Virus record (IMG/VR): IMGVR_UViG_3300027759_000192
Location: 1 to 38,693 of that record
Direction: 5' to 3' (one strand)
DNA length: 38,693 bases
DNA from: a virus
Part shown: one piece after another, positions 1 to 38,693 of the stretch
How positions within the stretch are numbered: position 1 is the first letter of the stretch
How the letters are laid out: each line of letters begins with the position of its first letter
Program-made: the position numbers and the translations under genes
The notes under the pieces: model-generated
The model's input: the letters and a program-made list of their open reading frames with translations, nothing else
The model's database searches: none
Told to the model about the DNA's origin: nothing

Positions 1-144
1 GTTGTGGTGTGCGGAATAACGTTGATACTATGCAATGCCTGCCATTTGCGCACGAAGTCATGAGCTAGGAGGAATCTTTGAGCAGCGTTAATTTCTACGA
101 TCCAGTGGGAGATTGGATAGCCGTATTCCCAGGACCGGTTCTGC
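1..144. repeat. Terminal direct repeat, left copy
   Basis: Bases 1-144 match 38550-38693 except at position 18 (A here, G at 38567). The repeat lies inside the terminase gene and the mismatch is synonymous (Val GTT versus GTC). This is what an assembler produces when it reads past the join of a circular or circularly permuted genome from a mixed population. It could also be a true short terminal redundancy; the sequence alone cannot decide. Confidence 0.95.
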
Positions 145-1697
145 CATTCTTCCATGATTCCGGTGAAGGTTCTACTTCCGGTGTCGTATCCGAGGAGATC
201 CTCGGCAGTAAGTTTGATTCGTTCTACGTCAATCAGATAACGAAGGTTAGTTTCTGGCTGGTATAACCACCATTGCAGGGCCCAGAACATGGTTGGAGAT
301 GGGTCAACGCTGGCAATAGAGATAAGCGGTGGGGCTAAACCCTCTGGAATCCATCCTGGTTGACGGTCATTGTCGATGCATCCCGGGTAATCAACCCCAT
401 CTGGACCAAGACCACCCGTTGCCCACACGCGGTTAATTAAGTAATGGTCTTCAGCCATGTCCTTTTGCTGGTAAACAACCTCAAACTTGGATGGGGAGCT
501 GTGTTTAATGTATGACAAGTCCTTCCATGAAAGCCGGAATGGCTCTAGCAATGGACCTTCTGGCCATGCAGGAGCTGTTTGCTTGCGTGAAGCCACGCCA
601 GTATCTAGTTCTTCGTAATACGCTTTGTAGATGAGGTGGTGGTACTTGTAGGTTTTGACTGGTTCAACTTCTTCCGAGATGTCCGTAACGTCTGTTCCGT
701 CATACTCATCCAGATCGTACGAGACCTTAGATAAGCAATGAGCATAAAGGTCTCCAGGTCCGAGTCTTTGCCCGATAACCGCCAACATGCCGCCCGGATC
801 CACACGCGCTTCAGCCATGGAGTCCCAACGTTCGATGAGCTTGTCACGAGCTACAGATTCCTTAGAGTTCTCTGGTGACGCTACGTCGTCAAAAAGGCAC
901 AGATCAGCACGGTGACCAATAAACTCAGATTCGATACCGTAAGCAGAAACCGTTGGCTCTTTATTGTCCAGACCACCCGTGCCCAATTGCTCAACTACAA
1001 ACTCCTCTGCTCGCCATAGTGCTCCAACGTGGTTAGGACGGAATCGCCCATAATCAACTGAGAGACACGCTTCCGCATTCAATGCTAAACCACGGGCCAC
1101 CATTTCAGGGTCTGGCTGCAAAGGTTGTGTGCGTTCTAGGGTCTCACGGATACGGCGTGAGTACATCTTTGCCAAGGTCTGGCTAATAGATCCAATCATC
1201 ACACGGATGGAACGGTTGCGGACGATACACCAGACAGCCACATCATGAAACAGGGTTGACTTGCCAGCACCCGGAGGACAGTTAAGAACCATGAACTGCT
1301 TTTCTGGGTGTTCGAGCATCCCTACGATCTTGTAAGCAGCATCAACCTGCCATGGAGCTGGAATACGGCCCAGATACACACGGCGGAAATAGTCGAAGTC
1401 TTCTAGTCCACGTTGTGCACGTTCGCACAAACGACCAGCCGGGATAACCGGAGGCATAGAGACCATCTCGACGCGGTCCTTCTCAACCTTGCCACGACCA
1501 CCACCCGGCTTAGCAAGGGTAAGGTTCTCTAAATCAATGCGAGCTTCTGTCTCCTTGGCTTTAGCCCGCCACTTAACAGCTGCGTTATAGGAGATGCCAG
1601 CAATACGTGCTGCTTCTTTAGTTGATACACCTGATTGCAGGGATTGCCAAAACAAGGCCCTATCCTCAGGCGATATCGCCCTTCTACCTTTTGTCAT
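1..1697 (-). CDS. terL: Terminase large subunit, N-terminal 565 codons (runs off left edge)
   Basis: ATPase and nuclease motor that cuts and packages DNA into the procapsid. The start ATG at 1697 follows a good AAAGGA ribosome site. Residues about 8-45 form a helix-turn-helix (STKEAARIAGISYNAAVKW), unusual at this position. Walker A CPPGAGKS lies near residue 140 (about 1258-1281), and Walker B CLFDDV near residue 267 (about 885-900). The first nuclease aspartate is in IASVDPSPT near residue 464. The reading frame is open to base 1 and continues in frame at 38549 down to a stop at 38297, giving 1950 nt and 649 aa for the joined gene. No separate small terminase is recognisable next to it, so the helix-turn-helix may supply DNA recognition (inference). 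The family call is firm; the role of the N-terminal domain is not. Confidence 0.93.
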   Translation of the reverse strand, partial: MTKGRRAISPEDRALFWQSLQSGVSTKEAARIAGISYNAAVKWRAKAKETEARIDLENLTLAKPGGGRGKVEKDRVEMVSMPPVIPAGRLCERAQRGLEDFDYFRRVYLGRIPAPWQVDAAYKIVGMLEHPEKQFMVLNCPPGAGKSTLFHDVAVWCIVRNRSIRVMIGSISQTLAKMYSRRIRETLERTQPLQPDPEMVARGLALNAEACLSVDYGRFRPNHVGALWRAEEFVVEQLGTGGLDNKEPTVSAYGIESEFIGHRADLCLFDDVASPENSKESVARDKLIERWDSMAEARVDPGGMLAVIGQRLGPGDLYAHCLSKVSYDLDEYDGTDVTDISEEVEPVKTYKYHHLIYKAYYEELDTGVASRKQTAPAWPEGPLLEPFRLSWKDLSYIKHSSPSKFEVVYQQKDMAEDHYLINRVWATGGLGPDGVDYPGCIDNDRQPGWIPEGLAPPLISIASVDPSPTMFWALQWWLYQPETNLRYLIDVERIKLTAEDLLGYDTGSRTFTGIMEEWQNRSWEYGYPISHWIVEINAAQRFLLAHDFVRKWQALHSINVIPHTT

Positions 1698-1712
1698 TTT
1701 ATCCTTTGGGGA

Positions 1713-2096
1713 TTATTTTTTCTTTGACTTGTTAGGTCCTTTGCCCACATCTTTGCGAGCCACATTAAGTCCTGCTTCAACCTTCATTCGAGCTGACTCT
1801 GAAACACCAGCACCAAAAGGATCCTGGTTGCTCATTGCAAAGTTGATTGCAGCAATAAGCGAGCTTTGCTTGTCTTGCATCTTGCGCACATTGGAAGGGT
1901 CTTCGTTCAACTTCTTCTTTGGAGCAGGTGGAACTGTGTTTGGAACAGAAGCTCCAGGAGTAAAACCTTTAGGGTACACATGCGCACCAGGGGTAAAGCC
2001 TTTAGGATAAGTAGTAGATGGTGATGGCTCTTCTTTGCCTGCACCAATAGAGTTCTTGAAGTCACTCAAGCTACCAGAAAAATTTATCTTACGCAT
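1713..2096 (-). CDS. Hypothetical 127-aa basic protein upstream of terL
   Basis: I do not recognise this protein. It ends 15 nt before the terminase start, so the two are probably co-transcribed. It has an internal repeat: YPKGFTPGA occurs twice with an 11-residue period, encoded by near-identical DNA at 1951-1976 and 1984-2009. The C-terminus is lysine-rich (NKSKKK). The middle (about residues 70-110) looks helical and polar. Its place directly before terL is where many phages carry a small terminase, but I see no helix-turn-helix in it, so that role is only a possibility. No clear Shine-Dalgarno precedes the ATG at 2096. A short inverted repeat (2108-2122) sits just upstream. Confidence 0.75.
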   Translation of the reverse strand: MRKINFSGSLSDFKNSIGAGKEEPSPSTTYPKGFTPGAHVYPKGFTPGASVPNTVPPAPKKKLNEDPSNVRKMQDKQSSLIAAINFAMSNQDPFGAGVSESARMKVEAGLNVARKDVGKGPNKSKKK

Positions 2097-2439
2097 GTTG
2101 TCTACTGTACACTATGCGTGTAGTATCTACCGCACAACTGGTAAGTAGCACGGACGTACCCCATTCGCTCGGGGCGGGTCATTCACACGCGGGAACGCGG
2201 GTAGACCTCTATGTCATGTAGAGGAGCGGCGTGAGAAACGTAATCTCAAACTTGGTGTCGGCTAAATACTTGGCTACGGCGACCAGCTCTTAAAGGAGCG
2301 AACCGTGGGGGGAGCTAACACCGGTTCCTTAGAGCCGCCTCGAAGCGGCGACACACATACACACAGGTATTCACATTTGGTTTCGCATATCCCTGTACGT
2401 CATGTAACACAAATACACACATATGGAAGACGGGTATTA
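2097..2439. other. Non-coding region with short inverted repeats
   Basis: No open frame with coding character is seen on either strand. Perfect short inverted repeats are present: TACAC/GTGTA at 2108-2112/2118-2122, CCTCTA/TAGAGG at 2206-2211/2219-2224, and GCCGC/GCGGC at 2334-2338/2345-2349. The last is UUCG-like on the minus strand. A weaker nested fold (GGTGT/ACACC at 2254-2258/2318-2322, with ACGG/CCGT and GCTC/GAGC inside) is possible. None is followed by a T-run, so I do not call terminators. Lying just before the terminase genes, the region could hold a packaging or replication site, but nothing shows it directly. Confidence 0.45.
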
Positions 2440-2600
2440 CCCCCCTAGGGAGGGGGGAGTGGCTAGGCATACCCCTAGTTCCCTAGAGATACACCTAGCC
2501 TTTACCGACTAGCCCTATGTGTTCGGTGCTAGTCCCCTACTTCTAGACGCTTATTGACTATTGCAGGGGATACGCCTAACGAATTAGACATACCCCCCGC
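2440..2600 (-). other. CTAG-rich cluster of four hairpins (probable structured 3' region)
   Basis: Four consecutive inverted repeats occur. CCCCCCT/AGGGGGG (2440-2446/2451-2457) has a 4-nt loop. GGCTAGG/CCTAGCC spans 2461-2467/2494-2500. GACTAGC/GCTAGTC spans 2507-2513/2528-2534. GGGGATA/TACCCCC (2566-2572/2591-2597) has one A-C mismatch that becomes G-U on the minus strand. The cluster lies directly downstream of the 106-aa gene in the transcribed direction, so it could be a structured 3' untranslated region or a compound terminator. No uridine run follows. CTAG occurs about ten times between 2440 and 2640. Confidence 0.5.
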
Positions 2601-2606
2601 CTAGTT

Positions 2607-2927
2607 CTACAGGTCTATTTCTAGACTGCCTGCAACTTCACTAAATGCCCAGATGACACCCTCAGCCTTACCCTCGTAAGGGTTAGCCTCAGTCGTACCT
2701 AGAGCCTTGCCGACTAGTTCTTTCACTTCATAAGTTCCCTTACGATTAGAGAACAGTCTCACTAGGTCTCCTGCTTGTGGAGTACCTGCAAAGATGATTG
2801 CGCCATAGACATCTACTGTCCTGACTTCACCTTTTTTATTAGCCTTTTCAGCCTTGCCGATTACCTTGTAACCGCCTAAGCCCTTGATTTTTGGTTCTGC
2901 CGAAGCAGTCACCTTGGATATTGCCAT
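2607..2927 (-). CDS. Hypothetical 106-aa protein of the CTAG-rich island
   Basis: I do not recognise this protein. The ATG at 2927 (MAISKVTASAEP) follows an AAAGAGAG ribosome site, so I prefer it to an upstream in-frame ATG at 3008 that falls within repeat-rich leader DNA. The chain is rich in Gly, Val, Lys and Glu with alternating hydrophobics (for example VDVYGAIIFAG near residues 38-48), suggesting a small beta-rich fold such as an OB-like or SH3-like barrel; that is inference. It is preceded by its own leader, related to the one upstream of the AAA+ operon. It may therefore be expressed in parallel with that operon rather than only by read-through. Confidence 0.8.
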   Translation of the reverse strand: MAISKVTASAEPKIKGLGGYKVIGKAEKANKKGEVRTVDVYGAIIFAGTPQAGDLVRLFSNRKGTYEVKELVGKALGTTEANPYEGKAEGVIWAFSEVAGSLEIDL

Positions 2928-2949
2928 GTAATTACTCTCTTTCTTTTGT

Positions 2950-3105
2950 TTTGTATCGGCGGACTTGCCGACACATTCCAAGTTAGCACCGATTCGTGCC
3001 GGGCGCAACTCGGCGATTCGTGCCGGTGCGAACCACCCCCCACCGACTAGGGGATAGGGTCATACGCCGTAGAGATAAGTCTTTTCGGTAACGGTAGCGG
3101 TAGGA
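2950..3105 (-). promoter_or_regulatory. Leader/regulatory element, copy B, upstream of the 106-aa gene
   Basis: The 13-mer CGATTCGTGCCGG is directly repeated at 2990-3002 and 3014-3026. GCACCG/CGGTGC (2986-2991/3024-3029) encloses both copies. CACCGATTCG, CGCAACTC and CGGTAGCGGTAG occur in that order and recur at 6828-6935 in the leader of the AAA+ operon. On the minus strand a TCGGC/GCCGA hairpin followed by an A-rich tract (near 2942-2970) leads to the gene's ribosome site. I cannot identify clear -10/-35 boxes. Shared position and motifs suggest a duplicated control region; protein operators or an RNA element are both possible. Confidence 0.5.
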
Positions 3106-3115
3106 GTATGGCAAC

Positions 3116-3222
3116 CCTATGGGCAGGCACACCGATCATATGCACCTACCCATAGGAGATAGCCACCAATTATCTACTAGCCATATGGATAAAGGCTAGA
3201 GATACTACCAATAGGGCTATTG
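3116..3222 (-). other. Three-hairpin intergenic segment between the 240-aa and 106-aa genes
   Basis: CCTATGGGCAGG at 3116-3127 pairs with CCTACCCATAGG at 3145-3156 over 12 positions. The single mismatch is C-A on plus but G-U on the minus strand. CTAGCC/GGCTAG spans 3177-3182/3194-3199, and CAATAG/CTATTG lies at about 3209-3222 with a 2-nt loop. The segment begins about 50 nt beyond the stop of the 240-aa gene. It could terminate or stabilise that transcript, or be part of the next leader. No coding frame is present in 2928-3274. Confidence 0.5.
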
Positions 3223-3274
3223 CTTTGTTCAATAGATACTTATACCTATCTCCTCTCTACTGCTAGTGGACACC

Positions 3275-3997
3275 TTAGTCCTCGTCTGACTCCATGCTTC
3301 TACGCATAGACCGTTGTATCTTTTCGGCTATAGCGTTGAGTAGTGTGTCGTAAGCCTCTCGGCTCTCTTGCTTCATCTCCATAGGCATAGCAAGGTACTT
3401 GTAAGTACCACGACATAGGTCGTACTCGTAGTCATTAGCAAAGTCTGAACGCTTAGGGTACACAGTCTTGCCGTCACTGTGCTTCTTGCGACCCCAGAAC
3501 CTAGTGACCTTATCGCCAGTGGGTAGAGTCTTGATGAAGTGGACAGTGCCCGCTGTGACCATGACCTGAAGTATGCAACCATCATGTCTAACCCTAGAGA
3601 CTAAAGACTTAGGCTCAAACCAATCGCATAACAGCACCGAAGTATCTGTATCCTGCAACATATCGAGAAAGTCCTCAGGCTCTAGACCAGACACTATAGA
3701 ACTAAGTTTCATGGTCTTAGCACCTTCCTCGTCAAGACTGCCTATGAACTGAGACATGATTGCTTTGTCTCCACTCCTAGCCCTACTCTTAGCGTCAGCG
3801 ATCTCGTCAGGATCATCTACCTCTTGTAGTCCTAGTAGCACAGTCTGAACCTCCACAGGAATGTCCTCATCAAACTGCTTGCACAGTTCACTAAAGATAT
3901 GCGTAGCCTCACTCTCTACATCATCAAGGATTTTGTCCTCAGCGTTATTGACTATGCCCTCTAGTTCTGCCATTAGTTCTTTGTCGTTGTTTTCCAT
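3275..3997 (-). CDS. Hypothetical 240-aa acidic protein of the AAA+/VWA operon
   Basis: I do not recognise this protein. It starts 4 nt after the VWA gene's stop, with GGAAGG about nine bases upstream, so it is translated from the same message. The N-terminal 75 residues are acidic and helical (ELMAELEGIVNNAEDKI). The middle (about 125-180) is beta-rich with a Trp-Gly-Arg motif (VTRFWGRKKHSDGK). The C-terminus is a basic helix followed by acidic residues. There is no signal peptide or membrane segment, so it is probably cytosolic. Its fixed place suggests a substrate, adaptor or regulator of the AAA+/VWA pair (inference). CTAG sites are frequent in the DNA, as in its neighbours. Confidence 0.85.
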   Translation of the reverse strand: MENNDKELMAELEGIVNNAEDKILDDVESEATHIFSELCKQFDEDIPVEVQTVLLGLQEVDDPDEIADAKSRARSGDKAIMSQFIGSLDEEGAKTMKLSSIVSGLEPEDFLDMLQDTDTSVLLCDWFEPKSLVSRVRHDGCILQVMVTAGTVHFIKTLPTGDKVTRFWGRKKHSDGKTVYPKRSDFANDYEYDLCRGTYKYLAMPMEMKQESREAYDTLLNAIAEKIQRSMRRSMESDED

Positions 3998-4001
3998 TGG
4001 C

Positions 4002-5324
4002 TTATGCCTTCCCTTGTAGTTGTTTTAGTTTCTGAATTGCATCATGTATATCTGGCATTACGATTATTCCGTGACGCTTTACTATGCCCTTACACTCATC
4101 TATTAGTGCTTGAGTGCTTGAGTCATGGAGTCCTGTTACCCCATAGTCAGTAACCCATACGATGGGTTGCTTGGTGCTATCCCGTAGCGTTAGTGCATAC
4201 CTAAGTGCAGGTGCATCACAGCCGTTACCCCCTGGAAATCTAGGCAAGCGTCTTACCTGCCTGTTCTTACGGGCTACGATCCAAGCGTTAGGGTTATCCT
4301 CATCAACCTTGTGACCAGTTGAGTAGCAGAGAACCGTAGCACCTGATGTGTTATCCATTAGTTGCTGTAAGTCTCTCTCTGTTAGAGACATAGAGCCTGA
4401 GCAGTCCATCACAACTACAGCACCTAATGACTTGGTCTTACGCTTGAATATCTTGCGCTCTGGGTCAGTAATCCAACGACTAATGTCGCGAATAACTACG
4501 CCCTCATCACTAGCGATATCACGCCTACCAAGTTTGCCTGTGTGATTTAGAGGTAGGTCAGGCTTAGATACATAGAGTGGATACCAACCGCCACCCTCTG
4601 CTATCTGTGCCTTACCGTTACCGTATTGCTGTGAGTCAGCACGCTTAGCCTCGCTGTTTGATTTCTTTCTAAAGGCTTCAGCACTCTCGCTTGACTGATG
4701 CATTAGGTAGTTGGCTAGGTTCTGATACCCAATCCTAGATGCTCTACGCTTACGCTGATCCCTGTCGTTGATCATAATGATCTCATTCCAACGCCAACCA
4801 GTTAGCCATGTGCCTACTACAGTCTCATTCATATCGCTCATAACACTAACCTGAGCAGGGTTAGCCACTCCTTTTAGTATCTGTTGATAAGCATCAGTGC
4901 CTATAAACGAAAACGCTTTCATAAATGATTCTTTACTAGGGTTAGGCTCATTGAGTAGAGATACCAATACGCCAGTATCTATAGTGCCATTAGTTGCATC
5001 ATCACCAAACGCTTGACCGTAAGCATGACAAGCGATAATGTTTGTTGCCGCCTCTAATGAACTCTCGGTAATCTTTACACGCTTAGCAAAGGTACTGGCT
5101 CTTGGTATTTGGAATCTAGTAAGCGTTAGAGCAAACCGTCTAAGCCTACGACTAACAACTCCATCACCAGTAGGTGCTGTGTAAGTATGTGGCTTGTTCT
5201 TACCGCCAAACTTTACAGTCACTCCGCTAATGTCCATAGGCTGACCGACTGACTCAAACCGTCTATGGTCTAGGTCAGGCCGTTGGCTCAGTGCTTCTGG
5301 TGCTAGTGAATTGTACTTACTCAT
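4002..5324 (-). CDS. VWA-domain (MIDAS) protein, partner of the AAA+ ATPase
   Basis: VWA domains bind a divalent metal through a MIDAS site and mediate protein interaction. In MoxR-, CobT- and BchD-type systems they pair with an AAA+ ATPase. Here the C-terminal ~140 residues carry the MIDAS signature DCSGSMS near residue 307 (about 4388-4410), a following GGNGCD segment and a WVTDYG aspartate near residue 391. The N-terminal ~290 residues are unrecognised and rich in Arg and polar residues. I place the start at the ATG at 5324 (MSKYNSLAP) because AGGTG lies just upstream; ATG 5330 and GTG 5333 are alternatives. It overlaps the 156-aa gene by 8 nt. Function is not readable: metal chelatase-like, protein remodelling or conflict roles are all open. 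It resembles CobT/MoxR-associated VWA proteins in layout, not in demonstrable full-length homology. Confidence 0.88.
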   Translation of the reverse strand: MSKYNSLAPEALSQRPDLDHRRFESVGQPMDISGVTVKFGGKNKPHTYTAPTGDGVVSRRLRRFALTLTRFQIPRASTFAKRVKITESSLEAATNIIACHAYGQAFGDDATNGTIDTGVLVSLLNEPNPSKESFMKAFSFIGTDAYQQILKGVANPAQVSVMSDMNETVVGTWLTGWRWNEIIMINDRDQRKRRASRIGYQNLANYLMHQSSESAEAFRKKSNSEAKRADSQQYGNGKAQIAEGGGWYPLYVSKPDLPLNHTGKLGRRDIASDEGVVIRDISRWITDPERKIFKRKTKSLGAVVVMDCSGSMSLTERDLQQLMDNTSGATVLCYSTGHKVDEDNPNAWIVARKNRQVRRLPRFPGGNGCDAPALRYALTLRDSTKQPIVWVTDYGVTGLHDSSTQALIDECKGIVKRHGIIVMPDIHDAIQKLKQLQGKA

Positions 5325-5787
5325 TGTCATCACCTACTAAGAAGTCCCAAGGCTTAGTGCTAGGGGCTCTGTTAGTTGCTTCTGTGATAGCAGTAGCAAG
5401 TGAACCGATAGCCCCACCCTCACCTACGATTGTCTCATCAGCAGTATCGCTAAAGCGCAAGACACTAACCATAGATTTCTTGTCAGCAACAACAACTAAG
5501 CGAACTCTACGCCTGTCCTTACGCTGTGATGGTGGTATATCTGAGTCATCATCATGAGGTGAAGCCCAACCTGTAGTTGCTACGCCTATGTGGCTATACA
5601 CAGTGAGTAGATCGGCTACATCAGTACCGTCTAGCAAATCGTATATGTCACCTCTCTCGTCACATAGCATTACAAGACCATCAGTATCCACGCCGTATAG
5701 GCAAGCCTTTGGCATCTCAAAGCCAAGTTTCCTTTGGTCATTGAGGTTACGCTCTATGCTCTTAGCAAAGTCCACAGTGGTAGCCAT
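5317..5787 (-). CDS. Hypothetical 156-aa protein between AAA+ and VWA genes
   Basis: I do not recognise this protein. The start ATG at 5787 overlaps the stop of the AAA+ gene as TAATG, typical of translational coupling; the longer open frame to 5850 is overlap with that gene. Visible features are a mixed alpha/beta pattern, an acidic patch (HDDDSDIPP, about residues 78-86) followed by a basic stretch (QRKDRRRVR), and a Gly-rich turn (VGEGGAIGSLATAI) near the C-terminus. No transmembrane or secretion signal is seen. Sandwiched between an AAA+ ATPase and a VWA protein, it is a candidate third component of that complex (inference from position only). Confidence 0.83.
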   Translation of the reverse strand: MATTVDFAKSIERNLNDQRKLGFEMPKACLYGVDTDGLVMLCDERGDIYDLLDGTDVADLLTVYSHIGVATTGWASPHDDDSDIPPSQRKDRRRVRLVVVADKKSMVSVLRFSDTADETIVGEGGAIGSLATAITEATNRAPSTKPWDFLVGDDNE

Positions 5788-6542
5788 TATGCTTCCACCT
5801 TTGCAAGCAGGAGAGTGTCCATCAGTGTCTCTTGGATACGAGGTAAGCACACTTGGGCAGAGTGCTGTAGGTTGCCAGTCCTGCTGTAGATTCCAGCAAA
5901 CTCTACGAAGTTTCGTAGTGAGTAGCGGTCATTACCACTACGGCTACCAAACGAGTAAGCAATCTCACGCAAGTACTCAGGTAAAGCAAGCAGACCATCA
6001 GGGTGTGGCTCGTTGATCTCTAACTGTACGACCAATCGATCACGAATAGCCCTAGTCAAGTCCTCTGGCTCACCGTTCATAGTTGCTACGACTGAGAAGT
6101 CGGGGTGCGGAGTAACGATCTCACCAGTCTGAGGGTTACGCCACCGTGAACTATGGCTAGTGTCAATCATTGACATCAGCACACCAACCATTGCGCTATT
6201 GGCTAGGTTGATTTCGTCAATGACTAAACGCCCACCAGTACGCCATGCTTCAATAGCAGGGCCTTCATGGAAGTTAGTTACTACCTGACCGTTGTCGTTA
6301 GTCTCTTGCTTCCAAGTACCTAAGATGTGATACTCGGACATTTCATCATTACAAGTCAAGCGGAATGATGGCTTGTCGTCTAGGTGGTAGTGCAAGGCGT
6401 AATAAGTTTTGCCTGTTCCTGGCGCACCATAGAGCAACACTCGCCCTAATCCGTTTGATAAAGCAAAGTCTGCTTGACTCCACTCGTTTAGTGGTTCTAA
6501 CGGCTGAGCGTTAGCAACCTGTTCTAGTATTTCTGTACTCAT
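5787..6542 (-). CDS. MoxR/CobS-like AAA+ ATPase
   Basis: ATP-driven remodelling enzyme of the AAA_5 group (MoxR, CobS, GvpN, McrB-like), usually a hexameric ring working with a VWA partner. The 251-aa chain is essentially a bare AAA+ module. Walker A GAPGTGKT is at residues 39-46, Walker B RLVIDEIN at 105-112, sensor 1 ATMN at 153-156, arginine-finger candidates R164/R167, and a sensor-2-like arginine near 210. The ATG at 6542 has GGGAG eight bases upstream. It is the first gene of the run AAA+, 156 aa, VWA, 240 aa, with overlaps or tiny gaps throughout. A ~400-nt structured leader precedes it. The family call is secure; the substrate is unknown. CobS-like ATPases are known in phages, but I do not recognise this five-gene arrangement. 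Confidence 0.93.
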   Translation of the reverse strand: MSTEILEQVANAQPLEPLNEWSQADFALSNGLGRVLLYGAPGTGKTYYALHYHLDDKPSFRLTCNDEMSEYHILGTWKQETNDNGQVVTNFHEGPAIEAWRTGGRLVIDEINLANSAMVGVLMSMIDTSHSSRWRNPQTGEIVTPHPDFSVVATMNGEPEDLTRAIRDRLVVQLEINEPHPDGLLALPEYLREIAYSFGSRSGNDRYSLRNFVEFAGIYSRTGNLQHSAQVCLPRIQETLMDTLLLAKVEA

Positions 6543-6570
6543 TTGATTATCTCCCTATTGGTTTTGGATA

Positions 6571-6766
6571 ATCACAAGCGGTATTACTTGTGATCCGTGA
6601 ATACTTAGAGTCAGGGGGTTTGCGGTATGGGGATACCCAACCCTAAGTACTCACGGACTACAAGTAGATTGCATACTCGCCAACTTGTGTGGGTATGCAA
6701 GCCACATAGTCCATAAGTGTTAGCGGACTTTCATCTATCGGGGTAGAAAGGGTAAGACCCGATAGA
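6571..6766 (-). ncRNA. Highly structured leader of the AAA+/VWA operon (four hairpins)
   Basis: Four consecutive inverted repeats lie just upstream of the AAA+ start. (1) ATCACAAG/CTTGTGAT, 6571-6578/6587-6594. (2) A 14-bp stem, 6595-6608/6643-6656, whose only mismatch is A-C on plus and G-U on minus; nested inside is GGTAT/ATACC with loop GGGG, flanked by GGGTT/AACCC. (3) GGACTA/TAGTCC (6655-6660/6707-6712) enclosing TTGCATAC/GTATGCAA (6669-6676/6693-6700). (4) TCTATCGGG/CCCGATAGA, 6734-6742/6758-6766. Elements 2 and 3 abut exactly. They are too short for tRNAs and lack a T-loop. A minus-strand 5' leader RNA, a processed small RNA or DNA cruciform sites are all possible. A possible 18-codon frame (ATG near 6714) runs through element 3. 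Confidence 0.55.
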
Positions 6767-6780
6767 GAACTATAACTACT

Positions 6781-6942
6781 TTACTTTTTTCTTTGCCGTT
6801 CGGAACTGTCGGCGAAATCCACGATATCACCGATTCGGGGGGGTTCGCAACTCCGCCGGATCACCGCCCCCACCCCGCCGAATCGGGGAGTGGAGACGAT
6901 CCTTACGCGTGATGTCCGCAGCGGTAGCGGTAGCGGTAGCAG
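6781..6942 (-). promoter_or_regulatory. Leader/regulatory element, copy A, with 15-bp inverted repeat and GCGGTA repeats
   Basis: CCGATTCGG followed by GGGGGT (6830-6844) is inverted at 6872-6886 with one G-G mismatch over 15 positions. Between the arms is CGCAACTC. At 6919-6936 GCGGTA is repeated three times in tandem, followed by a GGTAGCTGCTACC palindrome on the minus strand that runs into the stop of the next gene. CACCGATTCG, CGCAACTC and CGGTAGCGGTAG occur in the same order as in copy B (2950-3105). A GCCG/CGGC hairpin followed by an A-rich tract also recurs. I infer a duplicated control region; the tandem GCGGTA could be iteron-like. Confidence 0.5.
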
Positions 6943-7503
6943 CTACCAAGTAAAGCAAGCGTCGATTAATGCGCTTGCAAGTTTCATATTCTTTTTGTAG
7001 ACCTGATCCTTTGGAATGCTTTCTGATTCTAATTTTCCATCCGGAAATCTACTGATGATATGCACACCTAGTGGTGTTGTCATCGTTGTGAGTTTGATTG
7101 TCACCCTGTCGTCAGCAGCGGAAGGACGTATGCCCCGGTCGACAGCGGTAGGAGATGCCCAAGCTTCCGATCGAGTAATGATCCCAATGCAGTCATCCTT
7201 CTTGCATTCGTCTATAGCTTCGTAGTCATCGGTCAGCACGTAGATGTCCGGGTATGTGGCCTTGTACATACAGCTGATTGCTGAGACTTCAGTTGTTTCA
7301 TCTGCTTCGTTCACTATGGTCAGCTCGCCCCGGTTCTTCACGTTCAAGGACAGGTACCATAGCTCGCTGTCTCCCTCGTCCATTGGATGCGCTACCTCAT
7401 GAAAGAAAACTTCCATCTTCTTGAAGTCATTCATCTCAACCTCAAAGCTTTCGGAGAATATCTTTTTGTATTCATCCTCGATAATCTTCTCTAGTTCATC
7501 CAT
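6943..7503 (-). CDS. Hypothetical 186-aa protein
   Basis: I do not recognise this protein. It is acidic in its N-terminal third (DELEKIIEDEYKKIF) and beta-rich afterwards, with a Cys-Lys-Lys-Asp-Asp-Cys motif near residues 99-104. No signal peptide or membrane helix is seen. Its start overlaps the stop of the 69-aa gene by 8 nt, so they share a transcript. It is the last gene before the structured leader of the AAA+/VWA module, and its base usage lacks the CTAG richness of that module, which helps place the island's boundary near 6.9 kb. Confidence 0.8.
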   Translation of the reverse strand: MDELEKIIEDEYKKIFSESFEVEMNDFKKMEVFFHEVAHPMDEGDSELWYLSLNVKNRGELTIVNEADETTEVSAISCMYKATYPDIYVLTDDYEAIDECKKDDCIGIITRSEAWASPTAVDRGIRPSAADDRVTIKLTTMTTPLGVHIISRFPDGKLESESIPKDQVYKKNMKLASALIDACFTW

Positions 7504-7705
7504 TGCTAACCACCTTTCCCTTGGCTCGATACTCTGCGTACATCTTGCTCCTATCCACTGACTCAGCCGGGAGTAGATCAGCTACACCTATGGCTATGTC
7601 TGTTATCAGTGGACGTATGTGTGGTGCTGCAATCAATGCCAGCATCAGTATCTCTGTTAATAGATTCTCTACTTGTTCTTTGTCATTGTCTGTAAGTGCG
7701 ACCAT
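7496..7705 (-). CDS. Hypothetical 69-aa protein
   Basis: Unrecognised small protein. I choose the ATG at 7705 (MVALTDND) because a GAAGGAAAAG ribosome site precedes it; an in-frame ATG at 7723 would place that site inside the gene. Residues about 14-45 form a hydrophobic stretch interrupted by His, Pro and Asp (LTEILMLALIAAPHIRPLI), which could be a weak membrane helix or a buried amphipathic one. It overlaps the following 186-aa gene and may be the first gene of a short unit starting after the hairpin at 7771-7801. Confidence 0.65.
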   Translation of the reverse strand: MVALTDNDKEQVENLLTEILMLALIAAPHIRPLITDIAIGVADLLPAESVDRSKMYAEYRAKGKVVSNG

Positions 7706-7740
7706 GTTTCTTTTCCTTCTCATTGGATACCATCTCTACT

Positions 7741-7801
7741 GCTATAGATGAGTGTTTACTTTTGTTGAAGCATACCGGCGAACCCTTTGGTTCGACGTAT
7801 G
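7741..7801 (-). promoter_or_regulatory. Hairpin followed by weak candidate promoter
   Basis: CATAC/GTATG (7771-7775/7797-7801) encloses a perfect CGAACC/GGTTCG stem with loop CTTT (7779-7784/7789-7794). This looks like a terminator or processing hairpin, but no uridine run follows on the minus strand. Immediately downstream in the transcribed direction are TTCAAC (7764-7769) and TATAGC (7741-7746) separated by 17 nt, a weak sigma-70-like promoter. It would serve the 69-aa and 186-aa genes. Confidence 0.35.
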
Positions 7802-7815
7802 TAGTGAGTGTCATC

Positions 7816-8259
7816 TCACAAGAAGGACATTTCCACTGTCTCTGCATCAGCTTCAATCTCCTCCCTTACGCATGAACATTGGCGCGCAACGCTGTATGTA
7901 TGACCGAACTCTTCGATCTCGTACGTCCCGCGCACCATGTTCCATGTCTCTTTAGGCTTTGAATAGTCGCGTTTCATGCGTATACCCGTGTCCCACCCGG
8001 AACCCTCACACTTGTTGCAGTACCTGGAGAACTGCTTAGCCGGAGCCAAGCCGCGCAATACTTCCTTCACCCTGTTAAGTGATGGAAACCACTTGTCTTT
8101 CTCAAGGATCTGCAACGCTTTGATGCAGTCCTCATAGCTTGCATCCAGCATCACACCATCTGAGTGCCATGCATTCTTAACTGTGTTGCGTGCGACGTTG
8201 TCCTTTGGGAACAAGCCACACAAACGGTCAATGAACTTGTCTATTCTTTCTGGATTCAT
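7816..8259 (-). CDS. Zinc-finger protein, possible helicase-loader-like replication protein
   Basis: 147 aa with a clear ribosome site (GGGAG) before the ATG at 8259. The first ~75 residues are helical (DKFIDRLCGLFPKD, then a segment ending KWFPSLNRVKEVLRGL) and resemble small phage helicase-loader proteins of the G39P type in pattern only. The second half has two cysteine pairs, C81/C84 in a DnaJ-like CxxCxGxG setting and C128/C130, that could bind one zinc ion. It sits in the regulatory/recombination region with WhiB. No other replication protein is recognisable in the genome, which makes a role in recruiting host replication machinery attractive, but this is inference. The CDS is secure, the function weak. 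Confidence 0.8.
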   Translation of the reverse strand: MNPERIDKFIDRLCGLFPKDNVARNTVKNAWHSDGVMLDASYEDCIKALQILEKDKWFPSLNRVKEVLRGLAPAKQFSRYCNKCEGSGWDTGIRMKRDYSKPKETWNMVRGTYEIEEFGHTYSVARQCSCVREEIEADAETVEMSFL

Positions 8260-8398
8260 TTGCTTTCTCCCTTATTCGTTGATGTATCTCTGTGTCAATT
8301 GCTTCAAGTGTGTCGTGAAGATCTTGCTCTTCGATCCTACCTACATACACACGGCGTAGAAACTTTGATGCGTTAAGCAGCGCTCTGTCAGCGATCAC
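8228..8398 (-). CDS. Hypothetical 56-aa helical protein
   Basis: Unrecognised small helical protein rich in charged residues (RRVYVGRIEEQDLHDTLEAI). I place the start at the GTG at 8398, which overlaps the WhiB stop as GTGA with AAGAAGG upstream. An ATG at 8470 in the same frame would lie deep inside the WhiB gene. It overlaps the following zinc-finger gene by 32 nt. It is probably translated by coupling with whiB. A regulatory or DNA-binding role is possible but nothing shows it. Confidence 0.6.
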   Translation of the reverse strand: MIADRALLNASKFLRRVYVGRIEEQDLHDTLEAIDTEIHQRIREKANESRKNRQVH

Positions 8399-8706
8399 AT
8401 CAAACCTATTGCCTTCTTGCGTAGCTTTGATTTGTAATCCTTGCGTTGTCGTGGGCCCATGCCACCCCATATTCCTTCCGTAAATGTATTGTCTAATGCG
8501 AATTGTAGGCAGTCATCCTTGACTTTACAAGTCCTGCATATCTCCTTGGCAAACGCAGCTAGCCCATCTGCATCGCCTTTATCCGGGAAGAATAGGTGCG
8601 TCATCCCTTTGCAATCTGCATCGTCCATCCAATCGAACTTCTTATTTGATAAGTGCCACTCCTCGAGAATGCTCACGTTTAGCTCCCTTCGTTTTTGGTC
8701 TGACAT
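8395..8706 (-). CDS. whiB: WhiB-family iron-sulfur transcription factor
   Basis: WhiB proteins bind a [4Fe-4S] cluster and usually act on the primary sigma factor; they occur only in Actinobacteria and their phages. The 103-aa chain has the four cluster cysteines C32, C57, C60 and C66 (CxxC spacing in EICRTCKVKDDC), the GIWGG turn at residues 78-82 and a basic C-terminal tail (RQRKDYKSKLRKK) for DNA contact. TGAGGA precedes the ATG at 8706. In mycobacteriophage TM4 a phage WhiB interferes with host WhiB2 and septation and contributes to superinfection exclusion; a similar role is plausible here. Neighbours are a secreted lysozyme-like gene upstream and a coupled small gene downstream. Confidence 0.95.
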   Translation of the reverse strand: MSDQKRRELNVSILEEWHLSNKKFDWMDDADCKGMTHLFFPDKGDADGLAAFAKEICRTCKVKDDCLQFALDNTFTEGIWGGMGPRQRKDYKSKLRKKAIGLM

Positions 8707-8712
8707 TTATCC

Positions 8713-9237
8713 TCAGTTCGTAGACCAGGGACTCCACCCTGCAACTTCGAAGAGGAGTCGTCCGGCCATTAGGTTTGTAAGTGGATCAAGAAGCTTATCT
8801 TGTTCACATACGCCCATCTGTTTACACACTAACCCTGCGTACTGAGCGTGGTCTTTCTTCCAATGCACACCATTGATCTGTAACAGTCCGCTGTCAGACC
8901 TGTGTGTCCATTCGGATACACCAGTTACATTGCAGCTAGAGTCCACAACGTCACCACCTCTTCGGTTCGGGCACCCACCTGATTCTCTCAAGATGATCTG
9001 CCCAAGGCGTTTGATCTGCCCAGGTTTCCAGCCAGCCTGGAGGGCAAGATCTCGCAACCAGGAAATATCCCCATGCTTGAACTGGATTGTCTGGGTCGTC
9101 AGCTTCCTCACATCCGCACGTATCCCAGTTGGTGCAGGTGAGGCTTGTTCCGACGGGGCACCAGCTGCTTGAGCTTCTGCTGTCATCACGCCGAGACACA
9201 TCAGTAGTGCAGTAATGCACCGAGTAAGTCTGTTCAT
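8713..9237 (-). CDS. Secreted lysozyme/transglycosylase-like cell-wall hydrolase
   Basis: Probable peptidoglycan-cleaving enzyme of the lysozyme superfamily. Residues 1-24 form a signal peptide (positive NRLTR, hydrophobic core, likely cleavage after AEAQA). The catalytic glutamate is E85 in ILRESGG, followed by the SLT-like SDSGLLQINGVHW segment (114-126) and a C-terminal AGxxLFxxxGWSPWS motif. Four cysteines could form disulfides outside the membrane. GGGAGG precedes the ATG at 9237. The lysis genes are 4-5 kb away, so this is a second hydrolase in a regulatory neighbourhood. Export by the host Sec system would place it at the wall without a holin. It could aid lysis, wall remodelling or superinfection control; lysozyme-like activity is likely, the role is inference. 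Confidence 0.85.
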   Translation of the reverse strand: MNRLTRCITALLMCLGVMTAEAQAAGAPSEQASPAPTGIRADVRKLTTQTIQFKHGDISWLRDLALQAGWKPGQIKRLGQIILRESGGCPNRRGGDVVDSSCNVTGVSEWTHRSDSGLLQINGVHWKKDHAQYAGLVCKQMGVCEQDKLLDPLTNLMAGRLLFEVAGWSPWSTN

Positions 9238-9271
9238 CGTTCCCTCCCATTATAGTTTTTCCTTTTAACCC

Positions 9272-9718
9272 TTATGGAATAAGGCTTACAATTTCTGTGA
9301 ACTCAGTAAGAGTCATCAGTACCACACCCTCGGTTGTACCATCCGGCATGGCTACCATTACAAACGGACGATTATCACCCAACGATTTAGCCGTGTCACT
9401 TTGGGCTTTAGCATCTCTGAACCTCGTCCAAATCGGGCCAACCTGAGCCCCTGCCTTGACCTCGCAACGAAAAGCACCACCCCAATTTTCCTCGTGACGG
9501 GTAAGGTGACCGCCCAGCCCAAGTTTCTTACGCGCTCGACGCGCCTTCGAATCACCCTTAGTGCGGTTCCTCTTACCCCTAGCTGCAGGGTCACCACAGT
9601 TTCTAATCCGACGCGCACCGTCACGACCTGGTCGTCCGAGCGCCCCGAATAAAGGACACCCATCTGCGTTACATTTTTCTTGGTTGCCTTCACATTCACC
9701 TTTCCTTTCATCTGTCAT
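9272..9718 (-). CDS. Putative PD-(D/E)XK-like nuclease (Holliday-junction-resolvase-like)
   Basis: 148 aa with a strong ribosome site (GAGGAA) before the ATG at 9718. The centre has a basic segment (KGDSKARRARKKLG, about 54-67), a short Gly-rich turn, then CEVKAG (85-90), matching the E-x-K half of PD-(D/E)XK nucleases. A conserved-looking C-terminal GDNRPFVMVAMPDG stretch follows. The N-terminus has four cysteines (9, 16, 21, 41), possibly a metal-binding knuckle. It sits in the recombination block with exonuclease and annealing genes, fitting a junction- or flap-cutting role. The upstream acidic residue of the motif is not certain, so the nuclease call is moderate. Confidence 0.75.
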   Translation of the reverse strand: MTDERKGECEGNQEKCNADGCPLFGALGRPGRDGARRIRNCGDPAARGKRNRTKGDSKARRARKKLGLGGHLTRHEENWGGAFRCEVKAGAQVGPIWTRFRDAKAQSDTAKSLGDNRPFVMVAMPDGTTEGVVLMTLTEFTEIVSLIP

Positions 9719-9923
9719 AGTTATTCCTCCATAATGATGGGCTGTGGTTATCTTCTACTTGGAGCTTGTGCTCGTTGCTTTCGTACAGCCGGATGATATG
9801 CATACATGAATCGTCTAGCTCTTCTTCTTCTACCGAGCATGGCAATCCATCATGAGTGAAACAAACTGGTGGACCGGCCCAGCCCATGTCCAGGCCGATC
9901 CTCATCCAGTCCTCAAACAACAA
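9708..9923 (-). CDS. Conserved actinophage-type hypothetical protein, 71 aa
   Basis: Small acidic protein of a type I associate with actinobacterial phages (LFEDWMRIGLDMGWAGPPVC..THDGLP), with no known function. The start appears to be a TTG at 9923 so that the LFEDW segment is kept; the ATG at residue 7 is the alternative. The remaining chain is acidic (EEEELDDSCMHIIRLYE). It overlaps the following nuclease gene by 11 nt and the preceding small coiled-coil frame by a few bases, consistent with one tightly packed message. Confidence 0.75.
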   Translation of the reverse strand: MLFEDWMRIGLDMGWAGPPVCFTHDGLPCSVEEEELDDSCMHIIRLYESNEHKLQVEDNHSPSLWRNNYDR

Positions 9924-10048
9924 CGTGTCTTATCATTTCTTCCAATTTCTTGGAGTACTGCTGCATGAACACAAGCTGTTGCCGTAGCTCTGCGACTTCT
10001 CTGCGCAAAGCAATGATTGTTTCTCTGTCTTCCCTTGAGCGAAACATG
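9913..10048 (-). CDS. Small coiled-coil gene with apparent 1-nt frameshift
   Basis: An ATG at 10048 follows the annealing-protein stop as TAATCATG and encodes MFRSREDRE. After a run of four A (minus strand; T-run 10020-10023) the natural continuation switches frame and reads IIALRREVAELRQQLVFM onwards, an amphipathic coiled coil ending at a stop at 9913-9915. Deleting one base would give a 44-aa protein. Either the assembly carries a one-base insertion, the gene is broken, or slippage on AAAA joins the frames. A shorter start within the second frame (TTG before RREVAEL) is also possible. The coding call rests only on the coiled-coil pattern and tight gene packing. Confidence 0.4.
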
Positions 10049-10049
10049 A

Positions 10050-10685
10050 TTACTTAAACTTTGTAATCAGTGTTGAGGCTTCGCCCTTGGTCAACGAGTC
10101 GAAGCTGTCTAGCTCACGACCGATAGTTGCACCACACAGATCCAAGACTTCCTGACCCTTGATACCCTGACCTGACAGGATTGCACGGATCATGTTGACT
10201 TGCTTCTCTGATGCTGCTTCACCTGGGTTCTTGATCATTGGTGCAGATTTTTGTCCTTCAACCTTCTCTGCTCCGAACGTATCAACGAGTCCGCTAATGA
10301 TTTCATCGGTTGACTTGTTGCTGATGAACTTTGATGGCGCAGGTGCAGAACCCATTCGCTGTACCTTCTCCATCTCCTCACGACTAGGGCGTGAACCCTT
10401 AGCTGCGTACCCGCAGTTGGCCAGTCCGCGTCCGATTGCCGACGTTTCTGCGTTTTCCGCATGGCTTGTCCGGTTGACCGGAGATGCACCACGAAGTTCT
10501 TCTGCGTATCCGGTAGCTACAGGACGATCGTCTTCACGGTTGAAGTAGATCTCTGCACGCACAAGAATACGGTTGTCGTCGTAGTAGTGGACACCTGTAA
10601 GGATTCTTCCCTCCGGGTGTTCGTTCCAAAACTTGACGAGTCGATCTTCGACGGTCTCGTAGTTATCTAAGTTGAATGATGCCAT
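10050..10685 (-). CDS. Probable single-strand annealing protein (ERF/Sak-like)
   Basis: 211 aa with a strong ribosome site (AAAGGAAGG) before the ATG at 10685. The N-terminal ~110 residues are beta-rich and end in HAENAETSAIGRGLANCGYA (about 76-95), resembling the helix found in phage ERF/Sak-type annealing proteins, followed by a basic segment (SRPSREEMEKVQR). After a low-complexity linker (110-155) comes a small C-terminal domain (SEKQVNMIRAILSGQGIKG onwards), resembling C-terminal DNA- or replisome-interaction domains in that family. It lies 2 nt downstream of the YqaJ exonuclease, the classic exonuclease/annealase recombination pair. The family is inferred from motif and context. An alternative is a generic ssDNA-binding protein. 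Confidence 0.75.
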   Translation of the reverse strand: MASFNLDNYETVEDRLVKFWNEHPEGRILTGVHYYDDNRILVRAEIYFNREDDRPVATGYAEELRGASPVNRTSHAENAETSAIGRGLANCGYAAKGSRPSREEMEKVQRMGSAPAPSKFISNKSTDEIISGLVDTFGAEKVEGQKSAPMIKNPGEAASEKQVNMIRAILSGQGIKGQEVLDLCGATIGRELDSFDSLTKGEASTLITKFK

Positions 10686-10687
10686 TG

Positions 10688-11629
10688 TTATTTCCTTCCT
10701 TTGGTTTTCATTACACGAAACTTCGTGTCCTTCTTGTACAACTTTGCCAGCTCCGGACGCTCCCTGTCAAATCGCGCCGTGTCAAAGGATGTACGCTTCT
10801 GTTCTTTCCAAGTGATCACGACCTCCCCGTCGATCACACCTTCTTCTGCTTCTTGCAGTAACTTACCAAGGTCCGCCTTGATAATGCTTTCTCTTGCTTC
10901 TAATTCTTTGATTACGTTCTTGACTTTCTCAAGGTCGGCAATCATTAGTGATGCTTCAGCCGGAAGTTCTACCTGAATAGGTAACGACTTCGAATACAGC
11001 TCACTCATATTCTCGTACGACATTATCGCCGTGTCGGGGACATCTCCTAGGTCAATCGCCTCAAGAAACTTTGCAACTGCCTCAATATGTACTTGGCGCT
11101 CGTCAGACGAAACGGTTTGCTTATAGCGGTGGATAACCATCTCGTTATCAAAGACACGCCATTCAATGTCTCGCATGCCCGAGCAGATGGACTGCTGGAC
11201 TCCTTGCCAATACCAATGTGGTGGGAGCTTTCCATCCCATTTCTTGTTGATCGTCTTGATTTCAAATGGTGTTCCTGTTCCATCCTGTGCATCGAGGGTG
11301 GCAATCATTCGTGCCCTGCCATCGTCGAAGCAATACAATTCGTTTGGGGTAAACAATTCAATTCGTTCTTCGTCTGCTACCCATTGGATAATCATTGGCT
11401 CCATGCGGTTGCCACGCTCCATTGCTTGGGTTGGTGGCTTTGGCATTGGCGGTTCTTTTGCTAGCAGTTCAGCAGCAAGATCGCCTGGTGTCATGTACTT
11501 GTGCTCACCATGCACGGCAGCTGCGGTGGATGCAGCAATACGCTTGCGACCCTTATCGTCCTGCCAACGTGCGAACAACCATTCCTGGCTTCCGTGCTCA
11601 GGCTTTGTAATTTGATACTTGGTTTCCAT
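10688..11629 (-). CDS. YqaJ-like viral recombinase / 5'-3' exonuclease
   Basis: Lambda-exonuclease-family enzyme that resects double-stranded ends for annealing-based recombination. The 313-aa chain shows the family pattern: SQEWLFARW (14-22), IAASTAAAVHG (31-41), RGNRMEP with E77, D113 in ATLDAQDG, E123-x-K125 in FEIKT, and the WQGVQQS helix (141-147). The last ~90 residues are a coiled coil (KVKNVIKELEARESIIKADL) and a basic tail. AGGAGG precedes the ATG at 11629. It is transcribed just before the annealing protein. Such modules let a phage repair, recombine or concatenate its DNA, useful here since no replicative enzyme is encoded. Confidence 0.92.
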   Translation of the reverse strand: METKYQITKPEHGSQEWLFARWQDDKGRKRIAASTAAAVHGEHKYMTPGDLAAELLAKEPPMPKPPTQAMERGNRMEPMIIQWVADEERIELFTPNELYCFDDGRARMIATLDAQDGTGTPFEIKTINKKWDGKLPPHWYWQGVQQSICSGMRDIEWRVFDNEMVIHRYKQTVSSDERQVHIEAVAKFLEAIDLGDVPDTAIMSYENMSELYSKSLPIQVELPAEASLMIADLEKVKNVIKELEARESIIKADLGKLLQEAEEGVIDGEVVITWKEQKRTSFDTARFDRERPELAKLYKKDTKFRVMKTKGRK

Positions 11630-11658
11630 GTTCCCTCCTTGTGGGTGGGATCACGATA

Positions 11659-11949
11659 CTAGGTCTGCCGAGTGATCACAACCCCGGCGTCGAAGTCAAC
11701 CTGGACACACTTGAAATCCACCACCATCTTGACCGGGATATGCAGAACGTGGTCGACATCTCCATCCGGGGTGATTGATTGAAACACGGTGACATGATCC
11801 GGCTTCCCGCCGTCGGCCTCGGACAAAAGAAATCCGGATGTCCTCACGATGCATGGTTCGGGATCGATCTCGGACGGCTGCGTCCATGTGTTCGTCCCGG
11901 AGTGGGCGTCTCTCCACGTCACGTATATGTAGGTCAGCGGTTCATTCAT
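11659..11949 (-). CDS. Hypothetical 96-aa phage protein
   Basis: Unrecognised function. The sequence from MNEPLTYIYVTWRDAHSG reads as a compact beta-rich domain with conserved-looking Trp and Asp residues, and ends 29 nt before the exonuclease start. I choose the ATG at 11949; the longer frame to 12003 would add a GC-rich stretch containing small inverted repeats (for example ATGAC/GTCAT at 11992-12004), more likely non-coding. The ribosome site is weak in either case. Placement suggests an accessory to recombination or regulation. Confidence 0.65.
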   Translation of the reverse strand: MNEPLTYIYVTWRDAHSGTNTWTQPSEIDPEPCIVRTSGFLLSEADGGKPDHVTVFQSITPDGDVDHVLHIPVKMVVDFKCVQVDFDAGVVITRQT

Positions 11950-12027
11950 CGGAGTCGTCCATTTTTTCCCCGCACCTCGGGGTTCGCGGGATGACCCCGT
12001 CATACACGCACGCGCAGACGCGCACGC

Positions 12028-13038
12028 CTAGAGCCAACACGTGTATTCTCCAGTGACGCGACCCTTTTCCGGGTCGATGAAGTGGAGACGTTGAGACGGC
12101 TTACCTACCGCACCAACATACGCACGTGCATACTCATTGTGTGACTCCGGTGATCCGGATACAAAGATACGTCCGGCATTAGCCATGGTCAATGTTGTTG
12201 GGGTGTGGAAGTGTCCGACATAGCAGTCAGCAAACGGTTCAACAACGCCAGTGGACCACGAGCTGACCTTCCGGAGTATGCCTCCGTATGATCCAATCTC
12301 GTCACCATGCACAAGTAGTGCCCTGTATTTGCCAATGGTTACTATCTGATACCAGTCCAATGACTGTTGCCACGTGACGTTCTTTAGATCTTTTGTTCTG
12401 TCACTTGTTATCCTATATGCAACACGGTCAATGTTGTCCCCATCTGGCATGTCTCCCTTACGACCAAGCCGTCCGTGGTTACCGTATTCACACACAATTG
12501 ATACCTTCTCAAAGTACGAAGAGAACGTGCGAACCATTTGTTCCATGATCCTAGATACTTCAAAGAGCTGTTCGAACAGGTGGGCTTCGATCTCGTACGC
12601 CTGACCAGGGAAGATAGACACACCTTCAACCATGTCACCACCAAACATAAGAACGCATTCTTTTACTGGGTGATGTGCGCGCTGTATCTCTGTGAGTTCA
12701 AGAACCTTCTGTGCAAATGTCTCTATTCTTTCAGAGAGAGTAGCAATGTCAAACGATATTGTTTTCTTGCCACACTGCCAATCAGTTGCATGAACAAGCG
12801 CTACCTCTGGTTTTGCTTTGCGGACATCTTTCTTTGGTAACGCCGGTGTTCTGCGAGCATTGCCCGTAGCAAGAGACGCATCCTTTGCAGCACGATATAC
12901 TGCATCAATGATCCCCTGAGATTTGATCTTCGATCTTGACTCTGAGAGCTGGCTTGTTTTAAGAGCACGCCTAAGTTCTGCAATTTCATTCCGCAACTCT
13001 ACAGACTCTTGGAACTTACTACTCACTTCTGCCTCCAT
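12028..13038 (-). CDS. Calcineurin-like metallophosphoesterase
   Basis: 336 aa. Residues 1-50 form a helical or coiled-coil extension (ELRNEIAELRRALK). The catalytic domain then shows the family metal ligands in order: HATDWQCGK (83-91), GGDMVEG (133-139), GNHGR (186-190), VHGDEIG (about 248) and GHFHTP (about 275). This dimetal fold includes nucleases such as Mre11/SbcD as well as phosphatases. In phages it often accompanies recombination genes, and here it precedes the exonuclease/annealase pair, so a nuclease role is plausible. It overlaps the upstream small helix-turn-helix-like gene by 16 nt and should be translated with it. Confidence 0.93.
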   Translation of the reverse strand: MEAEVSSKFQESVELRNEIAELRRALKTSQLSESRSKIKSQGIIDAVYRAAKDASLATGNARRTPALPKKDVRKAKPEVALVHATDWQCGKKTISFDIATLSERIETFAQKVLELTEIQRAHHPVKECVLMFGGDMVEGVSIFPGQAYEIEAHLFEQLFEVSRIMEQMVRTFSSYFEKVSIVCEYGNHGRLGRKGDMPDGDNIDRVAYRITSDRTKDLKNVTWQQSLDWYQIVTIGKYRALLVHGDEIGSYGGILRKVSSWSTGVVEPFADCYVGHFHTPTTLTMANAGRIFVSGSPESHNEYARAYVGAVGKPSQRLHFIDPEKGRVTGEYTCWL

Positions 13039-13229
13039 CTTTGGATACTCATGGCAGATACTTCAACACCAAGATCCTTGAGTGCGCGACAGATTGCTGC
13101 TGCGGTTATGCCGGGGTTATCCATTGCTTCCATGAAGTCTTTGTATGAATCAGGATCAAGAACATTTTTGATTTTGTCTTGAGCTGGAACATATTGTTTT
13201 GTGGATAGTACTTCCGTGAACTTGCTCAT
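13023..13229 (-). CDS. Small helix-turn-helix-like protein, 68 aa
   Basis: I choose the ATG at 13229 (MSKFTEVLS) because GGAAGGAAAA precedes it. The C-terminal half (GITAAAICRALKDLGVEVSAMSIQRWRQK region) has the spacing of a DNA-binding helix-turn-helix ending in a basic recognition helix. It is the first gene after the palindrome-rich region 13230-13500, so it could regulate that region or act with the metallophosphoesterase whose start it overlaps. Assignment as DNA-binding is by pattern only. Confidence 0.7.
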   Translation of the reverse strand: MSKFTEVLSTKQYVPAQDKIKNVLDPDSYKDFMEAMDNPGITAAAICRALKDLGVEVSAMSIQRWRQK

Positions 13230-13500
13230 TGGTTTTCCTTCCGTATGTACATGCCACCCGGGAGCCCAAGGAAGGGAATAACCAAAGCCCCCGAGTGACA
13301 AAAGAAACATTAACACACAGGTTGCAAAAGTTTGGGCAAGGGTATACCTTGTTCGAACAACAACTGGCTAGTCGCATGTGTGTGCTTCCGTCGCAGGAGG
13401 TGGGCAGTAAACAGGGGAACCTGGGTAGTCAGCCATGTCGTGTGGCTGTGCGCTGTGAATTGTTTAGGGAGTCGGACTGTGGCAACCCGACGGGGGGCAC
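13230..13500. promoter_or_regulatory. Intergenic control region with adjacent palindromes
   Basis: No convincing gene is seen. Two perfect palindromes abut: GGTATACC (13341-13348) and TTGTTCGAACAA (13349-13360), an operator-like arrangement. CAGCCA/TGGCTG (13430-13435/13443-13448) and GTCGG/CCGAC (13471-13475/13487-13491) are hairpins, the latter close behind the lysis genes and possibly part of a terminator, though no uridine run follows. The region separates the lysis cassette from the regulatory/recombination operon, so a promoter for the latter is expected here. I cannot place its -10/-35 boxes with confidence. Confidence 0.5.
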
Positions 13501-13731
13501 TCAGATCTTTCTGTTGTGATCCTCAATGTGCTTGTCCAACTTACCCTCCGTACGGATGACGGACTTGTGCATGTACTTGAGCATCCCCATCACCACGTCG
13601 TGATCTCTAGCGTTCTCTTTGCGGAACTTTTGCACAAGCATAGTTAGCAAACTAAAAGCACCAGTAACAGCAGCAGCGAGAACGACAGCGATCCCAGAAT
13701 CCACAAGGTTATGCCTTGGCCTCGAAGTCAA
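13501..13731 (-). CDS. Small membrane protein, holin-like (DUF2746-like layout)
   Basis: 76 aa with one strong transmembrane segment (about 12-32, GIAVVLAAAVTGAFSLLTML) and a charged C-terminal tail that could form a coiled coil. The layout is like the DUF2746 proteins found beside actinophage lysins, which are considered holin-associated. It overlaps the endolysin gene by 23 nt and is the last gene of the lysis cassette. Together with two other small membrane proteins upstream it may form or regulate the membrane lesion that releases the endolysin. Assignment is by topology and place. Confidence 0.75.
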   Translation of the reverse strand: MTSRPRHNLVDSGIAVVLAAAVTGAFSLLTMLVQKFRKENARDHDVVMGMLKYMHKSVIRTEGKLDKHIEDHNRKI

Positions 13732-14248
13732 GGACAGCTTGCGATGGTGTGCTGTCTACCCAGCGGATGTGCCATGGTTCTTCAGGCACAACTTCCCAAG
13801 AGAATCCAAAGGTTGCAATGTTGAGCTTCATCCACTCAAGTATCTTGCCATTAGCGTTAGCAACATCGACAGCAATGCCAAGCATATGACGCGAACATTT
13901 GTTCGGATCATCCTCAGGTGCTGCAAGAGGAGCGTTGCCTGGCTTAAGGAACCACTTCTTGCCTTTGTATGTGCGTGTCTTGCCAGTACCAGTGTCGGTC
14001 TCACTGTAGCGTTGCAAGAATCCTTTGAGCTGCTGGTCGATGCTGCGGAATGTGTCACCGTTGGAAGTGGGTTTGATAACCACTCCATCTTCCTTTGCCT
14101 TTGCTACTAGTGCCTCGAAAGCACGGGCAGCACAATGGTGCATCTGTCCACCTGTGGATAACTTGCGCAGCATGGCCGGAGTTATCTCGCTTGGTTTCTT
14201 TCCTTTGATGTGCTCGCAGTACTTGATCGGTACTATCGGTAACGACAT
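13709..14248 (-). CDS. Endolysin, M15 (VanY-type) peptidase
   Basis: 179-aa zinc peptidase predicted to cut the peptide stems of the cell wall. Zinc and catalytic motifs are clear: SRHMLGIAVD (119-128, ligands H121 and D128) and EEPWHIRW (156-163, base E157 and ligand H160); the TFRS arginine lies upstream. There is no signal peptide, so it needs a holin. Its start overlaps the preceding holin-like gene's stop as TAATG, and its own end overlaps the 76-aa membrane gene. It has no separate wall-binding domain, though residues 1-60 could contribute binding. Confidence 0.92.
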   Translation of the reverse strand: MSLPIVPIKYCEHIKGKKPSEITPAMLRKLSTGGQMHHCAARAFEALVAKAKEDGVVIKPTSNGDTFRSIDQQLKGFLQRYSETDTGTGKTRTYKGKKWFLKPGNAPLAAPEDDPNKCSRHMLGIAVDVANANGKILEWMKLNIATFGFSWEVVPEEPWHIRWVDSTPSQAVLDFEAKA

Positions 14249-14499
14249 TACTCAGCTGCTGCTTCAGGCTGTGGCTTTACTGCACCAGTGAACGCAAGTT
14301 CAATTTCTTCTTTGGTGAGTGAACCGTCAACGCTGAAGCGGAGGAGCTTTTCGATTACTTGGGCGCATGCCATGATTCCGGCTAAAGCCGCAGACTTCCA
14401 GAGCTGAACACCAATCAGTGCACCACCGGCAACAGCTGCTAACGCTGATGAACCGAACAATGCGAAGATACGGAAGATGATGTTTTGAAGCTTTGCCAT
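14248..14499 (-). CDS. Probable holin, 83 aa
   Basis: Two hydrophobic segments (about 8-28 and 33-50) separated by a short Gly-rich turn, then a charged, Glu/Pro-rich C-terminal tail (TKEEIELAFTGAVKPQPE). Size, topology and direct coupling (TAATG) to the endolysin fit a holin that opens the membrane at lysis time. It follows a 53-aa membrane protein gene by 2 nt. Which of the three small membrane proteins here is the holin and which the regulator cannot be told from sequence. Confidence 0.82.
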   Translation of the reverse strand: MAKLQNIIFRIFALFGSSALAAVAGGALIGVQLWKSAALAGIMACAQVIEKLLRFSVDGSLTKEEIELAFTGAVKPQPEAAAE

Positions 14500-14501
14500 G
14501 G

Positions 14502-14663
14502 TTAGTCTTTCTTACTGAGTGTGAGTACCGAATGCAATATCAATGTTACACCAGTAATCCATACAGCCTGTCGCAAAGTAGGGCCGGACAGGGTGATTAG
14601 AACCATGCCCGTACCAGCGTACGTCCAGGAGTTATCAGCTAGGTAATCAAAGATCTTTCTCAT
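14502..14663 (-). CDS. Small membrane protein, 53 aa
   Basis: Short frame beginning [19 protein letters not shown] with one or two membrane segments (about 15-29 and 33-48) and a basic C-terminus (LTLSKKD). Its ATG overlaps the stop of the mucin-like gene as TAATG and it ends just before the holin ATG, so it fills the gap exactly. Together with the 83-aa and 76-aa proteins it makes three small membrane proteins around one endolysin. It may be a second holin, an antiholin or a phage membrane protein of other function. Confidence 0.75.
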   Translation of the reverse strand: MRKIFDYLADNSWTYAGTGMVLITLSGPTLRQAVWITGVTLILHSVLTLSKKD

Positions 14664-16078
14664 TAACGTTTAATTCTAGTACCTGCCGCTGCGAGGGTTA
14701 TCCCTATTCCTACAGCGATGAGAGTTCGCCTTTGTCCTACTGGGATATTGGATCCAAGCGGGACATAGGTGTCAAGTGCACTCTTGAAGATGTCAATCTT
14801 GTCCTCAAAACTAGACCGCACTTCAGCCGAGGCATCCTGAACCGCAGCAATAAGTTCCTCGGTCTGCGCGTCAGTTAGCTCTGCAACATCTAATGCTTCG
14901 AAGATCTGGTCTGCCTGTTCACTGCTAATTACAGCAAGCACTTCGGGAGATGTAGCAAGTGCAACAGCCTGTGCCTGGGTTGGTTCTTCAGCAAGGATTT
15001 GATCAACCACCTGTGTGACCTGATCTGGGGTTAACTGTGCAAGAGCTTCTACAAGGGCCTCTACGGTTGTGGCCTCCTCAAGTATGGATACAACTTCTTC
15101 ATCGCTTAAGGGGGCATCTGGAAGCGTCTCAGGGGTTGTGTCAACCACCTCTGGCTCGGTAGTCTCAGGGTATGTTTCTTCTGGACTTGGCTCAGTTGTC
15201 GTGGTTGTTTCTTCGGGAGGCGTCTCCTCTTGGATGGGCTCCTCTGCTACTGTCGTTGTGGTGCCTGTCTCGGTTATCTCAGGCTCTTCAGGAACGTAAG
15301 GCTCAGTCGGTTCTGGCTCGTATATTTGGGGAGGTTCAGTAGATGTTGACGTTTCTGGCGGTAGTGTCGTGGTCGGCACTGATACTGACGATGTTGTTTG
15401 CGGTACGGAAGAAGAACTAGTTGAGCTCTCCGGTAAAACCACCGTTGTACTTGTCGTTGTAGTACTTGTCGTCGACGAGGTTGTACTGGTCGTACTTGTA
15501 GTCGTTGATGTAGACGAGGTTGAGGTTTCTGGAACTGTCGTAGTAGTCGGGACTGTGGCAGGGACAGTCGTTGGCGGAACAGTAGTAGTACTTGTTGTCG
15601 TCGACGTCGTGGATGTGGTTATAGATGCCCATAAAGATAGGTTAGCAATAGTTAGGTGACCAGGGGCACAACAGGTGTCAATCGAATACTGCCGGAACGT
15701 GAAGATGTCGCCCTCTTGGACCGATACAGACAGATCGCCTGTCGCATTGTTCTGTTGTGTAAGCAAGGTGTATGTGCCGTTTATTCCGTATTGTGGTGGG
15801 TCATACACCCAACCATCAGTTGTCTGGTACGACCAGGTGAAATCTATTGTGTCTACATCTGCGGGAATTGTGGTTTCAATCTTGACCCAATGCGCTTGAC
15901 CAGAGCAACCGTTGCCATCAGGACCATGCAAGATGATGGTGTTATCTACAACCTCAATTGAACCACCACAGTTTTGTGACTGGCTGAATGTCCAGTTGCC
16001 CAGCACATCTGCCTTAGCAGGTCTAGCGAATAGTGCAAACCCGATAGCAGGGACAAGTATCAGCCATTTGCTACGCAA
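14663..16078 (-). CDS. Membrane-anchored, mucin-like surface protein
   Basis: 471 aa, starting from a TTG at 16078 that overlaps the stop of the upstream fibre gene. Domains: signal peptide 1-23 (cleavage after AKA); a beta-sandwich-like ectodomain with paired cysteines (24-150); a Thr/Ser-rich stretch (about 150-235); a Pro/Glu/Thr-rich acidic stretch (236-320); a helical Glu/Ala/Gln segment (320-440); a C-terminal transmembrane helix (about 449-467) and a basic end (RIKR). This is the architecture of a type I surface protein, probably O-glycosylatable, rather than of a virion component. It lies between fibre and lysis genes. Possible roles are receptor masking or superinfection exclusion, a lysis-associated envelope protein, or a fibre-associated adhesin. 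The Thr-rich style resembles actinobacterial surface proteins, so host origin is plausible. Confidence 0.82.
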
Positions 16079-17003
16079 TTGTGAATGAACCTGATGCGCT
16101 CCACTTGTACACCGTGTAAGAACCAGTTGTACTTGTAGTAGGACTTCCAGTTGTCGCGCTAATGCGTGAAGTATCCGAAGTCAACAGTTTCAAATAAGCA
16201 ACGCCTGAACCACCCGAACCACCTGGGGATGGGTTTCCACCGCCACCACCAACACCAGCGTCACCCGTGTTTGCTGCAGCCGTTTGACCAGTAGCAGGCG
16301 CAGATGTCCCACCGCGACCAAACGTTAAAGATGTTCCAGTAAATGATGTGGTGTAACCACCAGTCCAAGTATTGCTTGTTGCAAATGTTCCAGTTGTTCC
16401 ATTGGATGTTGAACCACTACCGCCGACTCCAGCAGTACCAGATGGGTAACCGTTTGTTGCACCACCACCACCGTCAGCAGTTACGACAACAGAAGATGAT
16501 GGGTTGAGAACTCTGGATAGTCCACCAGCGTTGGCAGGGCTGAATGCACCGCCACTTCCAAGCGCACCGACAGTGACGGTGTATGTTCCACCAACGGATG
16601 CAGCAGAAGCAGAAATACTGATTCCACCGCCACCACCACCAGGCGCAGATGCAGCAACAGAGCCATTGTTAAATCCAACTGGACCACCACCGCCACCACC
16701 AACAACCATCAACTCAATGGTTGGGTAAGCCAACGCAGAACCAGTAACCGTTCCAGTGGCAGACTCATAACCACTACGAGTAGTTGTAATCGTTACTGTC
16801 GCCGATGCACCAGCAGATAGCCCAGACTGCGTAATAGTGCTAGTAGAAAGAGAAACAGAACCAGCAGTAGTTGTAGCCGAATACGTGTAAGCAGCGTCAT
16901 AGTTTGTAATCGTTGCAGACCAACCACCAACCGCACTAGTAGCCGAACCCATCGTGGGTGCTACACCGCTATAAGTCCCACCAACAGCACCAAGAATCTG
17001 CAT
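16071..17003 (-). CDS. Glycine-rich tail fibre / adhesin
   Basis: 310 aa. The N-terminal ~95 residues look like an Ig-like or beta-sandwich domain ([20 protein letters not shown]). From [12 protein letters not shown] onwards runs a glycine-rich domain with repeated Gly clusters (about residues 100-270), the pattern of phage adhesins that pack as polyglycine-II sandwiches. A short C-terminal beta segment ends the chain. Such domains bind host surface receptors and vary quickly. It follows the 274-aa fibre gene by 2 nt and is followed by the surface-anchored mucin-like gene. Confidence 0.82.
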
Positions 17004-17005
17004 AA

Positions 17006-17830
17006 CTATGCAACAACGTTGCCGAGAACGACAAACTCATTACTGGCAATACAAATCACCGTAGCCATTGCGTACTGTGCGCGAGTCTTTAGACGCGAAG
17101 ATTCACTACGCAAAGTTACGCTTGGACCAGCGATAGTTACCTGACCTGCACCAGTTTGCAGAATGTTGATTTGGTCGCCAACAGAAAACACTGATGCAGG
17201 AATAGTCACCGTGGTAGTAGCACTGAAAGTAACAACACGATTAGCGTCACCTACAACGAGCGTGTATGCGCTAGTCGTACCAGCGTTGATAGAGATACCG
17301 TCAAGTTCAGCAGAACCAACAGCGCGGTCAGCAATCTTTGCTTTTGTCACTGAGTCTGTAGCCAAACCAGCAGCAGGAATCTGTTTCCAAGCAACACCAT
17401 TAGTTGCTGTAGAGTCAGCTAGCAAAGCATAATCGTTGGTTCCAACAGCCAAACGGTTTAGTGTTGAGCCGTCAGTAACAAGAACATCGCCCTTGGTGGA
17501 AAGTGCTGAAGCTACAGCATTGGCCTGATCTGCATCAACAGCCGTGAACACTGGGTAGCAGGTTGCACCAGCTGCGTGTGATGCAGCAGTTGTTCCGTCT
17601 ACGCCACGAGTAATGGTTGATAGAGATCCGCTTGAGCGAGAACCAACAAGAACTTTTTCCTCCGTGCTTAGGCCCGGATCAATAACCATGAAGAAAGAAC
17701 CACCGGCAGTTGAAGGCCAAGCTGTTACAACTCCGCTTAATGTGCAGGTTGTATCACCAGATGTAATCGAGGACGTGAGTGTGCAGGCAGTTGATGCTCC
17801 CGAATACGATCTCCTAGTTGCGTATGGCAT
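17006..17830 (-). CDS. Tail fibre / minor structural protein, 274 aa
   Basis: AGGAGAG precedes the ATG at 17830. The N-terminal ~110 residues are beta-rich and contain [16 protein letters not shown], a motif also present in the 295-aa connector-like protein (19705-20592). The middle has repeat-like fibre segments ([21 protein letters not shown]). The C-terminal part ([24 protein letters not shown]) is typical of phage fibre domains. It sits in the tail gene run, after the 620-aa protein. A structural tail role is likely; receptor binding is inference. Confidence 0.8.
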
Positions 17831-17838
17831 TTACTCTC

Positions 17839-19701
17839 CTAATCCTGTACCGATCTCATTGTAACAATGCAGGTTCCTTCTAGGTCCCAGTTTTGATAGT
17901 AGCCATCGACCACCTGGAATTCCAGATCTTCAACAACCACTGAAAATGTCTCGGTATTTTCTTGATAGTTTACCACGATTGGGTTTGTCACTAGATTTCT
18001 CAATGATTGCAATTCTGATTCAACGTCAAAGTAATGCTCGGATCCATGATTATCAATGATCTTATGGTGCATAAGTATTGGAACACGAAATACCTGGCTG
18101 CGGGCCGGGGAGGCATAGGCACGAGCCATCCATCGGGTGACAGTTGGGCCTGTGGTTGCTGTTGCCCTAGCTAAAACAATCTTAAACTTTGCTTCAATAA
18201 ATTTTGACTGAGGTCCAGTTGACACCATCTCGGTGGATGATTGCTGCTCATGGGGAGACATTGCCACATACGAAGCGGAGTCACTAGAAATTGATGGTGT
18301 AACCGTTCCGGCAAGAGGGGTAGTTCTGATGTCAAACTTAGCCACAAACTTGCGGTCGGGGATACCCCAACGGTATGTCCCGGTGATTATCTCTCCGGTC
18401 TCAACCAAGTTTGCTGTGTCCTCTACATACACGCCATCTCCTGAAACAGAGAAGATCCTTTTGTTGTCGTATGTAATTACGTTGTTGACATTTGCTGTGG
18501 ACGTAAGCATCAGATCAGTTGCGTATGCCGGTGTGTTAGCTGAGGTAAACGAAGACAGGTCAATGCGACCAAGGCCGGTAGACACACCGTCATAGTTGGA
18601 CCAGTTAAACCATACGTATTTGTCGTCAGCCGTGAATGCGGTGACTCCTCCAGACACAGGGATTAGTGAGCCAGAGGTAAGGTTCGAGTCGGCGTCAGAT
18701 GTTGCATAGCGGACACCTTTGCTTGTTCCGATGAACACGCCACCAAGGTATCCAAAGACAGTGTTTGGTATTTCTCCAGCTGGGAACTCAAGAGCCACGA
18801 CCGGGGTATCTAGAACACCAGTGCTTGCAATGGTTATCTTGTAGATTGCACCGCGGTCTCCGCTGTATCCAGCTGCGTAGATTGCGTTCTGTCCAGCAGC
18901 AAAGCTTGTCCAGTTCCATGTTGTTAGCGGATGTGTGTAATTAGCGGCACCAACGTTTCCTGATGGGCTGTAATGAAGGAGTCTTGCATTCCCTGCAGCA
19001 GTATTTCCGGACACCATTACGTATCCTTTTACGAAGTCGACATAATAAAACTCATCACCGTATGCAAGGTTTGCTGCAGTTTGGGTATCATCAATCTTCC
19101 ACAAACCATGAGTATTGGCTGTTCCCTCGTAAGTCAAGTAAATGTTGCTTCCATCAGAAGCCATGTCACGAGGAGTGTGACCAGCTGGTAGACCGGTTAT
19201 AGGGGTCCAAGTTGGAGAGGAAGCAAACGGATTTGATGAATACCTCACAGCCGTACCGTCAGATACGTACACCTTGCCGTCAGCGACATGCAATCCAAGG
19301 TTGGTATTAGCCGAGTTAAGAGATTCTTTTACCTTGTTGAGAAGCTTGAGCTGCCCCTTGGTCCAAGGGTTAATGCCTTTGCTTGAGTAAAACCTGTAGT
19401 CCTGTGCCTCTGCAGTATCTGCATACAGCTGACCCGCACCTAGATGCCATGAGGTTTCACCACGACGCCACAAACCCTGCGGGTTAATAGCTGCCTCTCC
19501 TGGAGACGTTGACTGGTCAACCGAGTCACGTACGCGTGCCTCAAACCCACGTACAAATTGATTTGACTTTTGATCGACCAGGTATGGTCGTCCATCAATT
19601 GCTACTGGAAAAATATCTGGGACCAAGTTATTTAGTGACTTTCCTGTAAAGAATGGATGAGTGTTTACAAATGGTTCCGCAAACGTGAGCAGGCCAGCCA
19701 C
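17839..19701 (-). CDS. Large tail protein (possible beta-propeller), 620 aa
   Basis: Starts at a GTG (19701) just after the stop of the 295-aa gene. The first ~110 residues (TFAEPFVNTHPFFTGKSLNN) look like an assembly or attachment domain. Residues about 115-470 show repeated beta segments with blade-like units (VADGKVYVSDGTAVRYSS, FIGTSKGVRYATSDAD, VFGYLGGVFIG), suggesting a beta-propeller. The C-terminal part is a further beta-rich domain. In short-tailed phages the protein following the connector is often a tail tube or nozzle component, which would fit, but I cannot prove homology. Minor tail protein is a safe label. Confidence 0.8.
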   Translation of the reverse strand: MAGLLTFAEPFVNTHPFFTGKSLNNLVPDIFPVAIDGRPYLVDQKSNQFVRGFEARVRDSVDQSTSPGEAAINPQGLWRRGETSWHLGAGQLYADTAEAQDYRFYSSKGINPWTKGQLKLLNKVKESLNSANTNLGLHVADGKVYVSDGTAVRYSSNPFASSPTWTPITGLPAGHTPRDMASDGSNIYLTYEGTANTHGLWKIDDTQTAANLAYGDEFYYVDFVKGYVMVSGNTAAGNARLLHYSPSGNVGAANYTHPLTTWNWTSFAAGQNAIYAAGYSGDRGAIYKITIASTGVLDTPVVALEFPAGEIPNTVFGYLGGVFIGTSKGVRYATSDADSNLTSGSLIPVSGGVTAFTADDKYVWFNWSNYDGVSTGLGRIDLSSFTSANTPAYATDLMLTSTANVNNVITYDNKRIFSVSGDGVYVEDTANLVETGEIITGTYRWGIPDRKFVAKFDIRTTPLAGTVTPSISSDSASYVAMSPHEQQSSTEMVSTGPQSKFIEAKFKIVLARATATTGPTVTRWMARAYASPARSQVFRVPILMHHKIIDNHGSEHYFDVESELQSLRNLVTNPIVVNYQENTETFSVVVEDLEFQVVDGYYQNWDLEGTCIVTMRSVQD

Positions 19702-19704
19702 GGC

Positions 19705-20592
19705 TTACTCCCGTGTTAGGAACGTTGGGTACGACCTGGCCAAACGTGCAGCTTCGGCAATAATACGGTCCTTGCGAAGTTGCTTCAGGTTGGATATAGA
19801 AGCGGTAACTGCTCCAGCACCAACTTCTTCTGCTCTACGTGTGTCACCTTGTGACTCTGTAAAGTTGCGTTTAATTTCCCTTGGTGCCATCAGGCGAATC
19901 TGCGTACCTATAGTGATGATGTCTGTGATTGAATCTTGCACACCACATGTTGTATTGATATCAGTAGATTCACTGGTTGTACCGCTATATGCAGTTTTGT
20001 ATACAATCCTCAGTCTTCCGGGGAATACGTTTTGATCGAATTTAATCGCAAACCCTGACGTAAAATCATCAGTAGGAAGATCGCGAACAAGCTTTACTTT
20101 GCGCGCTACTGGGTAATCATCGTTTAGATACCTTACTGAAACTCCAATCAAGTCAATTACGCTAGTTGCACCAACCAGGTTGATCATTCTATCTGTACCG
20201 TTGTAGCTGTAATCAAGGGTCTTGACCTGAAACAAGCCGTGCATTGGTGAAGACAAGTCCATTAGTTCATCGTTAATTGCTTCAAGAACTTGAGCCCTAG
20301 GGAACCTTGGGCTGGCAGTAATTATTGCTCCAGCAGTGTGGGCTGCAGCTACCGTTCCGTTATATCCACGCTGGACTGTAAGAGTTTTTGTTGCAGCATC
20401 AGCTTCCCAAACATAAAACATCTCTGACTCAATCTCAAACACCTGACCAGCACGAAGAGACTCAAGTGCATACGTGGTTGTGACCGTCGTCGCAGATGAA
20501 TTGATGGTAGTGGCAAGCTTGTTGCGAGCCTCAACCGTTCCCGATAGTAGCTGGCGCAACGTCCTGTCAATAAGGGTTGCAGTAGTTGTCAT
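19705..20592 (-). CDS. Head-tail connector/adaptor-like structural protein, 295 aa
   Basis: Begins directly after the stop of the 40-aa gene (TAA then ATG). Residues about 45-90 carry a beta-hairpin module (EIESEMFYVWEADAAT, then VQRGYNGTVAAAHTAGA). This is followed by FPRAQVLEAINDELMDL, a helix of the kind seen in phage adaptor or connector proteins, and by a beta-rich core. The C-terminal ~50 residues are helical and basic (LKQLRKDRIIAEAARLARSY). A ring-forming connector or tail-tube protein between portal and tail is plausible. It could alternatively be a minor tail protein. Confidence 0.8.
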   Translation of the reverse strand: MTTTATLIDRTLRQLLSGTVEARNKLATTINSSATTVTTTYALESLRAGQVFEIESEMFYVWEADAATKTLTVQRGYNGTVAAAHTAGAIITASPRFPRAQVLEAINDELMDLSSPMHGLFQVKTLDYSYNGTDRMINLVGATSVIDLIGVSVRYLNDDYPVARKVKLVRDLPTDDFTSGFAIKFDQNVFPGRLRIVYKTAYSGTTSESTDINTTCGVQDSITDIITIGTQIRLMAPREIKRNFTESQGDTRRAEEVGAGAVTASISNLKQLRKDRIIAEAARLARSYPTFLTRE

Positions 20593-20715
20593 TTACTTCT
20601 TTTTCTTCATGGCTTTCTTTTTGCCGTATTCCATCATCTTGTCCTTCATGCCCTCTTTGCTTTCGTGCTTCTTCATAGCACCCTTGGACTTGTACTTTTC
20701 GCCTTTAGCTGACAT
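20593..20715 (-). CDS. Lysine-rich 40-aa protein
   Basis: A GGAG ribosome site precedes the ATG at 20715, and the stop abuts the next ATG. The product is dominated by Lys, Met, Glu and Gly (MSAKGEKYKSKGAMKKHESK at its start) and ends in a run of lysines. It belongs to a cluster of three short basic proteins (40, 83 and 52 aa) often found together in phage structural regions. Their charge suggests binding to DNA or acidic virion surfaces, but no function is known to me. Confidence 0.75.
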   Translation of the reverse strand: MSAKGEKYKSKGAMKKHESKEGMKDKMMEYGKKKAMKKKK

Positions 20716-20744
20716 GGCTTCTCCTGATTAGTTGTTATGAAATC

Positions 20745-20996
20745 TTACCATTTGACTTTGTTTGCCCAATAAGCCGCAGACATCTTGCCCTTTGCAATGT
20801 TCTTGGCGTGTCGAGCTTTGAATGCTTTGTTTCTTGCTGATCCATCAGGGGAACCCTGCACGCCTTGTTGACCAAATCGGATTAGCTTTACCTGCTCGCC
20901 AGACTTGGCAAGTACGGCATGTGACTTTGATGCACCCGGAGTCTTCTTTGGTTTGTTGTAACCAGCAAACTTCTCACCCCTGTATTCGATAGCCAT
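20745..20996 (-). CDS. Conserved small phage protein (DUF6321-like), 83 aa
   Basis: The sequence pattern YRGEKFAGYNKPKKTPG, SHAVLAKSGEQVKLIRFG and KARHAKNIAKGKMSAAYWA is one I recognise from phages of aquatic bacteria, in the DUF6321 type. Function is unknown. It is basic and compact, coupled to the 52-aa gene upstream by TAATG. Its conservation across distant marine and freshwater phages suggests a virion- or DNA-associated role and supports an aquatic origin. Confidence 0.85.
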   Translation of the reverse strand: MAIEYRGEKFAGYNKPKKTPGASKSHAVLAKSGEQVKLIRFGQQGVQGSPDGSARNKAFKARHAKNIAKGKMSAAYWANKVKW

Positions 20997-21154
20997 TACT
21001 TCTTCTTTTTCTTTTTAGCTGCTGCTGCTTGTTCTGACATACCAATAGCAATAGCTTGCTTGCGTGATGTGACCTTCTTGCCAGATGAGGACTTGAGTGT
21101 TCCACCCTTGAACTCATGCATTACTTTGCCCATCTTGTCTGTCTTCTTTTTCAT
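20996..21154 (-). CDS. Conserved small basic phage protein (DUF6496-like), 52 aa
   Basis: Pattern KMGKVMHEFKGGTLKSSSGK followed by VTSRKQAIAIGMSEQ and a lysine run, as in the DUF6496 family. I choose the ATG at 21154 because it overlaps the preceding stop as ATGA with GGAATAGGT upstream; a TTG at 21181 would lengthen it by nine residues. Function is unknown; it occurs beside the 83-aa protein in other phages too. Its positive charge suggests nucleic-acid or capsid-interior contact. Confidence 0.82.
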   Translation of the reverse strand: MKKKTDKMGKVMHEFKGGTLKSSSGKKVTSRKQAIAIGMSEQAAAAKKKKKK

Positions 21155-21420
21155 ATACCTATTCCAGTCTCGACTTGCCAACTATGTTCTGCTTTTTTCT
21201 CCACCTCAGCAGCACCATCGATGCGCTTTGGTTGTAGACCGTTTTGACGTAAGCGCTTGTAAGCTGGCATGTCCTTCTGCCAATTGCGCTCAGTCTTGTT
21301 AATACTGTCAACATTCTGACCACGAGTTGTAGTGGTGTTCATGCCCATGCGCACACCAGAAACACGGCAGGCAAAACAACCATCGACATCCAGGGTTGGG
21401 TGGGTCTGTTGGTGAATCAC
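21151..21420 (-). CDS. Hypothetical 89-aa protein with Cys-x-x-Cys motif
   Basis: Begins at a GTG that overlaps the previous stop as GTGA. The N-terminal segment HPTLDVDGCFACRVSGVRMG with its CxxC pair, followed by a helical NWQKDMPAYKRLRQNGLQPKR stretch split across the middle, resembles small actinophage structural-region proteins of unknown function. The two cysteines, with the histidines at the start, might bind a metal. Gene order places it between tail genes and the small basic proteins. Confidence 0.75.
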   Translation of the reverse strand: MIHQQTHPTLDVDGCFACRVSGVRMGMNTTTTRGQNVDSINKTERNWQKDMPAYKRLRQNGLQPKRIDGAAEVEKKAEHSWQVETGIGI

Positions 21421-21713
21421 GATATGTATGCTCCGTATCCTGCGGCTGTTAGGGATGCAGCTTCATCTGCTGTGATCGAATTCTCATGTCCACCATAGTA
21501 GACCTTTGAAACAATTGAGTAATCCGATGGCTGCCTATCGGTATACCCACCGGTACTAAGGAGGAATACGTTACGCCCACGACCAGATGCGCGTATAAAC
21601 GCGCCAAGCCGGTTAGCCATTCTTGATTCTTTTGATAAGTACAGTTCGTCCATGTACTCTCCAATTATTACCGGAACAACAAAGTCATCTGAAGGAGGAT
21701 TGAACGTTGGCAT
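21417..21713 (-). CDS. Small tail-associated protein sharing a C-terminal module with its neighbour
   Basis: 98 aa. The last ~45 residues (GGYTDRQPSDYSIVSKVYYG, then a stretch ending AGYGAYIS) match the end of the upstream 424-aa repeat protein in order: a Tyr-rich strand, GGH, an acidic helix and AGYG-Y-I. It appears to be a stand-alone copy of that module with a different N-terminal half (EYMDELYLSKESRMANRLGA). It starts by TAATG coupling to the 424-aa gene. A role in tail tip or receptor interaction is inferred from the pairing. Confidence 0.78.
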   Translation of the reverse strand: MPTFNPPSDDFVVPVIIGEYMDELYLSKESRMANRLGAFIRASGRGRNVFLLSTGGYTDRQPSDYSIVSKVYYGGHENSITADEAASLTAAGYGAYIS

Positions 21714-22987
21714 TATGTTATGTACTCCCCGTATCCGGCTAATGTTAATTGCTCTATTTCTAAATCATTCAAGAAGTGGTCATGCCCACCAAGGTATTCT
21801 TTTTCAACGAGACCCTGTATTCTTGGATCGGTGTCCACGTATGTACCGTCAAATAAGCGGTATATATTTATCCCCCGTTTACCCCTGGTTACGTGACCAA
21901 AGAGATACGTAGATGGCTCCTCGTATATTGTTTCAAAGTATTTGACTTTGTTTTGAGATGGGGTCCTGAATATGTGGGACTTCATCCATTCTGCAAAAGT
22001 GTCCGTCGATGCCCCTGACCCAGTTCCATTTCTGAGTAAGACGATGATCTCATCTGAAGACGAAGCTCCTGTTGCACTACCCGTTGCCGAGCGGAAACGC
22101 GTGATGAATGCAACCCCTGATGCCGTTCCCTGGCCACTACCAGTAGTAAATCTGACAACAACATGAAGGGTAATACTACTAGCAGTACTTTGACCACTGG
22201 CAGTAGCTGTTCTCAGTTTTGTTATAACTCGGCTTGATGAGGACGATCCTGTCCCGGCCGAAGATGTTCCAACTCTTATTACCGTAAGCAGTCTTGATGC
22301 TTCCTGTGTGCCGGATCCAGAACCAGTTGCAGAACGGAAGAAGACCCTTGCACCAACAGTTACGCTAGAACCAGAACCAGAACCATTAACGCTGCGTAAT
22401 GCTGTCCTTATTCCCGTTGAGGACTGAGAACTATTTCCAGATCCAGTTGCTGTCTGATTTACTATTGGTGCACCAAGGTAGAACCGTCCACCAGCTAAGT
22501 ATGGAAAGCTGAAGTCCGTTACAGCCCCAAGACGGAGCTGGACAAACTTTATGGTTGCAGTGTCGCTACTTGAACCAGAGCTGCTTGCATTACTGGATAA
22601 AACCTTTATGCCTATTGAGCTTTGTGAACCACCACCACTACCGCTTGCTGTTCTTGTTCTTATTAAAAATTCTTGTGATGTTTGTGTCCCTGATCCTGAA
22701 CCCGTGGCGGTTCTAGCTATAGCCGGTGGACCTAGGTAAAAGCGTCCACCAGTTAGATATGGAAAACTAAAGTCGGCCAATGCGCCCAATCGAAGCTGGG
22801 TGACTTTGGTTTCTGCGACTGCTGTTCCTGCACCTGAACCAGTGGCATCGCGTTTTGCTAGAAGGAATCTTGTGGCGGTTTCTGTGCCAGTTCCCGAACC
22901 TGTAGCCGTTCTGGTTGTTGCTACTTGGTTGTAAATTACACCTGCTTGGCTATAGGTGTATCCAGGTTGGTTATATGAGATAGGCAT
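21713..22987 (-). CDS. Repeat-built tail fibre protein, 424 aa
   Basis: About 13 tandem units of ~20 residues, each with a core like R-T-A-T-G-S-G-S-G-T, fill residues 20-350. Two units carry an inserted ~26-residue module (LRLGALADFSFPYLTGGRFY and its near copy LRLGAVTDFSFPYLAGGRFY). The regular Gly/Ser turns with alternating hydrophobics suggest a beta-solenoid or fibrous shaft. The C-terminal ~65 residues form the module shared with the 98-aa gene downstream. A GGTAAAAAATG start is present at 22987. Repeat number is likely to vary between relatives. Confidence 0.8.
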   Translation of the reverse strand: MPISYNQPGYTYSQAGVIYNQVATTRTATGSGTGTETATRFLLAKRDATGSGAGTAVAETKVTQLRLGALADFSFPYLTGGRFYLGPPAIARTATGSGSGTQTSQEFLIRTRTASGSGGGSQSSIGIKVLSSNASSSGSSSDTATIKFVQLRLGAVTDFSFPYLAGGRFYLGAPIVNQTATGSGNSSQSSTGIRTALRSVNGSGSGSSVTVGARVFFRSATGSGSGTQEASRLLTVIRVGTSSAGTGSSSSSRVITKLRTATASGQSTASSITLHVVVRFTTGSGQGTASGVAFITRFRSATGSATGASSSDEIIVLLRNGTGSGASTDTFAEWMKSHIFRTPSQNKVKYFETIYEEPSTYLFGHVTRGKRGINIYRLFDGTYVDTDPRIQGLVEKEYLGGHDHFLNDLEIEQLTLAGYGEYIT

Positions 22988-22994
22988 TTTTTAC

Positions 22995-23177
22995 CTACTC
23001 TGGTTGCCATTCTTCGGCGGTGTTACCTTCAGCAACCCATGCTAAATACGCAGAACGTTCTGGTCCAGTGTTTGACTCAACATCAGCAAAATTGATTTGA
23101 CTATTTTCTCCTATCCAAAAGAAAATCTGTCGCGCAATACCACCCAAGGGTGTTTCAATATCTTTGTAGTAATACAT
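22995..23177 (-). CDS. Small tail-fibre-assembly-like protein, 60 aa
   Basis: The ATG at 23177 overlaps the preceding stop as TGATG. The C-terminal SAYLAWVAEGNTAEEWQPE segment is a signature I associate with short proteins beside phage tail fibre genes, sometimes called fibre assembly or chaperone-like. The N-terminal half is aromatic (MYYYKDIETP). Function is inferred from that pattern and from its location between two fibre genes. Confidence 0.72.
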   Translation of the reverse strand: MYYYKDIETPLGGIARQIFFWIGENSQINFADVESNTGPERSAYLAWVAEGNTAEEWQPE

Positions 23178-24394
23178 CACAACTCCGCACTAAAACCAAA
23201 ATAGACAGCGCCAGTAGCGGCAAGTATGAAGGTAGCGTTACCTTGCACTAAACCTGTTGATGCGCTTACTGCTGTCACGGCACAATAATCTGTACTTGGG
23301 TTGTTATGCGCTGGCACAGCGTTGCAAACTTGTGTTCCCGTATTTGATATTACTTGAAAATAGTTTGCTGCTACCCCAGTTGTTTCTAATGCTGATGGGG
23401 CAACACGCATGGTGGTCGGGAAAAAAACATTGACAATACTTGATGTTGTTGAATATGCCATTCCAGTTCCTAAATAAGCACTGTAAACTCTGCAATAATA
23501 CCGTTGGCACTTAGCAAGCGTTGTTCCGTAGTCTTCAAACTCAAATGGTGTAGCAACAGCACCAGCCTCAACCTGCACACCCGTAATCTGCCAGTAGTTG
23601 CTAGTAGCGGCTGCAACATTGGTCTGTCCATAAAAACGAGTATTAGTAGCACTTCCCCAAGAGGTTTGCAAACTACCGCCACTGGTAAAAGTTGTTCCAG
23701 CAGCAAGCAGAAACTGAACACCTAAACCACTAGCGTTATTATTCGCTATTGCTGTTGCAGTATTCCCAACATATGTAAGAGTTTTCTTCTCCCACACACC
23801 AGAAGAAGCAATAGTGTATGAAGCACTAATACTTCCAGGTCCATACAGTTCAACAACATAAGTTCCAGTGACATTTGACTTTACCCAAAAAGAAAGTGTT
23901 ACTGAAGTAGCAGATGCAGAACCAAAACTAAATCTTTGTAGATTTTGCCCTTCAATGTTTTGATAGAAAATAGCATATGCAGACGCGCTTAAAGATGCTT
24001 GCGCCGTTGTACAAGTCCATTTATTAGAGTTTGCAAAACCACTTCCTGATGGTGCATCCGCAACAATGGCATTTGTCCATGTTCCAGCACCACTTGAACC
24101 ACCAGCCCATCTATCGGCAGTGTTGTAACCGATTGTTGTAATACCAGTGACACTTGTTGACCTTTGCGCAACCTGCATAGCACCATTGATAACCACGTTC
24201 TTGCCTGGTATTAACCCAACCTTGTAATCCAACGATGAAGTCACCGCAGAACTATTAACACCAACCTTTGCCTGCAACGCCTCAATAGCATCATTAGCAT
24301 CAGCATGTTGACCAGCATGGTCAGGACTAGTAAGCGAACTAGCACTAGTCGGATTAGTTAGCGCATCAAGAGAAGTAGGAAAGTTAGTTGCCAC
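23177..24394 (-). CDS. Tail fibre with carbohydrate-binding-like domains, 405 aa
   Basis: Starts at a GTG at 24394 with GGAAGG upstream. The N-terminal ~60 residues (HAGQHADANDAIEALQAKVG) are a virion-attachment segment common to many phage fibres. Next is the frequent motif NVVINGAMQVAQRSTS, followed by a jelly-roll, lectin-like beta sandwich (about residues 85-290, with FSFGSASATSVTLSFWVKS), and a C-terminal variable domain with scattered aromatic residues. This is the best candidate for the main receptor-binding protein; the ligand is unknown. Confidence 0.82.
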   Translation of the reverse strand: MATNFPTSLDALTNPTSASSLTSPDHAGQHADANDAIEALQAKVGVNSSAVTSSLDYKVGLIPGKNVVINGAMQVAQRSTSVTGITTIGYNTADRWAGGSSGAGTWTNAIVADAPSGSGFANSNKWTCTTAQASLSASAYAIFYQNIEGQNLQRFSFGSASATSVTLSFWVKSNVTGTYVVELYGPGSISASYTIASSGVWEKKTLTYVGNTATAIANNNASGLGVQFLLAAGTTFTSGGSLQTSWGSATNTRFYGQTNVAAATSNYWQITGVQVEAGAVATPFEFEDYGTTLAKCQRYYCRVYSAYLGTGMAYSTTSSIVNVFFPTTMRVAPSALETTGVAANYFQVISNTGTQVCNAVPAHNNPSTDYCAVTAVSASTGLVQGNATFILAATGAVYFGFSAEL

Positions 24395-24408
24395 TAGGGG
24401 CTACCTTC

Positions 24409-24777
24409 CTAGTCGAGCGACAGCGTTAGCGCGGTGATTTGAAAAGTGTCTCCGGCTGTTACTGCAGCTGAAGACGACAAAGCTCCAGACCACAATGGGT
24501 TTCCAGCTGTGCTGTTGTCCCACATTGACCAGTGTGAGTATGTCTCAGTTGTCGAAACGTTTGTCCATGAGATTGTTGCAGATGTGGCAATAGAACCAGA
24601 TGCTGCGGAGGCCCACGCGGAAGACTGGCGACTTGTATTCGCTGCTGCGTTTGCCGTACAGTCCTCGCCTGGATCACCAGTATGAAGCTTCAAATACACG
24701 GTTGTTGGCATTGTGTACGCGGTCTTGCCGGTAACGTGTTCAAGTAATTTAAGTTCTGCGTAATTGGAAATCGACAT
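24409..24777 (-). CDS. Phage structural protein (LHTGDPGE family), 122 aa
   Basis: The sequence YLKLHTGDPGEDCTANAAAN and the later WDNSTAGNPLWSGAL segment identify a widespread family of small phage structural proteins, usually annotated as tail-fibre-like or head-tail decoration proteins. All-beta and without a signal peptide. AAAGGTC precedes the ATG at 24777. It is the first gene after the capsid terminator, so it should begin a new transcript or depend on read-through. Confidence 0.82.
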   Translation of the reverse strand: MSISNYAELKLLEHVTGKTAYTMPTTVYLKLHTGDPGEDCTANAAANTSRQSSAWASAASGSIATSATISWTNVSTTETYSHWSMWDNSTAGNPLWSGALSSSAAVTAGDTFQITALTLSLD

Positions 24778-24806
24778 GATGACCTTTCGTCCTATATAAC
24801 TATAGC

Positions 24807-24840
24807 AAAGCCCCCCCGCCTTTCGAAGCGGAGGGGCCTT
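24807..24840 (-). terminator. Strong intrinsic-type terminator after the capsid gene
   Basis: On the minus strand AAGGCCCCTCCGC pairs with GCGGGGGGGCTT across a loop starting UUCG, a ~13-bp stem with two G-U pairs, 27 nt after the capsid stop. The short CTTT after it is a modest uridine run. The A-rich base on the other strand makes it potentially bidirectional. It separates the capsid unit from the tail genes. Confidence 0.8.
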
Positions 24841-24867
24841 ACTGATTACTGCTATGTAGCTAACTAC

Positions 24868-25827
24868 TTAGCTAGCGTTTGCACCGATTGACGATGCTGA
24901 CTCAATGCGACGCAATGAAGCTTCGCGGAAGCGGCCGTAGCCACCGAGCCAGTACCAACCAATTGGCATCAAACGCATGAGCAAGTCGGTCACGTTACCG
25001 CGAACAACCTTTGGCATTGCGCCGTTTCCATCCTGGGTACTGAATGCCTTAGCAAGAGCCTGACGACCCATGATAAGAGTTGCATACGAGTCACCCGTTC
25101 CAGCTGCGCCAGCGCCGTTGAATGCGTTAGCAAACAATGGAGCGCGTGGGGTTTCGATGAATCGTACTGATTCAAAGAGACCAATTTCGCCGTTGTAGAT
25201 GCCGGTTGGGTCAACGTAGTTGGCTGGCGTGCGCCATGCTGCTGCGTCGGTTGCCGTGCGGAAGTCGTACGAAACGTCTGGGTGGATGAAGCCGATGTAC
25301 GAACCGTTGAAGGTTGGAACGTTGGCTTTACGCAAGGCAGCTACCTGCTTGCGAATGTCGTTTGCTGACAGCACGTCAGCGACAGCCAAACCTACACGGC
25401 TTGACTTGCCACCAGCGTATGCCACGTTGTCGCCTGCAGCAAGAACTGCTCCAACAACCTGGTCCATTGAGTCACCGGCGTTATAGCCGATAACGTTTGC
25501 TGCTGCTGCGTCTACGTCCAAGAACGCTGTGCCACGGAGCTTAGCTGTGGTCACAACGGCGTTGCCGTATTCTGCAAGGGTGACGGTCTTCTGGCTGTCC
25601 GAAAGGGCAGTAGGAGTTACGTCGGTCACTTCGTTCAACGTGCCAGTCGCTGCTGCGATGTCGTTGAAGATAGTGAATGTTACAGCGCTTCCAGGCATTG
25701 CCTGTGCTACTGGTTGTACGTCTGCTGCCTGATCGAACAAAAGTTCTGAACGCAATGCAAAGTATGCAAGGCGATCAAACGCAATTTGATCTACAGACAG
25801 TGAAGACATTTGGGTTTCGCCTGCCAT
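24868..25827 (-). CDS. Major capsid protein, N4-gp56 family
   Basis: 319 aa with HK97-type capsid features of the N4-gp56 group: an N-terminal helical arm (FDRLAYFALRSELLFDQAA), the FTIFNDIAAATGTLNEVTDV strand-loop region (about 50-70), TLAEYGNAVVTTAKLRG (about 83-99), a spine helix with NVIGYNAGDSMDQVVGAVL, and the YIGFIHPDVSYDF strand. AAGGAAC precedes the ATG at 25827. It follows the scaffold gene by 21 nt and ends just before a strong terminator, so it forms the highly expressed capsid unit. Confidence 0.93.
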   Translation of the reverse strand: MAGETQMSSLSVDQIAFDRLAYFALRSELLFDQAADVQPVAQAMPGSAVTFTIFNDIAAATGTLNEVTDVTPTALSDSQKTVTLAEYGNAVVTTAKLRGTAFLDVDAAAANVIGYNAGDSMDQVVGAVLAAGDNVAYAGGKSSRVGLAVADVLSANDIRKQVAALRKANVPTFNGSYIGFIHPDVSYDFRTATDAAAWRTPANYVDPTGIYNGEIGLFESVRFIETPRAPLFANAFNGAGAAGTGDSYATLIMGRQALAKAFSTQDGNGAMPKVVRGNVTDLLMRLMPIGWYWLGGYGRFREASLRRIESASSIGANAS

Positions 25828-25848
25828 GTTATTAGTTCCTTAATTGAG

Positions 25849-26322
25849 TTAGATGATGTTGGTTTGGTTGGCTCGCGCCTGGGCCAGTAATTCCATCACT
25901 TCTCGTTCAGATTTGGCGTTAGAGATTCGTGAAGCAAAGTCAACTTCTGGCTCACCCGAATCGCCTACTCGTGCTGCATTGCCCATTCGGTTCCACGCCT
26001 GCTGTTCGGCTGGCGCTACCTGCTGGGGTGCTGGTGCACTTTGTTGCGGTGTTAAGTTAAGTTTGGAAGCTGCAGACTTGATGGCTTCAGCAGAGATTTC
26101 ACCGTCGTAGCCTTTGATGAAGTATTCAGCTACCGGGCTTGACAGGTCTACACCTGCTTCCACGAAAGCTAACTTCCTCTTGGCTGCTTCAGCATCTACT
26201 TTCAGCTGTCGAAGTTCTTTGTTCTCTTGTTCCAGTTTCTTCAGATGTGATCTGACCGGATCTCGAGTTTGCTGCACTTGGTCTTGAACGTCCTCTTCAT
26301 CGTAGAAGCCTTGTTCTGACAT
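25849..26322 (-). CDS. Capsid scaffolding protein
   Basis: 157 aa, acidic and Gln-rich, starting at an ATG preceded by AGAAGGAG. An N-terminal coiled coil (RSHLKKLEQENKELRQLKVD) is followed by a helical region, a Pro/Gln/Ala linker (about 95-115) and a helical C-terminus likely to contact the capsid protein. Size, composition and place immediately before the major capsid gene fit a scaffold. The longer frame to 26394 would include the promoter and leader and is unlikely. Confidence 0.85.
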   Translation of the reverse strand: MSEQGFYDEEDVQDQVQQTRDPVRSHLKKLEQENKELRQLKVDAEAAKRKLAFVEAGVDLSSPVAEYFIKGYDGEISAEAIKSAASKLNLTPQQSAPAPQQVAPAEQQAWNRMGNAARVGDSGEPEVDFASRISNAKSEREVMELLAQARANQTNII

Positions 26323-26373
26323 GACCCACTCCTTCTGCCCACGCTTGGTTGGAGGAACCAAACGGCTGCTTAA

Positions 26374-26439
26374 CTTATACACCCCTAAGTGCACATTGAA
26401 ACCGGGGGGTTTTCCAATGGTTAGTTCCTAGTGGAACTA
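26374..26439 (-). promoter_or_regulatory. Candidate promoter and hairpin before the capsid unit
   Basis: TATAAG on the minus strand (26374-26379) with a TG just upstream could be a -10 box about 50 nt before the scaffold start; the -35 box is poor. Further upstream, TAGTTCC/GGAACTA (26422-26428/26433-26439) is a perfect 7-bp hairpin with loop TAGT, 12 nt after the stop of the 356-aa gene, next to a GAAACC/GGTTTTC inverted repeat. These could end the internal-protein transcript and start the capsid unit. Confidence 0.4.
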
Positions 26440-26450
26440 TTAAAACTATA

Positions 26451-27521
26451 TCACATGCTTCCTAAACCGGATTGAATTGATCCACCAACTTGACGTTGAG
26501 TAAACCCTCCACCTCCGCTAAGGCCAGCTACTTTTTGTCTCTTAAGTTCATCGAGCTTACGTTTTGCTTCAGCATCGGTACCAAGTGCAGCGCCAGCAAT
26601 CTGTTCCTGTGATAGACCAGCCTCTGATGCAGCAGCGCGGCGAAGCTCACGCATGTTTCCAACTTCAGTAAATGCAGTCTGTTGCGCTGCCTGTGTAATA
26701 CCCTTACGAGCTACGTCCTCAGCAAATGACACACCAAGGTTGAGTCCAGCTGTGCGCTGCCCCATTGCAGATGTAAGCGCTGCCTGCGCCTGTATCTTGT
26801 AGTCAGCTGCTGTCAAGTTCTTTCTAGCCTGTTCAGGGTCAATAAAGTAGGCAAGGATGTCGCCGTCGGTAAGGCCGTACATGGTCTTCAGCTTCTCCGT
26901 AACGTCTACTGGTGCATCACGAACAACAGCGTACGCGTCTTTGAGCCTGTTGTTTAGTTCGTATGCAGATACATCACCACCAATAAGTTTGTCCAGCTTT
27001 TCCTGGGTATCCATGAAACCCTTTGGAAGACCATTGTTTGCCATGATCTGCTTGTAGTCAGCTTCCATTGACAGGTAGGTTGAAGGAAGTAGTTCAGTCA
27101 TACCTTTTGCTTTACGCAATTCGTTTGCGGCAAATCGCTTCTTGTATCCCTCTTCTTCTTTCAGGGAATAGACGAAAGCATCTGGGTTTGTTGTATCGAT
27201 CTCGCCCTTAATGTACTTTCCCCACAGAGCGTCATAGAGGCTGTCCAAGCCGTATGAAGCCAGACCTGCTTTAAGTATTGACTTGGCTGATTCTGCATCG
27301 GTTGGCATTGCCGTATCTAGCGACAAAGAACCCCCGTCCATGCCTGTGTACCCACGGTTAGCTTGACCGAGAACGTTGTTGAATGCATCAGTTGCGGCTT
27401 GCGCCGTCATCCCGCCAGACTGGAACTGCGAATAAACATCGTCAAGATATGTCTGACCTTCCCCGGTAACACGAGCACCAACCTGAGCATAGAGGTTGTA
27501 TACATCTGCTGGCGTAGCCAT
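26451..27521 (-). CDS. Putative internal virion protein, 356 aa
   Basis: Helical, Ala/Gln/Leu-rich protein with no recognisable enzymatic motif. It starts by TAATG overlap with the 350-aa gene. The first ~90 residues (LYAQVGARVTGEGQTYLDDV onwards) are predicted helical. A long C-terminal helical region (QAALTSAMGQRTAGLNLG) ends in a Gly-rich tail (LSGGGGFTQRQVGG). It belongs to a run of four such genes between the portal and the scaffold. Proteins of this type are ejected with DNA in short-tailed phages; the role here is inferred from position and composition. Confidence 0.78.
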   Translation of the reverse strand: MATPADVYNLYAQVGARVTGEGQTYLDDVYSQFQSGGMTAQAATDAFNNVLGQANRGYTGMDGGSLSLDTAMPTDAESAKSILKAGLASYGLDSLYDALWGKYIKGEIDTTNPDAFVYSLKEEEGYKKRFAANELRKAKGMTELLPSTYLSMEADYKQIMANNGLPKGFMDTQEKLDKLIGGDVSAYELNNRLKDAYAVVRDAPVDVTEKLKTMYGLTDGDILAYFIDPEQARKNLTAADYKIQAQAALTSAMGQRTAGLNLGVSFAEDVARKGITQAAQQTAFTEVGNMRELRRAAASEAGLSQEQIAGAALGTDAEAKRKLDELKRQKVAGLSGGGGFTQRQVGGSIQSGLGSM

Positions 27522-28573
27522 TATTGGACCTTTCCAAATGCTTGAGCCATAGCCATAACCATGGATCTTGCATCACTCTTTGCTTGCTTTGTCTTGTCGT
27601 ATCCATATTTAGGATCAGACTTAAGAAGGTCCTGGAACTCGCCAATACTCATTGGACCTTTATCCTTTGATCCAAAAGCTGCGCTGAACTTTGTATCCAT
27701 AAAGTTAATTGATTCTGGGGCCATCTCAAGAGTTCTTGCTGCAAGGTCGCGATATGGCTGAAAGATCTCCTGAAGCGTGAGTCCAGCATCAAGTTGATCA
27801 GACAAACCAAAGTACGCAGCTTTAGCCAGAGCAATACCTTTTTTCTTAATAGTGTCAGCCGTGACCACTTCACCGTTATAAGCCTTGCCCTGAATCCCAG
27901 CAAGAATCTGGTCCTCAAGATCAGAAGGGTTGTAACCGTAAGCGTTTGCCACCTTTTTCAGCTGGAGAGCATCCATGCTTTGAAGCAGGTCGTCTTTGCC
28001 GCGAGCGCGGTCACCAACAATTGAGTTGACGTAATTGGTTAATGCTGTTCCCTTGAGTCCACGACGAGCTGACACCTTTGCGATGCTGTCAAGTTCGGTG
28101 TTCGTGAGGCTAAGGTCACCGTAGTTTGCAGCGATCTCTCCACGCGAGGTGGCAACTTCTTCAATCTGTTGACCACGTGTCTTGGCATCAAAGTTCTTTG
28201 CAGCTACTGCCGTGTTGTTGTAATACTCGGTTGCATAAACTTTTGAGTCAAAGTATTCAAGTCCAGCCTGCGTAGTGAAGTCGTATTGCTTTGGATTCTT
28301 CGCAACATCAAGGATTAGGTCAATTAAGTCACTACCAAAAACTTGGCGTGCCTCTGCTTCACCTTCTGCGCCATCAAGGATGCGAGCAAACTGTCCGTAC
28401 TTTGCACGAAATGAATCAAGCCAGTTGCCCGGAGTAGCAGTTCCATCCTGCACGGACTTGTAGAGCTTTGGGAACTTCTTCTTTGATGCTTCAAGATCTC
28501 CAACGGTGTCGCTTTTTGGGTGCAGCTTTGCTACCTGTGCAAGAAACTCTTTATCTTTATCTGTTGCCATCAT
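27521..28573 (-). CDS. Putative internal virion protein, 350 aa
   Basis: Charged, helical protein without recognised domains. It starts MMATDKDKEFLAQVAKLHPK, with a 4-nt ATGA overlap with the 312-aa gene. Repeated helical segments with aromatic anchors (YFDSKVYATEYYNNTAVAAK) fill the middle. The C-terminal ~60 residues include GPMSIGEFQDLLKSDPKYGY. Order and tight coupling with its neighbours suggest one assembly unit, probably proteins packed inside the head around the portal. Confidence 0.78.
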   Translation of the reverse strand: MMATDKDKEFLAQVAKLHPKSDTVGDLEASKKKFPKLYKSVQDGTATPGNWLDSFRAKYGQFARILDGAEGEAEARQVFGSDLIDLILDVAKNPKQYDFTTQAGLEYFDSKVYATEYYNNTAVAAKNFDAKTRGQQIEEVATSRGEIAANYGDLSLTNTELDSIAKVSARRGLKGTALTNYVNSIVGDRARGKDDLLQSMDALQLKKVANAYGYNPSDLEDQILAGIQGKAYNGEVVTADTIKKKGIALAKAAYFGLSDQLDAGLTLQEIFQPYRDLAARTLEMAPESINFMDTKFSAAFGSKDKGPMSIGEFQDLLKSDPKYGYDKTKQAKSDARSMVMAMAQAFGKVQ

Positions 28574-29508
28574 CCACCTGCTAGTAATGCGAATAGTCTG
28601 GTAACCGCGCTACCAACAGATACTGCTGTAGCTTCATTCGGTGAAGTTTTCTGAGCTTCAAGTTGTGCAGCAGTCTTTAGACTCGGTGCGTCCATTGATC
28701 CACCCTGGCCACGGGAGCGCTCCATGTTCTGGATATTTAATGCTGACTGCTTGATTTCCTCCGGGGTAGGAGGGCGCTTAAGGATTGTGTAGAACGCATC
28801 GTAGAGTCCTTTGGCTGCCTCCTCCTTGGAGACAACGCTAACCCTAGGCCCACCACCGCCGACACCCGTAGCCGGAGCAATGAGACCCTGATTGAGCATG
28901 CCAGAGACAGCCCTCCAGGTTCGTCCAGCTCTCGTGGAGTAGTCGAAAAACATTTGAATAGCGTTGTCGTCAGTATTGCTTGTGCCGGTTCCACTAAGTG
29001 CAGCACCACTTGGCTTTTGGCCAAAGTAGAAGCCCATCTTTAGAGCAGAGTTAAGAAGCATCTGCTGGTCTGATTTGCTTGCCTGATGGAACTCAGAGTT
29101 GATATCTGCACCACCAGCGTCATAACCAGGACCAGCAAGGTGACCGTACTCATCGATAAGTTGCGGCCCATAGTACGTGTATGTTGCTGCACCGGTACGG
29201 CTGAGGGTGTTCTTCCCCTTAAATGAAGGATCGAACCCAGAGTCGTACTGAGCGTTGTGGAAGTCGTTCTTGTTTGGAACAATAACTCGACCAGGGACTT
29301 TGAAGTTTGTACCTGTGACAGTTGTCTGTTTTGGAATTACTCCGGATGAAGGAGTTGAACCATCAGCAGGGGCATCTGTCAGATTCATATTCTGAACATC
29401 TTGAGATGCGGTTGTTTGTCCGCCCTGAGCAGATTGATTCTGGTTAGCAGGGTCTTGCGTGCCACCTGACTGGTCCATTGGGTTTAATTTATTTGTATAC
29501 CTAGGCAT
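28570..29508 (-). CDS. Putative internal virion protein, 312 aa
   Basis: The first ~65 residues are low-complexity and Gln/Asn/Ser-rich (NQNQSAQGGQTTASQ), probably disordered. The middle has Gly/Tyr-rich segments (TYTYYGPQLIDEYGHLAGPG, about 108-127) followed by a helical region. The C-terminal ~90 residues contain KEEAAKGLYDAFYTILKRPP, resembling short helical repeats in secreted or virion proteins. It starts by TAATG overlap with the 1684-aa gene. No enzymatic motif is seen. Confidence 0.78.
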   Translation of the reverse strand: MPRYTNKLNPMDQSGGTQDPANQNQSAQGGQTTASQDVQNMNLTDAPADGSTPSSGVIPKQTTVTGTNFKVPGRVIVPNKNDFHNAQYDSGFDPSFKGKNTLSRTGAATYTYYGPQLIDEYGHLAGPGYDAGGADINSEFHQASKSDQQMLLNSALKMGFYFGQKPSGAALSGTGTSNTDDNAIQMFFDYSTRAGRTWRAVSGMLNQGLIAPATGVGGGGPRVSVVSKEEAAKGLYDAFYTILKRPPTPEEIKQSALNIQNMERSRGQGGSMDAPSLKTAAQLEAQKTSPNEATAVSVGSAVTRLFALLAGG

Positions 29509-32500
29509 TAACCCTCAACTTCTTGTGCAAGCAATCGCTGCCAAATTCTAGCAAACTCAGGACTTCTGTCTGCAAGGCTATTTCCATAGTTGTAAAGCGA
29601 TCCTCTTGCCATCCGAGCTTTCTTGGAATCAAACGATTTGCCACCAACACTCTGCAAGCTAGTCTCACGTACACGCAAGTAGTCCTTCAGGAGTGGAGTG
29701 AGTGGATTATCAGTCAAACGCTTATCATTAACAAGCTCATTAAGTGCAATAATCTGGTTGTCAAGCTTTCCTACGGTGAACTCAGCTACCTGCGGGAATC
29801 CACGGAACTCAGCGTGCAATTGCTTCCTGTAGTTTGCAAGCACATTTCGCTGAGCATCGTTTGGATTTGCACCAAACATCTTGCGGGCAACAGCGTATTT
29901 GGCTGAACCAATGCGTTTCTGAGCCGTATCAATCAGCTGATCGTCTGTGAGCTTTACACGCTTGCCCTCTTTAAGCTGACGCTGGAACACGTCAAAGTTA
30001 AGTTCTGATCCGTTAGGGGCAAAGTAAGCTCCGACTTCAGGATATTCGTTCAGGATGTCCGGGTTAGCAAACTCCCATTCACCAAACTCCCTTGATCCTT
30101 CAAGTCCAGGGATCACAGCTTTTGATTTGGATCCGACGTATAGCGCCATCTCTTCGCCAAACACCTTCAAGAACCTAGGCACAGCAGTGTCATAGTTTTC
30201 CCTCTGCATCTTCTCGAATACCTTTTGCATCTGGTCAACGTAAACGTCAACACCCTGTGTGGTCTTTACCTTGTATCCAACCGTAGGGGCTGTTGGTCCA
30301 ACGAATTGCTGGAATATCCTGAATATAGAAATAATCTGAGCGTCACGCTTTGAATCGCCCATCAGCTTTTTTTGACCCTCTGCAGTATTGACCTCGTAAT
30401 CACCAGATGCGTGTTTTGCACGAAGAACATCCGCGTAAGTGTTTGCAAACGTAGTGTTCATCTTGTCTTGTGAGTCTGTAACAAGGCTTGCAAGAACGTC
30501 ATATGTCTTAGTAACAACTGGTGGAAGTGGGTTAAGACTCGACACTGTCTGACTTGGTGACACCTTGCCGTATGGCAAAAGAACCTGAACAACCTTGTTC
30601 GTATCCGGAGTATTGCGCAGCAAGAATGATGCAGGTATCTGCGCCAATGGTCCAAGAGCCGGAACCCAACTCATACCCTGGCTTAACTGTTTTACTGGTG
30701 CTTCGAAGAAGGCGTCTACACCGGTCATCTTTAGTCCAAGCGGCAAGCCAAATATCATTGGGAACTTAAAGTATGACTCGCCAGTCTGTGGGTCTTTATA
30801 GAAGAACCCACGTCCGTCACGGTCTGGGTCTGCATCAGAAAGCTGCTTGGTGAAACGACCAAATCGTGTAGCAACAGTTGGATCTTCAAACATCAAGCTT
30901 ACGTAGTTTCCAAGAACTTCTCTCCATGCAGATACGAACGGAGCAATGATTCTCAAAGTATCTTCAAGGTTGTTCTTTGAACTTGCATCGTAGAGAAGGT
31001 TCTTTGTGCTGTCAATTCCAAAGTGGCGTGCATAGTCGTCAAGTTGCTGAACTGTGAGCGTACCGCCCTTTCCCTTTTGCGTAGCTACCTGCTTGAGTTT
31101 TGCTGCAGTATCTTTGCTTCCGATGTATTTGCCTACATCGTCTCCAAAGTCCGCTTTCCTTGCTTTGTCAAGAAGATCGGCGTAAAGTTTTTCTGCATCA
31201 CCCTTGTTTAGTTTGTCAATGTGTTCGCCAACAGCGTCGTAGTAGAACTTACGGAATACCGGACTGCGCTCAGTGGTCTTAACCCACTTTTGTCCGTACA
31301 TTTCATTAAAGACTTTGTTTGTGAAGTGGTCAAGTTTGTTTTGAGCATCACCAAACCATGCGTCGCGCTGTGTGCGATCTTCAATTTGGTACATTTCCAT
31401 GCGGGCTTTTTGTGGTAGACCAACAGTTCCTTCTTGCCCGCTAAATACTGGAGCATTCCTCACGAACCTCTTTGCCTCCGGGTGCCCATAGAAGCCCTTG
31501 CTCGCAGGACCGTTGTGCACCGGAACAATAGTTGCAATCCCATCATTGGAAAAACGCGTAATAATTCCTTCTTGATCCCCGGAGATCTTGACTACTGATC
31601 CAAGCTTTATTGGTTCAGATGCAGACTTAGGAACAAGTTCATCAATGTTGTTTGTAAATACTTTGTCAAACATCGGAACACGATCGAATGCGATCATGAA
31701 GTCCATTTCTTGTAGTCCACCTGACAGGTTGTCAACAGCAGAAACTGTCGATGGCTTCAAGTGAACGTTCCACAAAAACTCTGCCTTTGCCACTGGATCA
31801 AGATTTGATATGTCGGTCTGAGGACTAAAGACGTTTTGCAGTTGACCGTTTTCGTATCTAGTAAATGGAACTCCACGCTTGTATATTCCATTGATCTCAG
31901 TAAACGTTTTACCAGTTGAAGCCTCGGCAACCAACGATTCCTTGGCAGCGTCCTCGGAGAATCCAAACACTTTTGACTGTGCATACTTACGCTGAAGAAT
32001 GTCCTCATGGGCTAGATGTATTTCATTTACGATTCCCTGAATGTAGTTTCCTTCGCCCTGATCCTTGCCGACACGAATCCAGTTGTTTGTTCTTGCAAGG
32101 TGACCACCATGATCAGCCGCACTGAGACCCTGTTTTCTTGCGCTGAAATTCATTAGGTCTGCGTGCTCAGCAGATAGCGAACGCATGAACTCTTCGCCCT
32201 TACCGGTTAATGCCTCGCCAAGAATTGACTTCTCAAACGTGTCAAAGCCAGCTTTCTTTGTCAACTTCAACAACTTGTTTGTTGACTTTGTTTCTCCAAT
32301 AAGCAAACTGATGAATTCACCCGGGTGATTGAGTAATCCAGATCCTCCACCAAACGACATGCGGACCTGGGCATCTATTGAGTTTCGCATTGCATATCCA
32401 ATTGATGCAAGCTGAAGCGGTTTCCAAATTGAGTTCTGAACAGTATCAAGAAATGAAACAAGACCATTTGCTTTTCCTGTGAACACGCGCTTCTCAACAT

Positions 32501-34562
32501 TTTTTGTCAATGCTTCGAGTTCATCATTGAGGCCCTTTAGCCTTATGTTGTCTTCAAGCTTTCTGTTCTTGGTGAGCAATGAACCTATTTCACCCTTGAG
32601 CTGCAGTGCGCGTTCTTCGTCTAGGTATTCAACAACGTTGATCTTTTTCCAAGATGAATACAGCGCCTTTGTTGGCTTGCCCTTAATCCCAATAGCTTCA
32701 GTCAATGCCCCCATCAATAGTGGGTTTGTTGTTAGACGTCGAAGCTCTCGCACATCAGGGAGCGTCTGGACTCTGTCAAACAATTCAGATAACTGAACTG
32801 GACGTGCAATCTGAAAACCTTCTACACCTGTTTCTGCAACGTTCTGCAACATCTCGTTGTAAACAGATGGAGGGAAATGCTTGCGCAGTATGTCCGAATA
32901 TACCTTCAACATTCCGTTGTCGGTCTCGTTGCCCATCCTGTTTACCATGAATGTGCGCAGCTCCTGCATGTCCCTGCGTGGTCGCTGAAGGATTTCTTTT
33001 GCTATCTCATCAGTGACGCCGTTTCGCTTCATGATTATCTTTAGAGCGCTTTCGTATGTCTTGTATGCGTCGCGCTGGTCGTCAGAACTTGACGTTGAAG
33101 CAAACTTCTTGAATGCTTCTTTGCTGAATTCGCGTACATCTTCTGGTGTTCCGCCAGCATTCTCAATGCTGTTAATAAGGTTGAATACAGACTTGGCTCT
33201 CTGTCCAGAGTCTCCAGCAATAATGATGTCTCTTTCTGGCATCATCTTTAGGAGTCGAGAACGAACCAATGGTGTTCTTTCAACAAGGTATGCGCCAGGG
33301 TTATGCGCAAGAGTTGGCTGAATGTCGTAGATGTTTGTTGAAAGCGTCGTTCCACCAAGGGCGTATTGATTCACTAGAACACCCTTGATCTCTTCAGATG
33401 TCTTCGCTTTTGCTAAAGCCTCCGCATCCTCAAGACTGATGTTTCCCTTAAACTTTTTTAGAATATCTTCCGGGTTTGCTGTTTCAGAAATATCTTTAAT
33501 AGCCTTGATAGCAACGTGGTTGTTGTCCATGAAGGAGTTGAACTTGCGGACATCAAGAGACATTCCGGTAAGGCTCTTTGTTAGTCCGGCCTCGGATTCA
33601 ATCGCTTTCTTAAATGCTTCCGCATCAACTTTTGTTACAAGCGGTACAACTCCCTGCGCGTTTCTAAACGCATCCATAAAGTTTTCACCACCCTTGACCG
33701 CAAGTGCTGCTCTGCCGACTTCACCAACACCACGCGCACCCTTGACTAGATACTTGTTTGGATCCGGAACTGCAAGAGCAATGCCAAAGTCGATAAGTCC
33801 TGACACGCCGTTAAACCATGCTGTGCCTGGATCAAACCCAACTGATGCTGCTGCTCCACGGCCGATGGTGAACGCAGATCCACCAAGCGTTCCACGGAAC
33901 TGTCTTGCTGCATCAGCCTGTTTTGATTGCATGTCTTCAGAAATAAAGAATCCGCTACCCTGATTGTCCCAGTCATTTAGTAACTGGAATATGCTGAGAG
34001 AATTCAGAGCTGTCTTTAGGTTTTGATTCTTGCCCTTGTAGTCGCTGGCAAGTCCAAATAATGGGTTGACAACTTTGCTTAGTGGACCCATGTGTGGATC
34101 AAACGAAGCAACATCATTGAGTAATTCTCCAGCACTAAAACTAACTGCTGTTCCAACGCGGGCAATGCCCTTGAACATCCCGTATACTTCATCCAGGACC
34201 CCTGGATCTTGATTCTTTTTACCTTGACCAACATTGGTTCTTGCTTGGATAGCTGAGTCACTAATCCAATAACCTCTCGGCTTGGTGTACATCTTTGTGT
34301 AAGCCTGCTCTGGGTTATTTACAAGTTCTTGTGCACCAAACTCTGCGACCTTGTCGATGGCTGCGTCACTTGCGTAGCTCTTAGCTAAAGCAATCTGCGT
34401 ATTGACAGACAACCATGGGGCTCTGTTATTGATGTATGAGACACGAGACGTAACCAATGGATCGGCAACAGTTGCACGTTGCTGATTGACTGCATCAAGA
34501 TCTAGCTTTTGATATACGCTTTCAAGTGACTGCTTATCTAGTTGCTGTTCCCAACGCTGCAT
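29508..34562 (-). CDS. Giant internal/ejection-type virion protein, 1684 aa
   Basis: The largest gene, 5.05 kb, with TAATG couplings on both sides. It is mostly helical with many charged segments (for example EYLDEERALQLKGEIGSLLT, about 630-650) and a predicted coiled coil nearby. A hydrophobic Pro/Phe-rich segment (FPMIFGLPLGLKMTG, about 1255-1270) could touch membranes. An SH3-like beta stretch lies at about 985-1010 (KISGDQEGIITRFSNDG). I see no lysozyme, protease or polymerase signature. Very large helical proteins next to the portal in podoviruses build the ejection channel or carry enzymes into the host, which I infer here. Confidence 0.85.
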   Translation of the reverse strand: MQRWEQQLDKQSLESVYQKLDLDAVNQQRATVADPLVTSRVSYINNRAPWLSVNTQIALAKSYASDAAIDKVAEFGAQELVNNPEQAYTKMYTKPRGYWISDSAIQARTNVGQGKKNQDPGVLDEVYGMFKGIARVGTAVSFSAGELLNDVASFDPHMGPLSKVVNPLFGLASDYKGKNQNLKTALNSLSIFQLLNDWDNQGSGFFISEDMQSKQADAARQFRGTLGGSAFTIGRGAAASVGFDPGTAWFNGVSGLIDFGIALAVPDPNKYLVKGARGVGEVGRAALAVKGGENFMDAFRNAQGVVPLVTKVDAEAFKKAIESEAGLTKSLTGMSLDVRKFNSFMDNNHVAIKAIKDISETANPEDILKKFKGNISLEDAEALAKAKTSEEIKGVLVNQYALGGTTLSTNIYDIQPTLAHNPGAYLVERTPLVRSRLLKMMPERDIIIAGDSGQRAKSVFNLINSIENAGGTPEDVREFSKEAFKKFASTSSSDDQRDAYKTYESALKIIMKRNGVTDEIAKEILQRPRRDMQELRTFMVNRMGNETDNGMLKVYSDILRKHFPPSVYNEMLQNVAETGVEGFQIARPVQLSELFDRVQTLPDVRELRRLTTNPLLMGALTEAIGIKGKPTKALYSSWKKINVVEYLDEERALQLKGEIGSLLTKNRKLEDNIRLKGLNDELEALTKNVEKRVFTGKANGLVSFLDTVQNSIWKPLQLASIGYAMRNSIDAQVRMSFGGGSGLLNHPGEFISLLIGETKSTNKLLKLTKKAGFDTFEKSILGEALTGKGEEFMRSLSAEHADLMNFSARKQGLSAADHGGHLARTNNWIRVGKDQGEGNYIQGIVNEIHLAHEDILQRKYAQSKVFGFSEDAAKESLVAEASTGKTFTEINGIYKRGVPFTRYENGQLQNVFSPQTDISNLDPVAKAEFLWNVHLKPSTVSAVDNLSGGLQEMDFMIAFDRVPMFDKVFTNNIDELVPKSASEPIKLGSVVKISGDQEGIITRFSNDGIATIVPVHNGPASKGFYGHPEAKRFVRNAPVFSGQEGTVGLPQKARMEMYQIEDRTQRDAWFGDAQNKLDHFTNKVFNEMYGQKWVKTTERSPVFRKFYYDAVGEHIDKLNKGDAEKLYADLLDKARKADFGDDVGKYIGSKDTAAKLKQVATQKGKGGTLTVQQLDDYARHFGIDSTKNLLYDASSKNNLEDTLRIIAPFVSAWREVLGNYVSLMFEDPTVATRFGRFTKQLSDADPDRDGRGFFYKDPQTGESYFKFPMIFGLPLGLKMTGVDAFFEAPVKQLSQGMSWVPALGPLAQIPASFLLRNTPDTNKVVQVLLPYGKVSPSQTVSSLNPLPPVVTKTYDVLASLVTDSQDKMNTTFANTYADVLRAKHASGDYEVNTAEGQKKLMGDSKRDAQIISIFRIFQQFVGPTAPTVGYKVKTTQGVDVYVDQMQKVFEKMQRENYDTAVPRFLKVFGEEMALYVGSKSKAVIPGLEGSREFGEWEFANPDILNEYPEVGAYFAPNGSELNFDVFQRQLKEGKRVKLTDDQLIDTAQKRIGSAKYAVARKMFGANPNDAQRNVLANYRKQLHAEFRGFPQVAEFTVGKLDNQIIALNELVNDKRLTDNPLTPLLKDYLRVRETSLQSVGGKSFDSKKARMARGSLYNYGNSLADRSPEFARIWQRLLAQEVEG

Positions 34563-34945
34563 TACACCCCATACTTGTCAAGAAGGTCACTAATCCCGCT
34601 GTCAGGGAACAACCGTGAAATGTTTTGCAACTCGATGATTGCATCATTGTTTGGGTTCTTCATGTATGGGATTCCAGCCTGTAACGAGTTCATGCCTGGA
34701 CCAAAGTCTGATCCAGCCGTGATCGGTTCTTGTGGTCGAGCAGTAGGGGCAAGAACGTCAAGTATCTGTCCAGGAACAGGACCGGTTTTCTGTGCTTGTT
34801 CTGTCGGTGGAGCACCAGCAGGAACATCCTTGAGCCCACGCATGAGCTTCGCCGATTCTCCATACTGATTACTTGGGCCAACCTTTGGGGTCATTGTGCT
34901 ACCAATTTTTGCTGCAGGGTTCTGCAGATCGCTACGTATTGCCAT
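34562..34945 (-). CDS. Hypothetical 127-aa protein between portal and giant protein
   Basis: Starts 1 nt after the portal stop with GGAGG just before it, and couples to the giant gene by TAATG. The N-terminal ~75 residues are Pro/Gly/Ala/Ser-rich and probably disordered (VPAGAPPTEQAQKTGPVPGQ). The C-terminus is helical with an acidic patch (NNDAIIELQNISRLFPDSGI). I do not recognise a family; a portal-associated or head-completion role is suggested only by location. Confidence 0.75.
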   Translation of the reverse strand: MAIRSDLQNPAAKIGSTMTPKVGPSNQYGESAKLMRGLKDVPAGAPPTEQAQKTGPVPGQILDVLAPTARPQEPITAGSDFGPGMNSLQAGIPYMKNPNNDAIIELQNISRLFPDSGISDLLDKYGV

Positions 34946-34946
34946 A

Positions 34947-36716
34947 TCAGCCTCCGAGTCGTGCTAGCAATGCTTCCATTCCTCCGCCACCTGGTGCTCC
35001 AGGTGGAGGTGCTACTGGTGCCTGAGCACCCATTCCCGGCCCCGCAAGACCAGGCATTGTTTCAGGTGCGCCCGCAGGCATTGCCATTGCTTGTCTGTCA
35101 CGCGCACGTTGATCTGTTCTCTTCACTGCTTCATAGAGCGTAACATCATTCTCTACTACTAGACGTGTAAGGTACGCAAGATCTTCTGGTTGATATGGTC
35201 CGTTAGGATCAACAGCCTGTTGCTGAATGGAAGCAAGCAGTGCAGATTCAATTCCTTCTTGAATGATTCGGTCATGCTCAAGGTCCGGGTCGGAGATCAA
35301 TGGATCTGCTTCACGTGCTGATTCCTTAGACATAAGTCCAGTTCCTAGACGCTGACCAAGCCCAACAACAAGACCGTTGACATCTGATCCAGCAGCTGAG
35401 TACGAGACGTAATGGAAGTCGTTATCCCACAGTTGATTTGGAACATAGAGTGAGATGCCTGCAGCAGCGCGACCAGGAATGTAGAAAGACTTCTGGAACG
35501 TTCCCCAGTAAGCCTTCTCTATCGCAACAGCAATTTTGTCTTCCTCAATCATGGATGACTCAAAGATTGTCTGAGCCTCCTGAACTCGATAGTCAACAGT
35601 TGCCGAAAGGACTGCGTCACCACGACGACCGGTACGGATGTTGCTGCTTGACTCTCCACCGAACTCTGCAGGAATCGCACCCTCAAGACGCTCTTGGCGC
35701 TCCAGTCGATCAAGGGCAGTGTCGGTCTTATATCCAGGGTTCACCTGTAACTGCTGGATGTCTCCGCCCTTAACAACACCAAGCTGGCCTGTCTTGCCGT
35801 CAGCAACCTGGATGATCTCCGGGTTCTCTCCGGAACGTGCAACAAGATATTCCTCTGGAAAGATACCACGCTCAATAGCAATCTCAGTAAGAGCCTGCAA
35901 GCGAGCACGTGTGTAATACATGCCAAGGATTCCGTCAAACTGACCACGAGGTTTGTCAAGCGTGATGCGTCCAGGGTTAACAACCAGAGACATTCCAGTT
36001 CTGTTCGGAATCTGCTCAAGCATTACAGCAGCAAAGCCACCATATTCTGGCGCTTCAATATCGTCGTAGTCTGGGGATGCTCCGATTGCCACCATCTGAA
36101 TTGCTTCAGGGGAAACATACTCAAGCATGGTGAACTTTTGGTCTGCCTCTACACGACCAATACGAAGTTGCTGAACAACCTTCTCACCGTACGTGCGGAT
36201 AAGAAATGAAGCAGTTACTTGGTACGAGAAAATACAGTCATATGGAACCGGATCATCAAGATCCTCTGTTGGCGCGGCAAACGTGTTGAGTGGATTGCGC
36301 ACAGTCCATGTTGGTGTCAACTTACGGAAGTCAGGCTTAATGATTACAGGCGAGTTCGCATACGCAAATAGGTGACGCGCACGACGGCGCATCTTCATCG
36401 GCATACGGTTGTTGTCCCAGATGGCAAGCATGGCCTGCTTTTTTTGTTTTGCGTTATTCTTACTGCGCTCTGATCCTTCTTTTACAGGAGGGAAGTATGG
36501 CGATGGCATAGTTGATGCTACGCGCATTGACATCTGTTCAAGACCTTGAACAAACAAGTTGGCCACAGAAGTACGCGAATTACGATCCAGCTCATTTAAC
36601 GGAAGAACAATGTCTCCGTTTGCAAGATCGCGAATGCGACGCATTTGATCCCGGACTGGACCAGCGGCTTTCTTTCGTTGGTTGTAGAGTTCTACAATCT
36701 GTTCAGCGGATAGCAT
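34947..36716 (-). CDS. Portal protein
   Basis: Dodecameric ring through which DNA enters and leaves the head. About 589 aa. The N-terminal region VRDQMRRIRDLANGDIVLPL, LFVQGLEQMSMRVASTMPSP and RHLFAYANSPVIIKPDFRK segments, the central wing region, and the C-terminal helical crown with a Pro/Gly/Met-rich tail (PGLAGPGMGAQAPVAPPPGA) fit podovirus-type portals. I choose the ATG at 36716 because AGGG is well spaced from it; a GTG at 36722 is the alternative. It lies two genes after the terminase, as expected. Confidence 0.88.
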   Translation of the reverse strand: MLSAEQIVELYNQRKKAAGPVRDQMRRIRDLANGDIVLPLNELDRNSRTSVANLFVQGLEQMSMRVASTMPSPYFPPVKEGSERSKNNAKQKKQAMLAIWDNNRMPMKMRRRARHLFAYANSPVIIKPDFRKLTPTWTVRNPLNTFAAPTEDLDDPVPYDCIFSYQVTASFLIRTYGEKVVQQLRIGRVEADQKFTMLEYVSPEAIQMVAIGASPDYDDIEAPEYGGFAAVMLEQIPNRTGMSLVVNPGRITLDKPRGQFDGILGMYYTRARLQALTEIAIERGIFPEEYLVARSGENPEIIQVADGKTGQLGVVKGGDIQQLQVNPGYKTDTALDRLERQERLEGAIPAEFGGESSSNIRTGRRGDAVLSATVDYRVQEAQTIFESSMIEEDKIAVAIEKAYWGTFQKSFYIPGRAAAGISLYVPNQLWDNDFHYVSYSAAGSDVNGLVVGLGQRLGTGLMSKESAREADPLISDPDLEHDRIIQEGIESALLASIQQQAVDPNGPYQPEDLAYLTRLVVENDVTLYEAVKRTDQRARDRQAMAMPAGAPETMPGLAGPGMGAQAPVAPPPGAPGGGGMEALLARLGG

Positions 36717-36724
36717 CGCCACCC

Positions 36725-38257
36725 TTACTTGATTCGCGTGGCGCGAGCCGTAACGATTTTGTTGTAGGTAACAGCCATTGGTGAACCACGCCTAACAGCA
36801 GCCTGATACCTCTTGTTTCGTTTCGCAGCTTTTGCTGCACGCTGAGCAGCTGAAGTATTAACAGCTTCGACAGCTTGTCCTTTTCCTGCAACCCAATTCT
36901 TGTTTGTAGTGAGGAATGATTCACGCTCAACGTTTGACATCTGCTGAAGCTTAAACTTTCCACCTTTTGAAAGCCATACGTTGTATTCGTTCTGGCTTCC
37001 GAACTGAACAGAACTCTTCACCGCAGGTGGTCGAACCACTGGAGCAGGAGTTGGAGTGTTCTTGATTGTTTCAACTTTTGCATTGAATGCTTTGCCAGCA
37101 GCTTCGTTCTTTGGTGTTAACTTAGGTCCAGATTTAGCACTAGATTTAGGTCCAACCTTTGGAGCGATGTACTCTCCAGTTGCTAGATCAACAGATCCAG
37201 TCTTTCCACCTTTTGGATACTTGATTGAACTAACGTAGTCCTCAATGCCAGTAACAGCTTGACCAGTCTTCTTTGTTGTTGTGGTCTTTGCCTTGGACGC
37301 AACGTTCTCAACCTTTGTTCCAAGGTTTTCCATAAGGCTTCTTCCGGATACATTGCCAACTGTCCCAGGACGACCTGCTGCGTTTTCAAATGCACCAGCA
37401 AAAGAATCTGCCGTCCTTCGTCCGTACATTTGGCCAGCTTTATTAGATGCATTATTGATAATCGACTGGACCTTTCCTGGTCCCAATGTTGATGCTCGCG
37501 CGGCCAAGGCTTCTGAGATGACTGGACCGGTAGCTGCGCGTGCAGCAGCAGTCTGACCTGCAGAAGCGATGTCGATCAAAACCATTGCTGTATTAAACGC
37601 AGCTTCTTTTGGTCCAGCAACACGGAGATTAGGATTGTATCCAGCTTTGTCACCCTCACCAGAAAGCCAGTTAAGACCCTTGCCTGCCAGGTTAACTGTT
37701 GGGTTAATAAACGTAGCGCTAAGCGACTCAGCACTTTGCTCTGCCATCTTGTACGCACCTTTGACAAGCTTTCCAACCGGGCTTCCAAAGAAATCTGCTG
37801 CTGGATTCTTTAATGCATTCTCAAACTTGTTACTAATACCAAGAACGTTCTTTGGCTGTGCAGCAGCGCGACCCATACGAACAGCTTGATCACCAGTTGT
37901 CTTAACGTCAGCAAGGTTTGCACCACTATCAACAGGACCAGGTGTTATTGCAGTACTTCCTTTTGATTTGTCTGTAGCTGCGCCAGCGCTATTGCGGGCT
38001 GCAATCTTTGCAAGATCAGCTGGAGTATAAAAGCCTTGACGCTGCACACCACCGGTTGCAAACTTCTGACGCAACTCTTGACGTTTAGCTTTTGTAACCT
38101 CAACGCCTTTGGCCTGTAGTTCTGCCGCGCGAGTCTGTACGTAGAAACGGGTTCGCGCTTCTTCCGGAGCTAGATCAGGCTTTGATTTAACAAACTCTAC
38201 ACGCTTAGCAGCTAGTGCTTTATCTTGAGCTGTCTTGTTTTTATTGGAAGGTGCCAT
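36725..38257 (-). CDS. Large basic head-associated protein between terL and portal, 510 aa
   Basis: GGAGAAACC precedes the ATG at 38257. The protein is strongly basic and Lys/Ala-rich. Residues 1-80 are helical (APSNKNKTAQDKALAAKRVE; KAKRQELRQKFATGG). A middle region (about 150-250) has Ala/Gly-rich, partly amphipathic helices (NTAMVLIDIASAGQTAAARA). The C-terminal ~100 residues include YNVWLSKGGKFKLQQMSNVE and a basic tail (AAKAAKRNKRYQAAVRRG). Position between terminase and portal and high charge suggest a DNA-contacting internal head or packaging-associated protein. No family is recognised. Confidence 0.8.
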   Translation of the reverse strand: MAPSNKNKTAQDKALAAKRVEFVKSKPDLAPEEARTRFYVQTRAAELQAKGVEVTKAKRQELRQKFATGGVQRQGFYTPADLAKIAARNSAGAATDKSKGSTAITPGPVDSGANLADVKTTGDQAVRMGRAAAQPKNVLGISNKFENALKNPAADFFGSPVGKLVKGAYKMAEQSAESLSATFINPTVNLAGKGLNWLSGEGDKAGYNPNLRVAGPKEAAFNTAMVLIDIASAGQTAAARAATGPVISEALAARASTLGPGKVQSIINNASNKAGQMYGRRTADSFAGAFENAAGRPGTVGNVSGRSLMENLGTKVENVASKAKTTTTKKTGQAVTGIEDYVSSIKYPKGGKTGSVDLATGEYIAPKVGPKSSAKSGPKLTPKNEAAGKAFNAKVETIKNTPTPAPVVRPPAVKSSVQFGSQNEYNVWLSKGGKFKLQQMSNVERESFLTTNKNWVAGKGQAVEAVNTSAAQRAAKAAKRNKRYQAAVRRGSPMAVTYNKIVTARATRIK

Positions 38258-38296
38258 GGTTTCTCCGATTTAGCGCTACATCTAAAGTACCACAAG

Positions 38297-38693
38297 CTAT
38301 ATCCAACTTGGTCTCCACATCTTAGGTGGTTGCTTTAATGGACTCAACTGTGGAACGTGCAACTCGGCAAACCAGTGAGCCATGACCAAGTCGGTTCCGT
38401 TCTTTTTGTCTCTAGTCCATGAACACATCTCGTCAACGAAAGCCAATGTCTTCCAGTTTCCACGCATTGTTGGGATGCGTACCTGTCCAGATCTCCACAA
38501 TGGAGGCAGTAAAGCTTCAACACCAAGGTTCTCGTCGAACTTGTTTCGCGTTGTGGTGTGCGGAATGACGTTGATACTATGCAATGCCTGCCATTTGCGC
38601 ACGAAGTCATGAGCTAGGAGGAATCTTTGAGCAGCGTTAATTTCTACGATCCAGTGGGAGATTGGATAGCCGTATTCCCAGGACCGGTTCTGC
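38297..38693 (-). CDS. terL: Terminase large subunit, C-terminal part (runs off right edge)
   Basis: Continuation of the gene at 1-1697 across the circular join; 38550-38693 duplicates 1-144. Residues here hold the last nuclease element: LAFVDEMCSWTRDKKNGTDL with an acidic pair and basic residues, then VMAHWFAELHVPQL and the stop at 38297-38299. A 39-nt gap separates it from the next transcribed gene. Apparent ATG starts inside this fragment (38602) are internal methionines, not true starts. Confidence 0.92.
   Translation of the reverse strand, partial: QNRSWEYGYPISHWIVEINAAQRFLLAHDFVRKWQALHSINVIPHTTTRNKFDENLGVEALLPPLWRSGQVRIPTMRGNWKTLAFVDEMCSWTRDKKNGTDLVMAHWFAELHVPQLSPLKQPPKMWRPSWI
38550..38693. 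repeat. Terminal direct repeat, right copy
   Basis: Identical to 1-144 except 38567 (G versus A at position 18), a synonymous difference within the terminase gene. See the left copy. Trimming one copy yields a 38,549-bp circle in which the terminase frame is intact. Confidence 0.95.

Follow-up and report, generated by a model that had tools for sequence, protein, structure and literature searches.

The question raised by this locus is what an AAA+ ATPase and a VWA protein do together in a small phage, and which genes belong with them. An earlier note on the same DNA had described the pair within a five-gene set with three unknown partners, offering remodelling of a host complex, maturation of a metalloenzyme, virion assembly or conflict between phages as possible roles. 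The window, meaning the whole stretch of DNA analysed (38,693 nucleotides), holds a genome that is complete and circular, with about 38.5 kb, since a stretch of 144 bp is found at both contig ends, matching at 99.3%, and the terminase gene runs across the join. The host is probably a freshwater actinobacterium, as a Pfam scan finds a WhiB gene in the genome, which points to actinobacteria; isolates obtained on Planktophila already include 39-kb whiB phages of freshwater Nanopelagicales (PMC10202952). The genome was said to have no recognisable replication enzymes, which is right to the extent that no polymerase, helicase or primase was found among the genome proteins scanned, but its DNA-metabolism genes include a RecE-like exonuclease and a phosphoesterase-type nuclease. 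Rfam and tRNA scans returned no matches. The five open reading frames first described lie where they had been placed, all on the minus strand, and together with one more gene, p186, they are as follows.

6943 to 7503, minus strand: p186, acidic partner, assigned by profile comparison to one family with p156 and p240; absent from the earlier list
5787 to 6542, minus strand: AAA+ ATPase, 251 aa, MoxR class, NorQ/CbbQ-like (AAA_5, E 2e-18)
5317 to 5787, minus strand: p156, acidic partner and optional member, with GWA(S/A)P and PSxHxxRR motifs
4002 to 5327, minus strand: VWA protein, 441 aa, basic, with the MIDAS motif DxSGSM (phrog_33218, E 1e-146)
3275 to 3997, minus strand: p240, the acidic partner that immediately follows VWA and is the most constant of the three
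2607 to 2927, minus strand: p106, conserved neighbour, outside the cassette

The AAA+ and p156 genes overlap at TAATG, p156 overlaps the start of VWA, and 4 nt separate VWA from p240. Given these overlaps and this short gap, the natural reading is that AAA+, p156, VWA and p240 would be translated from one coupled message, and the earlier claim of four genes on one message agrees with how they abut or overlap. Upstream, p186 is placed 400 nt ahead of AAA+ on the coding strand, while p106 starts 348 nt downstream of p240. The cassette takes up about a tenth of the genome.

Regarding the ATPase, besides the Pfam AAA_5 match, Walker A, Walker B and sensor 1 are kept in 109 of 110 AAA+ relatives. 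In addition, R169 and R210 are invariant among 26 aligned relatives and would fit an arginine finger and sensor 2, as judged purely from where they lie. The previous label of MoxR/CobS-like is correct for the MoxR class, but its CobS part is loose, as the best PHROG is the phage ATPase family phrog_16448 (E 4e-52) and the solved structures nearest to a profile of the relatives are midasin, then NorQ and CbbQ. None of the family models for CobS or CobT is reached at cut-off, and cyanophage CobS-like ATPases, also phage proteins of MoxR/CobS type, are distant, with 23-27% identity in the best listed matches. These comparisons bear on maturation of a metalloenzyme or a chelatase, as by CobS/CobT or NorQ/NorD, which NorQ being among the closest solved relatives and a match of AAA+ to a 'porphyrin biosynthesis' PHROG (E 2e-20) would favour. 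However, phrog_16448 scores more than 100 bits above that CobS-like PHROG, no linked chelatase subunit or metalloenzyme gene was seen, and no CobN large subunit was found among the genome proteins scanned, a subset of the ORFs, so this role is very improbable.

The VWA protein likewise falls into an existing PHROG, phrog_33218, for which no function is given. It reaches no Pfam model above cut-off itself; across its relatives the commonest Pfam match is VWA_CoxE, in 5 of 26 and with a best E of 3e-4. The description of a MIDAS-bearing VWA is borne out by DxSGSM (D308, S310, S312), kept in all 97 full-length VWAs, although the canonical MIDAS threonine is not conserved; D394 is invariant, and an invariant D371 lies near the place of the threonine. 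The conservation of DxSGSM in 97/97 and of the AAA+ motifs in 109/110 indicates that both proteins are under selection.

The pair is also tightly linked, since VWA follows AAA+, adjacent and on the same strand, in 105/105 loci having both. Thus, the conserved synteny to be looked for in viral metagenomes is there, and is stronger than had been claimed. In one scan, viral contigs yielded 187 relatives of VWA, and a scan of cellular genomes gave, among the matches listed, at least one contig with a relative, in a Planctomycetaceae MAG, the lineage being absent from 148 other genomes of that phylum. From these counts, the AAA+/VWA lineage looks mainly or wholly viral, within reach of these searches. 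The relatives' contigs are metagenomic. In a collection of 50,697 phage records, from which close records may be missing, tblastn found nothing for VWA, p240, the VWA of a marine lineage, a p156-type protein or the portal, and the p156-type protein likewise had no match among plasmids.

Viral MoxR/VWA pairs as such are already known, from Acidianus two-tailed virus (ATV), group 2.2 jumbo phages, haloviruses and Bacillus phage 0305phi8-36. In Hardycor1, HVTV-1 and 0305phi8-36 the AAA+ and VWA genes are adjacent or nearby and outside the assembly region (PMC7911831, PMC2147016), but their proteins are much larger (711 aa for the Hardycor1 VWA) and comparable partners are not described. The group 2.2 jumbo phages also have a MoxR/vWA pair, differing in that the vWA is fused to a metallopeptidase and no acidic partner family is described there (PMC7824862). 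Outside viruses, the CGN-type MoxR AAA+/VWA pairs NorQ/NorD and CbbQ/CbbO resemble the cassette in having a single-domain AAA+ beside a VWA with an N-terminal region, and besides midasin they hold the nearest solved AAA+. Unlike them, the phage set is viral, has no linked enzyme client, carries a paralogous acidic partner family and has a VWA without a Pfam match above cut-off.

The partners had been taken as separate unknowns. They do lack matches to known families (Pfam, PHROGs, NCBIfam and PADLOC gave nothing of note), but profile comparison relates them to each other. Iterative HMM searches first merged p156, p186 and p240, and, since such merging can be profile drift, the relationship was retested with separate profiles and independent folds. 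With separately built alignments, hhalign pairs p186 with p240 at 99.4% (E 1.6e-21, 208 columns) and p186 with p156 at 97.9% (E 5e-13, 100 columns), while p156 and p240 have no direct profile match. AlphaFold models of p156 (pLDDT 83) and p240 (pLDDT 90) share one topology of helix, strand, strand, two helices, four strands and helix, to which p240 adds a helix between the first two strands and one more at the end. As judged from these profiles and models, p186, p156 and p240 are diverged members of one family. Foldseek finds no PDB match for either model at E<=1e-3; a search of BFVD with the p240 model finds two viral proteins, both unnamed, and therefore homologues are already deposited. Neither of the outcomes named in the earlier note as speaking against its idea is observed, as synteny holds and the unknown proteins fall into no known family. 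The five-gene membership was incomplete, because p186 had been omitted.

The members of this family differ in how closely they follow the pair. In most 38-kb relatives p186 lies ahead of AAA+, whereas the p156 motif GWA(S/A)P...PSxHxxRRRVRL is also found in larger phages, where it is separate from the pair and in some cases lies on the opposite strand. Divergent proteins that follow VWA in five loci (L045, L046, L116, L117 and L119) match p186 (94.5%) and p156 (91%). The pair can do without these partners, as a p156-type protein occurs in one genome without AAA+/VWA and the larger and marine lineages have neither p240 nor p186. The three proteins are strongly acidic, with median net charges of -22 for p186, -17.5 for p240 and -11 for p156, compared to +15 for VWA. 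In the marine lineage (L049-L063), where VWA is equally basic, an unrelated acidic gene of 170-180 aa abuts AAA+; it was considered as a further member of the family, which profile comparison does not support. The combination of a basic VWA with an acidic partner thus recurs in two lineages.

For a better understanding of how the cassette is inherited, relatives were found by the portal protein, which avoids picking loci by the module itself. From the best 80 of 486 matches, contigs longer than 35.7 kb were taken, giving 24 near-complete relatives with a portal at least 70% identical. AAA+ is present in 13 of the 24 and VWA in the same 13, both being absent from the same 11, and p240 occurs in 10 of the 13 module-bearing and none of the 11 module-less genomes; these counts are not independent of phylogeny, for which the portal tree corrects in part. 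Mapped on that tree, the module calls for 5 gains or losses, of which at least 4 are required by well-supported branches. The three module-bearing contigs in which p240 is unmatched (L113, L116 and L117) have divergent downstream proteins. Absence of the module was determined by profiles, complemented by an ORF-by-ORF search of the island intervals; the candidate p127 was rejected as a cassette member after that search. The interval from whiB to terminase is unbroken in 10 of the 11 module-less genomes and holds other cargo, including ArdA antirestriction genes in 3/11 and C5 cytosine methylases in 4/11. Similarly, isolated Planktophila phages differ by an 8-kb island, one of them with an ArdA-like gene (PMC10202952). 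The cassette is therefore an accessory set gained or lost as a block, at a site holding anti-restriction genes in relatives; ArdA at the same site marks an accessory island and is not proof of a common function. Meanwhile p106, which the earlier note had counted within the set, is found beside WhiB in 6 of the 11 genomes lacking AAA+ and VWA, and is ruled out as a cassette member.

Accessory, all-or-none inheritance would also suit a phage-borne defence or superinfection exclusion system, in which a MoxR-vWA conflict system acts against competing phages and the acidic proteins are its sensors or effectors. Cellular MoxR-vWA ternary systems (VMAP, iSTAND and bpMoxR), which like the cassette combine MoxR, vWA and a third component, have been proposed as conflict systems (PMC7159879). 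However, those are cellular, whereas the phage partners match no Pfam family and no VMAP-like or other recognisable effector domain was found among them. The bpMoxR model reaches 17.9 bits against a cut-off of 27, and PADLOC gives no full-length match to IetAS or other defence systems, only P-loop-sized ones to IetA (best E 3e-4). A defensive role is thus unlikely.

A role in virion assembly has the clearest viral precedent and was at first favoured. In ATV, the MoxR AAA+ p618 is stimulated by its VWA partner p892 and is reported to be part of the virion and to act in the growth of the tails (PMC4124505), and the same proposal has been made for the jumbo phages (PMC7824862). By this comparison the cassette would be an assembly chaperone, with p240, p186 and p156 as adaptors for a structural protein, and in the 38-kb family it lies just ahead of terminase and portal. 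However, this family has nearly all its genes on one strand, a layout that is uninformative on timing. In L050, L053, L056, L057 and L130, AAA+-VWA are on the strand opposite to the terminase, and to the portal where seen. The genes that follow VWA encode a phosphoesterase and a Rad52-like annealing protein in L057, and a Cas4-like exonuclease and an ERF annealing protein in L130; a Pfam PF03237 search for terminases in the larger phages gave no matches and is uninformative on their position. Based on this opposite orientation and on the neighbouring annealing protein and exonuclease genes, the pair appears to belong to the early or DNA-metabolism side in these two divergent lineages. In addition, 11 of the 24 relatives lack the set. 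Phages that share a portal can do without it, and it has no tie to late genes, which differs from what is described in ATV. Assembly was lowered from leading explanation on account of these relatives and is now quite improbable. A host target is likelier, since the structural genes do not change when the cassette is missing and anti-restriction genes occupy its site in relatives; among the roles first offered, the observations agree better with remodelling of a host complex or with conflict.

Considering the mechanism, it very likely belongs to the class of AAA+/VWA remodelling. In NorQ/NorD, a finger of the VWA domain enters the pore of a hexameric ring and the VWA protein is moved as ATP is hydrolysed, while acidic residues of the client are the proposed ligands of the MIDAS metal (PMC9976466, PMC13036017). 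By analogy, we infer that the phage AAA+ would form an ATP-driven ring in which VWA docks, turning hydrolysis into a pull or twist, and that the VWA MIDAS metal may grip an acidic residue of the client. The acidic partners, the basic VWA and this MIDAS model together point to p240, p186 and p156 as possible ligands or adaptors of VWA: diverged copies of one domain, they would be dedicated adaptors (or pseudo-clients) selecting the target, docking on the basic VWA by means of acidic surfaces and tails. The cassette would be expressed alongside early or middle DNA-metabolism genes and would act on a host complex, its likeliest use being to disable or rewire host machinery, defence included, as counter-defence or takeover. 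That the partners are dedicated adaptors of an AAA+/VWA machine acting on host machinery is, by this analogy, about evenly balanced. The narrower reading of counter-defence proper, where the acidic GWxP/PSxHxxR adaptors direct an ATP-driven AAA+/VWA remodeller that pulls apart host defence or restriction complexes, is put forward tentatively, as a doubtful though reasonable idea. With the same reserve, such a counter-defence cassette, which aquatic actinophages would exchange with genes for ArdA and DNA methylases, might form a class previously undescribed.

No published description of the whole set was found, although PHROGs already holds families for its AAA+ and VWA. What is new is the family of paralogous acidic partners, the exchange of the set as a block at an island hosting anti-restriction genes, and the case made from gene layout against a role in virion assembly. 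The cassette recurs across many uncultured viral contigs, and its partner family has no solved fold. A clean natural comparison is offered by phages that share a portal but differ in having the cassette, and tests of the cassette may be feasible, as there are 39-kb whiB phages among the Planktophila isolates. To our knowledge, most described counter-defence or takeover proteins of small phages act through binding or mimicry, and an energy-driven remodeller would be unusual among them, if true.

The window is a closed circle, as its ends (1-144 and 38550-38693) overlap by 144 bp at 99.3% identity, and its terminase gene runs across the join of the contig ends. Within this genome, the long leaders preceding p106 (the 106-aa neighbour) and the AAA+ gene each carry one copy of an imperfect repeat, both copies being close to GC-rich stretches, and this element is a possible regulatory signal common to both. 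A further protein of the window, which relatives have conserved, has the look of a phage product that is secreted or anchored at a surface.

Window 3085-3108 and 6915-6938: 24-nt imperfect repeat, one copy per leader
Window 14663-16078, minus strand: 471-aa protein with a signal-like start, a long Thr/Glu-rich linker and a hydrophobic end
L235 13891-14334: p156-type GWAAP/PSQHPERR protein (E 3e-32)
L109 17961-18605, minus strand: HslV-family peptidase (phrog_1040, E 2e-22)

The p156-type gene of L235, a genome lacking AAA+/VWA, is directly preceded by an ArdA gene (13095-13694). The whiB-terminase interval of L224, L225, L226, L233, L234 and L235 holds protein families of ~205-280 aa that by eye resemble sliding clamps; a Pfam scan of two of these proteins gave no match.

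Among the matches listed, the VWA protein has a single counterpart in cellular genomes, on a 14.9-kb contig (PBTE01000009.1) of a Planctomycetaceae MAG. This contig holds the AAA+/VWA pair together with a WhiB match, and may therefore be a mis-binned viral contig. L109 belongs to a larger phage lineage in which the AAA+/VWA pair is encoded too, and its HslV-family peptidase could be a protease partner for an AAA+ ring.

Follow-up and report, generated by a model that had tools for sequence, protein, structure and literature searches.

Does the DNA ahead of a phage ATPase gene encode a conserved RNA structure, and what would such an RNA do for the gene that follows it? The window, i.e., the whole stretch of 38,693 nucleotides from viral record IMGVR_UViG_3300027759_000192, raises this question on its minus strand, where the leader region 6543-6775 lies upstream of an AAA_5 (MoxR/CobS-like) ATPase gene (5787-6542). 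A sequence-only reading had described four back-to-back hairpins in this leader and had suggested selection as minus-strand RNA. The RNA in question is the 5' leader of an actinophage AAA+ operon, and its core belongs to a virus-specific RNA family. A WhiB-like regulator gene at 8395-8706 (minus) is consistent with an actinobacterial host.

Structure of the ATPase leader

Folding against shuffled sequence, set beforehand as a possible refutation, placed the real leader far ahead of its shuffles. The minus-strand RNA of 6540-6775 reached -84.3 kcal/mol (z = -7.36) with none of 200 shuffles equal to it, and the plus strand of the same region had a z of -5.74. The minus-strand RNA is what is conserved in the leader, and selection as such, proposed earlier from wobble-type mismatches, is strongly supported by folding and covariation. 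As had been stated, the long-stem mismatch becomes a G-U pair when read as minus-strand RNA, and it is G-U in all nine aligned leaders. The same strand bias had been noted for the stems at 2566-2597 and 3116-3156 and was recovered in their folds, with -28.0 (minus) vs. -10.8 kcal/mol (plus) for 2560-2603 and -30.0 vs. -17.0 kcal/mol for 3110-3162.

The hairpins described earlier are real, but the conserved object is a double pseudoknot together with a downstream part that encloses the Shine-Dalgarno (SD) site. On the minus strand, hairpin H0 comes first, followed by the pseudoknot and then by the long and alternative hairpins enclosing the SD site. In the pseudoknot, the hairpin loops of H1 and S1 pair with the adjacent downstream strands X' and S2', which are separated by a single base, and the second pseudoknot helix X (6719-6725/6678-6684) connects the small hairpin H1 to the S1/S2 core. 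Compensatory changes in relatives are present for every leader helix. The parts are as follows:

6821-6850, minus: promoter-like TTGCGA-N18-TATCGT upstream of the leader; sole match in the window, 0.05 expected per mononucleotide shuffle
6735-6765, minus: H0, 8-bp hairpin with a pyrimidine-rich loop, 5' of the pseudoknot; 67 of 69 alignment cells paired, two pairs with two-sided changes
6715-6730, minus: H1, small hairpin AAGU/ACUU with an 8-nt loop bearing strand X; 36 of 36 cells paired
6719-6725, minus: X, CGCUAAC, partner X' at 6678-6684 (GUUGGCG); 7 of 7 pairs with two-sided changes in 17 sequences
6702-6706, minus: 5' strand of S1, UGUGG, partner CCACA at 6688-6692; 5 of 5 pairs with two-sided changes
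6693-6701, minus: loop, with L1 = C (6701) and then the 5' strand of S2, UUGCAUAC; motif C-U-N-R-C-A-K-A-C
6688-6692, minus: 3' strand of S1, CCACA (alignment of 17 cores)
6678-6684, minus: X', GUUGGCG (alignment of 17 cores)
6669-6676, minus: 3' strand of S2, GUAUGCAA, one A (6677) after X' (alignment of 17 cores)
6594-6657, minus: hp3, long hairpin of 15 pairs including one G-U; 133 of 135 cells paired, five pairs with two-sided changes
6587-6664, minus: basal extension of hp3 (CUUGUAG/UCACAAG), exclusive with hp4; 50 of 63 cells paired, part of the minimum-free-energy (MFE) fold
6571-6594, minus: hp4, alternative hairpin AUCACAAG/CUUGUGAU; 72 of 72 cells paired, 1.9-9.1 kcal/mol above the MFE in nine leaders
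6544-6574, minus: SD-enclosing hairpin UGAUUAUC/GAUAAUCA around the SD AGGGAG (6551-6556); MFE in the window
5787-6542, minus: AAA_5 (MoxR/CobS-like) ATPase gene headed by the leader RNA (PF07728, 2.4e-18; phrog_16448, 3.5e-52)

A repeat finder recovered the long stem and a stem at 6664-6705. The element read earlier as a stem of 6+8 bp is a pseudoknot instead, formed by S1 (6702-6706/6688-6692) and S2 (6693-6700/6669-6676). The 8-bp hairpin at 6571-6594 corresponds to hp4, a less stable alternative that raises the folding energy by 5.5 kcal/mol when imposed on the leader of the window. Relatives do not keep the nested hairpin whose loop reads GGGG (CCCC in the RNA), judging by eye from alignment A1.

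Three intergenic hairpins whose stems of 17-18 bp run without interruption in the minus-strand RNA occur elsewhere in the window at 2560-2603, 3110-3162, and 2455-2506, with -28, -30, and -31.3 kcal/mol (minus), respectively, and the first of them has a UUCG loop. They are possibly actinophage 3' ends without a U-run.

Conservation among viral relatives

A protein search for the ATPase returned 62 viral loci encoding a relative. In the DNA upstream of the starts, L001-L008 keep the full leader, and L009, L010, L011, L013, L025, and L026 retain a smaller core. L002 has an extended H1, GAGAGU/ACUCUC. Across the window and L001-L008, paired cells amounted to 63 of 63 in X, 45 of 45 in S1, and 65 of 71 in S2, besides those of H0, hp3, and hp4 (67/69, 133/135, and 72/72).

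Covariation in homologues, whose absence had been named as the other possible refutation, is clear. Alignment A3 comprises 17 cores, 12 of them found by protein homology and five (L032, L035, L041, L043, L074) found using the pairing rules. Standard pairs occupy 93.5% of its 340 cells, and two-sided changes occur in 15 of 20 pairs, including all seven of X and all five of S1; S2 is partly constant in sequence. The covariation score was 0.674, compared with 0.184 for shuffled and 0.04-0.08 for slid alignments. The covariance model R1 matched the window at 6669-6725 with an E-value of 5.5e-10, the window being a member of its training set, and 23 of 63 sources (the window and the 62 loci) at E < 1e-3, of which 16 are training rows and seven lie outside training. 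Three of these seven (L003, L006, L007) are near-copies, and the other four (L038, L039, L042, L047) carry the match about 0.9 kb upstream of the ATPase, where it heads the preceding gene. The pseudoknot heads the gene just 5' of the AAA+ gene in L038, L039, L041-L043, and L047. Other phages also carry the double pseudoknot on the downstream side of the ATPase, at a distance of about 2.6-2.8 kb (L032:6449-6503, L035:4256-4314).

At the gathering threshold, Rfam 15 gave no matches on the window, on 20 loci, or on 12 loci. No pseudoknot in 10 small loci was matched at E <= 2, and the six matches in the leader region at E <= 10 were each far under their own gathering score.

Downstream block and promoter-like site

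The block of hp3 and hp4 was seen only in the window lineage among the loci compared. In predicted folds of the downstream part made without the pseudoknot, the SD is enclosed in the MFE state of all nine leaders of this lineage. In L001-L008, CCCUUGU is predicted to pair with the ACAAGGG of the SD; in the window, this pairing is lost on both sides, and UGAUUAUC/GAUAAUCA is used instead. The base of hp3 and hp4 are mutually exclusive, and forcing hp4 carries a penalty of 1.9-9.1 kcal/mol across the nine leaders. Since the SD remains largely paired when hp4 is forced, by another strand, no ON/OFF switch is claimed; in the window, forcing hp4 freed no SD, and hence no ON state is predicted. A pairing between the H0 loop and the SD, visible by eye in L013, fails in L043 and is not claimed.

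The window contains a single copy of the promoter-like motif TTGCGA-N17/18-TAKCGT (6850-6821, minus), which is also present in L001-L008 and L013, with its -10-like part alone in L009-L011 and no match in L025/L026. In L004, L005, L007, and L008, the site is displaced upstream by about 200-330 nt relative to its place in the window. As the pseudoknot stays beside the ATPase gene while the promoter-like site shifts, it appears tied to the gene and not to the promoter. Upstream of the promoter-like site, CTACCGCTACCGC repeats occupy 6915-6945 of the window and are found in many places in relatives.

A wider family of the pseudoknot core

Beyond the ATPase relatives, the S1/S2 core is recognized by L1 = C and an S2 that is usually UGGCAGAC, UGGCAUAC, or UGACAUAC. 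Initial scans by structure alone were insufficiently strict. Pattern scans of IMG/VR with loop and partner strands yielded 33, 64, and at least 120 stretches. Flanking S1 helices of at least 3 bp accompanied 90 of 125 CTGGCAGAC matches and 24 of 70 CTGGCATAC matches vs. 2 of 46 matches of a permuted motif; this permuted-motif scan replaced reverse and complement controls, which are uninformative because self-complementarity survives in them. The loci collected hold 135 distinct pseudoknots, 103 of them with at least 4 pairs in S1 and at least 7 in S2. Of these 103 good copies, 87 have a G-C closing pair and 98 have an A just before S2', a position at which the search patterns mostly required a purine. 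In 55 dissimilar copies, for which an S1 of at least 4 bp was a selection rule, all S1 pairs and 3 of 8 S2 pairs had two-sided changes. Among the SD-bearing starts listed for the good copies, 52 of 62 lie 12-43 nt past the pseudoknot.

Judged by eye from their first residues, the genes downstream look like AAA+, RecA, primase-helicase, DEXH helicase, YqaJ-like nuclease, UDG-PolA, glycosyltransferase, and a structural gene. Two records carry a copy at each of three gene junctions within a short stretch, L189 (2046, 2368, 2535) and L262 (1176, 1499, 1909). Comparison with isolate phages by blastn gave one clear case, the cultured Luteibacter phage vB_LflM-Pluto, in which a copy with an S2 of 6 bp precedes a 3' exonuclease gene. 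Homologues of the AAA+ protein in isolate phages had at most about 30% identity. A further protein scan returned nothing beyond its own locus.

Two gene families were surveyed with queries picked because they bear the pseudoknot. The structural gene of L185 had 74 relatives by protein search, 69 of them with at least 60 nt upstream, and the pseudoknot was present in 68 of these 69, 14-18 nt (6 nt in one) before the match. The 68 cases are not independent events because the relatives are close. No SD was seen in the leaders of this family, which have a U-rich stretch instead. For the RecA gene of L189, the pseudoknot was found in 47 of 80 relatives, and 21 of the 33 relatives lacking it have a promoter-like site within 130 nt.

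Sampled bacterial genomes almost entirely lack the core. In two sets, of 369 and 385 bacterial genomes, scanned with strict filters and 17-18 candidates scored per genome, the covariance model R2 matched only the seed genome of each set at E <= 1e-4. Among 84,980 species genomes, a pattern scan picked up 17 stretches, several of them before phage-like genes. In 40 viral records preselected for having a copy, R2 found 1-3 strong copies per record.

Alternative readings of the pseudoknot

Simple copies frequently run directly into a U-run after S2' (28 of 77, vs. 3-7 of 76-77 at other offsets, about fivefold), which resembles a 3'-end or terminator feature. The pseudoknot could accordingly be an element of mRNA ends, either an intercistronic exonuclease barrier or a (partial) terminator or attenuator in which the S2 helix and the U-run end or protect the upstream transcript. 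A stop codon lies 7-12 nt 5' of the pseudoknot in 16 of 44 copies, and copies stand before a promoter (L464; L437, by eye), directly before tRNAs (L121, L135, L157), and ahead of an origin-like stretch (L120) and a convergent gene (L149). In L157 there are also four matches to tRNAs and one, below threshold, to a group I intron. This reading, the main rival to translation control, is rather unlikely: there is no U-run in the window or in most AAA+ leaders, a terminator scan of 6500-7600 found none, and these copies sit in a true 5' leader behind their own promoter-like site. Start codons moreover lie mostly 12-43 nt downstream, and a plain hairpin would suffice to end a transcript, yet S1 and X covary.

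The 7-12 nt between stop codon and pseudoknot, seen in 16 of 44 copies, would suit a recoding signal, with readthrough or frameshifting at the upstream stop codon. This is very improbable, as in 27 of 44 copies the frame is closed again 9-38 codons past the stop, and the window has no gene ending close upstream.

Replication and recombination genes are often nearby, and the L120 pseudoknot (minus strand, after 8181) has an origin-like stretch downstream with DnaA-box-like and parS-like sequence. A DNA element, such as an origin or a single-stranded DNA structure, is nonetheless highly unlikely. The orientation matches that of the flanking gene in most copies, although orientation statistics from our own ORF calls are unreliable in GC-rich contigs, where the structural-gene family was miscalled convergent. 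G-U pairs also favour one strand, and a single-nucleotide L1 spanning 8 bp is compatible with A-form RNA geometry.

The constant S2 bases (C-G, A-U, C-G) beside variable X and S1 and the SD-enclosing platform recall a ligand- or protein-gated regulator, with the pseudoknot as an aptamer or phage-protein operator and the SD hairpin as expression platform. A precedent exists in T4, where the leader of gene 32 contains a pseudoknot bound by gp32 itself (PMC3014915). Such gating seems improbable here, given that the breadth of hosts and genes is too great for one phage protein and that the few conserved unpaired bases (L1 and the A before S2') leave scant room for a pocket. One of the "constant" S2 pairs, position 7, also swaps in the structural-gene family, with A-U in 30 members, G-C in 38, and no mismatches.

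Proposed control of translation initiation

The pseudoknot probably controls expression of the following gene, as the comparison with known leaders suggests. For the window, translation control is ranked first, with restrained confidence, because the leader has its own promoter-like site, no U-run, and an enclosed SD. As a cis-acting element at translation initiation, a compact pseudoknot just 5' of the ribosome-binding site (RBS) would serve the 30S subunit or protein S1 as a landing site or gate; by analogy, we put this somewhat below an even chance. In the window lineage, hp3 and the SD hairpin would conceal the SD and so make production of the AAA+ protein dependent on the pseudoknot or a factor acting there. 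Structure, compensatory evolution, position, breadth, and predicted SD occlusion were all obtained by calculation; 30S/S1 recruitment and any regulation by the pseudoknot are inferred.

The distance to start codons, the linkage to the gene and not the promoter, the enclosure of the SD, and the precedents of tisB and timP favour a role in translation; the U-run after 28 of 77 simple copies, the copies ahead of a promoter, tRNAs, an origin-like stretch, or a convergent gene, the presence of the core in only 47 of 80 RecA relatives, and the lack of a predicted ON state in the window oppose it. Caution in assuming that pseudoknots recruit 30S also comes from a viral IRES that works in E. coli via protein S1 and does not need its pseudoknots for ribosome recruitment (PMC9458429).

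Taken more broadly, it is an evenly balanced proposition that these copies form a virus-specific pseudoknot class, usually with 1-3 copies per genome, in unrelated DNA phages of many bacterial phyla. Such a class would act directly on universal host machinery (30S/S1, RNA polymerase, or RNases) to set the expression of a chosen gene and would be elaborated in the window lineage into the double pseudoknot with its SD-hiding platform.

Structured bacterial gene leaders are well catalogued, and phage leaders are not. A literature word search, which cannot match sequences, found no description of the pseudoknot motif; a 2017 list, which reportedly holds 224 bacterial RNA motifs, lay outside this comparison. 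A small pseudoknot that compensatory changes preserve, that unrelated phages carry before RecA, polymerase, helicase, AAA+, and structural genes, and that bacterial chromosomes nearly lack points to a common phage device for expression control. It is short and open to direct testing in cultured phage, at least in Luteibacter phage Pluto.

Comparison with known systems

Intrinsic terminators share with about one third of the simple copies a GC-rich stem followed by a U-run. They differ in that the copies have a pseudoknot topology and a 2-3 nt spacer, and the window has no U-run; no stem followed by a U-run was found in 6500-7600.

The gene 32 leader of T4/T2 is likewise an H-type pseudoknot in a phage leader. 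It serves a single gene whose own product binds it, whereas here one sequence family stands before many unrelated genes, which argues against an operator of the T4 gene 32 type.

The STAXI motif (RF01728; PMC2864571) offers another comparison. It is similar in being a pseudoknot near genes for DNA-handling proteins and different in its tandem repeats and UUCG loops, and the window pseudoknot has no Rfam match.

The nearest parallels considered for translation are tisB and timP. A 5' pseudoknot of E. coli tisB is required for binding of 30S and protein S1, with the RBS sequestered about 100 nt downstream (PMC7708055), and timP is a further standby pseudoknot (PMC11228461). These are host type I toxin mRNAs of other sequence, whereas here phage genes are concerned and a role for 30S/S1 would follow by analogy. 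The likeness lies in the layout: the window pseudoknot is upstream of the RBS within a 5' leader, the RBS is predicted to be sequestered in all nine leaders of the window lineage when folded with the pseudoknot left out, and the distance from the end of the pseudoknot to the SD is 112 nt in the window, compared with about 100 nt in tisB.
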